Of a stretch of 64,000 bases of DNA, positions 1 through 64,000 are shown piece by piece (position 1 is the first letter of the stretch; every line of letters starts with the position of its first letter). The position numbers and the translations under genes were made by a program. The notes beneath the pieces were generated by a model. It ran no database searches, had not been told where the DNA came from, and was given only the letters and a program-made list of their open reading frames with translations. Origin of the DNA: Polytrichum commune (taxonomy: Eukaryota; Streptophyta; Polytrichopsida; Polytrichales; Polytrichaceae); the NCBI GenBank assembly GCA_950295325.1, contig OX485807.1, forward strand, positions 11,993,001 to 12,057,000, read 5' to 3'.

Positions 1-584
1 AGCCTAATTGAAAGCTGGGTGAAATGTCGTCCACCTCCTCTTGTCATCCCCAAAAGTTTAGGATCTAAACCATGAATTGTTCACCCTAAATCCTAGATCG
101 GCCTATGCAAGGCTAGATTGGCCATCCCATACTAGTTTGACAAACTAGAAATCTGATTTTCAATAGTCCAACATCACCACTCTTTGATCATGTTGATTCG
201 AGTTTTAACAAAATTTGGGAGACTTCATGATTATGCTCTCAAACTCGAGTTTAAACCAACTCAACGGGAGTTTGATCTAAAGACTCTACACATAACTCTA
301 TTAATGAGAAGCAATATGTTGGAGATACTTTTGTATTACACACAGATCTAAGACAGTCGTAACAATTCTATTATTATTATTATCATTATTATTGTTTTGG
401 GTAAAAGTGCAAAATACACCAGGGAGGTTTGGATGGAGGTCCCATTAGAAAAAGAAAATTTGGTTCTAGAAATGAAAATTGAAAGTGTGAACCTTTCCTA
501 AATTAGATTCTACAAGTAATTTCAATGGATGCCCTCAATTCAATGACTCCCTACAAGCAAGGAGTAGCGACCTGGGTTTCAGAC
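1..584. other. No gene seen; (ATT)n microsatellite
   Basis: AT-rich sequence that would be intron 2 of the left ABCG paralog if that gene continues. An (ATT)n microsatellite lies near 371-394. Nothing else is recognised. Confidence 0.5.
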
Positions 585-2753
585 CTGCATGACATATCCA
601 GAGATACGCTTGAAGGCCGAATCCATGGGTTTGCCATTCACCAATATTTGTCCCTTCAAGCTCTTCAAATCAATCCTGCCTGCCAAAGCATCCAGAAATG
701 TGGTCTTGGATGAGCCCGAAGGCCCTGCAATGGCCAGCACTTCGCTATGGTTAACGGGAGCTGAGACATTGTTCAGAAGCGTTTTCACTTTCGTCTCGCA
801 CTTCCCTCTTGTCACCACCTGCAGACATGCACAGCATTGCCTCTCTATAAGCTCTGGTAAGCAGGCCTTAAGTGGACACTTTTCGATCTGCATCCTGGCA
901 CTTCTGGTAGGATATGACACATGCAATTAGTGCAAGATAACAAATCCAAATTGTGTCCATAGCCATTTCTCTCAGTGCGTTGAGCTCACATGAATACCTT
1001 TTTCAATGTCAAAAGTATTATGTTGACTATTGAGCCCAAAATGCATAACTGGAATCCAATGGATTTAATGTCATATTTGTTTGTCAATTTTGTGACATTC
1101 TTAGTTTCCACTGAGAGAGAGTGTCATTGTTGTGCTCAATAAGTTGACATTCATGCAATCAAAACACACTAGTGATGGTTGACAAATTTTGAGCGTGTAG
1201 TCCAATTTCTTCAAAACACATATCTGTTTGTTGTCCATTTTTAGATCCACCATGCTGAACCATGCACCACTAAAATATAGGTGTTTGTTTACAATGAGTA
1301 ACTGAATTAGGGCCGCTTACCTTGAGGTGTGTGGGTCTTATGTAGTTGTTTTTCTTAGTTGGACACCTATATTGGAGTCTTGTATGGCAAGGTTTGTTGC
1401 TAAGAATAGATGCCATTGAAGACTCGTATTATATTACGATAAGAATGGACTATGTGCTCAAATTATGGACACCATTTTAAGTACAATGTTGAATTTTTTT
1501 TATATATTTTTAATATTTTAAGTGGGGGAGGGGGGGTAATATGACCACTTAAAGAATAAGAGCATCTTCACTTTTGACTTACAACTTTTGTATCTCATCT
1601 TCAATTTAGAATCTTCACATGACAATTTGCATGATGTGCAATTGCTAGCCAAATTCTACCATTTCTAGGCCAATCTAATGGCCAAAAGCAACTGTGAAGT
1701 TTGAAGCATTCACAATCGGCTCACATACCTTACACAATGTGAGAGTTTAGGGGGTCCTAGTGTGGATGGGGTTTTCTTTCAATGGGGGCACTAGAAGAGG
1801 AGAAAAAGGACATCTCGTGTTGAATTCATTGTGGGATCATTGACCCATGTGCACCACAGGGAGGAAATGCCATGCATTTTGCATGTGAACTTGAACCGAA
1901 ACGTGGATAGTTTTCAGCACCACATAAAGGAAAACACCTCCCAAATAAGTTATTTGCTACAACATCTAATTGCTTGGGGCATGGAGGAAGGAGGTCATGT
2001 GCACACATATAGAAGTGAACAACCTTCTTCAAGAGGACAATTTTTTTTCCTTGGCACTTTTGCAAATCCTAAGTTTGCACTTGGCCCACGCAGCTAGATT
2101 AAGATTACTAGGTACTCCACTTTTGTCATGGTGTGGATCCCTTGCTTCCTTTCTTTGCTAAAATTTGTAGGCATAGACAAGTGGTACTAAGGTGAATGTG
2201 CCTACTTTGGTCACTCATCTTAATCAGACACCTATATTCAAGTGGCGTGTGGATCTAAGAACATACACCAAAAGGACGGGTGCTTACAAGAGATTGAACT
2301 ACATGCTCAAAATTTGTAAACCATTCTAGGCTCAATAGCCAACATAATTAGGGGGATTACCTAGTTGTTTTATGGCTCCAACGCTCTGACCTTGAAAAAT
2401 CATAGTAGCAACAACAGGGGAGATCGAAAACATTCCATAGATTCTTGGTTAAATCTCACATGACATTCGTGGATCCAAGAAAAATCCTAACTCTGAAAAT
2501 CCGAGTGGAGAATCATGGCAAACAAGCAAGACTAACCATTCAAGACACATTTATCTTACTGTAAGACTCATAATTCAGAGGTAAAAATTTGCTCCAAGAA
2601 GATCTCCGGAATGATACACACCTTATAGGTTAAGTTCTGCACCGAGAGGTCGTATGTCGGAGCTGGAGGCGTCTCCAAAAGCTTTGGAAAATCGACCCGA
2701 CGAGAGTTGAGAAGACTCCGGTGCACTTGGCTATTCGGAGACGGAGACATCAT
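585..2753 (-). CDS. ABCG half-transporter paralog, 5' part only (exons 1-2)
   Basis: Two coding exons of a second ABCG transporter run leftwards. Exon 1 is about 2622-2753 (start taken at the ATG at 2753; a second ATG follows at 2750) and ends in YDLSVQNLTYK before a GTGTGT donor. Exon 2 is 585-818, follows a CTGCAG acceptor and ends GYVMQ before GTCT. Exon 2 is 234 nt, the same length and phase as exon 2 of the complete copy at 43066-43299. It carries a Walker A reading GPSGSSKTT and then LDALAGRI and LVNGKPMDSAF. Intron 1 is about 1.8 kb here against 187 nt in the other copy. No third exon is visible in bases 1-570, so the gene either leaves the window or is truncated. Both exons are open with usable splice sites, so I list it as a partial gene, not a pseudogene. 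The start codon is uncertain because the upstream frame stays open to 2870. Confidence 0.8.
819..2621 (-). other. Intron 1 of the left ABCG paralog, with MITE copies
   Basis: No coding exon is seen. Two degenerate plus-oriented copies of the window's commonest MITE (about 1318-1510 and 2165-2350) sit in it, recognised by the shared series GGACACCTATATT, GGACTA(T/C)GTGCTCAAA and CTCAATAGTCAACATAATT. Confidence 0.55.
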
Positions 2754-2869
2754 GCTCAAGACGCCTTCAGCTAATTGAGTAGTCCCAGGTTTCGACTTGG
2801 TAAAATTTGCATGGCTATCCGGGCGAGTGGACGATGCATGTGCCATTGCGGATGTGGCTCGCATCCCCA

Positions 2870-4920
2870 ACCTGTCTCACACTTTAGAGCTCTACGATTT
2901 CGAGCATGTCACCGTTTTCCACCGCACCCATATTGTCCCATACCATTCATAATCCCGACATCTTGTAATTCAGCCACAAGCATGTCAGACTCTGTGGAAA
3001 GCATGTCGAGGGAGCAAATCACGCCGCAGTGTTATAAACTTCTGCCCTACCACACATGCTGCACGGCTTAAGATTGTCGCAGAGTTCGGGTGCTTCCATC
3101 TACTTATCTGAGAGCTCAAGGAAAAGCTCTACAGTTTAGACCATGTAATCATTTTCCACGGCACCGATATCATACCATACATAACCCCCGGAATATATAT
3201 GAAGTTTCAACCACAAGAGTGTCAAACTCTGTGAAAAGAATGTCTAAATGTCCAAGGAGAAAATCGCGTCGCAGTGGTAGAAATTTCTGCCCTACCACAC
3301 ATGCTGCAGAACTTAAGATTGTCGCAGAGTTCGGGAGAGCTCAAAGAAAAGCTCTACAGTTTAGAGCATGTCACCATTTCTCGCCGCACCCGTATCACAC
3401 TATGCCATTCAGAACCCCGACATCTATAATTCAGCCACAAGGATGTCAAACTCTGTGGGAAGAATGTCGAAGGAGAAAATCAAGTCGCAATAGTATAAAC
3501 TTCTGCCCTACCACACATGCTGCAGAACTTAAGATTGTCGCAGAGTTCGGGTGCTTCCACCTGAGAGCTGAAAGAAAAGCTTTATAGTTTCAGAGCATGC
3601 CACCATTTTCCCGGCACCCATACCATACCACACTTAACCCCCGGTATATATGATTATTCAGACACAAGGGTGTCAAACTCTGTGGAAAGAATGTCGAAGA
3701 AGAAAATCACGTAGCAATATTGCTATTAATAGTGTCAAGTTCTGCTCTACAACACATGCTGCAGGAGGTAAGATTGTCACAGAGATCGAGTGCTTCCATC
3801 TACCTATCTGAGAGCTCAAAAGAAAAGCTCTACAGTTCAGAGCATGTCACCGTATTCCACGGCACCAGTATCATACCATAGATAACCCCGACATACATAA
3901 TTCAGTCACAAGAGTGTCAAACTCTGTGGAAAGAACCTCGAAGGAGCAGATCACGTCGCAGTGGTATAAACTTGTGCTCTACCACACATGCTGCAGAAGT
4001 TAAGATTGAAGCAGCGGTCGGGTGCTGCTTCCATCTACCTATCTGAGAGCTGAAAGGAAAAGCTCTACAGTTCAGAGCATTGTCACCATTTTCCGTGGTT
4101 GAAAATATCATACCGTACGTAACCCCCGGTGAATATAATATTTTCAGCCACGAGAGTGTTAAACTCTGCACAAAGAATGTCGAAGGAGGACATCACGTCG
4201 CAGTGGTATAAAATCCTGCTCTACAACACATGATATGGCAGAACTTAAGGTTGTATAAAGCAGAGGTTAGGTGCTAATTCCATCTACCTATCTGAGAGCT
4301 CAAAGGATAGCTCTACAGATTAGAGCATGTCACCATTTCTCACGGCACCGATATCATACCATACATAACCCCGGCATATATAATTCAGCCACAAGAATGT
4401 CAAAGTCTAAGGACAGAATGTCGAAGAAGTAAAGCACGCCGCACTGGGGTTTAAGTTCTGCCTTACAACATGACATGCTGCAGAACTTAAGATTTTCGCA
4501 GAGTTCGGGTGTTCCTGCATCATCGACGATGCGATCAATCCACACATGCCATTGCGGATGTGGATGCTCCCATCTATAATTAACCTCTCTGACAGCTGAA
4601 TGGAAAGCACTAGAATTCAGAGCATGTAACGCCCATACTATAATATAAACATATTATCCGTAACCCCGATAATCCTAATTAAGTCAGCAAATTGCAGCAA
4701 GAGTGTCTGCAAACTTGGTGGAAAGAATCAAAGGAGCTAGCAAATCGCGCCACAGTGGCAGAAAAGTTCTGCTCTACATCATCCGCAATAAGATTATAGC
4801 TAGCAGAGTTCGACGATCGGGTGTGCCTTGATCACAATTGAAAATGAGAATCCACATGCCATCGCAAAGGATGCGATGGCTCCCATCATCTGTAATTACT
4901 CTATCTGCTTACTGAATAAA
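2870..4920. repeat. Satellite array, about 235-bp unit, about 8 copies
   Basis: Copies of one diverged unit follow one another. The marker GCATGTCACC(A/G)TTTTCC recurs near 2903, 3141, 3367, 3595, 3841, 4076, 4325 and 4622, giving spacings of 226-297 bp. Other shared parts are GTCAAACTCTGTGGAAAGAA, CACACATGCTGCAGAACTTA and GCAGAGTTCGGGTGCTTCCA. A more decayed copy runs from about 4680 to 4910. The array begins just upstream (on the minus strand) of the ATG of the left ABCG paralog, so it occupies that gene's leader or promoter region. The open frame through it at 3090-3587 is a by-product of the repeat. Confidence 0.85.
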
Positions 4921-4984
4921 TTAATAAAGCTCATCAATTTGGCATTGTGTGAACCAAACATAGAGTCTTAGTCTTTGTGCGATG

Positions 4985-5335
4985 CTAGATATTCAAAGGG
5001 CATCATAATTTGCTGTATAGTGGGCACATGGGTATTTTGGAGACCCTTAAAAAGGTTCAAACTCATTCTTCGTGGCCAAAACGATAGAGAGGATGTCTAA
5101 CGATACGTGAATCGTTGTGATATTTGTCAACGTAGTAAAACCCGTGCTAGTAAGTCCAACAGGAACATTGCAACCCTTAGAAATTCCTGAAGAGAAATGG
5201 GATCTTGTATGTATGGAGTGCACCCGCTAAAAGAGGGTTTGATGCAATTTACATGTGCATTGATAAATTGAGCAAAATGATTCATTTTATGCCAACTACT
5301 ACTACAATGACAGTTGAGTCTACAATTCAAGGCTT
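4985..5335 (+). pseudogene. Ty3/gypsy integrase fragment
   Basis: Broken frames show the integrase zinc-binding region and the start of the catalytic core. The first is HHNLLYSGHMGILETLKK. The next frame gives RCDICQRSKTRASKS. The third gives CIDKLSKMIHFMPTTTTMT, the usual DRLSKMxHFxPT core motif. The pieces lie in the right order but are interrupted by stops (the first within 130 bp) and frame changes. No reverse transcriptase or gag is seen nearby, so this is a decayed internal piece of an LTR retrotransposon. Family-level assignment is by motif only. Confidence 0.75.
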
Positions 5336-5589
5336 GTAACCATGCCTACAATGCACAACACCTATTAATTAGGATTTAAGTGTATTTGGGTTTGTGCATG
5401 AATTTTGGACAATTCCAACCGTCAATATGACGTAAACCACACAAATATGGTGGTTAGTGAACATGGAATACAAACATTTGAAGTTGTGGTTGTTGTGTTG
5501 TTGCTTTTGATGTTCTCGTTTGATGTTTTAGTCCCCACAAGTGCACATCCCTTATTATTGTTGGACAAGTGGTTTGCCGGGTCCAACCA

Positions 5590-5855
5590 CGATTAGGTGT
5601 ACCAAAATTGTGTCACGTGTCATTCTTGTTCCACAATCCTTGGCACTCCTTTGAACGATTATCATACATTTATTTAAGACTTTACTTAGAGTTATAGTCA
5701 AGACTTAGCATAATTATACATATTGTCATCACATTCGATTATCGATTTGTAATTTTGATCGGTAATATTGTCTCAAATGTGAATCCTTATGAAGTTTAAA
5801 GACTCCTTTCTAATTAGTCCTTAGTGATACACCTTATCATAGTTGGACCCTGTCC
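5590..5855 (+). repeat. LTR-like dispersed repeat, copy 1
   Basis: About 260 bp downstream of the integrase relic match 61135-61390 in the same orientation, starting at GTGTACCAA(A/G)ATTGTG and including AAGACTTAGCA(T/C)AATTATA, GGTAATATTG and ACACCTTATCAT(A/G)GTTGGA. Position 3' of a gypsy integrase piece suggests LTR sequence, but LTR ends were not found. Confidence 0.5.
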
Positions 5856-5879
5856 AAATATACTCAAATGTCAATTCAT

Positions 5880-6075
5880 AGCACACCATAACCACACCAT
5901 ACCATACCATACATAATACTCCGATGATTCAGCAACGTCAATGCCAGCGTGCCAAGCTCATGCTGATCTATCTCTTCATCAACAGATTCAAGATGATGCA
6001 GAAAGATTGCAGCAGAGTTCAGGTGATGAGAGATATGTATCCACATCATTATCGACCATGAGAAATCCAGAAAAA
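5880..6075. repeat. Isolated decayed copy of the 235-bp satellite
   Basis: Contains ACCATACCATACATAA, a shortened middle part and GCAGCAGAGTTCAGGTGATG, matching in order the unit at 2870-4920. It is separated from the main array by the gypsy piece. Confidence 0.5.
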
Positions 6076-6298
6076 GATTAACGTACATCCGTCAGTCAGT
6101 CAGTCGTAAATTCCAAGAAATGGGTCCAGTGCACTGAAACCATGAGTCAATATTATCATGCCAGGCGTCCACATTGATGTTCTACTTAATGATCTCAAAG
6201 CAACCTGGGAGACAGGAACATGCAGAAGATCTCAAAGTGTTTGTCCCAATTAAAGTGCCAAGCTCCTGTGACATTGAAATGCGCTTTACCTTGATCAA

Positions 6299-6693
6299 TA
6301 AGGTAGATGCGTCTTAAATGGTTACTTATCTTAACTGAACACCTATATTTGAGCGGTACGCGGTTGGGTGTGGCTCCGAGAACGGATATCAGAAAGACAT
6401 GTGTCTAAATTTCAAAAGAGATTCGAGTGCTTGCTTCAAATACAATAACTTCTCTAAGCTCAATAGTCAACATAATTTCTTTCTTTCTTCTTCTTCTTTT
6501 CGGGAGAGGGAAGCTATTTGACCATTTACCAAGCACACGAATCTTCACTTTGAAAATGAATAAGCTATTCATATGAGGACAGCGGTCACAGCCTCGATTC
6601 GGATTTCTTAACGATCTTGTACTAATCGCGTGTTTCGTGTCCGAGGAGATGTGGGCTAGTGGAAGGAAGCAGCCATTTACGAATCATCTACCT
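6299..6693 (+). mobile_element. TIR MITE, best-preserved copy of the commonest family
   Basis: About 395 bp. It begins AAGGTAGATGCGTCTTAAAT and ends ATTTACGAATCATCTACCTT, an imperfect terminal inverted repeat. Inside are GAACACCTATATTTGAG, TGGGTGTGGCTCC, CTCAATAGTCAACATAATT and, near the right end, ACTAATCGCGTGTTTC. No coding capacity. A target-site duplication was not resolved. Confidence 0.7.
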
Positions 6694-7295
6694 TGTGCAT
6701 CGCTCTCCACCAATTCATCATCAATCGACCTGATTACATCGACAGAGGTGATAGGAACTGTCCAGCTGCGTTCTTAATTACTGAGGCAATCTTGACCACC
6801 CAAACTGCGAGGAATTCGTACAGACAGAGATATTGTTGTAGCTGCCCCTCCGATTGCTTCCTCCTCTTCCTGAATCCACTCTGATCGTCGAGGACGATAT
6901 TGCAGGCACTGGCTCTGCAGTCTGCACCCAGGGATTGAAAACTGGGGGGAAAGTCTTCGGAAAGAAGTTTAATTCATTAATCCCATCCCCTGCCTTACCA
7001 GCCTGCAAGTAAGAAACTGACGCGGTGATGATTCCTGAGCAGATATTAACTTAGCTCAAGGGTGATGATCATGAGCAGTAAGGGTGACGATCGCTTGATG
7101 GTGGAGTTTCCAGGTGGCATTGCAAGCCGTATATATCGTATTTAGTGTCGCGTACACTATTTGCAAAGGGGCTAATGTAGAGAGATTGGTAATGTGATTA
7201 GGTCAAATTTTGGCTTCAAAAATTCACATTTAAGAGATAAAACTATAGGAAAGTTGCAATCTTCTTGAATTTTTTTTATCTTCTTACACAGGAAA
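6694..7295. other. No gene seen
   Basis: No ORF with recognisable homology, no repeat shared with the rest of the window and no structure noted. Confidence 0.4.
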
Positions 7296-7299
7296 AACT

Positions 7300-7770
7300 T
7301 GCACCGCCTTAAACTTCTCCAGATTTGGTGGAGAATCTTTTTAGGGCACATGCATGGTCAAGTACACAACTCCACTACCTTGCATAGGTTTGAGTGAAAG
7401 TGGTTCGGAACTATATACGACCTTTGAATTCTGGGAAGGAAAAATTATAAGCATTTGAAAAACACATTGATCTACAAAACCAAGTAATTTATGTTGACAA
7501 TTTTTTTTTCAAGAAAATTCTACATATTTTAGAAGACGGTGCAAGTAGTGTGCAAGTAGATATATTGAACATGTAATTATCTAAAATTTGCTTAAAACAT
7601 GATAAAATTATGTTAAATTGATGTTTCTCTACAAATTTGTGTAATGGTACCCTCATGTTCATAATGAATTCAAGGAATGTGGAAAAATGAAATAAATAAT
7701 CCAACTTCAAAATATTGAAGGCCATGAAATTTACGTCCAACACCAGATTTAGCCAAAACCTTTTCAACAA
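7300..7770 (-). repeat. Dispersed repeat, copy inverted relative to 62900-63310
   Basis: Its reverse complement matches the plus-strand sequence near the right end of the window: TGGACGTAAATTTCATG, AATATGTAGA(A/G)TTTT and a (C/G)ACTTGCA(C/T)-type block occur in the same order in both. Non-coding. The family is not identified. Confidence 0.6.
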
Positions 7771-8895
7771 TACCTTTGATGATAGGTTTTGAAGATGTCA
7801 TCTTGATATTATAGGTGATTGGTTATAGGTGCCTCTACTCTAGGTGCCTAAAGGTCTCAAAGTGTCATGTCCATTACTTGCCAACATGATACTATTTGTC
7901 AACATAAAACTAACATTTAAGTAAAATTGGACAAAGTCCAAATCCAAGTTTATAACATGCTGAAAAGTATCATAGGATCTTACGATAAGATTGTATGGTG
8001 AGGCCCTTTGATACAATATGTTGAGTTGATTATGATAATATTATAGTAGTTGTTTTGATTGTATTTTCAATATTCATCATTTATATATATGGATTTAACA
8101 TTGAAATTTGAGATATTTGATTTTTCCATCATTCCCTAATTTAGCATAATACTCAAGTTATCACTTAGGATTCACATGTCTCCCATTAAATTTCAGTGTA
8201 TTAGAAGTATATCGACAGATCCATCGATAGAATTGAAGCAACCAAAAAGTCTAGAGTTTGAAAATATTTCTAGATTTACTTAAATAAGTCATATAAGTAA
8301 TTTATTTGGAGTGAGAATCTATTTACATTGAGACATTTAGTGTAGCAAATTGGAATACATGATATGATACTTTTGCGTTTTAGTATGCAAGGGGAAGATA
8401 TCATTGTCAAGCATATTGATGGCAAGTGTTATGTGTTTACATATTAGTATGTGAAAGGAAGATATTCTTAAGCATATTAATGGTAGGTGTCATTTGTGTA
8501 CAATTTAGTCAACTTTTTAGACCATTGTGTAACATATCCATACACCCCATAAACTATTGAAAATACTCATGCTGAGATATTATTTTGCAAATGTGAACGT
8601 CAAGTGTCACAATGTGACACTAATGGTGAAGTTGTTGGTCATTAGTGTAACCTAGCATACGTCTCAAAACAGGGTAAGTGACATTATTACACATGTGACA
8701 CTAAATATCATAAACGGTGTATTTTCGTTAGAGAGATAAATGGTGTGCTCAAGTTTACATGACCAAACACATATGGTAATTACACCTAAAACCAATAGTT
8801 TAAGCATTGAACATAGTTTCTATCATTAGAAATATCAGATTACGTTTTACAAGAGAGTATTCCAATGACCTAAAGAACACATCGTTCAACATTTA
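7771..8895. other. No gene seen, AT-rich
   Basis: Short frames only. This is the left flank of the LINE insertion. Confidence 0.4.
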
Positions 8896-8910
8896 GATAC
8901 CATATGCAAA
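8896..8910. repeat. Target-site duplication of the LINE, left copy
   Basis: GATACCATATGCAAA occurs here next to the A/G-rich tail and again at 21761-21775 beyond the LINE 5' end. Fifteen of fifteen bases match, which fixes both ends of the insertion. Confidence 0.93.
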
Positions 8911-8930
8911 GAAAAAGAAAAAAGAAAAAG
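8911..8930 (-). other. LINE 3' tail, (CTTTTT)n
   Basis: On the sense (minus) strand the element ends CTTTTTCTTTTTTCTTTTTC directly before the target duplication. The tail is thus a T-rich simple repeat and not poly(A). Confidence 0.75.
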
Positions 8931-8977
8931 TAACGCTAGTATATGATACCAGCGTGAATGCGAGCCCGTTAGCCATG

Positions 8978-9006
8978 CACTGATCACGGTATTCCGTGAT
9001 GCAGTG
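8978..9006 (-). other. Stem-loop in LINE 3' UTR
   Basis: CACTGATCACGG (8978-8989) pairs with CCGTGATGCAGTG (8994-9006) across a TATT loop: twelve base pairs with one bulged base. It lies about 50-95 bases before the 3' end of the element. In several LINE clades a 3' stem-loop is what the reverse transcriptase recognises; that role is inferred here. Confidence 0.7.
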
Positions 9007-9067
9007 TATGGTTTTATGCCTCCTGTGGGGAGGTGGGCTCTAGGGGTTTAATACAAACAAGCTATCT

Positions 9068-10954
9068 TTAATTAGGAGGGGGTACGGGTTTTTGTTTGTT
9101 GTCTAGTTTTCTTTTATTTAGTACTAAGTAGGTAAGGTATTTGATGGCGTTTTGGTGTATGTCTTTCATCAATTTTTTGATGTTTGATTTTGGGATGTTT
9201 ATTTTTGTGAGATTTTCAATGGAATGTTCGTGTATGGCTCCTCTTACTCCTGCCGTGATGGTTATGAGGGGGTTGGTTTTCCAACCGTTGTTTTGGATGA
9301 TGTTATTTAGTGGGTCATATTTGGCATGTTTGTGTGTGATGGCTTGTTCTGGGAATCTATCATGGCAGTATGTGAATTCAATGAATTGGATCGTATGTTC
9401 GGGAGAGGGTGATATAGGTGGTTGTATTTGTTTTGGTGCTCCGAGTATGCATAGGATGTTTGGTCTTAGTTTGGCGAGGCATTGGCATGGGTTTGGGTGG
9501 CAAGTGCATTGGAGCAGCCATTCCGGTACTGTTTGTTCTTGTGGTTGGTTATTAAAGTGACCTGCGTTTGTTAGTGTAAAGAATCTGGTATTTTTGTTGG
9601 CTTGTAATGTTTGGGCGATGAGATGTACTACTTTGTTGTGTCGTGCAATTCTAAGTCCTTTAAGGAATGGGTGCTCACATGTGGATAGTAGGTGAGGCCA
9701 TGTGTCACGTTCATTTTTATGGCATAGCGTGCAATTGGGGTTTGGGTGTGTGATAGGCCAAAATATGTTTATCCTGTGGTTACCCATATATTGGGCGTAT
9801 CTGAATTTGAGTGTTTGGGTGATTTGGGTATCCGGGATTCTCTCGTCTTGCCAAAAATGGTTGGAGAGTTTTTGGTTTATTTGGGTATTGGATAGCCATT
9901 TGTCTACGTATGGGAATTTATGTTTGGCTAGGCTTGCTTCATTTGTTTCGTGTTCTTTGGTTATGAATGTACGTAAGTTACGGATGGCTCCGTCGTGTGT
10001 GGCTGTTGGGCAGCCTGCTAGCCAGTATGGGGTCGAGTGGGCAGTGTGTATACATGGGGTGGTATTCGGTTTTTCTTTGGTAGTTCCTTCGTTTGCTAGT
10101 GCATCTGCTATTTCATTTCCGGTGATGCTTGTATGAGCCCGTACTTTATGTATGTGTATTTTGTGCGGGGTCCAATATATATGTCGTACTATTGCTGCTA
10201 TGAGTAGTTTGTCTGGGTGGTGGTGTTGTGATGTTGGGCGGTGGATGTGGTTGTTAATTAGATATATGTTGTTAAGGCTATCTGTAAATATGTGTGTGTC
10301 TATTTTAGTGAGTTGTATATTTTTAACGGCAATGAGAATTGCATTGAGTTCGGCTCTAAGTATGTTTTGGTAGCCTGGTAATCTTTCTGAGATTTTGGTG
10401 TTGTTGTTAGGGCTATATACTCCCGATCCTGCAATGTTTCCTTCTATTTGGCCTTCGGAGTTTTTGGTCGGGGGGATGAATGATCCATCCGTATATGTGC
10501 ATTGTTGTGGGTGGAATTTAAGGGGGTATGTGTTTGTGAATGTGCTTGGTAGGGGTATTATGTGGGTGTTTATGGTTTGGAGGGGGGTGGTTTTAGGGGC
10601 ATTTTTCCATGCGTTAGAGAATTTAACGTTGTAATGTGTGGGTGTGGGTTTGATGGGGTGGATGTCTATGTGTGTATGTGTAGTGTTTTTGAGTATTCTT
10701 TGTAATGCGGTTGGTATTTGGGTGTTATTTAGTATGGTTCCTTGGTTGTGTACGCATATGATTGATGTAAGGGATGGTTCGGTGTATTGGTAGTATTTTG
10801 GCCATTCTGGCGTGGGGTTGTATGTTATAGTATGTGGTGGGATTGTGGCTAGGATGTGTATGTCCGGGTTTGTGAGTGGTATTTGTTGTGGGGTCCAATC
10901 CTTGTGGTTTATTATTAGGATAGTGATTGTTTGTGCATCCTCTTTAGCGGCCAT
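9068..10954 (-). pseudogene. LINE ORF2 C-terminal part: RNase H, Cys/His motif, unknown tail
   Basis: A 628-codon open frame. Residues about 151-290 form a type-I RNase H domain with its acidic residues in place: D156 in TYTDGSF, E202 in RAELNA, D225 in IFTDSLN, then H274 and D284 in AHTSITGNEIADALA. Residues 408-426 give C-x2-C-x9-H-x4-C following GNHRINIFW, the layout of the zinc-binding domain usual after RT/RNase H in plant LINEs. Some 200 further residues follow, with a Cys cluster (CTCHPNPCQC) and a block HDRFPEQAI...KYDPL...ITAGVRGAIH that I cannot assign. The frame is still open upstream but an in-frame TAG lies just before this ATG (near 10975), in LEALH*ARMAAKED, so the ATG is probably not the true start. 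The frame is intact to its stop. Confidence 0.88.
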
Positions 10955-11266
10955 TCTAGCCTAGTGGAGGGCTTCGAGGGTTGTATTGTGGTCCGTGGGG
11001 AACGCTAGTCCATGCCCTGTCCATTTGGCCGAGTTTGCTTTGCCTATTGATCCAAATAGTATGTCTCGAGTGTGTGGGGAGTTATATTGGGTGAGTTGGG
11101 TAGGGCAAGTGAGGGGGGATGAATAGTATGAGTGTGTAATTTGGAAGGATTCTATGAGTGTTTTGGTGATTTCGGGGGGTAGTGTTTGGTGTAGGTTATT
11201 TGGTTGGATAGTTTTTGGCTTTCTCCTGGGGAGTATACTTATGTATCTTTGTAGGAGCCATAGGAT
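10955..11266 (-). pseudogene. LINE ORF2 linker between RT thumb and RNase H, disrupted
   Basis: The frame of the RNase H part reads back through here, for example NSAKWTGHGLAF and LAFPTDHNTTLEALH, before meeting the frame that ends at 11267. The join therefore needs one frame change plus the TAG noted near 10975. Confidence 0.6.
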
Positions 11267-12560
11267 TTATGTTTCAAAATCTTGTGGTGGTGGTTGTAGG
11301 AAGTTAGTGAGGTGTTGAAGGGTGTTATGAGAGAATTGGTTCCATAGCCAATGTAACCTTTCGAGGGTAAGGGTAGCTATGTAGTTTCCTTTTTGGTCAT
11401 ATATATTTGCTCCTGATGCGTGTGTTGTTATGGACGGTTTGTTGGTTATGATATCTTTGTCGGGGTTACATTCATGGATGCTTAGTGTGAGGTTGGTGAT
11501 TGTTAGTGGTGGATGTATAAACTTAGTGTCTTTTGTTTGGATATTGGTGAGGTAGTTGGCATATGTGTTAGTGGTGTTTTGTGTTGTGGTTGCGGTGTGG
11601 TATTGTGTGATGGTTAATAGGTTATGGTTTAAGAATATGTTGTCCAGGTGGAGTAAGTCTTCTTCTGTGCGCCATTGATGTGTGGTGTTGTTCGTGGTCT
11701 GCCATTGGCATAAGTATGTTGTTTTGATGGTTTGTGCTCCCCATTTGTCCTTTCTTGTGGTAGTTTTTTCTTTTATGATTTTATGTATGGCGTTCCCAAG
11801 TATTGGGTTTAGGTTGGGGTCGGTGGTTTGTGTCGGGTGTTGTGTTGTTTGGGGTGTTGTTTGGGGTGCGGGTTGTTGTGGTTGAGGGAATAATATTTGT
11901 GCTTGTTGTAGTGCCGCCTTAATGGTTTTGGGTGCGTTTTTGTATGTGATGCGGAATTCTTCGGGGGTGAGGATGGATGTGCTAGTTTTGTTTAAGATTT
12001 GTGATAGGGTGGTTATGCCATATGTGTAGAGTTTGTCTAGGTATTTTTGGGATTGTATTCTAGAGTGGTCCGAGAGGGTGTTGTATATGGGGTTGGTTCT
12101 CCATGCTATTTCTAGTGGGGTTTGTTTGATTGGGAAGGTTTTGTTTTTGGCGGTTACATGTATTTCATATTCTCTTTTGAGTAGGAATAGTGTCCGTGCT
12201 ATAGGGGACCTAGAGCACGCTTGTTGTTTTAGTTTAGGTAGGTGTAGGGAACCTCCGTATTTAGCGGATATGTATTTGGTTAGGCCTTGATAGATGGTAC
12301 CTAGTTGCCCTGGATCGTTGAGGGCTTGTAGTAGTTGCTGACCTATACAATGAATGTAGTCTGAGAGTAGTGAGGTCATATTTATGCCGAAGTTTTCGTG
12401 GGGTAAGTGTGTGAGGATATTGGCTGTACTTTTTGGTATGTTGCAAGTTTCTTTTGTTATTTTACTGATTATTTTATCAAGTTTTTTAATATCGGGCTTT
12501 GAAAAGGGGACCGCATAGTATGCGTAGGCAATCCGAGGTTTTATGACGGTATTAAGGATT
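11267..12560 (-). pseudogene. LINE ORF2 region after RT, with chromodomain-like stretch
   Basis: The frame open from 12379 (and readable back to about 12560 as KIKILNTVIKPRIAYAYY) continues the RT palm into the thumb/connection region, with Tyr-rich and Lys-rich helices such as LLKREYEIHV. After a Gln/Pro/Thr-rich linker (about residues 160-190 from the ATG at 12379), residues 198-261 read IHKIIKE...TTYLCQWQ...HQWRTEEDLLHL...ITQYH. The spacing of Tyr-Leu-x-x-Trp, Trp and Glu-Glu-Asp-Leu resembles a chromodomain. That likeness is only by eye. The frame ends at a TGA at 11267. Confidence 0.65.
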
Positions 12561-13758
12561 TTGATTTTTGTTTTAAGCTTGCCGGGGAGGCGGCGAGTAG
12601 TTTGCCTTGTTGTTTGGCTTTATTTAAGGTGACTTCTTTTTGGAGATTCCATTTTAGGGATGGCACTAGTTGGATGCCTAGGTATGTGTATGGCTCATTT
12701 TGTGTAAGGGTTGGGAAGTTTTTGGATTTATACATAATGTTTTGGGATTGGATGAACGCTTTAAAGGTATTAGGTTTGAGTTTGGACTTGTTAGGGCATC
12801 CGGTAATGGCGCATTTTGATAGGTTGAGATCCATATGCGCCCATTCAACGGATTTTTGGAGCTTAGTTATTTGAGGTTGAATATGTTGAATTTTGTCGGT
12901 GATAATGGCTAGGTCGTCGGCATATGCCGATGTGGTGCATGTGGATGGGGACGTGCTAAAGTGGTAGCCCATATTGCCCTTCTCTAGCCATCTTAAGAGT
13001 GGTTCTAGGAAGATTATGAATAAATATGGGCTAAGGGTGTCACCTTGTATGGTATCTCGGTTAATTTTGATGGGAGGTGTGGTTCCGAAGAAGTTACCCG
13101 TGAAGGCGGTGGTAGAATGGTTATAGATGTTGCCTACTATTTCGATGGCATCTAGGGGGTAGCCTAGGTCGGCCATGATAGCTAGGAGTCTTGTGTGGTC
13201 TATAGAACCAAAAGCGTTTTTAAAGTCTATGTATGTTAGATATATGTCTTTATTCGTGAGTCGTGCATCTTCGAGGGCGGCTATTAGCATTTGTATTTGC
13301 CTTGAGGTATTACGTTGTGGGCGGAAACCTTCTTGACTGAAGTGTAGTATGCGGTTTCTTTCCCCATAGTTTGTAAGGAGGGTTGTTAAGGTGCTAGTAT
13401 ATAATTTATATATTGTATTAGCTAACGCTATTGGTTTATAGTTGTTGAGTTGGGTAGGGTCTTCTTTTTTATGGAGTAAAATAGTTTTACTGTGTTTCCA
13501 GGCAGTTGGGATTTCCCGTTGTTTGTAGCAATGTAGGAAGAATAAGAATATAAGGGTTTGGCATTGTAGGGGTAATATCTTGATGATGTCCTTGGAAATG
13601 TTGTCCGGACCGGGGGTTTTACCTTTGGTTAATCTTTTTACATAATTGTCATATATTTCTCTAGTGAATTGTAGGCTTATTTGTGGGATTTGAGGTCCGC
13701 ATTTGTCTATTATGATCCCGTCTTGTGAGTGCCATAGATATTTTCGTATGACACACAT
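12541..13758 (-). pseudogene. LINE ORF2 reverse transcriptase domain
   Basis: An uninterrupted 405-codon frame covering RT motifs 0-7. It has GKTPGPDNISKDIIK, the first catalytic Asp in YIDFKNAFGSIDH (D178), EGFRPQRNTSRQI, QGDTLSPYLF (239-248), and the active-site AYADDLAI with Y279-A280-D281-D282. YLGIQLVPSLKW follows in the thumb-proximal part. All catalytic aspartates are present. The frame is lost at the right end near 13760-14056 and at the left end near 12550, so the domain is intact but the polyprotein is not. Confidence 0.93.
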
Positions 13759-14056
13759 ACATATGTGTGGGTGGTCTATGGTGTCATCGCAAATGGGCGT
13801 TTGTTTTTGAAATGATATTTGTAGGCGCGGTATATTTCATTGGCTATTTCTGTGGGTTTGGTAAGTATGTTATCGTGAGAGTCTTTTATGCAATCCAACG
13901 AGCTTTCGGTTGATGGTTGGAAGATCTTTTTGTGGATAGTTTTGGGTTTGGTGTTGAATAGGGCTCTATATTTCTTGATGGCGATTTTGCAGTTAATCGA
14001 GGTTTGTTTGGAGGTAATTTTGTAGGCATCTATTTTGGCCGTTTGTCCTATATGGG

Positions 14057-14971
14057 TTAGGTCCTCAATCCATTGTTTGTGGGTGGTGGGGTTTGTGGGG
14101 AGGGGGGGATGTTGACATTGTGGAGTGAGAGGAATGTCTTTATATCAGGGTGGTTATGTAATTGTGTGTGGTGGTAGTGGCAAGCTGCATGTATTGCTTT
14201 GCGGATGTTATGATATATTTTGAGGTGTGATTTCCAAATTTTTTGTTGCTTTCTTGGGAGGAATCCGCCTTGGATCTTGGCTCGGTTGGGGAGAGGGGGT
14301 GTGGGTTGTTTCATGCATGTTTGCTCAGCACAATTACTGAGAGAGTTTAAGATTTTTTGGAAGTTAAATTGGGATTCTTCCTATTGTGGTTGAGTGAGTT
14401 GTTCTTGTTGTAATGTGTCTATGAGATTTAATATTTCAAAATTTTGTTTATCTAGGAAGGTTGTTAGGAGGTTTTGGATATTTATCATGGATATAAGATA
14501 TGTGATCCTAAGATTGGTGTTAGGTGTTGATTTGGTCTTTATAATTATAGTGTTTGGGGCTAATTGTAATTGGACCGGATAATGGTCAAAATTTTGGTTA
14601 AGGTTAGTGATTGTGTGGCTTTGTAGGGAGGCGTGGTTTGGGAGGTTAGAGTAAAATCCATCAATGTGGATAGTCGCGGTGTAATTGTGTCCCCCTTGCC
14701 TTATGTACGTTTCGTGGTTATTAATCGTTTTAAGTCCTAGTCTTTGTGTGAAGTGAGCCCATTCATGGTCATGTGGGTTGGGAGGGGATGTTATTCCGTT
14801 GGATGACCGTCCTTTAAGGAGGATGTCACGGTTGAAGTTACCTCCTAGTATGATGTGGTGTGTTGAGTGATTTTGTACTAATGTTTGGATTTGGTTTTGG
14901 ATTTGGTTTTGGATTTGGTTTTGGATTTCTTGTATTAGGTGTAGGTCTTGGGGGTGTGTAGGCGTGTACAT
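14057..14971 (-). pseudogene. LINE ORF2 endonuclease C-terminal half and EN-RT linker
   Basis: One frame runs from 14971 to 14057, broken once by a TAG at about 14381 where CAG (Gln) is likely. It shows the later APE endonuclease motifs: ILGGNFNRDI (GDFN-type), IDGFYSNLPNH (Asp of the IDxxxS region) and NFDHYPVQL (the SDHxPV His). A short internal repeat of IQNQ (QEIQNQIQNQIQNQIQ), matched in DNA by repeated TTTGGATTTGGTTTTGGA-type units at 14885-14930, lies in the N-terminal part. After the stop, KQPTPPLPN...HHTQLHNHPDI leads towards RT. Frame is lost at 14057. Confidence 0.82.
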
Positions 14972-15333
14972 ATTTATGAGGAGTATGGGGGTAATTGGTT
15001 TTTTTTTATGGTGATGACTTGTAGGTATGGTGAGATTGTGCTAGGTGTGGGGATTTTGGTGATATTTTCGTTTGTGTGAATGGTTTTAGGTATCATAGTT
15101 AGGGTACCCCCTCTAGCCGGGTTGTCCCTAGAATATCTGTTTTGGTTTGGTGTTGTGATGTTTGAGTTGTTATATATAATTTTGTAGTTTGGAAATTTTT
15201 TGTCTATATATGTTGTGGATTTTAGTTTTTGGAGTTTAGTTTCTTGGATGAGTATGATATGTGGGTCTTTATGTATTGTTCGTGGGAGTTCTTGGATTCC
15301 AAGTAAACTTGAGCTGATACACCCTGTATTTCA
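14972..15333 (-). pseudogene. LINE ORF2 endonuclease N-terminal half
   Basis: Read on the minus strand from 15333. The stop TGA at 15331-15333 falls where the APE motif ITWN needs TGG: the surrounding reading is LKIIT*NTGCISSSL. Downstream come ILIQETKL (catalytic Glu) and NPARGGTLTMIPK, both standard endonuclease motifs. The frame then slips at a nine-base T run (plus strand 14999-15007, A9 in the sense strand), after which the frame starting at 14971 takes over. Confidence 0.8.
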
Positions 15334-16160
15334 GGTAATTATTTTTAATGTGGAAGTTTGGTGATTGTCCGTGTCTATGTTGGTGTTTGGGCTAAGGTTG
15401 GGGTGTATTATGTCATGTGTGGAGTGGTAACCATGTATGGTTTGTGTACTTTTGCTTAGCTCTAGTAGTATTTGTGGGGGTATATGAGGTATTTCTTTTT
15501 GTAGGATAAACATAGTTATGTTTTCCCCTTTGGCTATTTTTTCATTTATGTGTGTGTATGTTTGTGCTATGGTAGTCGGTGGTGTGTAGTGGTTGATGGT
15601 GTGTAAGTGTTGTTTGTGTAAGGAAGTGTATTCCGTGGATCTTTGTAGTCTTTTGAGGATGGTGAGGCATCGGGGGTCGATGTCTTCAACCATTTGTTGG
15701 TCGCATATTTGTGGTGTAGGTCCATATGTTATTATGAGGGCATAAATTTGGGAGTGTAGTGGGTGTTGTGAAAGTATTGGTTTGTGACGGTGTATGTTGG
15801 TTAGTTCTTGGTTAGGCGAGTCTTGTGTTAGGTGTGTTGAGAATAAGTTTTCTAGGTGGGTATATGAGGGTTTAAGTGAGGTGGTATTAGGTATAAAATA
15901 ATGTTTTTGTCTTTGTGTATAGTCCCGGGGGAGACCTTTAGTTATATGTACGGGTGGTCCGGGGTTAGGATGTATGTCGCCGCTAAGGAGTATGAGTACT
16001 TGGAGGTCTATAATATATTTGGTTAGTTTGTATAAGGATGGGTGTTTGTTATGGGTGTGTTGATGTTGGTGTGAGTTGTTCGTATGGGCGGGGTTTATTT
16101 GATGGATAGCGGTGGTGTAGCTTGGTATTATTATTGTAATTATAATACTTAAGGTTATAG
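15331..16160 (-). pseudogene. LINE ORF2 N-terminal region with second 2A-like module
   Basis: A frame open from about 16160 down to the TGA at 15331. It reads HPSLYKLTKYI, then the 2A-like element at 15955-16008, DLQVLILLSGDIHPNPGP, then VHITKGLPRDYTQRQKHYF. After this about 200 residues without a recognised fold lead to the endonuclease (MVEDIDPRCLTILKRLQR at 15693). It is in frame with the endonuclease start, so this copy of the 2A-like sequence sits where 2A sequences are known in other LINEs, at the N-terminus of ORF2. Ribosome skipping is inferred from the motif. Confidence 0.82.
15955..16008 (-). other. 2A-like sequence 2 (SGDIHPNPGP)
   Basis: Eighteen codons, DLQVLILLSGDIHPNPGP. It fits the D-x-E/x-x-NPGP 2A consensus in NPGP and the upstream Leu-rich stretch; the usual D(V/I)E is DIH here. 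Skipping would fall between the last Gly and Pro. Confidence 0.8.
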
Positions 16161-16724
16161 TTTTTCTTGTTTGGTGTGGGGACTTTGGAGTTTTTTGTGG
16201 TATATTATATCTTTTTGGGTTGTGTTGTTAGTTTGGTGAGGTGTTTGTTGGTAAGTAGTGTGGATATGTTGGGGGTGTGTCCAAGTTTGCCAAATGTTGA
16301 GCGTATGCTCTTTATTATAGCAATAATAGAAGAACCAATACATAAAGTTGGGTATGAAAAAATGTCTTTGTCTTTGTGTGTACCCTTGGGGGAGGTTTTT
16401 GGTAATGTGTGAGATTGGTCCGGGGTTAGGTTGTATATCACCGCTAAGAAGTATTAGTGCGTGTAAGTCTCTAATGTATGCAGTTAGTTTGTGTATGGTT
16501 GGATGTTTGTAGTGTGGGTGTTTGGTTGTGTAGAATGTGATGTATATGGTGGTGTGGTGTATGCCTATATGTTTTGGGTATTGGAATGGCGGTTGTTGCG
16601 GGGGGTGAGGTAGCGTGGGTATTGTGGGGTCTATGAGGGTTGTGGTGATTTTGTGGTGTGGTAATAGGTTCCCTTTATATGTAGGTATGTTGTGAGTAAG
16701 GTTGTAGTGGTGAGTGTTGTTCAT
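16155..16724 (-). pseudogene. LINE ORF2 5' segment with first 2A-like module
   Basis: A 189-codon frame from an ATG at 16724. The first 80 residues are His/Thr/Pro-rich. Residues 86-103 are the 2A-like DLHALILLSGDIQPNPGP (16416-16469), followed by SHITKNLPQGYTQRQRHFF, which is clearly the duplicate of the sequence after the second 2A-like element. After that the similarity fades; the frame ends at a TAA at 16155, where the frame with the second 2A is already open in another register. The distance between the two elements is 461 nt, so they are out of frame in this copy. Either a tandem duplication in ORF2 or one frameshift separates them. Confidence 0.8.
16416..16469 (-). other. 2A-like sequence 1 (SGDIQPNPGP)
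   Basis: Eighteen codons, DLHALILLSGDIQPNPGP. SGDIxPNPGP is the form typical of 2A-like sequences reported in animal non-LTR retrotransposons. The context on both sides is duplicated around 15955-16008. Confidence 0.85.
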
Positions 16725-16999
16725 GTGTGAGGATCCTATTTGGTGTGTAGTGGGCTTATTGTTGGGGGGGTAGTCTCATTATGTGGGTTTTTTGGGTGTG
16801 TGAAATCGGGTGGGTGGTTAATGAGAAGACATACCAGGCCTATGAGTGTTAAGATATATCGTGTTTGGACTTTTGGTGTGGGGTTAATGTGTGGATTTTT
16901 GTTGTTGTGTGTGGGTCTTGGGCGTGTGTAGGGTGGTTGTGGTGTGTGTTTGTGTTTTTTGTTAGGAGTGTAGTATGAGAAATTATACATAATGTGGAT
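16725..16999 (-). other. LINE spacer upstream of ORF2
   Basis: Still shows the A+C-rich sense-strand bias of the LINE. A 84-codon frame (16736-16990, with TLIGLVCLLINHPPDF) may be remains of ORF2 N-terminal sequence or leader; no domain is recognised. Confidence 0.4.
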
Positions 17000-17840
17000 G
17001 AGTCCTTATGATAGTGATAATATCTTGAACTTTTTATTGCATAGTAATAACAAAATATAACATATAAGGTAAAGGGGACATTTGTGATATGCTATGTGGG
17101 CACTATCCATTAAATGCATGGGGTCCTTGATGGTACATTTGTGGGTTGCCTTGGAAGCCCAGCGGGGCTTGAAGTGGTAGTGGTGGGCTCGGGGGGTGCA
17201 CTGTACTAAACATGTACGAGTATACGTGAGTGCACAGGAGGGGTATTGATTTGGACCTTGCCGTATTACGTATACATATGGTATACATGTTATAATTTAT
17301 AGTTACGTACATATATGGAAGGCCTTTAAAAAGTATACAATAATTGTACTTATATGGTACTGTTACTATACTAAATATCATAAGTTTTCATATTGGATGC
17401 GGAGGAAGTTTGGTAATCGTGGGGTGGAGTATAGGGATCCAATTGACTTGATGGACCGTCCATCAAATGTGGAGATTGGTTTATGTTGGTATCAAAAAGG
17501 GGCTAACAACAAGTGGACATATGATCTTACTGATCATTTGATGGTAGATTTAGAGACAATAATTGCATTGGCTATAATGACATATATTGGTGAATCAAAT
17601 GTTTATGAGTTACATCCGGGAGATGAAAAAGTTTTCAACAACTTTGCTAATGAAAGCTAGGATATTTTGTTATACATATTACAGGGGTTGATTATTGTTC
17701 AAAAATATATTTGTATACTTATGTTAATGACTATATATGAATGGATTTTTTTTGTGTATACATATTGTTACTTGTATATTTATTGTTGCAATTGTATGTG
17801 TATTACTTCATTTCAAAAAAAAAACTTGTATATAGGGGGT
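17000..17840 (+). other. Non-LINE segment inside the LINE
   Basis: The strong strand asymmetry of the LINE stops near 17000 and returns at about 17840. This segment is AT-rich with no G/T bias, holds a plus-strand ORF (17397-17660) and has a run of ten or so A at about 17815-17824. These fit an insertion in the opposite orientation, possibly a retrocopy. No target duplication was found, so the borders are approximate. Confidence 0.5.
17397..17660 (+). CDS. Small ORF, weakly WWE-like, inside the LINE
   Basis: An 87-codon plus-strand frame, antisense to the LINE. I do not recognise the gene. The order CWYQKGANNKWTYDL, ETIIALAIMTY, NVYELHPGDEKVFNNF recalls the layout of a WWE domain (aromatic pair, Lys-Trp, helix, two strands), but the match is weak. 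The part IMTYIGESNVYELHPGD resembles TMTYPPSSMLYELDSND encoded at 31654-31836 (9 of 21 residues identical over the aligned stretch), so both may come from one repeat-borne coding family. It has no clear promoter or splice context; the upstream frame is AT-rich. Confidence 0.35.
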   Translation: MRRKFGNRGVEYRDPIDLMDRPSNVEIGLCWYQKGANNKWTYDLTDHLMVDLETIIALAIMTYIGESNVYELHPGDEKVFNNFANES

Positions 17841-17842
17841 TT

Positions 17843-18880
17843 TTAGAGTATGTAGTGAACGCACGTGATTCTAGGTTTTAATGAAAGGTGCACCCCCCGA
17901 GGTGGTGGGGCGGTCGTGTGTAGGCCATGTGGTGTCGGTGGCGGGGCGGTTCTATGCAATATGTCCGGGGCGGCGGTGGAGAGGCCGTTGATGATGCCTT
18001 GCATGCGAATGTTGGATTGTTGAAATTCGTGGGCTATCGTTCCGAGGAGCGCATGTAGATTGTTGGAGTGGTTGGTGAGGGTTGTTGTGGTTGCGTTGTG
18101 TCTACGGTCCGTGTGGTGATTGATGGAGGTAGTGAGTGAACCGAACTTTTCGTCTAGTTTATCTTCAAATTCCTTCATGGTCTTTGTAAGATATGTTTCG
18201 GTGAGGAGTGGGTTGGGGTTGGTGGCGTTACCCATGGCTTGTATTTTGTCCGCGATGGCTTCTCGTGCGGGGGCTTGTGCGAGGCGAATTGCCGTTTTGT
18301 TGGGGTCCGATCCGTCGATGCTCCCGCGATGTGGGATGAAGTCGATGCGGCGTCCAATGATGAAGGTAGATTTGTGGATCCACTCCGTGTAGACCGCGGT
18401 GTTTAAGCATTGTATATGGTACCATCCCGCTTGTTTGTTGGTGGTGTCTTGGTTGTTGTTGCCAAAATTAATGCTCACGATGTTGTCCGCTCCAAAAAGT
18501 TGTTTGATGGCCTTGGTGATGGCGGTTTGTGGCTCCCGTTGTGGTAGGTTGTTAGCAACAAGAGTGGTGCTAATGCGGAGCTCCGAGGTGTTGCCGCCGC
18601 TCCGGTCGCGGATGATGCTCACTTGTAGCTTCTCCTTGTTGTAGGTGAGTCCTTCCTTAAGTACTATGTCCCTAGCTTCCTCCGTAGTAAGGGTGAGGAA
18701 TGCAAAATTCTTATTGAGTTCGGGTTTGGTGAGACCCATGAACTCGTGTTGGTGCCCATTGTAGTAGCTTTCTTGCACTACAGACTCAAAAATGGTGGAG
18801 GCATGCTCATGGCGGAGGGTTTCACCCTTGAGGTGTAACCGGAGGTTACGGGCCTTAGTGACTAGGTCACTAAGTATCTC
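17843..18880 (-). pseudogene. LINE ORF1, C-terminal part after a frameshift
   Basis: Continues ORF1 in the -1 frame: EILSDLVTKARNLRLHLKGE is readable upstream of the first ATG (18778), so this is not a separate gene. It contains a region like an RNA-recognition fold, STTLVANNLPQREPQTAITK through AGWYHIQCL to FIIGRRIDFIPH. A possible coiled segment follows (MKEFEDKLDEKFGSLTTSI), then a Pro-rich end (TAPPPTPHGLHTTAPPP). The likely job is nucleic-acid binding in the retrotransposon particle, by position and by analogy with other LINE ORF1 proteins. Confidence 0.7.
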
Positions 18881-21126
18881 TTTTCGACTTTGCCTATAAC
18901 TCTCTCACCGTCATCCATTTTCATGACAAATGCTCTATGGTCTCTAAGGAGTGACATACCATCTTGTTGGGGGTTTTTGAGGTGTACTTTAATGAACCCC
19001 GCCCAATTCTTGGTGACGGCATTGATCCTGACGTCGATTGGGTTGGAGTATATCGTGCCTAGGGGGATGTCCATTTGGTGAAGTCTCTCCAAGCAAGCTC
19101 CTCTTGCTTCTTGCCTAGTGATGCCTTTGAAGCCATGGTCGTATCGGATTGTGATGTGGAAGCCTTCGGATAAGCCGGTTGTTGGATCTACTTTCTCTTG
19201 TCTCGGGAGTTGGGTGAAATGGAGGTGGTTACCGGGAACCACATCCGGCCTCTCATTTGGATACAATGCTTGTGGTACTCGTGGGAATGCCCTTCGAAGT
19301 GTCTTGAAGTCGATGACTTCTCTTGTGGGAGTCCCGAGTCTTGCAAACTCCTCGTTGGTGCGGTGCTCTCTTATGGTCTCTTTTCCCCTTTGGGTGGCCA
19401 CGGCTTCATAGATGGAGAAGCCTAGCCACATGTGCGCAACTATGTCTAGGGTTGGGACGGCTTCCTTGGTCTTTGAGCTTGGAGGTGGAAGTGTGTTGGT
19501 GTGATCGACTTGTCCTCCCGCTTCACTCCTCCTTCGCTTGGTGCTTTGTGTGTCATTGATGGACTCCTTCCTAGAGTATGTTGTGGGTGTCGTTTCGGCT
19601 AGATTGATGACGGCTTGGTTTGGTGCGGCGGGGTAGTCATCTTGTGATGTTGAGAATTGAAGTGAGCTTCCGCCGTGCTCGGGGGACACGTCCGCTAATT
19701 GCATGTCTATGTCTAAATCATGAGAGGGAGTGGTTTGCACTCTTAGGGGGGCCATTTGATCAACTAATGGGGCGGCTGGATCTTCCTCGTCGTCACTATA
19801 AGTCTGTATGAGGGCCCTCCTTCGCCCTACGCTTTTGGTGCTGGTCTCGGTTCTGGCTTTGCTGTTGGTTGATTGGTCTCGAAGTGTGGGCCTTGTGGTT
19901 GGGCCCTGTTGCCGCGCTGCCCTCCCGTTCTCGCCGTGGCCCTGCTGTCGTGCTGCCCTCCCGCTCTCGTCGTGGCCTTGTTGTTGTGCCGCGCTCCCGC
20001 TCTCGCCCTGACTTTGTTGCCGTGCTCTCTCCCTAGTCGTTGCACTCCTGGTTCCTGCGCCTGGTGTGAGCTCGCTGCTTCTTGCGGGTCTCCTGGCCGG
20101 CTCGTGCTCTCCGTTCATCTTCTCTCCTTCTATGTTCAGCCTCCTCCAGGGTGTTGCTTTGTCTGGCTCCGACTGTTTATGACTCTTTCTCCTAGCTCGC
20201 GGCTCCTGCTCTGGTCGATTCTCTCCTGATGTACGGTGGTCCTGCTCTGTGGGGGGGATGGTGTTGGTGGTGTCCATTGTTGGGTGTTGGAGAAGGGTTG
20301 TGGATTGAGTGATGAGAATTGTGGGCTTTGGGGGTATTTGAAGGCGGGGTGGTTGATAGAATGTGGGGTGTTGGGAGTGTGCAGATGTATGGCGGTTCTT
20401 GTTGTTTTGGGAGATCTGGTGGCGGGTTGTGTTTCTTGGAGTGTTGTGATCTGTGTTGCTGGGGTGTTCAGGGCTGTGGATTGTGTGTTTTGGGGTTGTG
20501 ACCTGGCTGGGATGCTTTAGTCTAGGTTGGGTAGATCTTGGGAGGTCATGTTTTTGGCTTGGTGTATGTTCGGGGGGTGTGTGAGTTGTCATGAGGGTGG
20601 CTTGGTTATATTGGTTTTGTTTTGTGTGTGTTCTAGTGGGATTTCGGCTTGGTTGGTACTGAAAAATGGCCATGTGACGAGGCGGGGGGCGGCGGCCTTT
20701 CTTTTTTGGAGGTAAGTTTGTAAGCTTTGTGTATTTGTGTTGGTGTTGTGGTGTATTATGAGTGTGTGTTTGGTGGTAAGTGCAAGAGGTTTTGCTTACT
20801 TTGGTGGTTGTGGGTTTGTGGTGTGTGGGTGGCGATGGCGTGATTTTCATGCGTGGAGCGTACTTCAATCTTGGAGGTCGATAATGGTGGTAGTTTGGTG
20901 GGGTTAGGGAGTAGCTATTTGTTGGGTGGGTGAGTATTGGTGGGAGAAGTCTTAGTGGGTATATTGTTGGAGTGGGTTTGCAACTTGATGAGTATATTGT
21001 GGGTGTGTACATTGGGGGGAGATAGCTTTGTGGGTAGAGTGTGGGAGGTATCTTTGATGAGTGAGCAGTGTGGTGTGTGTATACACACAATGCAATGGTG
21101 CTTATGAGCACCCATTTTATAAGCAA
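18862..21126 (-). pseudogene. LINE ORF1, N-terminal and middle part
   Basis: A 754-codon frame from an ATG at 21126; an internal ATG at 20277 (MDTTNTIPPTEQDHRT) would give 471 residues and is the more believable start, because the first 280 residues are Thr/His/Pro-rich and look like translated leader. The middle is Arg/Glu/Gly-rich with three 12-residue repeats of the type QQGHGENGRAAR, encoded by 36-bp repeats at about 19906-20014. The C-terminal 200 residues are globular (VPTLDIVAHMWLGFSIYEA; FHITIRYDHGFKGITRQEAR). The frame stops at a TAG at 18862, where the -1 frame continues. Confidence 0.75.
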
Positions 21127-21760
21127 GGGAAAAACCCTATTGTTGATACTATGTGTTGGTGCCGAGTTTTTCCCTTCTCTTCTATTTCTTAGATCTGATC
21201 TGTTCTTCGTCTGTGTGCTTCGATATGATCTGCTCCTCTGTGTGCTTCGGTCTTCTCTGCAATCTGGTCTGCTTCGCTTCGTTTCCAGGGCTGGCCGGTG
21301 GTGTCGGCCATTTGCTGCTTCGAGGGCTTCTGTGCGGGTTTTGTGCCTTCTGTGCGGGTTCGCTGCCGGGTGTGGCCGGTGGTGTTGGACCTCTGTAGAT
21401 TCGTTGTCTGCATCTTCCGTTGCTGCTGGTCCTGTGTGTTTCTTCGGTGCCGTAGTGTAGAGATCCTCCGATGCAGGTCCATGGCTTTCTTGCGCTCCTT
21501 GGCAGATCTCCTAAGTTGTGATGTGATTTCGGTTGCCGTTCTGTCTATGCTCGCCCTGGAGCGCTATTAGGGTTAGGGGTGTTACTGCCGCTTCTTCTTC
21601 TCTTTGTAGGTGGTGGGTTGCGGCGTTTCTCCGTGGTTGCTCTGATCTGCATCCTTGCTTGCGGGAGTATTCTCGTGCTCCTGCGGCGTCTCTCCTGCTG
21701 GCTCTCCTCATCGCACCCCCGTGGCAACCATAGTAGATCATCGCCTTCACTAACGATACC
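21127..21760 (-). promoter_or_regulatory. LINE 5' untranslated region
   Basis: Lies between ORF1 and the right target duplication. It is more GC-rich than the flanks and pyrimidine-rich on the plus strand. Non-LTR elements need an internal promoter, so one is expected here, but no motif is specific enough to mark. The last bases are GGTATCGTTAGTGAAGGCG in sense orientation. Confidence 0.6.
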
Positions 21761-21775
21761 GATACCATATGCAAA
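21761..21775. repeat. Target-site duplication of the LINE, right copy
   Basis: GATACCATATGCAAA, identical to 8896-8910. An extra CGATACC stands directly before it (21754-21760), possibly added at the 5' end during insertion. Confidence 0.93.
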
Positions 21776-22479
21776 AGTTATAAGGGTCTAAAGTTTTAGT
21801 TATAGGCAACCTAAAACCAACACCTATACCAAATGTCTGGAGGATGTACGTATTGTGTAAGATTTCTAGGTGTTGCGATTAGATCATGTGTTGGTTTTAG
21901 GTCTACTTACCTTGTAAGGTATGTGTGACCCTGTGAGGCCAAACCCACCACCCTTAAGCGTCCTAGTCCGGGTGATGGCTTTGAGAATCACATTCAATTC
22001 CTAATACCATAATGTGGATTGCTATATGGCTCTTATGTCCTAGGTACTAACTTCATCTCAACTCAACTTGCTTTGTTATTGTGAGCATCGTTGCTCGTAG
22101 TGGAATTTGATCTCTCAAGGGTCCAACCCGCAGCCTTGGCCACACATGCCCTTAAAGAGATCCCTCTAGACTTCTTGATTTTTACTTCCTTCATCTTGTC
22201 CTTGCTAGGATCCTCCACATTCTCCATTAATTACGCACATGATTTATTCCAACCAAAGAGTACGAGTGTTTAAAAACACTTACCTCAATGGGTAACCACC
22301 AACACATTCAAGATTCACACACACTTCTACTTTCCTAATGAATCCAACTTTACCTAAGAACCAAGATGGCATGAAAGAATCTAGTATGGTCTAGCAATCC
22401 CGCAAGGGATTAGCCTAACTACCCCCCCCCCCCATAGTAGCCTAACTTATCAAAGCTAACGAACTAACTCAAGCCCAGC

Positions 22480-22800
22480 CGAAGTACGGTCCCGTAGCCC
22501 AGCAGAAATACAATCCAGCAGCCTTGGCTGCCCTTAGCCTTAGGCCCAGCCGAAATACAGTCCAACAACCTTGGCTGCAGGCCCAGCAGAAATACAATCC
22601 AGCAGCCTTGGCTGCCCTTAGCCTTAGGCCCAGCCGAAATACAATCCAGCCGCTCCGCTCCTTGGCTGTAGGCCCAGCAGAAATACAATCCAGCAGCCTT
22701 GGCTGCCCTTAGCTTAGGCCCAACAGAAATACAATCCAGCAGCCTTGGCTGCCTTTAGCCTTAGGCCCAGCCGAAATACAATCCAGCAGCCTTGGCTACC
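22480..22800. repeat. Minisatellite in left foldback arm
   Basis: Repeats of GGCCCAGC(A/C)GAAATACAAT followed by CCAGCAGCCTTGGCTGCCCT, with alternating short and long forms. The long frames across it are by-products. Confidence 0.85.
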
Positions 22801-23103
22801 TTTACTACAACCCCCCTCATCCCCTAATCAAGGTTTTCTAAATTCTTCTTTTCTTTTCTTTCCTTTGCTTCTAAGTCATGAACTAATCTAACACGTTACT
22901 TTCACTAACTACCACCTAATCACTACATGCAATCTTAAGCTCTAAGAGCTCACTCACTTGGGAGGCCTTGAGAGAGAGAGCTTAACTAATTAACTTCGCT
23001 AAAACTAATCACCCACACATGTGGCTCAAGCTCTTAAGAGCTTGCTCCCTTGAGAGCGCTTGATGGAGAGAGAGAAAAATAAGAGAGAAACCACCTTAAG
23101 TAG

Positions 23104-23140
23104 TAAAGAGGGAGAGAGGGAGAGAGGGAGAGAGAGGTGA
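23104..23140. repeat. (GGGAGAGA)n microsatellite
   Basis: GAGGGAGAGAGGGAGAGAGG and following bases, part of the purine-rich block shared with the opposite foldback arm. Confidence 0.8.
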
Positions 23141-24355
23141 GGATAGGGTGAGAGGATTAGCACCCCCAATCACAATCCTTTAACCTTCGCCTCCAAAGTA
23201 GGGACTAATCCCCATCCACCAAGCTTCCTTCTTCCTAAACTACCAAGGTGGATCCAAAAGTGGGCATTTAACCCGTGGAGCTCACCTTGCTTCACCTTAC
23301 CCCTTACTCACATAATCAAGGCATTATCCTATTGAACTCAACCCTTGAAATAACCACCCAACACATTCTAAAGCCTAAACTTAAATCCAAACCATACTTC
23401 ACTCTTTTTATGTTTTGTGAATAATCATAACACATCAAAGTCAAACTAAAATTGGTTTCGAAGAGTTAATCACCACATGTGGGCACCATTTTGGGCTCAC
23501 ATACCCTATTGTGCATTTTGTCAGCTCCACATGCAATTTTGGCTAGTGGATTGGCTTGGGAACTTTCTCATATGGTTTAGTAACTACAAATCACACAAAA
23601 TGTCATTTCAAAATTTCAGAAGCAAAATTGACATGCAAAATGTATAAGAGATCATAGTGCAAACTCTCTTATTTTTCATTGACCACATAGGCCCTTCCAA
23701 TTGTGTTCACTATTTAGTACGGTGTCCATATCCTAAGCACATATTCCGATCATTCATGTAACATTGAGTAACATGTACTTTTATGGTGTCCGTTATTTTA
23801 CTAGAAACCTTGCCATATACCATTCAAGATCAAGAAAAGCAACCACAAGGCCACATTGAGGGATCGTCTCATATGATTAGCAATTAAAATCACGTAGGTT
23901 CCCCGCGGGTTGTCACTTCATTTTTCATAATCAAAGTTGAGATGCAAAACTCATAAGAAGTCAAAAATGAAGAAGTTCTTTCTCTTTAAATATCAAGTAT
24001 ACTCTCCTTGTTTAAGTGTTCATGATTGTTGAACATAGAACGGTGTCGGTAAGATTTTGAGTGCATAGAGTCCTAATCTCATCATAACAAGTGCCAATCT
24101 GGTGTCTATTCTTGGCTAGAAGCCTTGCCTTATCCCACTCTTTTATATCTTTACATATAGGCGTCCCACCCCCAAAAGGGGGAGTAGCCTGAGGACAAAG
24201 AGGCTCTTCAATTATGCTCGCTCCGTCTTGGAGCCGGCGTTATATATGTTATTATTACATATAGATGTCCGATTAAGAAGATAGACAACAAATTAAAAGG
24301 CCCACATACCTTATATCCACCAATGAGAGGTATGATTGGGAGGTCTAACTTACAA

Positions 24356-24894
24356 TTAGGGCCGCTTTACACTTAGAGGCCGGGCCAATTCGTTGTGTAA
24401 GAGGCTTGAAATCCTCATTTGTGATTGGTCAAAAGGCTCAAATCGGCCCCAACCCCTTTACATCTAGAGGCCGGGCCGATTTGGTGGTATGATTTTTTAA
24501 ATTAAAGAATGTATGTTATGACACGGCCCGAGCTCGTTGAATTGGGTGCACCCAAAATGGAAGGCCAATTCTTGGCCTAGAGGCCAATGTCATATTCCAC
24601 TAAAAAAATCTTCTTAAATAAAGTATAATTTTTTAAAGTGAACTAGATCCATTGGATTATGTGGAATCTAAAGGCTCTATCTTAGATTATGCTACATCCG
24701 TTGGATTAGGCTAATTTTTTTGAATCAGCTTGGCTTCTTGGCCCGAGGGCCTTTACATATGGGAAAATTGGCCCCCGGTATAATCTTATTATAATGTGTA
24801 GTAGAGGCCGGCCTCCAACCCAAAAAAGGCTAAAATTTTGTGCAATCGGCCTCAAGGGAAATTGGCCCGGCCTCTAGGTGTAAAGCGGCCCTTA
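24356..24894. mobile_element. PIF/Harbinger-type (Tourist-like) MITE, 533 bp
   Basis: Element 24359-24891 starts GGGCCGCTTTACACTTAGAG and ends CTCTAGGTGTAAAGCGGCCC, a terminal inverted repeat of over 30 bp with few mismatches. It is flanked by TTA at 24356-24358 and 24892-24894. A three-base TWA duplication is the signature of PIF/Harbinger insertion. A second CTTTACATCTAGAGGCCGGG inside suggests internal duplication. No transposase coding. Confidence 0.88.
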
Positions 24895-24999
24895 GTTTCC
24901 ATGTAGGTTACTACTCGTCCGTCATATTCTAGTGGAAATGTAGATTTAATCTAGTCGCTGCTTACCCACTAGATTCTAGAAATTATTGGGTAGGAGGTG

Positions 25000-26470
25000 T
25001 TCACTTGTACTTAAGCGCAAGCTCCCATCCAACCACATTATGTGGTCCACTAGAATGTGGAGGGCCGTGGTCCACTAGACTCCTAGGCACCCACTAAAGA
25101 ATCTTTAACCTACAAGTGTTAGTCACCAAAGGTTTTAACTTAAGGAGGAGGTTAGTAAGTGGACCTGAATTTGAGAAGATGGGAGTACCCACACTAAAGA
25201 TGGTAATTCTACTTTGTCTTGCTTAATACTAATTGTAAACCGCGATATAGTGTCACCAACACTAAATGTTAACCTGACATTATTTGTCATTCCTTGTAAA
25301 TTTTTTGGGGGAACTAAAAGATTCACAGTGTTGCAAATTTTCATCCAAATTTCAATCATCCGTGACAATCTTTCACCACAAGTTGCTCACAAGAGAAGGT
25401 GGAGTAATGGCCAATGGATGAACTCCTCCATCATCCATGACAATATTTGTAAACTTATTCATAGAAAGTCTCACTAAAAAATTACTGCAGTGACATATAA
25501 TGTCATATGACACTAAATACCATATTTAGCATAGTTGGTGCATACAAACCCTACCCCACCAGAGTCCCTCTACATTTGGGCGGGTTTGTCCTAATTCACA
25601 CTAGAATATGGTGGGCAAGCGGCCTCCATGAAAAAACACCCTTGGTGATCTGCAAGAATGAATTTGGATCTATCACTGACGTTGCACTAACTTGCAGGCA
25701 CCTATGATCGGGGAGAACCAACAGTTAGGTACAGATGAACCGGTATGAGCCCAAAATGAGTGCTCATATTTGTTTTATGTTTAGAATTTCATCAGAATTG
25801 CAATTGGAGTGTTATTGAAACAATCAAAAGTATAAAAAAAGTGAGGCTTGGTGTGGATTTATGCTTAGGCCTTAAGCCATTTTGTGTGGTGAATTAGAAG
25901 CTTAGTGACATTAGGGGGTGTTTTGATTAGAGGAGTAGTGCTTGATGAGGCAAGGGGAAGTGCCTTTGATTTAATTGTTTGAATTAGAACGTGTTCTTGT
26001 TGGTTTAGGGGTTGAAGGGTTAGCGGAGAGGATGAGGTCCTACAAAGGGGGAGAAGGTTAAGGGGTTGTGATTGGATGCCCTATCTCTCCTCTTCCTCCC
26101 TTATCCTCTCCTCTCCTTGAGTTCCCTCTCTTAACCTTCTTCTCATGCTCACATTCTCTCTCTCTCCCTCTCCTCTCTAGGATTTTTGAGCTCTTAGAAT
26201 TAGAGAAAAAGAGTGTGATTAGAAAGGAGGCACGGGGAAGTGCAAGTTTCTTTGGGGGGAAACCGGTGCCAACCGGTTGTGAGGTTAGTTTTATAGTGCT
26301 TAGTTATAGTGTTGAGATTAGTGGCATTTTATAGTGATTAGCTCATAGTATTTAGTTTGTAGTATTTAGTTTATAGGGCTTAGTTCATAAGATTTAATTT
26401 GTAGCATCCAGTTATGATTTTCGGCCGTGGCATTTAATTCTGGTGTTTGGTCGACTCTCGGGTTATGAAA
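25000..26470. other. No gene seen
   Basis: Short frames only; CT-rich block at 26080-26190 belongs to the right foldback arm. A run of GTATTTAGTTTATAG-type repeats lies near 26310-26400. Confidence 0.4.
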
Positions 26471-26479
26471 CTGCAGCAA

Positions 26480-26840
26480 AGCTACTGGACCGGGACTGCA
26501 GAGGGTGGTTTCGGCAAGCCAAGCAGGCTGCTGGTTGAGTCTAAGGGGCTACTGGACCGAGACTGCAGAGGGTGGTTTCGGCAAGCCAAGCAGGCTGCTG
26601 GTTGAGTCTAAGGGGCTACTGGACCGAGACTGCAGAGGGTGGTTTCGGCAAGCCTAGCAGGTTGCTGGTTGAGTCTAAGGGGCTACTAGACCGAGACTGC
26701 AGAGGGTGGTTTCGGCAAGCCCAACTAGCTACTAGTTGAATCTAAGGGGCTACTGGACCGGAACTGCAGAGGGTGGTTTCGGCAAGCCCAGCTAGCTGCT
26801 AGTTGAATCTAAGGGGCTACTGGACTGGGACTGCTAGGGT
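26480..26840. repeat. 67-bp minisatellite in right foldback arm, about 5-6 copies
   Basis: GACTGCAGAGGGTGGTTTCG recurs at 26494, 26561, 26628, 26695 and 26762, exactly 67 bp apart, with a truncated unit at 26829. Confidence 0.92.
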
Positions 26841-27207
26841 AAAGGCTGCATCAAAGAGCAGGGGCAAGGTTAGGAATTAAGTAACTAGATAGGTTAGGAT
26901 TTAAGAGGTTAGCTGGGTTAGGATTAGAATTATAGTTAGGAAATCCCGTATAGCAGGAAGTGACACTTGGGAGTGAACTTGTGAGGAGGATGACATGAGA
27001 GTGATAAGAGAGAGAAGTGTTTTTCAACACTTGTATTCTCATCATGAAGTAAATTGATGTGCTAATATTGATGTGAAGCACGAGATTGGGTTGTTGGCCC
27101 CACACAAGGAGAATGTCCTTGGGTTGACAATTGGGAATTAAGACACTAGAAACTTAATTGAATCATGGAGTCGGCAACCCATAGCCTCACTGAGGTCCCT
27201 AACATTA

Positions 27208-27572
27208 CCCAACCCAATACTCTTAACTCCGGCACGGAGTTCGATGCGGCTCTGATGCAGCTCCGGGGAGGTTCGGATGCCAGCTCCGGTGGGTCCATTT
27301 TTCTGGCCCTCCCCGTTTTGGCCCCTTGATGACTTTTTTTGGTTTTTTTTTGCTAAATTTGGGTTCTACGGCCCCAAATTACCCTAGGAGGCCCCTTATG
27401 AGATCAAGTAAGGCCCCTTATGAGATCAAGTAAGGCCCCACCCAATCAAAAAAATAGGGGGCAATTTTTGCCCCAACCCACCCGAACCCACCGGAGCTGG
27501 CATCCGAACCTCCCCAGAGCCGCATCGGAGCCGCATCGAACTCCGCGCTGGAGTTAATAGTATTGGGTTGGG
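27208..27572. mobile_element. Foldback MITE with about 90-bp terminal inverted repeats
   Basis: Left arm ACCCAACCCAATACTCTTAA ... GGAGTTCGATGCGGCTC ... GGTTCGGATGCCAGCTCCGG; the right arm is its reverse complement with few mismatches (27480-27572). The spacer is about 180 bp and contains a tandem GGCCCCTTATGAGATCAAGTA. The whole would fold into one long hairpin. Sits at the inner edge of the right foldback arm. Confidence 0.85.
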
Positions 27573-27939
27573 TGGACCCTTGAGAAGGCCAATGCTCTAC
27601 CTATTCAAGAGGCTAACACCAATAAAACATCATGATTCTAAGTAAGTTGGGAGTTCATTGAGATGGGAGTTACATTCCATGTTACCACGAGTTTGGGTAT
27701 GACACATGTGATTCTCAAAAACCACCACCCATACTAGGACGCTTAAGGGTGGTGGGTTTGGCCTCACAACCGGTTGAGCTTGAGAAATAATCAGTTGAAG
27801 TTCAAGACTGCAAAAAAATTACCGATCATTTAGAAAAATCTATAGAATATACCCCAATTTAATAAAGGAAAACCGGAGGATGTCAACATATAACCAGTTG
27901 GACTTGCAAACACTAGGATCAGTGGTTCATAAAAAAAAC

Positions 27940-28975
27940 CTTTCTAGTGGACGGGTTCTTAGAAAATGAACTGGTTTTTGGACGTGTCAAATTCACTTTG
28001 GATGGGTTCTAAAAACAAAGATTTTTTTGATATTTTTTTCAAACAATATAATTGGTACAAATATCAGTTACATTATGACATATATGACATGTGAATATAA
28101 GCATAATGCAATCAAACCACTAATACCCAATCAAAATATCCATCTTGAAGTGCTTGATACACCTGCATACATTAATTCATCAACCACAAAATTTAGAACC
28201 TTTTTAACATGAAGTCAAAGATTATAATTGAAGATAAACTTAGCAATTGAATAAGAATTAGTACATATAAACATGTTCAAATTTTTTTTAAAAAAAACTA
28301 CTCACCCTTCAAAGAAGTGGATGAATTCTCCTATCCTTCATGTTTCTCCAAACAAGCATCATTGCATTCCAATTGATGTTTTCAACTGGAATATTTGCAC
28401 ATGAAATCCGCATCAAAGCATCTAAAGTCGCTAACTTCAAACTAGCACGTAGATGACTTTTGATTAGGTTTTGTTTAGAAAAACCTCTCTTGTGGAGGGA
28501 ATGCGGGTGGTGACGGACGGGCGATAACGGGTGATGGAAACACCTTGAGGATAGAGTGTGGGGAAAGAAATGGGAGATTGAAAGACAAGAAATAAAAAGA
28601 AATGATGGTGGCAGAGGAAATTAGAATGGGGTGTACTGGAAAGATGAGAATCGACAGCAAAAGACAGATAATTGACGGGCATTGAAGGCATAATTTGTGA
28701 AGATCCTATTGTTTCCAAGTGCAAACAGTCACTTGTCAACGTCTTTTTGTTTTTTTTCAAATTTTTACCAACATTGTAAGAGACTTATTTATACGTATTG
28801 CGGGACGGGTATTTTCATTTCCAGATCGGTTTTGGGACGGGTTTTTTTTCTTTAACCTTTCCATGAACGGGTTGGTTTAGAAACTACCGGTTTCGGGACG
28901 GGTTACAATTTCTTTTGCTTTTCAATTCAAGGTTTTTGGACGTGGACGGGCAAAAACTTTGTGGAAAATCAGCCT
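27940..28975. mobile_element. hAT-like element remnant
   Basis: Short motifs (G)GACGGG(T) recur near both ends (27948, 28804, 28835, 28864, 28896, 28935), as in subterminal repeats of hAT elements, around a transposase C-terminal fragment at 28309-28490. Terminal inverted repeats and an 8-bp duplication were not resolved. Confidence 0.45.
28309..28490 (-). pseudogene. hAT-family transposase-like C-terminal fragment
   Basis: Minus-strand frame ending at TGA 28309-28311 reads KRGFSKQNLIKSHLRASLKL, then ATLDALMRISCANIPVENIN and WNAMMLVWRNMKDRRIHPLL. RGFSxxNxIKxxLR followed by LDxLMRIS is the pattern of the C-terminal dimerisation end of hAT-derived transposase-like proteins. Only this last exon-sized piece is present; sequence further upstream on the minus strand is not recognisable. 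Confidence 0.65.
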
Positions 28976-28989
28976 TGACTAGCTAGGAT

Positions 28990-30585
28990 CTCAACCGATT
29001 ATCTTATGCCCATAAATTAAATCTCCCGGACACTGGCAGGCACCGATCGAAGCCATAATGTCAACTGCAAATTCATTCAAGAAGCTCCCGAGTCCCGATC
29101 TCTAGCTACTAGATAGTGCGTACTTATGGTACCACTGCTCAAAGTAGTACATCTACCAGTGTCGTACATATTGGGACCACGGAGTTATTATTATCTTTAT
29201 CTTTAAAATTCCATTTTCATATGGTGTAGTATTTGATCTACTACTCAAGAGATGAGAAGCTATTTACACTATCCATAATATTGGATGAAGGATGAAATTA
29301 AGGATGACCTGCATTGGTTCATCCAAATTTAGGTGTTTCCATCCAATAGAGAGCAATGCCTTTCCAAGATTGGGAAGATTTCAACGATATCATAACGTCC
29401 GAAAAGAGGGAGTATATAATTGACTTTTCACTCCTCTCAAAAATGTATGATGTTTTGAGTGATAAATAGCCCCCAATAATTCGTTGCTTGGGGCAAAAGT
29501 GGTAGAATTTTAGGGGCCCATGACGTGTTGTGTGGTCCAACCAAGATAGCCATGATGTTTGTAGCTACATGCTATGGTGATCGCGGTTCCTTACCACTAG
29601 TCATGGTTCTCTTCCACTGGATGCTTTTATGATCACTATAATAGGCGATTTTAAATCTATATTCATAGATTTTAAATCCGTCAACTGGAAGGGAGCCAAT
29701 GGTAAGGAGCCGCCATTCATGTAGTGGTGTTTACCAATGTCCTGGATATTTGAACATGTTAGCCCTTCTCCTACTTTGTGATTTGACCATAGAGTAAATA
29801 ATAAGAACACGAAGATATCCTAAGACTCTAAACTTCGATGACATCGAATATGGCATAATCTCCCTCGGATGCAATAAAATAACACCAATAAGCATGAATA
29901 AATGCATGTGCAATCCACATAGACATAGAGAGTATAATCAATGTTTGAATTCATAGTTACATTCACAAAAATTCACATGTAGATGTATAAGCAACAATAA
30001 ATGATCCTAGTTTAGTCAATATCTCGACTAAGAATTGCAAAGACTTTCTTTTTTTCTTTCTCTTGTCCACCTCTCCATGACACATTTAATTACATGATTT
30101 GCATTTATGCAGTAGTGCAATTGAAAAAGGTTGGTAGCTCATACATAAGACATACAAAAGTTTCATTTCTCCAAGACTTTTTGGAATCAATTGCTTACAC
30201 AATGACAAGTTGTACTACAACCACAAACAAGTTAGGAGTCCCTTCCAATCCAAATACTAATATTCCAAGGGCCAACACAAGTACATTCACTAGCAGGATT
30301 GTACACCGCAAAACTTCACCACTCCCTTGTACTACTCACTTGTTTTTACACTTTCTAAGTAGGTACTAGAATTATGGCCTAAGAAACCCTCAGTACATTA
30401 TCCTAACCCACCACTTCTTATGTGGTCCTCCTAAGGGTTACAAGCAATGTTATTATATTTATCCTTCATAAATCTTCTCCTTCACCGATAGTTATGGTTA
30501 CCACCTCAAAAACCACCTAATTCTACCTTTGGCTAAGTACAAGACAACTCCTTGCCATAGGAACTCATACAATATTTTTGACAAC
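28990..30585. other. No gene seen
   Basis: Only short frames without recognisable homology and no repeat shared with other parts of the window. Confidence 0.4.
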
Positions 30586-30589
30586 ATCA

Positions 30590-31565
30590 CTTACAAAGCA
30601 TTTCATATAAATAAGAGACATTTTGAGCTATTTTCAAGGTTACCTAAATGTTGATGCTTGTATCCTTGGCACTGAGCAAACAAATTTCAATTTTTTTGGA
30701 GATTTTCAAGGTTACTTTGAAAACCACTTATAATCATTTGAGAAAAATAATAAAATTGAGAGAGAAACTCAAAGGTACACGAATGTTGATTTTAGTTATC
30801 TTGGCACATAGATGATTGATTTCAAATATTTAGAGAACTTTCAAAATCATTTTGAAAGCTCGGGGAAGCATTACAAGGGCTATTTCTAAACCATTTGAAA
30901 AAAATGAGAAATTGTAATAGAAACTTAGAGTTACCCAAATGTTGGTATTAATCATCTTGGCAACCAAATGACTGCTTTCAAGTTTTTAGAGATTTGTCAA
31001 AATCGGTCTAAATAGGCTAGGAAGCCCTGCAAGGAACATTTGTAAACCATTTGAGAGAAATAAAAGAAATTATGAGAGGAACTAAAAGGTACTAAAATAT
31101 TGATATTGGTCATCTCGGCATCAAGATGACAAATTTCAAAATTTTGGTGATTTCTCAAAATCGGTGTAAAGCCTTGGGAAGCGCTATGAGGGCCATTTCT
31201 AAACCATTTGACAATACTAAAAGAAATTATGGGAGAAACTAAGAGGTACCCAAATGTTGATGTTAGTCATCTTGGCATTGAGATGTTTAATTTCATTTCT
31301 TGAGAGATTATTTTAAATGGGTCTAAAAGCCCTTCGAAGCGTTGTGAGGGCCATTTGTAAATCATTTGCAAAAAAATAAGAGAAATTGTGAGAGAAGATT
31401 TAAAGGTATGCAAATGTTGATATTAATCATCTCGGCATTGAGATGACTAATTTCAAAATCTTTCAGATTTTCCAAAATCGGTGTGAAAGCCTTCAAAAAC
31501 GTTGTGAGGGCCATTTGTAAACCATTTGAGAAGCGTTGTGAGGGTCATTTGTAAACCACTGAAGA
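30590..31565. repeat. 159-bp tandem repeat, about 6 copies
   Basis: Units marked by TACC(C)AAATGTTGATATT(A/G) near 30641, 30774, 30931, 31090, 31249 and 31408; the last four intervals are 157-159 bp, the first shorter. Each unit also has CATCTTGGCA, GAAGC(G/C)(T/C)T(G/A)TGAGGGCCATTT and GTAAACCATTTGA. Confidence 0.85.
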
Positions 31566-31653
31566 TGCGAAGGAAAGTTGGATGGGGGAATATCGCGATA
31601 ACTTGTGAACCTTTTGAACAACCATCATCCAATGGGAAGTAAATTGGGTCTAG

Positions 31654-31836
31654 TTGCAACATTATGGTCTTATTGTATTGGTTTCTAAAGCTAGAAGTTC
31701 TTTGAAGTACAAATATGATGCTTTAGACTCTAAGTGGAAAGATGTCGATTTAATTATATCAACCATAACAATGACATATCCACCATCCTCCATGTTGTAT
31801 GAATTGGATAGCAATGATACTGAGTGTCTAGTATAA
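31654..31836 (+). pseudogene. Coding relic related to the ORF at 17397-17660
   Basis: A 60-codon frame with DSKWKDVDLIISTITMTYPP and SSMLYELDSND, similar in order to NKWTYDL...IIALAIMTY...NVYELHPGD of the LINE-internal ORF. No function can be named; a common repeat-borne origin is likely. Confidence 0.3.
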
Positions 31837-31839
31837 TTT

Positions 31840-34670
31840 GTTCATGCTCAAGGTTAAGTTGTCCATGTGTGTGCTAGATCTTATTGGTTCATACTTGCAT
31901 CATTTGTGACGCAATTTTTACACTACATCTTATCAACATATGTATACCAAAAGCAATTTTTGTTGTTGTGTTTTTGTGTAATGGAATCTTAAGGAATTCC
32001 TTTATTATTTAAGTTCTACCTTGGGGGTGGACTCTTCAATAGAAACCTAAATGATGTGCGTTGGTCACTACAAAATTCAACCCCCTATATTTGAGAAGTT
32101 TATAGAGAAAAACAAAGGAATATGTACTACCGACATGCTAAAAAATGAACTCGTGTATTTATACTAAGCTTTTCAATTTAATGCGATAATGCCTCCACTA
32201 CATGTATAGACTATACATCGTGAATTAAATAATCCTTTATTACATAAAAAATCCACTTTCACTCTTCAAAGAGAAAGTCATTGAATGTTTTTCATGCACA
32301 AGATGCATCTCAACAGTTGTATCAAACAACAAAGATAAGATCACAACAACTTAGCCACGATGTAAAGAGCAAAACTAAAGGAAGCCCATGAGAGCTCCAA
32401 GAGCCTCTAGTTTGCAAAAACCTAGAACCCAAATGCAAACCCTAATAAGAAGACACATGATAGTCATTAAGGACTATGACCTTATGAAAACAATGAATGA
32501 AAATGTGAAGTGGATGAAACTAACACGTCTATTGTCAATTTCCTCTCTAAACCTTAGGGCTCCCTTTTGTACATCTACTTTCACTTCATAAAATTAAATT
32601 TAATAGTCTTTTTAGATGTACACACTAGAGAAAAAGAATACCTCTCCCTTATGTATACTATGTACACTAATGCCTAAAATATTACCCCTTCTTACACTCA
32701 CGTTAGTTTGTACATGGTCTAAAGAGTCCACCCCCCTGGGTAGTTGTACTTTCAAAGTTTTTGATTTCTTCAGATAAACATATGGTTATGGATACAAGCA
32801 CTCTAAAATTTATAATTAACATGCCATCCCATCAAAAGGCTCGAATTCCAATTTTATGTAATTATAGGATGCTCAAATTGTACGCCACAAAAAAATCCCC
32901 CCTAAAATATGTTGGATATCGCACGTATATGCAACATTTTACATTAGGTATCCCCCCCCCCCCCCCGCGCGTGCAAGTGGGGCTTGTCCAAATCCCATTG
33001 TTTGCACTTATATGAGTGCAGATATTGTGATAGCATAGTGCATCTACCACTATCTTAGATATTGGGATAGAGGTGATGAACTGTAGGACCCTTGGGCCTT
33101 GAGCACTACACTCTAAACTCTATAGTATTACACCTGTGGCAACCAAAGTGCACGTGAAATTACGGATTTTTGTAGTGTTAACATGGATGTGTGATACTAT
33201 AGAATTAGTGTAGCATGTGACACTATGGAATAACACAAAGTGCAACATTTTAATGGTGTGGTGTGGTCCACTCCACTTGGCCTTCCCGGGCGATGTGGAA
33301 TATGCATGCACCAACATTCAACTAGTGGCAGAAGGAAGAAGAAGAAGAAGAAGAAGAAGAAGAAGACACTCCACATATTGGCACATGGCACAATGCCAGG
33401 GTGTGGGTTGACTTCTTTGGTGGTTTGCATTATTGACAAAATTCGTGATATAAGGGAGAGAAATGTGACAATAAGGAGTGAGATTTGACTACGAGCATCC
33501 GTTCCCTAGGGTTTCAGGATATTAGAGAATGAGTGACATTATGGGGGTTGATATTACGGAGTTTAAGGTGTACCATCATATGAAAACTAAGCAATCGTCT
33601 TGCGTCACTAAAAAAGAAATGCAAATCTACTTCAATGCTAGATTTACAGATTTTCTAGGGACTCTTGATAATCTTCCGGTGACACATGCCAATTGCCCAT
33701 GACACACATATGCTTGTCTTGTTGGGTGCGATTGAAGGTGCCGTGAAGTGACGATTGTGAGCATTGAAGGCTTGAGCAATCTCGTCACCACTTTCTACCT
33801 GCAATGCCAAATTCCAATCCCACCCAAACACATACACACAGTCACACAAGGTGGATTCGATCTGCATGTGGCTGATTCGCAATTGATGTTCCATCCACTT
33901 TCCAACTACGAAGCTGGTTGAATTCTTGAGCTGGAATGAAGTTGACAGGGTTTTCGATCCATGCGTGATATGTGGAACTACCCTGCAACAATAACCTCCA
34001 GAAAGATGAAGCTGCAGCTCTCCAATGAAGGAGATGTTGTACTACATTTCACGATTATTAATTTTCAATTGCATCACAATGAGCAAATGTTGCATGATTT
34101 TCTTTAGATCGCCACATTACTGGAGCTTGATGTTCGTGTCGGCTTGAACATTTCCAGAACTTTGAGTATTTGGACATATCGTGTAAATAGCAATCGTGTG
34201 TCACTGCAGCTTGAGTATCAACCACCACTAACAAATAAAACTAAAACATAGCAAAGGCACACATACACAACACACCTCCACAGAGAAGGAAGAGAGTCAA
34301 ACCCTAGCAAGAGTTCTAATTCTCTCTTCGAATGCACACAATGAGTCAAGTTAACTATCTCTCACTCCATCACGAGAGAATCCAAGAGTGTGAGTAAGGG
34401 GAAAAGAACTCAAGATTTATTGCAAAAAACATGCAATCTTCACCTCATATAAGTTTTCTCCACACACTCACTTACAAAACTTGACTTGGCAAAAATGCCA
34501 AGCCAAAGAGGAGGCTCCTCACTTAGGAGCATCTCTCCAAATCCTAAGATTCATCCATCTAAATCTAAATGAATGAAACCCCACGGATAAGGTGTGGCCG
34601 CCGACGCCGCATACCGTGACAGACATGCAAAATTATGTCTCCTCATGATACTATGAGAAATGCGCGGTCT
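31840..34670. other. No gene seen; simple repeats
   Basis: Contains a C-rich run followed by CGCGCGTG near 32951-32973 and a (GAA)n microsatellite at 33335-33366. The frames over these are artefacts. An isolated tract GTGGCCGCCGACGCCGCA lies near 34597. Confidence 0.45.
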
Positions 34671-34679
34671 TATCTAAAA

Positions 34680-34945
34680 CACTAGATGGTCATAACATCT
34701 ATGAATTTCAATACATATTCTATCATTTACGTAGATCATTAAACCATCTAGTCGAGGAGGATGTACTGGTAAGTCTCATCCACGAAATTATCTAAGTTGG
34801 AGTACTTAAAGTTTGATAGTATTTAGGCTGATGGCACGATCATACTACTTGTTTAGCCACTAGATGGTTACAAAATCTATGATTTTTGATCTTGAATCTA
34901 CTTGCTTCGTAGATCATAAGATCATCTAGTGGACGGGAATGAGTG
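34680..34945. mobile_element. Pair of small hairpin repeats (CACTAGATGGT)
   Basis: Two units, 34680-34757 and 34858-34943, each start CACTAGATGGT(C/T)A and end (A)CCATCTAGT or (G)ATCATCTAGTG, so each folds back on itself; the middle parts share ATCTATGA(A/T)TTT and GTAGATCAT. They look like a tandem pair of very small MITEs. Confidence 0.6.
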
Positions 34946-34969
34946 ATAAGATGTCACAATGAAGATCAC

Positions 34970-36870
34970 ATCATCAACACCACCATTCACCAATGATACT
35001 ATTAAGGCATCCTAGCATGATCTCTTTAATGTTGAAGGCATGTGCCATTTATTTGAATACTAACCATAAACTACTGACCATTCATTTTGTTCATTGATGT
35101 TAGTACCGTGACCCTTGGGACATTTTGTTGATATTCCTTTCACTAGGATAAGTGCAACTATGTTGACCCAAACATAAATAGTTAATTTAACAAGGGGTTT
35201 GTTAAATTAACCACCTATTGGTTAAAACAACCAGAGTCACTATATAAGTTGTTGACTAGGCTTTGATTTGTCAACCAAGTTGGCAAAGTCTATTTCCGTA
35301 GGTTGATAGCAGGTTGGGTAGATTTTGCCCAATAATTTATTTCTTTTGCAATAAAGGGCTTAGGTAGTCCGTAAAAACATTTTTGAAACATTAGGCAAAT
35401 ATATGCATGTATATTTATTCATTTAGGCACACAACATATCCTACGGCCCTCACACGATAACACCTCACCTTAGATTTGCTTACATACACATTTCTCTAGC
35501 ATACTTTGCATGCTATTAAGGTGTTTATTGACTTGAATTTGAGAGGTTCAATTTCTAAAGCATGAATGTGAAGTTGACTCCCTGGGAATGGACATGACAT
35601 GTTGTGTTGTCAGTTGTGAGCTATTGACTTTGGATTGAGTTGTTCTAGCGTACCAAATTTCCTAAAATCTAGGCATTTTTTTTTGTTTATTTTCTCTTTC
35701 ATTTAGGCCATCTAGCCCAATACTTTCCAAAAAAAAAATCAAGCTTAATTATTTTGAATTATTTTCCGCCCAATGTGCTATCAACCTATGGTAATTCAAA
35801 CACACGGCTAGTACCTTGTTTCTCTTCATGTGTGCGATGAAAAATCAAAATTTTGATAGGTCATGTTACTGCGCAATGCGTCTATGTGGTCATTTTAACA
35901 AACTATGTGGTCAATATACCAACTCCCTATAGAAAACATTGTTCATTTAGTCTATACCTTAAAGCATACACGTACTCAAAAACTAAACCACACTATGTAC
36001 TAGAGTCATGTAATTAGAGGCTTCAAAGTTAAGTCAATGGTACAATGTAGTGGTGGTTTTACGTACATGTTGGTCATATTTTGTGATTGTGACTTATAGT
36101 GATGATTACAACATCAACAATACCTTTGACCAATGAAAATAAGCACATTAGCATAGTTTCTTGATGTTGAAGGCATGTGCCATTTATTTGAACACTAACT
36201 ATAATTTACCAGCCATTCATATTGCTCATTTATGTGAGTACCTTATTCACTTGGGACATTTTTTTGACCCAAACATTTTGTGCAATATGAAAAACATTGT
36301 TCATTTAGTAAGTACTTAAAAGCACACGCATACATGAGAATCAACACTTTACCCAAAACCAACACTGTGCACAAAGTCATACAACTAGAGGCTTCAAATT
36401 TAAGTCAATGGTACAATGCAGTGATGGTTTTAGGTTGTATGTTGGTGAATTTTTGTGATTGTCAATTATAGTGATGATCACAACATCAACACCACCATTG
36501 ACCAAAAAAAGGACATGATTAGCACAATTTCTTGATGTTGAAGGCACGTGCCATTTATTTCAGCCTCACCGTAAATTACCAATCATTCATATTACTCACT
36601 TATCTTAGTACCTCATCACTTGTGACATGTTTTGATATTGTTTTCACTAGAATATGTGCAACTTTGTTGACCCAAACATAAGTAGTCAATCTAAAAGAAA
36701 AAAACGTCGTTCATTGTATACCTTAAAGCAGACACATATTGAAAACAAACACTCAACCCAAAACCAACACTATGTACCATAGTCATACATTTAGAGGCTT
36801 AAAATTTAAGTCAATGCTACAACGTAGTAGTGGTTTTAGGTTATATAGTGGTTATATATTGGGTATGCCT
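34970..36870. repeat. About 371-bp repeat, tandem in its right half
   Basis: GTTGAAGGCATGTGCCATTT recurs near 35031, 36165 and 36537, and GAGGCTTCAAA(T/G)TTAAGTCA near 36017, 36388 and 36793: intervals of 371-372 and 405 bp. The gap 35031-36165 is close to three unit lengths but holds unrelated sequence, suggesting replacement or heavy decay. Confidence 0.75.
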
Positions 36871-36879
36871 ACCTTTTAT

Positions 36880-37775
36880 TTTGCCAACCGTATGATGCCA
36901 AGCAAGTGTTGGGCATGCTAGTATTTGTTCACAAGCATGTGAGAATCTCATGCACATCTCAACTGACTGTGAGTGATTGTGAATCATCGTCCTTGTGAGG
37001 GCTGAGAGTGTAATTCATGCAAATCTATTGCATTTTACATAATTAAGTTAAGCCCATAGGGAAGCCATTTTCTTATGTCCCTCTTATAAGCATGTTATGT
37101 AGTAATGTAGCCGGCATCACGGTGACACATCTACTTGCCCCTCATGCCATGGCGCGGGTGTTTTTAGCCTCAATGGGTTTTAAACCATTTTTGGGAAACA
37201 CCTTAGATGAGGTGCCTTATCATATTAGGGCGTCAACTCTCTACTTATTAGAATACATGGCGCAACCATTTTCTATTTTATTTTTTAAAATTTTCTTCTT
37301 CTTCAACCAAGCCCATGGTATTCTAGGCTAGATACCATTGGATTCGCGCTGTAAATCCAACCAAAATGCAAAGACACAAGATTTGCTTTACAAACAACAC
37401 ACTTCGTGCACTCACTCCTCGTGAGATTCAGCCGCACTTTCGGCCAAAACGAAGAAGGCACCATCAAGTGCCGAAGCACGAGCATGCTTCAATCGCGTAG
37501 CGAGATGAAAGCAAAACCGGGATGGAAAGAACATGGATTTTAGAATTCATTTTTGATTCATTTTTTTGCATTCTCCTGGGTAATCAACATGTTTGTTATG
37601 CGGGCTTCAATTAAGAAAGGATTGACCCAAATAATAACTCACATATGCAAAGATTCTCTCACCTTGGCATATATGTCAAATATCACCATTTGATTGGTAT
37701 TACAAATTTGCTACCCATGGGTAGGTTCTTTGATACCTTTATTAATGTTGATTATTGATACCACCCATGCAATCA
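36880..37775. other. No gene seen
   Basis: Short frames only, none recognisable. Confidence 0.4.
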
Positions 37776-37779
37776 CCTA

Positions 37780-38463
37780 TAAGGTAGATGAGGCTAATAT
37801 GGTTAGCTTCCTTAATAAGACACCTATTATTGGCTCTTAATTAGTGGTACAATCATTATAATCTAATGGGTGAGTAATACATGGTGATTTAGCCGCCGTC
37901 TTGATGATATTTGGGTTAGTCACCTTTGCAAAAGTTAAACTACACACACCATCCTCCATAATTAGGAGTGCTTGTCCACTGAGTTATGACACGCTTGTTT
38001 TTGTGTGCGAGGTGGGCAATTTAGGAGGCGGCAACTTGGGCGAATTAAGAGGCAACATGTGAATGTGAGGTGCATACCAACTTGTATTATGGGTGTACTA
38101 TACTGAAAGGCCAATTCGGCAACATTTTATCTTACATGTGATCACTTTAGAGACATGACACAACCAATACTGGCATCAAACTTGGTTTTTATTGGTCAAA
38201 TGACTCATGTAGAATTTGTTATTGATGTCGTCCACTTACACAACATTGAAGAATAAAATATCTCCCCCCCCCCTATAACACCATATCAGGAAGCGGAGGA
38301 TTTTTTGATTCCGAAACCTCGATCAACACCTTCCTCACCTGTGATTTGAGACTCTTTAATCTTCATTCGCAGTTACTAACACACTCAAGCTTCTAATGCT
38401 CGAATCCATCGACTGGATGGCTCCACATAACTGGGGGTGTCTACATTAGCCTCATCTACCTTA
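37780..38463. mobile_element. TIR element related to the AAGGTAGATG MITE family
   Basis: Begins TAAGGTAGATGAGGCTAATA and ends ACATTAGCCTCATCTACCTTA (shown in two parts: ACATTAGCCTCATCTACCT, then TA), about 684 bp, with an inverted repeat of about 20 bp whose first ten bases are those of the MITE at 6299-6693. No coding capacity. Confidence 0.65.
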
Positions 38464-38644
38464 CACATTGGTCCAACATTGGTACAAACATCGTCAAGAG
38501 TTCAAAGCTATTATTTTATGCAAATCATATCTTGATAGCATTCATGCCTCTATATATCAACATCCAAACAAATTGAGTGCATACATAGCAAACCTCATGA
38601 CAGCTCGGGGGGGGGGGGGTAGTCATTGGTTGGAGTAGCAATAT

Positions 38645-38906
38645 ACGTGCGAACAAATGATAGGGTATTTTAAAAACATGGGGGCTAAAAATTATAAATG
38701 GACTTAAGAGTAATATAGGGTATCAAAAATGGCACTGAACATCTTTAAAGTACTATAGGGTATGGAATAATAAGTAATTTGGAATTATAAGTAATGCAAG
38801 CCATTTTTCTATTAACCCAAAGTAGAAATTTACATAATGATAGCATGTGAAAAAAAGAAGAGACTTGAAAGTAATACCCCCTATAAAATAGTGGTTGTTC
38901 GCACCT
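38645..38906. mobile_element. Small TIR MITE (GTGCGAACAA)
   Basis: Left end GTGCGAACAAATGATAGGGT, right end CCTATAAAATAGTGGTTGTT then CGCAC: terminal repeats pair over GTGCGAACAA and the ATAGGG(G)TATT block. Homopolymer G (38607-38619) and C runs flank it on both sides. Confidence 0.6.
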
Positions 38907-39539
38907 ATATCCTTAACTTTTTAACACACGTCCCCCCCCGAGCATGACAATTGACTACTTTATCTCGAGTGAGCCTATGATCTAATGATTGACAAATGTT
39001 TTGGTCATCGTACAATAACAGGACTCCAGATGATTGTACTGCGTCATCATGAGGACATTACTACTGCTGATGAATTTTGGAAAAAGAAAAAGAAAAACAT
39101 ACATATTGGAGACCAGTTTACATCAGAAAATATATGTGTGCGGCTTCACCAAAATCTGATTGAAAGCATCTCAGTATACGGTACCATGTTGCAAGCAGCA
39201 GTTTGTGGGGTTTGGTGTCTGAGAAGGTAGGTTCGAATGGTAGATGCAGTAAGGTCATAATAACATACAATCCATCAGTTGTATGATTATTGAACAATAT
39301 AATAGTGTTCAGTTGGTTTCTTTTGGTTATATCTACCTTATCTTTTTTTGCAGAGGATGCATGTGAACCTAGAAAGGGACAATATTTTTAGGTGTCTGTG
39401 GTGAGGGCACCTAATTCATTCTGGAATCATCGTGTCAACCTTCATATCTCTCTCACACACACATCTGTGTGTCTCTCTATATAAAGATAAAGAATATGAG
39501 ACATCTCAAGTGCACTAAGCACTTACGATGTTCTTCATC

Positions 39540-41280
39540 ACCAAACGTGTTCTAATGTCTACACTGCGAGCATATGAGTCCTAGGAAATTGTCCTACGTC
39601 GGTGAAAGAAGAATGCAAACTTACAATTGTTGTAGATATGTAGGTTTTTCCAATGACGCAAGACAAGTTTCTAGTGATGCGTTTTATTTGCCTAAGTCGA
39701 ATGTGTTTGTGGTGTTACTACTGGACCTGGGTTGGCAACTGTTTGTAGCGTGTCTGCATGAGTCAATACCTTTACGACAAAGACAATATTTAAGAATCTA
39801 GAGTTGTTTTGTGGTGTGGCAGGAACGTTGGTCGCGAAATACACATTCACATTGCAAATGGCCGGCTGGTTGCGTGTGAGGGTAAGTTAGTTGGTATAAA
39901 CGAGTGTTGGGCTTGTAGGTATGACATGAATGCATGGTACCAATACACAATGTCAATATTGCCATCAAATAACCTACCCAACCAATATCAAAATTGACAT
40001 ATTACTTGTCAAAATATTGAGATCACAAGACAAGAGAATCCTTCTCTACCTGAGTTCAAGTTTGGGTCCATACCATCCCAAAACAATATTGATACTAGGG
40101 TAATTTTATCTAGATGTGAAAATTCTTGAATGATATGTAGACTCAAATGATATTGAAAACAAAAATATCCTCACATACCCAAAAACTTGTAAAATCCTCA
40201 TTATGCATACCCAGTTCATGGTATCAAACAAATTGTGATACCAACCCAACACCAGTACATACAAAACAAGTTTTGTTTTTTGTTTTTTGTTTTTTTTCAT
40301 TTTTTCTTCTTTCCCCCCAAAAGTGAACGAGGAGCATTCTGCAGGTCAGCAAACAGCCATCAACTTACTGCACACCAACTTACAATCAACAAACAACCAA
40401 TGCATCATGTTATGTATTACACCTCTGAAATTGTCAGGGCTGTAATTAATAAGCAATTCCGTTTGATGATTTGACCAAGTATCTTCAAGGTTCCCGCTGG
40501 CCTGGGCCAGGCCAGCTTCAAGAGAGTTACGCATATGTACTTACTGCACGCGGCAGTCATAACTTCTGAGGAACACACATAGTACTGATCAGGTGGCCAG
40601 CAATTTCAGGAAAAGCTTGCATGTACAGCAACAGCTTATTTACTCCACTGAAGTTACTTACAATTGTAAGGTGATGGCCAATATGAAGTCATGGCAGAGG
40701 ACAGAGATCAATTGCGGCCAAAGTAAGGTAGCTAGGCTGTGTGGTGACATCAAGAGTTAAAACTGCCATCAACCTACACACTTGGAAGCCGACTCATGTC
40801 AGATTCATCTTCCTAGCTAGCTTGCTACCTGCAGTACCAACAGTTAAAGTGATCAGTCTGCACACAACAGTTGAAGGAAGTACTTCTTCTGTGTCGTCCC
40901 TACACGCATATGAGTCCCATGCCACTCAAAACTTGTCCCATGCAGTGTTCGGAAAGACTTTTGGGCACAATCGGTCAAAATCTTAGTGTTTCCAAGTCCA
41001 ACCGGTTCCATGTATGTTAGACATCTTTCAATGTCTCTTTATTAATTTGAAGTATATTCCATAAATTCCTGTAAAGTGATCGATAATTCTCCTGCAGTCT
41101 TGAACTTCAACCGGTTATTTCTCCAACTCAGCCGTTCATCTGTAACTAGCGGTTCGTTCTCCCCGTTTATTGGTCCGATGTCACTGGAAAATCTATAGAT
41201 TGTTATATTAGTGGTGGATTTATATTGTTTAGGCATTGTTCTTTCATCGATGTAGGAGGGTTGCCTAGGACTCATATGTT
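39540..41280. repeat. Dispersed repeat with inverted ends
   Basis: CATATGAGTCCTAGG near 39573 recurs inverted as CCTAGGACTCATATG near 41263, and the adjoining 100 bp match inverted. The stretch 40968-41160 (TCCAAGTCCAACCGGTT, TATTCCATAAATTCCT, TGAACTTCAACCGGTTATTT) recurs at 49170-49385 and 49955-50315. Could be LTR-derived; no coding part is recognised. Confidence 0.55.
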
Positions 41281-41289
41281 GGTAGTGAG

Positions 41290-42770
41290 TTCATCCACAT
41301 GGTCGACACTCAACATATATCATCCCAATTTCCAAATCTCGGGTTGTAGTAGTTGCTCTTCGTGATTAGCGACTATAACATTAGCATGTTGCAATTGGAA
41401 CATGTGGAGCTAACTTAGGTAAGGCAGTGATGTTGAATAGTTTGGTCTTACTAGGTTTCATGAAACAAATCCTTGGAGATTTATGGCATGCCTGCACTAG
41501 GACCAACGACCGGCCCATCACAACAATAGGAGAGTTTCCATCTTGACGGGAGTTGTTTCTTGTATGTAGTGAAGTGTATGGATGAAACAATAGTATGTTA
41601 CCTCTAGTTAGGTTACTACGAGTAGGACGAGAAACCCTTACTGATAGCAGCTGTAAATTTTGGAAAGAGATGAACTTTCCCTATCAAGAGGGACTCCTAC
41701 TGTTGCCAAGGAGCAACGATTGGCCCTAGCATAGGCATGGAATTACCTTCTTATGAACGAGTCCCTTTGGAGTGAGTTTGTGTAGTACATGAAAGTTAAC
41801 CTCAACCCAACCAAGTTGCCCAGCTAAGTGCTCACAAACGAAGGAACTTGTTGCCACTCTTTTTCTAAGCCCAAAACTACTACATACTCGGTGCTACTAA
41901 GGATCAATTTCCATGGAATCTACATTCCCACTAGAATCTGGTAACCCTACATGTCTGCTAACCCTAACGTAGGTCTCCATCCCTCCTTCAGCAGCTGAAA
42001 GATGAAACCCTGTCTGTAACTACTTAATTTGTCCTTTGATTCTTGTGTCTGCAGAATATTATGCTGGACTTTGCATTCTTTTTTGCAGCGTCCTTGCCAC
42101 CTTTTTCCATCTAGCTGCTAAGTTAGCGCCGTCTTCAGAAGTAGAGTGTAGGTAGAGTTGATGCATATTGCATGTCACAGATTACGAGGTAGCGTCCATG
42201 TCGTGTACATCCATTTTTACAAGCTCAAGAGGGTCTCTTGAAAACAGACATGAAATTGCCCTTTATTTTATTTATTTATTGAAGCAGACAAGGTCGCAGG
42301 GTGGATGTACCTAAGTTGCTTGAAGGTTGTGACATGGATTTTGATTTCTGACACAGAAACAAGCTGCAGCCAGTTCTGAAATCTGGATTGACTTAGTACA
42401 CTCTTAACATGTTTCAGGATAATTTTGCACAATAAGTTGCCCATGATCAAATCAGCACCACTCTTGCTGCTTCATGTAGAAATATTAGGTGCAACTGATC
42501 AACCCTGTTGAAATGGAATTTCTAAGGAGGTTTCGATGGTTTTGAGGATTGGGATTTTCCTGGATTACATTACCAGAATTTCCACAATGTTTGCACGCAG
42601 AGCAGGGATTTGCTAGCTTGAATGAGTAGTACAGAAGCTCCTTCACAAATCTAGAGTTCACTGAGCAAAACTGAAGCGATGAACCAGACACGCTGCAATT
42701 AACCCTGCCCACTAGTGCAAAATTTTCTGCAAGAAGGTGGCAGATCAATATTCCGTCATCGGGAAATGCG
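41290..42770. other. Upstream region of the ABCG gene, no ORF
   Basis: No gene or shared repeat seen. It should hold the promoter and leader of the transporter gene at 42771; a T/A-rich TTTATTTTATTTATTTATTG lies at about 42261-42280, too far and too common a motif to call a TATA box. Confidence 0.4.
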
Positions 42771-45700
42771 ATGTCTCACCTGCCCCCCAATAATCTCGTC
42801 AGCTCTGGGGTTGCATTTCCAATGACTCCAGAAAAACCTCCTATTTACGACCTCTCTGTCCACAACTTGACCTACAAGGTAAGATTGCATGCATGCCGGG
42901 CTAATTTTTTCACAAACCCTCCAGACTTGGCTGTACATCTGTTCCCCTGAGCTCTTGAGAAGAATCACATGAAACATTGATTATTTCTCTGTGTATGATT
43001 GCTTTAAACTCATCATGTGATCCGATCATACTTTGTTGCCATCTTACTTAATCCTTAAATTGCAGGTGGTTACAAGAGTGAAGAAAGAGACAGTGGAGAA
43101 GACGCTTTTGAACAATGTATCGGTTGACGTCCATCAGAGTGAGCTGCTGGCAATTGCAGGACCTTCTGGCTCATCGAAGACGACGTTTCTGGATGCTTTG
43201 GCAGGCAGGATCAATCCGAGGAGCCTCAAAGGTCAGATTCTCGTCAACGGCAAACCCATGGATTCGGCCTTCAAGCGTGTCTCCGGATATGTGATGCAGG
43301 TATGAACTTATTATAAGGAACTCCTGTCCCTTTTACATCAGCTGTTTCTAAGTCACTTTCAATGGTTCCAATGTAGGTATTTGATGTAGTATTGCTGCAA
43401 CACGAAGAGGAGCAACACGCTTGGAAAGAGGGCGTTGAGAGGAGGAATCCATTGATGCCATTTGTGTCTGAGTTAGAAAAGATTTTGACTTTCGAATATC
43501 TGTGTTTTTACAAGCAGTAAGTTTTCTAAAGCAGCAGGGCTCAGCATCCCGGCCTACATCCTATGTATTTCTTTCCACAGTTTCTAAATTTTCTTTAGAG
43601 ATTTCTTAGAGTTTATAGCCTTAAAAAATGCTTATAGTTCCTGTAGAGGATACTTCAGTATTGTCGGGAGGTTTTGATGTGTTACACAGTGCCTTTCACC
43701 CTCTTAAGATTCCATGTTGTTGACATCTCAGTTTCTGTGGCGCAGGATGATGCTCTACTACCAAATTTGACCACAAAAGAGACTCTCATGTTCAGTGCGC
43801 GGCTCAGGCTTCCTGGTAGCATGAAGATTGAAGAGAAGCGGTTGCGCGTAGACTCCCTGATCGGAATTCTGGGTCTTCAAGCATGTGCCGATACACGTGT
43901 TGGCAATGAAAAGGTGCTGTAATCTGAAGTTCCTTTTTTTTTTTTTTAATTTTTTTTTTTTAATACCTGTTCTCTATTCCTGTGTGCATCATCAACATTG
44001 TTCACCTTGCACCAAACAATGTGTAAGGATCTCCCTGTACACAACAATTTATGAAGCCTAATGTCACATGAACTGAAAATAAGAATCAACTCAGTCAGTG
44101 AATGCTTTATGAACGCTTCTGGAAATTCGGAGTGATGGCTGATCATGAATTGTACAGTTTAGGTTGCAAAACTAACATTTAGCAATCAAATTGTGAAGAG
44201 TGGGGGTTAGATGGATCAACCAAAACGCAAAATTATGAAACCAATAATAATTATCTCCGGCTATTACAGAATGCTTTCAAATTTTAAGGAACAGAGATGA
44301 TGTTGAGGCACAAAGTTCATACCAGGTTTAGTGAACGGTTCCAAATCCTAAGGAGCAGAGTTGAAGTTTCTGCCTAGAGTTTATACCTGATTTGCCTCCA
44401 GCTCAGTGAATGGTGTCAAATTCTAAGGAACAGAGTTGATGTTGGTACCCAAAGCTCAGATCTCATTTTGCCTCCAGCATAGTGAATGGTATCATATTCT
44501 AAGGAACAGAATCGATGTTGATGCACAAAATTTATACCTTGTTTGCCTCCAGCTCAGTGAATGCTTTCAAATTCTAAGGAACAGTTTTGATGTTGATGCA
44601 CAAAGTTTATTTTCCTGATTTGCCTCCAGCTTAGTGAATGGTTCCAAATTCTAAGGGACAGAGCTAGATTGTTGATGCCCAAAGCTCAGATCTCATTTGC
44701 CTCCAGCATAGTGGATGGTTTCAAATTTCAAGGAACAGAATCGATGTTGATGCACAAAAGTTCAGACCTGATTTGCCTCCAGCTTGGTGAATGCTTTCAA
44801 ATTCTATGGAACAGAATTGATGTTGTTGAACAAAGTTTATTTACCTGATTTGCCTCCAGCTTAGTGAACGGTTCCAAATTCTAAGGAACAGAGTAGATTG
44901 TTGATGCCCAAAGTTCAGACCTCATTCGCCTCCAGCACAGTAGAATGGTTTCAAATTTTGATGTTGATGCACCAAAGTTGAGACCTGGTTTTGCGTCCAT
45001 GAGCTTAGTGGGATGAAGTTGTTGGGTGGTGGTTTGGCAGGTGCGAGGGGTGTCAGGTGGAGAAAAACGGCGGGTGTCGATAGGAGTGGATTTGATCCAC
45101 GACCCAGCAGTGTTGTTCCTGGATGAGCCCACATCTGGCCTGGACAGCACCTCCGCACTGCACGTCCTCCAGATTCTGTCTCAAATGGCGCTCACCCGCC
45201 ACCGCACTGTTGTGCTCACAATTCACCAGCCCAGCTACCGCCTTCTTGCGTCCATCACCAAATTCTTGGTGCTGGCTAGAGGCAATGTGGTTTACCACGG
45301 TGACGTCTCTGGGATGGTGGGCCACTTCAGTTGCGTCCAACAGAGCATGCCTCCACATGTCAGAGACAACACCCTCAACCCTAAACCTACCTTTCATTTT
45401 GTGCACAGACACCACAACATTGATTCATCACAGACCTCTCAACCTATATCATCTCATCAACACTGATTTCACATTCATTCAATCACGTCAAGCTACATTC
45501 TGGATTCAATGCCTACCAAACATACTTAAGGTTACAATTATCTATGTCTATATATGTATGGGACTTGCTAAATCGACCACAGAGACGCATCACACAGTCA
45601 CATGACTTCTCATTGATTCTTCATCGCACACATGAAGAGGAGCAAGGTATCACCTTTGTGTTAGAATTAATAAACTTGGATGACAAGTCATAGCCCAGTC

Positions 45701-48700
45701 GACACCTTACATATTGACTGTGTTCGTTTTAACCAATGTGTGGTCGATTCAACAATCATTGTTGAGTCGACCACGTAGTTTGTGAAAACGACCACAAAGA
45801 TGGTCGCACGGTCACATGACTTGTCAAAATTCGATTTTTTATTGCACACACGAAGAGGAACAAGGCATCAACTCTACTTCCTCTTTCTTTACATTTCAGC
45901 TTTCAACTAGAATTGTTCAAATTTCGACAAGTCATGTGACCGCATGACGCTTCTCTATGGTTGTTTTAACCAATACAACCAATGTGTGGTTGATTCAACA
46001 ATCTCATGTATTTACATATATGATTAATTTGTTACGTTTTTTGGACAAACATAGGGCCCATTTCAGTTTGTGTTGGACAGATCATAATACCTCAACATAG
46101 TAGACAAGACTCTGCCCTGACTCATATTTAACTTCCTCATTTTGTCCCAGAATACAGTTGCTGGATTTTCATTTTTAACATGATGGTGATCAGTGAACGT
46201 CAAGTGGCGTGCCAAACCTCTATATCCATTTATCATCAACACTGATAATAAATTGAATCAATTTCATCAAACTACAACATTGATTCTAATATATATGGTA
46301 CCAAACATGTAGTTGCAGATTAATCTTTCTGTTTCTAAATTTTATAGTTGCGAGACCCAAAAGGTTGCATTATGAATTGGTGTTGTATGAATCATTAGCA
46401 AAATATTGACTTAGCACTGGAAATGCATCAAACCTGAACTGTCTCAATATTAAATGCTGGTTGCTTGCAATTTGAGATGTAGTTCAAGGCAGGTTGAATT
46501 TGGTGATGCAATTTGGGGTCTGTCTGTTATTTGGATTTGTGATGAGTTTCTTCTTCCTCACCCTGTTCAGGTAAACGTGGTGGAATTTGCTCTGGATGTG
46601 ATTGAGGAGCTTCAAGATCAACCAGGAGGCCTCCAACGTCTTATTGAGTTCCAAGTGAGCGATCAACAAACCAGAGGTTTTAAGTTTTATTTGAGAAATT
46701 TTGGACTTATGAAACGATCTTATATCGATGCCAAACAAAGATACGAAGCCACCAGGACTGGACACAAAAAGTGAGGGCAACTCTCTAGGGTAGGATGACA
46801 ACCCTAACAAGGATGACAAGACATCTAAGCATGATTCACAAGCCAACACTAAGGTAGATGGGTCTTAAGTGGCTCGTTTTCTTAATTGGACCCCTACATT
46901 TGATTGGTATGTGGTTCAATGAGTATCAAAGAGCAAACATCATGAAGACACATGCTTAAAAAAGATTGGACTACATCTTGAAATATTATTAACTACTCTA
47001 CACTCAATAGTAAACACAATTGGGAGAATCTTTGTATCCAATTAAGAAATCAACAAACATGCACATTTGATAACTCTAACTAAATTAGGGGAGGACCGAT
47101 TTTCAATCCAGTTATTGCAGACGTTTCATTATAGATTTTCTAGAGCAACACGAGTTTTGTTGTGTATATCTAATCAAGAGAAGTTGGAAAACATGAAAAA
47201 CAAACCAAATAACACCCACATACATACCTTAGGCAATAGGCAACTTGATATTCCCATAAATTTGGAATTCGACTAATAGTAATGCAGATTGGTGGCTCCC
47301 CAAATTGCATCAAAATTGTTGACAATCTTTTCGTAACCAAAACCTGTTTCTTTGACATAGTTCAACGCCTTAGTCACTTGAATCTGACATAGTTGTGAGG
47401 GTCATGCCAAATATAACATTGTTAAGCTCCTTATGGGGCCACCCCTAGACGAGGAATCAAAAGCCATTACAACAAGAATCATGGGCCAATTCCATGTGCA
47501 TAAAGGTTGGCTCTAGCTTATCTGAGTTTATGCTTGCCTTAAATATGTTAGAATTCACATGAGTGATCTAATTCTTGTGAAAATATAGCGAAAGGCAGAT
47601 CCGATTGAAGAGAACAGGGAGCAACTCATAATTGAAGGAGAGCCACCACACGCCACCATCAACATGAACCACAAACCCACATTTGCGAATTCTTTCATTT
47701 CGGAGTTGAAGGTCCTCATGCATCGCGACATGCTCAGCATCCTTCGCAACAAGGAGTTGTTCTTCATCCGCGTCTTCCTTGCTGTATGTTGTGTCCTCGA
47801 CTCTTGCATCCCATTCATTTGTTTTTGAAGACTCTGTTTCTGGATAATGTCAAGGTTGTTAATGATTCAGCTCCTGATTCAACCTTTTAGGTGTTGCAAC
47901 TAGGAGGTTTGTGATGATGTGGTTGTTGTTGAAGTTTGATGGGATTGAATGAATCTGAAATCAGTGTGGACGTATGAATTTGTGATGATGACGTTGTTGA
48001 AGTTTGATGTGATGGAAGTTATGTGAAATCAGTGTCTACATGTGAATGTAGAGGGCTGTGATCATGATGTGGTTGTAGATTGATTGATGTGACATGTTAT
48101 TGAACTTTGACGGGATCTGAATGAATCTGACATATGGATTTAGAGGTTTGTGGCGATGTTGTTGTAGTTTGACGTGACTGAATCCATCTGACATGATTTA
48201 GTGCCAACACTTGAAATTTAGAGGTTTGTGATGATGTTGTTGTAGTTTGACGCAATCGAATGAGTATGAAATCAGTGTTGATGACACACGAATCTAGAGG
48301 TTTGTGATGATGTCGTTGTCACAATGTTTTGATGATGGTGCTGATGAGGATTTCAAGCACATCACAGTGGGGTCACTTCCTGCACAGAGATATAAAACCG
48401 CTTTCGACAATGGAGCATTTTCCGGGGAGCTATGAAGTAATGTGCATATTCATGGGATATTTCATATAGTGATGCATATTTTTTAAATATATTTATTATA
48501 TTTTCAGGTTGAATTTCAATACTCTAAATTTTGCTAAGATTTTTATAACATTCACTTTGAAACTCTTAATAGGGCATAATATTATTCAGCATTTGACTCT
48601 CATTTTTTGGGTCCTCAAAATATAACAGTTGGATGCAGAGAGACCTGGATTCAGACTGAGCTCCCAACATCCCACCGTTATATTTTGAGGTCCCACGTCG

Positions 48701-51700
48701 TTGAGTAATGTTATGGACCTTATCATTCATTGCACCGCGTATTTTAGTGGAACGCCGGTTACCCCCCTTTGAACCATGTCCATGTGTGGTCGGCTATGGT
48801 AGACAACCCTTATTCAATTATTTTTATTATTCCGACTCCTATATTTGAGTGTGCTACCTGATTAGGTGTGGGCTCCAAAACAAATTCTCCAAAAACATGT
48901 TTTTAAAAGAGAATCATCAGACTGAGTGCTCGAAATATGATAGTCATTTTAGACTTAACAATCAACATACGTGGGGAGACCTATACAACCATTTAGTGAA
49001 CAGAAGAATCGCCACGTTGATAGTTAGTAAGAGATTCATATGAGCTCCCAAAACTATGAGGAAAGTGACTATGGCCTCTAGTAAGTTGGATCTTTCTGCT
49101 ACCCATCTCTTACTAATCATGTGTTTCCATATCCTAGGAGACGAAGTGGGCCAGCGATCTGGGAGATTTTTGGGCATACTAATCGGTTGAGATCCTAGTG
49201 TTTGCAAGTCCAACCGGTTACATGTTGACATCCTTCGGTTTGCCTTTATTAAATTGGAGTATATTCTATAAATTCCTCTAAAATGGTCGGAAATTTTCCT
49301 GCAATCTTGAACTTCAACAGGTTATTTCTCAAACTCAACGGGTTCATCTGTAACTAACTGCCGGTTCTCCTCGATCATCGATCTGCCTCCCACCTTACAA
49401 CGAATCTTTTTCTCCAAATTTTCGCAGGTCGGAGTCGGGCTGACAACCGGAACGCTCTTCCTCCGCTCCGGAGTGAACCGCAAAGGCGTGACGCAGCGCC
49501 AGGGCTTCACCAGCTTCACGCTCGCCTTCCTCATCTTCACGTCGATCGAGGCGCTGCCGACGTTCGTGAACGAGCGCCTCGTCTTCATCCGCGAGTCGTC
49601 GCGAGGGGCTCACCGCGCGTCGACGTTCGTGCTCTCCAAAGCCGCGATCGCCGTCCCCTTCTACCTCCTCGTCGTCCTCGCCTTCACCGCCACCTCCTAC
49701 TTCCTGGTGGGGCTCGTCCTCGACGTGCACGCGGTTCTTTACTTCGTCTTGGTGCTCTTCCTCACCCTCTACGTGGCCGACGCGCTCGTGGCGTTCGTGG
49801 CAAGCGTCATTCCCGATGTCGCGGCCGGGCAGCCCATTGTGACGAGCCTCGTCGCCTTCTTCTACCTCTTCTCCGGGATCTTCATCCTCAGGTAATTCAC
49901 ACTCACAAACCACTCCTCCGACGTTGTGATCGCATGCAGGAGTCCGGGGAGATTTGTGGGCACGATTGGTCAATATCCTAGCGTGTTTTCAAGTCCAACC
50001 GGGTACATGTTCATAACATCATTTTCAGCTACTATGAGCCGTTCCATTCGAATAATAATAGTGTTTCGCCCAAGTTTTATCAGGCTGGATTTGATGGTAA
50101 GAGAGAATGAGCATGGTGTATAGTTCCGAATAGTATCTGACTTATTCCCGTCGTAGTAGGATAATGGTATGTTGACATCTTTCAGTTTTTCTTTATTGAA
50201 TTGGGACATGTTCTATAAATTCCTTTAAAATGATCGGTAACTTTCCTAAAGTCTCGAACTTCGACCGGTTCGTTTGTAACTAGCGGTTGGTTCTCCCATT
50301 TCGTTGATCATAGGATACCAATGAAATGAAATGAAATGAAATAGATATTAAAATCCAGGTTTCCGAAAAGCCTACGGGACTAAAAGTACATTAGGATGGT
50401 GTCGATCTGGCTAATCAAGATCGTGTCAAACCAGCTCATCATGATGGTGTCAAAGGTGGTGGAGTGCAGCAGCCTTTGTGAGATAGAGGCTAATATCGAC
50501 TTGATGGTGCAATCGAAAGAAAGACTTGAGACTCCCTAATACTACATTCTCCAAAAGTCCTGATGAATTTATATAGGTGACAGTCCAACACAAAGTGTGC
50601 TTCATTTTCAACTACATTATCAATGAAAACTATGCCTGCCACCTAAGATAGAATCTATGCCTAATTCGGTTCCTTATCTTAATCAAACATGCATATTTGA
50701 GTGGTAGATGGATTGGTGTGGTTCCATGAATGGATACTAAAAATATGTGTGCTTAAAATAGATTGGCTTGCATCCTAAAATTATGATAACTATTCTAGAC
50801 TCAATAATCAACATATATGAGGGGGGATGTACATGACCATGAAAATCTTGAATGCTTTACTAATGATAAGATATTCATTGAGCTCTGAAATGTATAAGGA
50901 TAAGGAGAGTTGGATCTGGGCTCGATTTGGATTTGCTAACATCTCATACTAATCACGCGCTTCATATCCTAGGATAAGCAGGCTAGTCAAAAATAGTAAC
51001 CATTTAAGACCCATCTACCTCATGAAAACATGTCTGAATATCTCCATATTTCAAGCAGGATATCATATCATATGTCTAGCAATAAACTACTCATAGCTCT
51101 AACTCCACTAAATTATCTACAACCATACATCATTAATACTTAGAGCCTTCAACTCATGTCGCTTGTGTTTCTTCTACGGGCGAATGATCTATGTGTGAAG
51201 GAATAACAAGATTTTTGTGAAGTTGCACTTGAGTAGTAGTTGGTATGGCTTCAAATATTAGTGGTGCACTTTTATTGAATATGGTGAGCACCAAGTAGTT
51301 ATTAGTAAATACACGACATATTGTATCAATGGCCCAGATAGTTCAATGCATCCTTCAATCTCATTTCAATTGATATTCTTGATTATCCAAGAAACGCACA
51401 CAAGACCTAGTAGGGTCCCTACCCCCAATTCTCCTACCCTTATCCTCAGCTTCCAAATCCCTCGTTACCCCTTGTTGAGTGTCATAAATGTTGCTTTTTG
51501 CTTTCTAAATAGGTATATGGAGCTCCCAACACCGTGACACCAATTAGGCATGGCCCACATATGACAAGGAAAAACACATGGCTTAGATAGATGTGTCTTA
51601 ATCCAACACTCTACTTGATCATCCACTTGGATTTGAGTGGTATCTAGTTAGTTGCGGGATTAAGAACGGACACCAGAGTAACATTTGTTTAGAAGAAATT

Positions 51701-52715
51701 GGACTACATGCTCAAAATATGCCAACTAATTTAGGATCAATAGTCAACATAAAAGAGGGGGGAGGGTTGTCTAATTGGCCTTTTAATAACAACTCAAAAA
51801 ACTGACTTTGAAAAATTTGCCAGAAATTTAGACGAACTCCGAAACTGTTTTGGGTTGTTGCATCTGGTTCCATACAGATTTGCAAATCATGGAAATTTTG
51901 CGCACCCCAACTCGGATGTTCTAAACACAGCAAACAGAAAATAGTATTTGAATATTGCCCATCTAACCTTACTTATTACACACTTGATGGCTTCATGTGG
52001 GTGAGCTCCAAAGAAACACTGTAAACTGGAGACCTAATTTGGTTACTCATCTTCGTTGGACACCTGATCTTGTGTGATATGTGGTTACATGTGGCTCCAA
52101 GAACGGATACCAAAGAGACATGTGTTCAAAAGAGATTGGACTACGTGCTCAAAATATGATGATCATTCTAGATATAAAAATCAACCTCGTTTCGAAGTAC
52201 CTACATGGTGTTGTAATGAGCACGAAAACTTTCACTTCGATGATGAATAAGATATTCATGTAAGTTATGAAAATTATGAGAAAAGTAGGGATGGCCTTGA
52301 CATGGATTTGGTAACCATCTCATATTAGATGCATGTTCATATCCTAGGGGAAGTGGGCTAGTCGGAAAAAGCAACCAATCAAGATTTCAACCCCATCAAC
52401 AGGTGTATTTCTTCCATTCATGTCGTCGTGTGTGTGTGTGTTTTGCATAGGTCTGCTATTCCAAAGTACTGGATCTGGCTGCACTACCTGTCCATCTTCA
52501 AGTACCCTTATGAAGCTATCATGCAAAATGAGTTTGGGCATCGGGACGGCGTGATCTGGTATGATAACTTGGATTCAAAGCGCATTCTCTCGAGCCTGGC
52601 ACTTGGGAAGGTGCATCCGTGGGTACCTGTCATCGCCATGACCTGTTTCGCAGCCGGATACCGTCTGCTCTTCTACTTAATGCTCAGATTCAACACAAAG
52701 AGTTTGAGAAAGTAG
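42771..52715 (+). CDS. ABCG (white-brown complex) half-size ABC transporter, 8 exons
   Basis: Exons by splice signals and frame: 42771-42878, 43066-43299, 43746-43913, 45041-45358, 46571-46654, 47589-47783, 49428-49891, 52451-52715. They sum to 1836 nt, 611 residues plus TAG, the usual size of a half-transporter in NBD-TMD order. The first six introns are phase 0, the last phase 2. NBD: Walker A GPSGSSKTT (68-76), Q-loop VMQDDALLPN, signature VSGGE (174-178), Walker B VLFLDE (194-199), D-loop SGLDS, switch His232 in TIHQPS. TMD: VEFALDVIEEL, FANSFISELKVLMHR, then six likely membrane spans; the first crosses the exon 6/7 junction, spans 2-5 lie in exon 7, span 6 is WVPVIAMTCFAAGYRLLFY near the end. 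Such proteins dimerise in a membrane and export lipids, hormones or specialised compounds; the substrate cannot be told. Walker A has Ser where Gly is usual before Lys. The exon 3 donor (GTGCTG) and exon 4 donor (GTCAGA) are weak. Confidence 0.93.
44270..45015. repeat. 76-bp minisatellite in ABCG intron 3, about 9 copies
   Basis: GCCTCCAGC recurs at 44394, 44470, 44544, 44622, 44699, 44775, 44852 and 44928 (steps 74-78 bp), with TCAAATTCTAAGGAACAGA and TTGATGTTGATGCACAAAGT between. The array runs to within about 25 bp of the exon 4 acceptor. Each unit contains TTTGCCTCCAG, which looks like a 3' splice site. Confidence 0.92.
46852..47060 (+). mobile_element. MITE copy (AAGGTAGATG family) in ABCG intron 5
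   Basis: Starts AAGGTAGATGGGTCTTAAGT, then TTAATTGGACCCCTACATTT and CTCAATAGTAAACACAATTG. The right end is missing. Confidence 0.65.
47895..48330. repeat. Degenerate 70-85-bp tandem repeat in ABCG intron 6
   Basis: TTTGTGATGATGT(G/T)GTTGT and AGTTTGA(T/C)G recur near 47910, 47978, 48057, 48141, 48223 and 48300, with GAATGAATCTGAAATCAGTG in several units. Confidence 0.75.
48565..48720. mobile_element. Small hairpin MITE in ABCG intron 6
   Basis: GGTCCTCAAAATATAACAGT and its near-complement ACCGTTATATTTTGAGGTCC face each other across about 40 bp; the pairing extends outward through CATAATATTATTCAGC / GTTGAGTAATGTTATG with mismatches. Confidence 0.7.
48815..49160 (+). mobile_element. MITE copy (AAGGTAGATG family) in ABCG intron 6
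   Basis: Recognised by CTCCTATATTTGAGTG, GGTGTGGGCTCC, GACTGAGTGCTCGAAATATG, TTAACAATCAACATA and, at the right, CTTACTAATCATGTGTTTCC followed by ATATCCTAGGAGACGAAGTG. Left terminus unclear. Confidence 0.6.
49170..49385 (+). repeat. Dispersed repeat directly upstream of ABCG exon 7
   Basis: GCAAGTCCAACCGGTTACAT, TATTCTATAAATTCCTCTAA, CTTGAACTTCAACAGGTTAT and CATCTGTAACTAACTG match 40968-41160 and 49955-50315 in the same orientation. It ends about 45 bp before the exon. Confidence 0.75.
49428..49891 (+). other. ABCG exon 7: unusually GC-rich transmembrane exon
   Basis: 464 nt coding for membrane spans 1 (second half) to 5. By my count only about 14 of 154 codons end in A or T, against roughly 31 of 78 in exon 2 and a similar mix in exon 8, while the introns around it are AT-rich. 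The protein is normal for the family (SFTLAFLIFTSIEALPTFVN, ERLVFIRESSRGAHRAS, SGIFIL), and the frame joins both neighbours correctly. The antisense 192-codon frame across it is a by-product of the GC content. Confidence 0.9.
49955..50315 (+). repeat. Dispersed repeat directly downstream of ABCG exon 7
   Basis: Same family and orientation as 49170-49385: TTCAAGTCCAACCGGGTACA, GTTCTATAAATTCCTTTAAA, CTCGAACTTCGACCGGTT, TGTAACTAGCGGTTGGTTCT, with about 125 bp of extra sequence (50020-50165) between the first two blocks. An (AAATG)n microsatellite of four to five units ends it at 50321-50342. Confidence 0.75.
50660..51033 (+). mobile_element. MITE copy (AAGGTAGATG family) in ABCG intron 7
   Basis: Left part degenerate (TTATCTTAATCAAACATGCA); then GATTGGTGTGGTTCCATGAA, CTAGACTCAATAATCAACAT, CTAATCACGCGCTTCATATC and a clear right end AACCATTTAAGACCCATCTA before CCTC. 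Confidence 0.7.
51582..51790 (+). mobile_element. MITE copy (AAGGTAGATG family), left part, in ABCG intron 7
   Basis: TAGATAGATGTGTCTTAATC, GGATTTGAGTGGTATCTAGT, GGACTACATGCTCAAAATAT and GGATCAATAGTCAACATAAA in family order. Confidence 0.6.
52030..52400 (+). mobile_element. MITE copy (AAGGTAGATG family) just upstream of ABCG exon 8
   Basis: GTTACTCATCTTCGTTGGAC, GTGGCTCCAAGAACGGATAC, GACTACGTGCTCAAAATATG, then CATATTAGATGCATGTTCAT and CCTAGGGGAAGTGGGCTAGT. Terminal repeats are degraded. It ends about 50 bp before the exon 8 acceptor. Confidence 0.6.
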
Positions 52716-54025
52716 ATCGCCAAGAACGTGTTCAAGAGTTTGTACCATTCATTCATCATCAGTTTAGTAACAAGAGATGATATTTGAGGTGTCTGTTTTC
52801 TGAGGAGCTAAGTAAACCAAATGGGCAAAAAGGCAAAGGAGAATGAGGAATCAAAACCACTGTACAACTGAACTAATTTGTGCATGGTCGGTGGCACATT
52901 GCTGGGAAGTGATCACCATATTTAGCTGGCCGATCCGTAATGTCAAATCCAGCTGAAAATGTTGATTACACAATGTAGAGGTCAGGCCAAACAATTTGTG
53001 TTGACATGTTTGTTCCTGATTGGATAAGAGGAGGCACATTATCATTCATGATTGATGACTTTCCCATTGCCGCCACTATGTTTGGTACTGAGCACATCAC
53101 CTTGCCATTGGGTGTGGTAGGCACAACATTCAATACCTCCCTAGCATTATAGTAGTTTAGTAGGCTAGGGGCTTACTACGGCCATAGCAAGGGTACACTC
53201 AATTGTTACCTAGTAGATAGTGGAGGTATCTAGGTGAACTGGATATTTTCAACCAACCATGTGGGAAGTTAGGGGCTTGTCCTTGGGAGAGATAGGTGCT
53301 CTCGAGCTTATCCACATATGTTCAAGATGTTTGCCTTCAAAAGGAGGCAATAGTATTCGGGGGCCTTCTATTTCTCGTAATGCCAGTTTCAGTATTATAT
53401 ATAATTTAGTCCAACTCAAAAATGAAGCAACACCATATATTACGACAATGACAACATCAGAGTAGTCTTTCTTTCAATCCCTTGAAACTGAAGAAGTGCA
53501 CATTTTCTACAAATCTCAAATCCTCCATTGCCTGTGCCCCTGAGCAGAAGAAATAAAGTAATTATACCTAGCTACAAAGCAATTATGAAAGAGTCTGTCA
53601 CATGTGGGGATATGCTCCGCAGAGATTAACTTTACCAGACCACACATGAGGAAGTAATCAAAGTAGCTACCCTGTTATATTACAAAAGACATTTAAAATG
53701 CATGATCAGTTGCATCCGTCCAAATACTTCTATACACTTTCAAAGTACGAGCCATGGAGATGTGAATTAGAGAATTGATTGCAGGACCCAATTCTGCAGA
53801 ATTTATTCCCAGTGATTCCACAGCACACAACTGAAAAGTATTGTATACAATTTTCACAATCCTCCTACATTGAGTTTCTGAACAAATATGCCTTTCCCAT
53901 TCAGGGCATATTGCACTTGACAACTAAACAAGACCTAAAAGCTCACAGCCCCACATTCCGCTGTGTAGTAGCTGATCCCACTTTATTTCAATGAGCAGAT
54001 TTGTACAATTGCACGGCAAGATCCT
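52716..54025. other. Spacer between convergent ABCG and cyanase genes
   Basis: 1.3 kb with both 3' UTRs. On the minus strand an AATAAA (plus TTTATT at 53982-53987) stands about 39 nt after the cyanase stop and is a good poly(A) signal candidate. On the plus strand an AATAAA lies near 53552, more than 800 nt after the ABCG stop, so the ABCG end is unresolved. Confidence 0.5.
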
Positions 54026-55914
54026 TCAAGAAGTTACGGTCAATTTCGCCACATTTCCATCAGCTTTCTGCAACCAGTTTAAAAGGACTATCAGAAGTGA
54101 AGTTTGATTCCAAAAGGGTAAACATCCATATATACCATTAGATTAGATAGCAGAAAAGACTGACATTTTTAAAAATAGCCTGAGACTTCTTTTTAAAAAC
54201 CAAACCTCAGGTCTGAGCAGCTGATTTGTAATATAAGGCTGGAAAACGGCAGGAAATCCTGAATTCTAGATTCATTGTACTTTCCACATCTTAGCCAAGA
54301 ATTCAACACCAAACCTAGCTGAAAGTTACTTGACCTTATGTGGTCACTCTTCTTCATTAGACGATTACATTTGAGTGGCAAATGGTACGACTTGTCATTT
54401 AAGAATGCACACCGAAGGGACATGTGCTACAGTGAGATGGAACTATGTGCTCAGAACATAGACATCATTCTCAGTTTAATTGTAAACACAATTGAGAAAA
54501 AACATATGAGCTTTTTAAAAGAATGAAAATTTTCAGATGACTTTTGTATCTCAATTCTGAAGCTTGAAATGGCAATCTTTTGTGATTTGCAATTGCTAAC
54601 TGGATGAGATGATATGTTAAAAAACATGAGAGCTTCCTCAACAGAGTGAGTTAGTGGATTACTCACCTGCTCAACATGTGGCAAGAACTTGCCATTCATA
54701 ATAATCACCACACGATCCTCGCCTTCTTTACCCTTCACTTTCTCCACATTGCAGTAGTATCCAATTGCAGACATACTGCTCACTCCAGAACAGCAAAATC
54801 AATTAGTAGTAGTTGTTGACCAATCATCACATGCTCCCTTCATAACTGTTGTTGACCGAACAGCACATGTATATATTAACTGTGCTTATTAAGCCTCCGG
54901 TGAGTTGCTTCCACTTAATCCCGAGAGAACTTTGAAATGGACAGATGACCATGCAGGCTAGGGTGGACTGGTAAACAGTTGAGCTGCAGTAAACGACCCC
55001 ACCGACTTGGATAAGATTTTAAAAATGGCTAAAGGCTTATTCTTGGACGGGTGATTGGTTTAAAGCACTACAGAGTCAAAGAAAACGAACAGGAAAATTC
55101 TTACATGCCATCACCCAATTCTTCATTGATGATATCCTTTATACTCTCCCCATAATGCACCACTGCCTCATGCAACCTGCAAATTCACCACAGACAAGTT
55201 CACCAACAGTTTAGAAACAAGTACCCACATTGCAACCAAATTGCACCCAAAATGCAGCTCACAGATGTACTACAGTATCCCTGTTAGCATCGATGTTCGA
55301 ACAAAACTCACAGATAAAGTGACCAGTAAACCATAAAATAAGAATCTAGACAGATTGTTGATCCAAAAGCAAATTGTTGTATAGAGTGTGTACTAAGACC
55401 TCAATTTGATCGACACAAGGATGCCAGGAATATGAGACAAATCCCTGAAGCAGGATAAACAAAAACCCCCCAAAAAAAATTCTTATAGAAAACACCCCCT
55501 AACCCCCTTTTTCTATGTATGTTCCAAAACCTTAATAGTTGTTTAAAACACTCTAAATGCAGATGATGTAACTGCAACTCAACAGCATACATGCAACGAT
55601 TTACCAAACTGATTGTCAAATCGATTTACTTTGAAAATTCACCTGTAGATTGTTGGGTCCTGGACGATTGTTGGGTCGTATGACCGGAGTGGAATTTCTT
55701 GCATTGCTGCAATCAAATCATCCGAGAGTGATGGTACCGCTGATTTGAGAACCTTGGCAGTGTCAGGCTTCAAGTGTGCTTGGCGCCGGAAGAGCTGAGC
55801 CACATAAGCATTTGTTAACCCTGTCTTCTTTGCAATCTCCGTGTATGTCATTCCGGAGTCCTTCTTGGCCTCCAAAAGCCTGGCCACCAGAGCTGACTTC
55901 GCTTCCCCTGCCAT
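54026..55914 (-). CDS. CYN: Cyanase (cyanate hydratase), 4 exons
   Basis: Exons on the minus strand: 55914-55643, 55176-55105, 54775-54667, 54067-54026. They join in frame (272+72+109+42 = 495 nt) into 164 residues plus TGA, the normal plant length. Cyanase turns cyanate and bicarbonate into carbamate, which gives ammonia and CO2; it works as a decamer in the cytosol and removes toxic cyanate. The N-terminal domain (to about residue 80) is the helix-turn-helix-like bundle: [34 protein letters not shown]. Then [37 protein letters not shown] and [20 protein letters not shown]. The catalytic Arg, Glu and Ser (96, 99, 122 in the E. coli enzyme) correspond to Arg91, Glu94 and Ser117 with the same spacing. 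Donors are GTGAAT, GTAAGA, GTGAGT; acceptors all end CAG. A likely 5' UTR acceptor (GGTGGTGCAG) lies about 20 nt before the ATG. The end [13 protein letters not shown] is lineage-variable, so exon 4 is the least certain. Confidence 0.95.
54333..54530 (+). mobile_element. MITE copy (AAGGTAGATG family) in cyanase intron 3
   Basis: GGTCACTCTTCTTCATTAGA, ACATTTGAGTGGCAAATGG, GTGCTCAGAACATAGACATC and AATTGTAAACACAATTGAG follow the family order. It is antisense to the gene. Confidence 0.55.
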
Positions 55915-55999
55915 AGCTCAAAGCTTATTACACCTGCACCACCAACTAACTCTCGATTAAAACCACGGAGAATTTGTAATGGTCGTGAAACATTAGCCC

Positions 56000-56590
56000 T
56001 CAGAACTCCAAATCAGCTCAAGAGGTGTTTGTGGTTTGAATTATGGTCAAAAACAAAACACATCGGAACAAAAGAAGTGTCGAAGATCCCTCATCAAGCG
56101 GAAGAATTTGAAACATAACTTGGCATTAAACAATGAGAGACGAATTACAACAGACCATCATAGGTTAGAAGGCATCAAAAATTACCCGGACTCAAAATTC
56201 CCTCAGAACTGCACAGCAGCTCAAGAGGTGTGATGGTTTGGGTAATTGAAGATTTTGAAAAACAAAAAATAAAAAATACAAAAAGTAAAAAATGGGTCAA
56301 AGATCCATAATCAAGCAAAAGATTTTGGTACATAACTTGGCATTAAACCCTGATAGGCGAATTACAACAGACCACCATAGGTTCTAGAAAACATCAAAAT
56401 TACCCGGACTCAAAAAAACCCTCACACCTGCACACCAGCTCAAAAGGTGTGGGTAGGTTGGCCAATGGAACAAAACACAAGACATGTCAAAAACCCATCA
56501 GCAAGAGAAAGGTTCTAACCCAGCATTCAACCTTGAGAGACACATTGAAACAAACCACCACAGGTTACAAGATATCAATCAATGCAGGAA
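56000..56590. repeat. About 205-bp tandem repeat upstream of cyanase, 3 copies
   Basis: CTCAA(G/A)AGGTGT recurs near 56018, 56219 and 56431; CATAACTTGGCATTAAAC near 56114 and 56331 (decayed near 56519); ACAACAGACCA(T/C)CATAGGTT in the first two units. The array starts about 90 bp upstream of the cyanase ATG, in the leader or promoter. Confidence 0.8.
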
Positions 56591-57352
56591 GCAATCCTGA
56601 TGATTCTAAGCCATGCCCCAGTTCTAGCTACCTAGACTAACCTCTCTTATCCAGCAACCAAGCCTAGAAATTCCTCAAAATAAAACCCTTCACAGCAAGA
56701 AGTTGAAATGGGCGCCACAATCACAAAGTGGAATTGCAGTTCCCAGTTGCAATATGTTGGAAATACCCAAAACTGTAAGTATCATTTTAAAAACTCCCCT
56801 TCTCTACCAAACCCAACACTACAAACTTACACTGACTTTGACATCAAATTAGCCAAGATAGCCCGCCAAAAGGAGACTGCACACCCACAACCCAAATTCT
56901 TCTCCAGATCAATTGGGACTCTCTGCACAGAAACTGCTCAAGTTTGGATGCGCACCTGGAAGATTCAAAGCACCTCAGGTAGGTATTGCGGAATGGGTGA
57001 AGAAGGTTGTCGAGCTAGGAAACCTGAGACAGAATGTTGTGATGTGATGAGTGAACTAAAGGTTTGAATGAGGAGATTGTGAATGAGTTGAGATTGGTAG
57101 AGCTTAGTACTAGCTTATTTTATGAGTGGCCTTTGCATGCCAGGAGGGTTAAGTGCGGTGCATGCGGCACCCAGATGGCTGATTTGCAAGCAGACTTGCA
57201 AGATGCGTAGATGGAACAGTTGTCTATTTCTCACTTTGGTTGCAAGCCGGAAAGAATGCAAGCCATAACTTCAGTCTTACTTACACTTGCAGTTGCACCT
57301 GCACCTTCTCAACATCTCTAACCTAAGGTTAAGGTATGTGTGAGGTTAGGTC

Positions 57353-57735
57353 AGGTAGATGGGTCTTAAATGGTCAATTTTATTTAGTAGTCCACTTCTC
57401 CTAGGATATGGAACACGTGATTAGTGAAAGATGAAATGCAAATCGAAGTTGAGGTCATGGCCACTTTCCTCGTGATTTTCGGAGCTCATGTGAGCATATT
57501 GTTCATTATCGAAGAGAAGATTCCCATGCTCATCAAATGGTCATATCGTTCCCATCTAATTATGTTGATTATTGAGTCCATAATAGTTATCATATTTTGA
57601 GCATGTAAGCCAATATCATTTGAACACATGTCATTTTGATATTCCTTCTTGGAGCCACACCAAACCACCTATCACTCAAATATAGATGTCTCAATAAGAA
57701 AAGTAACCGAATAAGGGATGTCAACCTTACGTGGT
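57353..57735 (-). mobile_element. MITE copy (AAGGTAGATG family), inverted
   Basis: Reverse orientation: GGTAGATGGGTCTTAAATGG at the left end, then CACGTGATTAGTGAAAGATG, TATGTTGATTATTGAGTCCA, TTTGAGCATGTAAGCCAATA, GGAGCCACACCAAACCACCT and TCACTCAAATATAGATGTCT. The right terminus is degraded. Confidence 0.7.
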
Positions 57736-58689
57736 CATGTTGTGGGCATTTTCAACCCCACACACAAGTATGACCGTTGATTCAAAACGGGAACTGTCTC
57801 ATCTAGTAGATTGTCATTTCAAGTTCCATAATCGGAATGTAGATGCAAGCGCTATAGACATGAAGTCGTTATTTTCTCTTTACACGATCATACACATGTA
57901 CCCTTCTACTTGTGTTAATAACCGCTACAAGGATTGAGTGGTCTTACCACTACGAGAGTGGTGTTGTCTTACCCGTACCCTAATTATCCCAATTTACTAT
58001 TCAAAGTTACGCTCTGCAATAACATCTTACTCAAGTTTTTAAGTTTTACTAGCGGAAGTTCAAAGGGTTGTTTGGACATTAGTTAAGAAATCAACAAACA
58101 TGCATTTTTGATAACCATAACCGAATTTGGGGAGGTCCGATTTTCAAATTGGTTATTGCAAATGTTTCATCATAAATTTGCTAATGCAAACATGAGTTTT
58201 GTTGTGTAAATCTAATCGGTAGAAGTTGGAGAACATGAAAAACGAACCAAATAACACCCACATACCCTTATAGAGAGCCATCAACCCCAACATTCACCTT
58301 GAATGTTATTTTTTACCAAAATGTACTATGTAAGTAAAAAGTATCCATGCCTTTTCCAAAACAAATGTTGTGAATCATGACTACAAACTTAGTACTTCGG
58401 AACATTGGTGGATCATAACATTTTCTAAGAAGCAAATATAAGGTAGTGCTACATACACGCTAGGTATGTGGTGGACCCCTGAAAAGGGTGAAGTAGTATT
58501 ACACCCAACGTCATTACCCTAGGGTATGGCTTAGGATGTCTTACGAACAGACACTCTATTCACTCCAGCCCCTAAAAGGGGCCGGAGTTCTTCTTCTTCT
58601 GTGGTGGACCCTGAGAATCAATCTTTATTTTGGCTATGTTGTTGTAAGTACTAAGATACATTGTGGTACGTAGTACAAACCTCATCCAT

Positions 58690-59170
58690 CCCGTCATGTA
58701 CTAGGGCTGCCCAATGTAAACATTAACAATGATGTAAATAACATAACATTACTCGTCTTAGCTATGGCAATCTGTGGATCATGGTTAAGATTCTCGAATG
58801 TTTGGTGTGTTTAGTTGGGGCGGCCTAATGTTGACATCAACAATGATGCAAACAACATAATATTACTTAGCTTAGCCATGGTGTTTTGTGGACCATGGCT
58901 AAGATTCTCGAATGTTTGACGAGTTTAGTTGAGGCTGCTCAATGTTGACATAAACAATGATGTAAAAAACATAACATTACTTAGCTTAGCCATAGCATGG
59001 TGTGGACCATGGTTGAAATTCGCAAATGTTTGGTGAGTTTAGTTGGGGCTGCCCAATGTTGACATCAACGATGATGCAAACAACATTACAATACTCACCT
59101 TAGCCATGGCGTTCTATGGAACTTACCAAACCTTCGCGAATCTTAGCCATGGTCCACAAAACACCATGGC
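58690..59170. repeat. 115-bp tandem repeat, 4 copies
   Basis: (C)AATGTTGACAT(C/A)AACAATG recurs at about 58712, 58827, 58941 and 59055 (114-115 bp apart) with TTAGCTTAGCCATGG, TGTGGACCATGG and TCTCGAATGTTTGGTG. It abuts the TAA target duplication of the next element. Confidence 0.88.
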
Positions 59171-59175
59171 TAAGC

Positions 59176-60399
59176 TAAGGGGCGGTTTACACTATGGACC
59201 ATGAAGTTGGACCAGGGCTCTGCAAGGCAGCTAATTGGCTCTTGAAGTTGTCCCAGGACAACTTCGGTTTACACTAAGGAAAAAATGGCAGAGGGACCAT
59301 GGAGGTTGAGGTCCCCAAAATATAATTTTGAAGGCCTAATAAATGCACTGACATGGTCCAACGGGTTTTGTGTTGAGAAAGGCAAGAGAAGTGGTCTGGT
59401 AGGAAAAGGCAAGGGCCCATGTCAGAGAAATGCCATTTCAAGAATGTTCAAAATCTACCTTTTATGTGCCTTAATTATATTATCACCCATGAGACATACC
59501 AACATTACCTTGCCCTACCCCTTAAACCGGCTTACACGTGTTTCATCAAACAACGCGGGACATCTAGAACTCAAGAATTCAAGCGCAGATTTGTTTTTTT
59601 GGTCTACGAGCTGCAATGTTTGGAATTTGGGGGCGTTTAATATACCTTTGGAGAGGTCTTGAAAATACCTTTCCAACGGTATATTACACACCTCAAAATG
59701 TTTAAAAAATACAACTGCAAAACAAAAAAAACAAAAATATGTAGTCGTTTAGTGACTGTAGATCAGGGTGGTCAAAAGAAGCGCAATGGAAAATATTCTA
59801 ACATTAATTATCAAAGAATTGAAATTTAGTGTTGAGCAAGGTTGGGTGGTAACAACATTAGATATAATCAAACACTAAATATCCTATTTAGTGTAGTGAC
59901 AACACAAGGTACATGTCACATGTAAATTACATGTCACATGTACAAATTGAATCGCTCATTTTCTTTTGTAAAAATTATTGTGAGAAGATTTGCAAGCCAC
60001 ATCTTCGACACATTTAACAAGAAGTGAAGTCAGTTGAAGCCCAAGAGATGACAAGAGAATGATCAAACTTTAAGGCGAAAAGAAGAAAAAACTAAGTAGA
60101 TAAGTGAAGGCATATGTAGGCAAGTGAAGGCAAATTGAAGTCAACAAAATGGTCAAACTTCATTTTTTCCCAAAACTGCCCTTTTTGGGCTTATATTAAA
60201 AAAATCAGCACATCCACTTCTTGCCGCATGGTCATTCCTCTTGGTCCACATTTGGTTTACACCTAATGAGGGGCCCAACGGCTTTGTAAATCATTTTTTT
60301 AAGAACTCGGACCATGAAATGTAGACCATGAACTCGTACCGCGGAATAAGGCATCTTTTGTGGGACGAGTTCATGGTCTATGGTGTAAGCCGCCCCTAA
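59176..60399. mobile_element. PIF/Harbinger-type element, 1218 bp, non-autonomous
   Basis: Element 59179-60396 starts GGGGCGGTTTACACTATGGA then CCATGAA, and ends TTCATGGTCTATGGTGTAAG then CCGCCCC, an inverted repeat with few mismatches. TAA flanks it on both sides (59176-59178 and 60397-60399). The 125-codon frame at 59285 shows no transposase motif. Terminal bases and TWA duplication match the MITE at 24359-24891, so both probably use related transposase. Confidence 0.88.
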
Positions 60400-60404
60400 G
60401 TATT

Positions 60405-61130
60405 GTTATGAAACACTCTCCACCACTTGTAATGTAGTTAAGACCCATGTATGCTAAATTCTTCATCCAAGGGTAGTCCCATAAGGAGCTTATTGATTTT
60501 ATGCCAAATCTTGATACTATTTATTTATCTTAACCCAACAAGATTTTGGTTTTGTTAAGACGACTTATGGGATTAGAGAGGAGGTTGCCAATAGAGTTAC
60601 GCATGCTCCATTATAGGGGTTCAAAATTTAGCTAATTATATGCACATTAGTAGGTATTGAAGGTTATTGGTTGTGAATACTGAAGACCCACATGTCTCTT
60701 GTAGTTGCATTGTTTATTTAAATCATCACCTCAAGATAACCAAGGTATAGCATGCTAGAACCTTGAAATTGACCTGAACCCCACCCACAACCCCTAGATG
60801 TATGGCCCAAAATGAATTATGGGTCAAACATACAACGTACTAAGAAGGGACAATAAAAGTTGTAAAACATGCTAGTACAAGGGTGGAGGCAAGGGGCATT
60901 CACACCATGTGTTGGCAGGTACCAACATTATTTACATACACTACACAGGTCACTCGAGGTCACGGTGTGGCTATTTGACAGTTGGTTCGTGAAACCATAG
61001 TAGGTGATTCAAACAACCTAGTATACCCAACCATGCAAATCATGCTAGCATGATTTAGGGAAAACCAATCCAAAGTCGTGATTAGTATGGTCTACACACA
61101 AAAGCTAGACTGGCTTAAACACGTTGAACC
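60405..61130. other. No gene seen
   Basis: Short frames only. No shared repeat was recognised. Confidence 0.4.
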
Positions 61131-61134
61131 CTCT

Positions 61135-61390
61135 TAAAGTGTACCAAGATTGTGGTATGCTTCACCCTTTTTTCATAGTCCTTGATGCTTCTTTGAATAC
61201 CTATCATGTATCTATTTTACACTTTACTTAGATTTATACTCAAGACTTAGCACAATTATAGATATTATCATTAATGCTTTGTAATTTTAAACGGTAATAT
61301 TGCCTCAAACATGAGTCCTTATGAAATGTAAGGACTCCTTTTTATTTATTCCCTAATTATACACCTTATCATGGTTGGATCCAAACCTAA
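61135..61390 (+). repeat. LTR-like dispersed repeat, copy 2
   Basis: Direct match to 5590-5855 (ACTCAAGACTTAGCACAATT; GAGTCCTTATGAAATGTAAG; ACACCTTATCATGGTTGGAT). No retrotransposon coding part is next to it, so it may be a solo LTR fragment. Confidence 0.5.
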
Positions 61391-61561
61391 ATTGTAGATG
61401 AGATGACTATGGTGGTTTTAGCACTCTCCTCGTTCTTTAAGCTCGTTGATGCTCTAACTTTGGGGGTAAAGTTGTACAAGTCAACGAGAATTGTTAATAC
61501 TTTGGGTCCTTCCTCCTCTTTAAATTAAAAAAATCGTCATGGGATGTGTGAGACACCACAC

Positions 61562-62215
61562 TAAGGGCCAGTTTACACTATGGACCATGAAGTCGGACCA
61601 TGGAAGATGGCCTTTGTCAATGGTCCGAGTTCATGGTCCGATTTTCATGGTCCGACTTCATAAAAATTTATTTTTAAGAGCCTTGGGCCCCTCACTAGGT
61701 GTAAACCGAATGTGGACCAAGAAGAATGACCATACACCAAAATGTGAAGATGTTGATTTCTTTAATACATGCCCAAAAAGGGCAATTTTGAAAAAAAAAA
61801 TCAAGTTTGACCATTCTCTTGTCTTTTCTTGGGCTTCATTTGTCTTCACTTCTTGTTAAATGTGTCAAAGATGTGGCTTGCAAATCTTCTCACAACAAAT
61901 TTTACTAAAAAATGAGCGATTTAATTTGTACATGTTCATTGTAATTTACATGTGACAAGTACCTTGTGTTGTCACTACACTAAATAAGATATTTAGTGTT
62001 TTATTATATTTAATGTTGTTACCACCATACCTTGCTCAACACTAAAGTTCAATTCTTTGATGATTAGTGTTAGAAGATTTCCCACTGCAGTTCTTTTGAC
62101 CACCATGATCTACAGTCACTAAACAACTACAAATGTTTCTTTTTTGTTTTTCAGCTTTAATGTTACATTTTCTTGGGGCATGTAATATACCGTTGGAAAG
62201 GTTGTGAACATGAGC
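61562..62215. mobile_element. Second copy of the 59179-60396 element, inverted and truncated
   Basis: Starts after TAA with GGGCCAGTTTACACTATGGA then CCATGAA. From about 61680 it is the reverse complement of 60390-59660: for example ACTTCTTGTTAAATGTGTC, GCAAATCTTCTCACAA, CTCAACACTAAA(G)TTCAATTC and TATACCGTTGGAAAGGT. Similarity stops at about 62210, so the half corresponding to 59179-59650 is absent. Confidence 0.8.
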
Positions 62216-62900
62216 AAGCCCTCAACTTCAATTCTTAAATTTACATTTTTTTAATGTATTATGGGTTTGAAACTCTATGTTATACATTATCTTATGATCA
62301 ATGATAAAATAAAAGTATACCCACATTTGACATTAATGATCAAAATATTAAAGATGTGTTTGCATCCAAGGAAACCTATACTGTGTATTTAAACCCGAAT
62401 TCTCAATAACATTAAGGTGTTCAATCGGTCGAAAACAATCCACTAGAGGAATGAGGTAATCCCAAGTTAATTCTAGATATGATAACTTTGACACAATAAA
62501 GTAAAATTGAAAGTATGTAGCTCAAATGCATTTTTGTGTGGATGGAGGGGGCTAGATTGGGCCTCTTAGACACCCATAGGTTAGAGTGAGAGGCTTAAAC
62601 TTGATTCTATATGTAGCACAAGCATTGGAGCTACGGAAAGCCGAAGGTGTTGTCAAGGGATTGTTGATACACTACATCATAATTGGGTGCAAGCATGGGA
62701 AACTAGACCAAAAAAGTGCTTTGATGTCCTAAAACCACGATTTGTATGGTCAAACGCCTAAAAATAGTAGCAAAATGTTGTTTAAATTGATGTTTTTTTG
62801 TGTGGTGACTTTTATTGTTGTTTTACTCAAATGTAGAATACCAGGATGAGCTTTCAAAACTTATCATTAAAAGTAATGCTCAAAAGCATATGGTTAGAAG
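62215..62900. other. No gene seen
   Basis: AT-rich, short frames only. Confidence 0.4.
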
Positions 62901-63310
62901 TAGTTTTGGACGTAAATTTCATGACCTTAACTATTTTGGACTTGAATTTTCTTTTCATCTTCCTTGAACTTATTATAAATTTGATGTGATCATCAAAAAT
63001 TTGGTAGAAAACCATCAATTCAATGTAGTTTTATTGTATTTTAAACAAAATTTTGACAATTACTTGTTCAATATGACCACTTGCACACCACTTGCATCGT
63101 CTTCTAAAATATGTAGAGTTTTTTTAAAGTAGTTTTGTCAAAATAAATTGCTTGACTTTGTAGATGTTTACATGTACAAAGTTTTTAAATGTTTTTAAAG
63201 TGTTTACAATATTTTTTTCACAAAAGTCAAAGTTAGTATATAGTTTTGAATCACTTTCACTTAAGAATGTGCAAAGATTAAGAGTTGTCCACTTTACCAT
63301 GCTTCCACCC
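62900..63310 (+). repeat. Dispersed repeat, inverted relative to 7300-7770
   Basis: TGGACGTAAATTTCATGACC at the left and, to the right, CACACCACTTGCATCGTCTT and AAAATATGTAGAGTTTTTTT align with the reverse complement of the left-hand copy over about 400 bp. Confidence 0.6.
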
Positions 63311-64000
63311 AACTTAGAGTGGAAAGTTTGCTAGAAGGAAATACAATCTTGTTCAAATTGTGATTCTAGATGGAAGGGAAAGGTATACATGCATCAAATA
63401 CAACCCCAAAAACAAAAAAAAACAAAACGTTAGAAGGAGCACCAACTTTTACTGTAACATTATCCCAACCAATACTTTTCAAATCAAGCCCTAATTTTGA
63501 TGCGCCTACTAGGCCACACTACCGCACAAGTCACATGCCTCCTTGTCGCATTTGTTAGGTGAGTCCACCCATACTGTTTCAAATGTTGTCCGTGCGCTTG
63601 TTGTAACAACTACCAAGGTGACATGTGTTGCCTATTACGAGTGGAGGTTGTCATGGCGACATTAAAGCCACATCACATGTAACCAAACAACATCCTGTAG
63701 TGTTTGGATACACACATGCTATCATGTAGGTATCATGGCTCCACTCGTGGGATTCCGTCCCATCATCCATCATGGGGGTCATTGTGACCTAATCAATTCC
63801 GTACCCATAGTTGCTTAGTACCAATTCAAAGCTCTCAAACATTTTCTGAAAAAACTATAACAAGGCAATGGGCAGTGCAAGCAAGATTTGTTGCATATTG
63901 GTGGCAGTGAATGATTGTGCTTGGTAGTGGACGTTGTGTGTTCATGGAGAAGCGAGGGGCAAGAAGGCCAACCGGGCCAACGCCGAAATGAATACCACGA
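63311..64000. other. No gene seen
   Basis: Short frames only; the last 60 bases become GC-richer (AGGCCAACCGGGCCAACGCC) at the window edge. Confidence 0.4.

Follow-up and report, generated by a model that had tools for sequence, protein, structure and literature searches.

Two motifs encoded near the N-terminus of ORF2 in a plant LINE, given here the working label Dualen-like, are probably genuine tandem StopGo (2A) sites. The element lies on the minus strand of the window (the whole 64,000-nt stretch of DNA that was analysed) and is a full-length non-LTR retrotransposon of 12,850 nt (8911-21760) with several frame breaks. A perfect 15-bp target-site duplication is present on both sides, and this direct repeat marks the 12,850-nt insertion as complete. 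From module A onward, ORF2 of the window copy is interrupted by four in-frame stops and changes frame five times, showing that this copy is dead. An intact element would probably make several proteins from one message; the skipping, the stability of its products and a function of the released peptides are predicted from sequence. The features of the element are as follows.

21761..21775, minus strand: target-site duplication, 5' copy, TTTGCATATGGTATC
17843..21510, minus strand: ORF1 region in two overlapping frames (18862-21510 and 17843-18904)
17189..17900, minus strand: stretch missing from the four relatives compared, with 13-nt inverted ends
17108..17110, minus strand: probable original ORF2 start (MDSAHIAYHK...), resembling MDSDHIRYHQ in the related locus L040
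16347..16520, minus strand: 2A module A, 58 codons
16416..16469, minus strand: 2A-like motif A, DLHALILLSGDIQPNPGP, p14 = Q
16155..16227, minus strand: overlap of the open frames of A and B
15886..16059, minus strand: 2A module B, 58 codons
15955..16008, minus strand: 2A-like motif B, DLQVLILLSGDIHPNPGP, p14 = H
14384..15330, minus strand: APE-type endonuclease region in two overlapping frames (PF03372, E 0.12; PF14529, E 0.0019)
12544..13836, minus strand: reverse transcriptase (RT; PF00078, 5.3e-30)
11612..11821, minus strand: chromodomain-like stretch after the RT (PF00385, E 0.0015; 18.9 bits vs. a cut-off of 25.1)
10085..10501, minus strand: RNase H (PF00075, 1.6e-14; residues 154-292 of window:9071-10960)
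9071..9733, minus strand: C-terminal region with CCHC and restriction-like-endonuclease (RLE)-like motifs (CTLC...H...C, RHN, RPN and KYDPL, read by eye)
8911..8930, minus strand: pyrimidine 3' tail, (CTTTTT)n-like, read directly
8896..8910, minus strand: target-site duplication, 3' copy

Modules A and B hold the only two NPGP motifs of the whole element on either strand, and both match LILLSGDI(Q/H)PNPGP within modules of ~58 residues. The original prediction had placed the two motifs on the minus strand at 16416-16469 and 15955-16008, and both were recovered there. The mean chance expectation of [DGCN][VI]xxNPGP is 0.005 per element (400 Markov-1 sequences, three frames, one strand). The proposal that a whole module of about 60 residues was duplicated also holds, as the repeat unit covers 175-182 nt with 76-77% identity, and 41 of 59 residues are identical. 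The modules are 461 nt apart in the window, one short of a multiple of three, and the two NPGP sites thus fall in different frames. In agreement with the registers first proposed, module A lies in a 206-codon frame (16158-16775) and module B in a 298-codon frame (15334-16227) that runs into the endonuclease past one in-frame stop (15331). Trained on the RT/RNase H part, a codon-usage score takes positive values over 16640-16251 in the A frame, with another frame scoring near it at 16400-16251 (8.4 vs. 9.8), and from 16160 onward in the B frame; the coding signal shifts from the A to the B frame within the overlap of the two frames. This overlap is 73 nt long, and a -1 shift within it would join A to B, so the change of frame could be pictured as a programmed frameshift instead of decay; cardioviruses are described as carrying a frameshift site near StopGo (PMC5009743). 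However, no X XXY YYZ heptamer occurs in the A register in 16155-16227, TTTTTTC at 16362 is in register but outside the overlap, and six close relatives have a zero-frame spacing between the modules, making a programmed frameshift scarcely credible.

The genome (407.8 Mb, 64 contigs) was searched by DNA for further copies, the motif not being required, and 45 matches were obtained, with 40 of 81 candidates scored. These matches represent the window and 39 other loci, each taken as a stretch of ~4 or 7 kb. Six loci (L002-L007) are 96-98% identical to the window over nearly the whole module region. The check suggested with the original prediction, whether both NPGP motifs share one frame in relatives, gave a spacing of 462 nt in all six. 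Both modules lie in one uninterrupted ORF in L002, L003, L004, L005 and L007, and L006 keeps the shared frame but has an intervening stop. Two more divergent copies, L039 and L040, also show the 462-nt spacing in one ORF. The 40 loci, window included, hold one module in 18 cases and two or three in 22, a count that required N[PSL]G[PQ] and leans towards kept cores. One-module relatives, which the original prediction had taken as a sign of an artefact, thus exist, but the pair is kept in the close copies and is not peculiar to the window.

Comparison of module A with module B gave a dS of 0.78 and a dN of 0.19 (ratio 0.25, vs. 0.58-1.32 in the five other readings). In simulations with one module neutral, an equally low ratio was found in 0-4.7% of the selected runs. 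The four ORF2 stops correspond to an insertion age of about 1.2-1.4% neutral divergence (95% range 0.3-3.7%), an estimate that counts stops from 16724 on, while the 111 codons above hold one more in the frame of the ATG. Set beside the ~1% decay since insertion, a dS of 0.78 shows that the modules were duplicated long before the element inserted here. Modules A and B were probably both maintained as protein-coding sequence. A recent duplication, a mis-assembly or an artefact of the window copy would suit the different frames in the window and the single module in 18/40 loci, but the age of the duplication and the one-frame pair in the six close copies and in L039 and L040 leave such an origin with practically no likelihood.

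StopGo requires D(V/I)ExNPGP plus a fitting upstream context, of which LLLLSG-like hexapeptides are described as a major class (PMC12846837). The window cores DIQPNPGP and DIHPNPGP fit (D/G/C/N)(V/I)ExNPGP at every position but p14, and LILLSG precedes the D in both motifs, as fits the upstream context for p12 = D. The strict core with E14 is present in L009, L010, L028, L038 and L044-L046, and in L044, L045 and L046 the frame around it stays open for 1477, 313 and 858 codons, respectively. The motifs are in frame within a longer ORF in L002-L005, L007, L040, L043 and others; A and B together are not so in the window copy. Genome-wide, the DNA form of GD[VIM][EDQH]xNPGP gave 406 matches, vs. 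0 for the reversed control. Among the first 100 of the 406 places (contig C1 and part of C2), many cores are the canonical E14. These 100 places include 12 neighbour pairs within 3 kb on one strand, and the spacing is a multiple of three in 11 of the 12 (P 4.7e-5), intervening stops having been examined in L040 and L043 only.

Conservation was analysed in 40 non-redundant modules with an HMM score of 45 or more, the motif not being required. Counts for the core are 39/39 for D, 40/40 for N, 36/40 for the inner P, 40/40 for G and 40/40 for the last P, and since the profile was built from NPGP modules this conservation leans towards kept cores. Position p14 is Q in 23, H in 11, E in 4, K in 1 and T in 1, the T being an artefact of L012. 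Each conserved core codon varies synonymously (33 distinct DNA forms), indicating that selection acts on the peptide. The conserved block spans ~31 residues before and ~23 past NPGP, beyond what StopGo needs on the 3' side, and flank columns H1, H3, K5, Q53 and F57 are conserved nearly like the core (first H 26/26; H3, K5, Q53, F57 and N60 at 0.90-0.95). Together with the predominance of Q or H at p14 (34/40 modules), these features would be expected of a folded N-terminal domain or a nucleic-acid-binding motif that holds NPGP by chance and causes no skipping. However, the core residues D, N, G and P do not vary, p14 shifts among E, Q, H and K as in StopGo variants, and canonical GDIE[PSTL]NPGP cores occur within the same superfamily. 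The upstream hexapeptide belongs to a known StopGo class, and H14 is reported as active in vitro (PMC12846837). A module without skipping is accordingly improbable, and the StopGo reading is preferred.

The two window motifs may differ in strength, as natural H14 variants are reported to be over 95% active, vs. 56% or 26% for E14Q in a virus context (PMC12846837). Module B might then be the only working StopGo and module A, with Q14, a weakened relic, the product being mainly a fusion. The pN/pS ratios among the seven close copies (0.78 for A and 0.28 for B) point the same way. However, the ratio for the endonuclease is 1.04, so the seven copies are largely decaying and the difference between A and B says little. 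Moreover, L002-L007, L039 and L040 all keep an undamaged A core, simulations with one neutral copy fit poorly, and Q14 is the commonest form among the non-redundant modules (23/40). A relic module A is thus rather unlikely, and StopGo activity at both modules remains the favoured reading.

A nearly intact ORF2 is found in L040 and the adjacent L041, where it is open for 1357 + 1 + 1051 codons (2,409), both modules included, followed by one stop and a 228-codon end; ORF1 also has one stop there. The L002 ORF with both modules has 1025 codons. The NPGP motifs are at residues 198 and 352 in L040 and at 283 and 437 in L002, 154 apart in both, and both loci have Q14 first and H14 second. The inter-2A sequences of L040 and L002 are strongly diverged (dN 0.59-0.80, dS saturated, in two blocks covering most of the stretch), and the pair is putatively orthologous between the subfamilies. 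The upstream halves of the modules are alike within each subfamily (KLTxYIxDL vs. YYTWNNS), suggesting homogenisation. Hydrophobic stretches are present between A and B in the window (TITLSIIITIIIP) and in L040 (WPLLLICCIFSFLY). An ORF2 start at ATG 16724 with a 102-aa leader was considered and dropped; relatives place the start at 17110, and the frame of the window copy is broken between the start at 17108-17110 and module A.

In an intact element, ORF2 would be read in one frame across both modules. With the LILLSGDIxP stretch in the exit tunnel, the nascent chain would be released at each NPG/P and the ribosome would continue. The first product would be a leader ending in NPG; it had been expected to be short, but counted from the first plausible Met it would be longer, about 245 aa in L002 and 173 aa in L040. 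The second product, the inter-2A peptide, would measure 154 aa, and the third would be an endonuclease-RT-RNase H protein beginning with Pro. Uncut fusions would be made too, as far as each site leaks, with more leakage expected at Q14 than at H14. The conserved ~23 residues past NPG/P would form the N-terminus of each downstream product.

Two or more modules are present in 21 of the 39 relatives, and one uninterrupted ORF contains them in 13 of these 21, or in 12/20 without the deletion hybrid L012. The apparent second module of L012 is an artefact of this hybrid and was removed from the count. L012 has a single hybrid module, apparently from a deletion between A and B, that is, loss by inter-module recombination. 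Several loci are near-identical copies (L013/L014, L015/L016, L039/L040 and L023-L025), and the multi-module loci are therefore not independent events. Three modules occur in L010, in one 750-codon ORF with NLGP as the middle core, and in L043, where three intact NPGP cores share a single ORF of at least 1361 codons. Damaged cores read NSGP in L011 and L018, NLGP in L010 and L032, and NPGQ in L025. In L046, a tandem protein repeat contains a canonical GDIETNPGP and, ahead of it, a decayed copy (DTETNLGP); a module is apparently in the course of loss. The module number (1-3) apparently differs among subfamilies through duplication and loss. It is somewhat more likely than not that a whole superfamily of dual-endonuclease LINEs in a plant expresses ORF2 as a multi-StopGo polyprotein, in which 1-3 2A sites, all in frame and acquired or lost through duplication of modules, release short peptides ahead of the enzyme.

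RT, endonuclease and target-site duplication, the criteria for a LINE, are all present in the element. Plant L1 elements usually have a poly(A) tail, whereas the tail here is pyrimidine. The element looks like a dual-endonuclease LINE of the Dualen/RandI kind and not like a plant L1; Dualen-like is a working label because the C-terminal RLE rests on weak matches and motifs read by eye. The endonuclease match is weak in the window, and relatives exceed the curated Pfam cut-offs, L040 for PF14529 (1.3e-8) and L002 for both families (PF14529 6.7e-8 and PF03372 1.7e-7). The Dualen features of an APE endonuclease upstream of the RT (L040 and L002) and an RNase H are thus present. The best solved relatives of the RT are R2 proteins (4.7e-28), and the CCHC and RHN motifs align weakly to an R2-type protein at 940-979 (E 0.34 and 1). 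RPD...E and KHAKY, presumably an RLE-type motif, were read by eye in L041, and RPD reads RPN in the window. The alignment-free AlphaFold model of the C-terminal region had a pLDDT of 35 and was unusable. The only NCBIfam matches of the element, to RNase H and bacterial RTs, were weak and stayed under the cut-offs, and the ORF1 region (17843-21510) had no Pfam match at E 0.1.

The element resembles Dualen/RandI of green algae in its APE endonuclease upstream of the RT, its RNase H, also reported for Dualen/RandI (PMC4640811), and, tentatively, its R2-like CCHC/RLE-like C-terminus. Its pyrimidine tail is similar to the (CTTT)n tail of the SINE SINEX-2_CR, the partner of RandI-2; however, the available part of the same source mentions no tandem 2A modules for Dualen/RandI (PMC3747384). 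Dualen/RandI stand under protists, in green algae only, in the available part of a 2015 survey (PMC4438587), and are reported from cryptophytes in a 2025 paper (PMC12747079). The present element suggests a dual-endonuclease LINE lineage in plants beyond the green algae listed for it. Searches for relatives in viral contigs (RT, 2A pattern, two modules and RT alignment) and in other genome contigs (RT and 2A pattern) found none.

L1Tc of T. cruzi carries a 2A sequence at its N-terminus. The 2A LINEs, comprising L1Tc and those of sea urchin and other animals, share with the present element an SGDIxxNPGP-type core in frame with LINE proteins, as far as the accounts at hand describe them. In contrast, the host here is a plant, many copies have 2-3 repeats per frame, p14 is mostly Q or H, and the conserved module is larger. 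The picornaviruses with multiple 2A sites (Paavivirinae) likewise have several NPGP per ORF, separated by ~50-150 aa (PMC11512398), but they are RNA viruses and not retrotransposons, and the modules here are recognisable duplicates of one another. In sea urchin SpNLR2A, an N-terminal 2A decides the load of the downstream protein (PMC4981915); that 2A belongs to a host gene and has a signal-peptide function, whereas the one here belongs to an ORF2 leader. 2A is reported to work in plant cells (PMC4981915).

StopGo is described, in the available part of one source, as largely viral and rare in cellular organisms, with almost no plant-virus cases, and a survey gave no sign that plant viruses use it (PMC12846837). 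No report of a plant LINE with 2A, or of a LINE with multiple 2A sites, was found; key papers on 2A LINEs lay outside the search, and an earlier description is possible. If the reading is correct, the ~400 StopGo-type core motifs in one genome, with the LINE setting established for those read, would mean that a plant uses StopGo naturally and on the scale of its genome, and plants would have long been hosts of natural StopGo. They would also provide many natural variants of p14 and the upstream context for work on the mechanism and for biotechnology, and would raise the question of the role of the released LINE leader peptides.

Several further features were observed in the element. It is a mosaic: its identity to L002, L004 and L007 is 95-97.5% on the downstream side of 16682 but 73-85% on the upstream side, a pattern that would suit recombination between two subfamilies or a template switch. 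About 710 nt (17189-17900) are extra, being absent in the four relatives compared by BLASTN, and have 13-nt perfect inverted ends (TCGGGGGGTGCAC/GTGCACCCCCCGA); this stretch is probably a later insertion with a MITE-type look that cuts the end of ORF1. At 15800-16999 (minus), the ORF2 strand contains very little G (8-18 per 200 nt) and is rich in A and C. The chromodomain-like stretch (11612-11821) has a CDYL2 chromodomain match at E 0.12 and is also weakly seen in L041 (PF00385, E 0.046); it could aim insertion at chromatin. Its alignment-free AlphaFold model is poor (60), and the PDB fold search with this model gave 285 matches at E <= 10 and 0 at E <= 0.001, with no chromodomain among the best 50 of the 285. 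In L041 (3-3155), residues 545-633 before the RNase H are PCIF1_WW-like (PF12237 6.1e-7, 29.6 bits vs. a cut-off of 31.1); the search of solved structures with this stretch gave four other matches (E 1.2-1.4) and no PCIF1.

Elsewhere in the window, the best solved relative of an exon of an ABCG gene is ABC transporter G family member 16, presumably a plant protein (9.3e-26 vs. 1.7e-9 for ABCG2), and the same protein is matched by a second ABCG exon (1.1e-27 vs. 4.6e-24); this gene supports a plant as the host. Tandem arrays with units of ~67-242 nt are present at 44328-44957, 3110-4515, 26481-26834, 30735-31529 and 58704-59120, and one of them directly precedes an ABCG exon.
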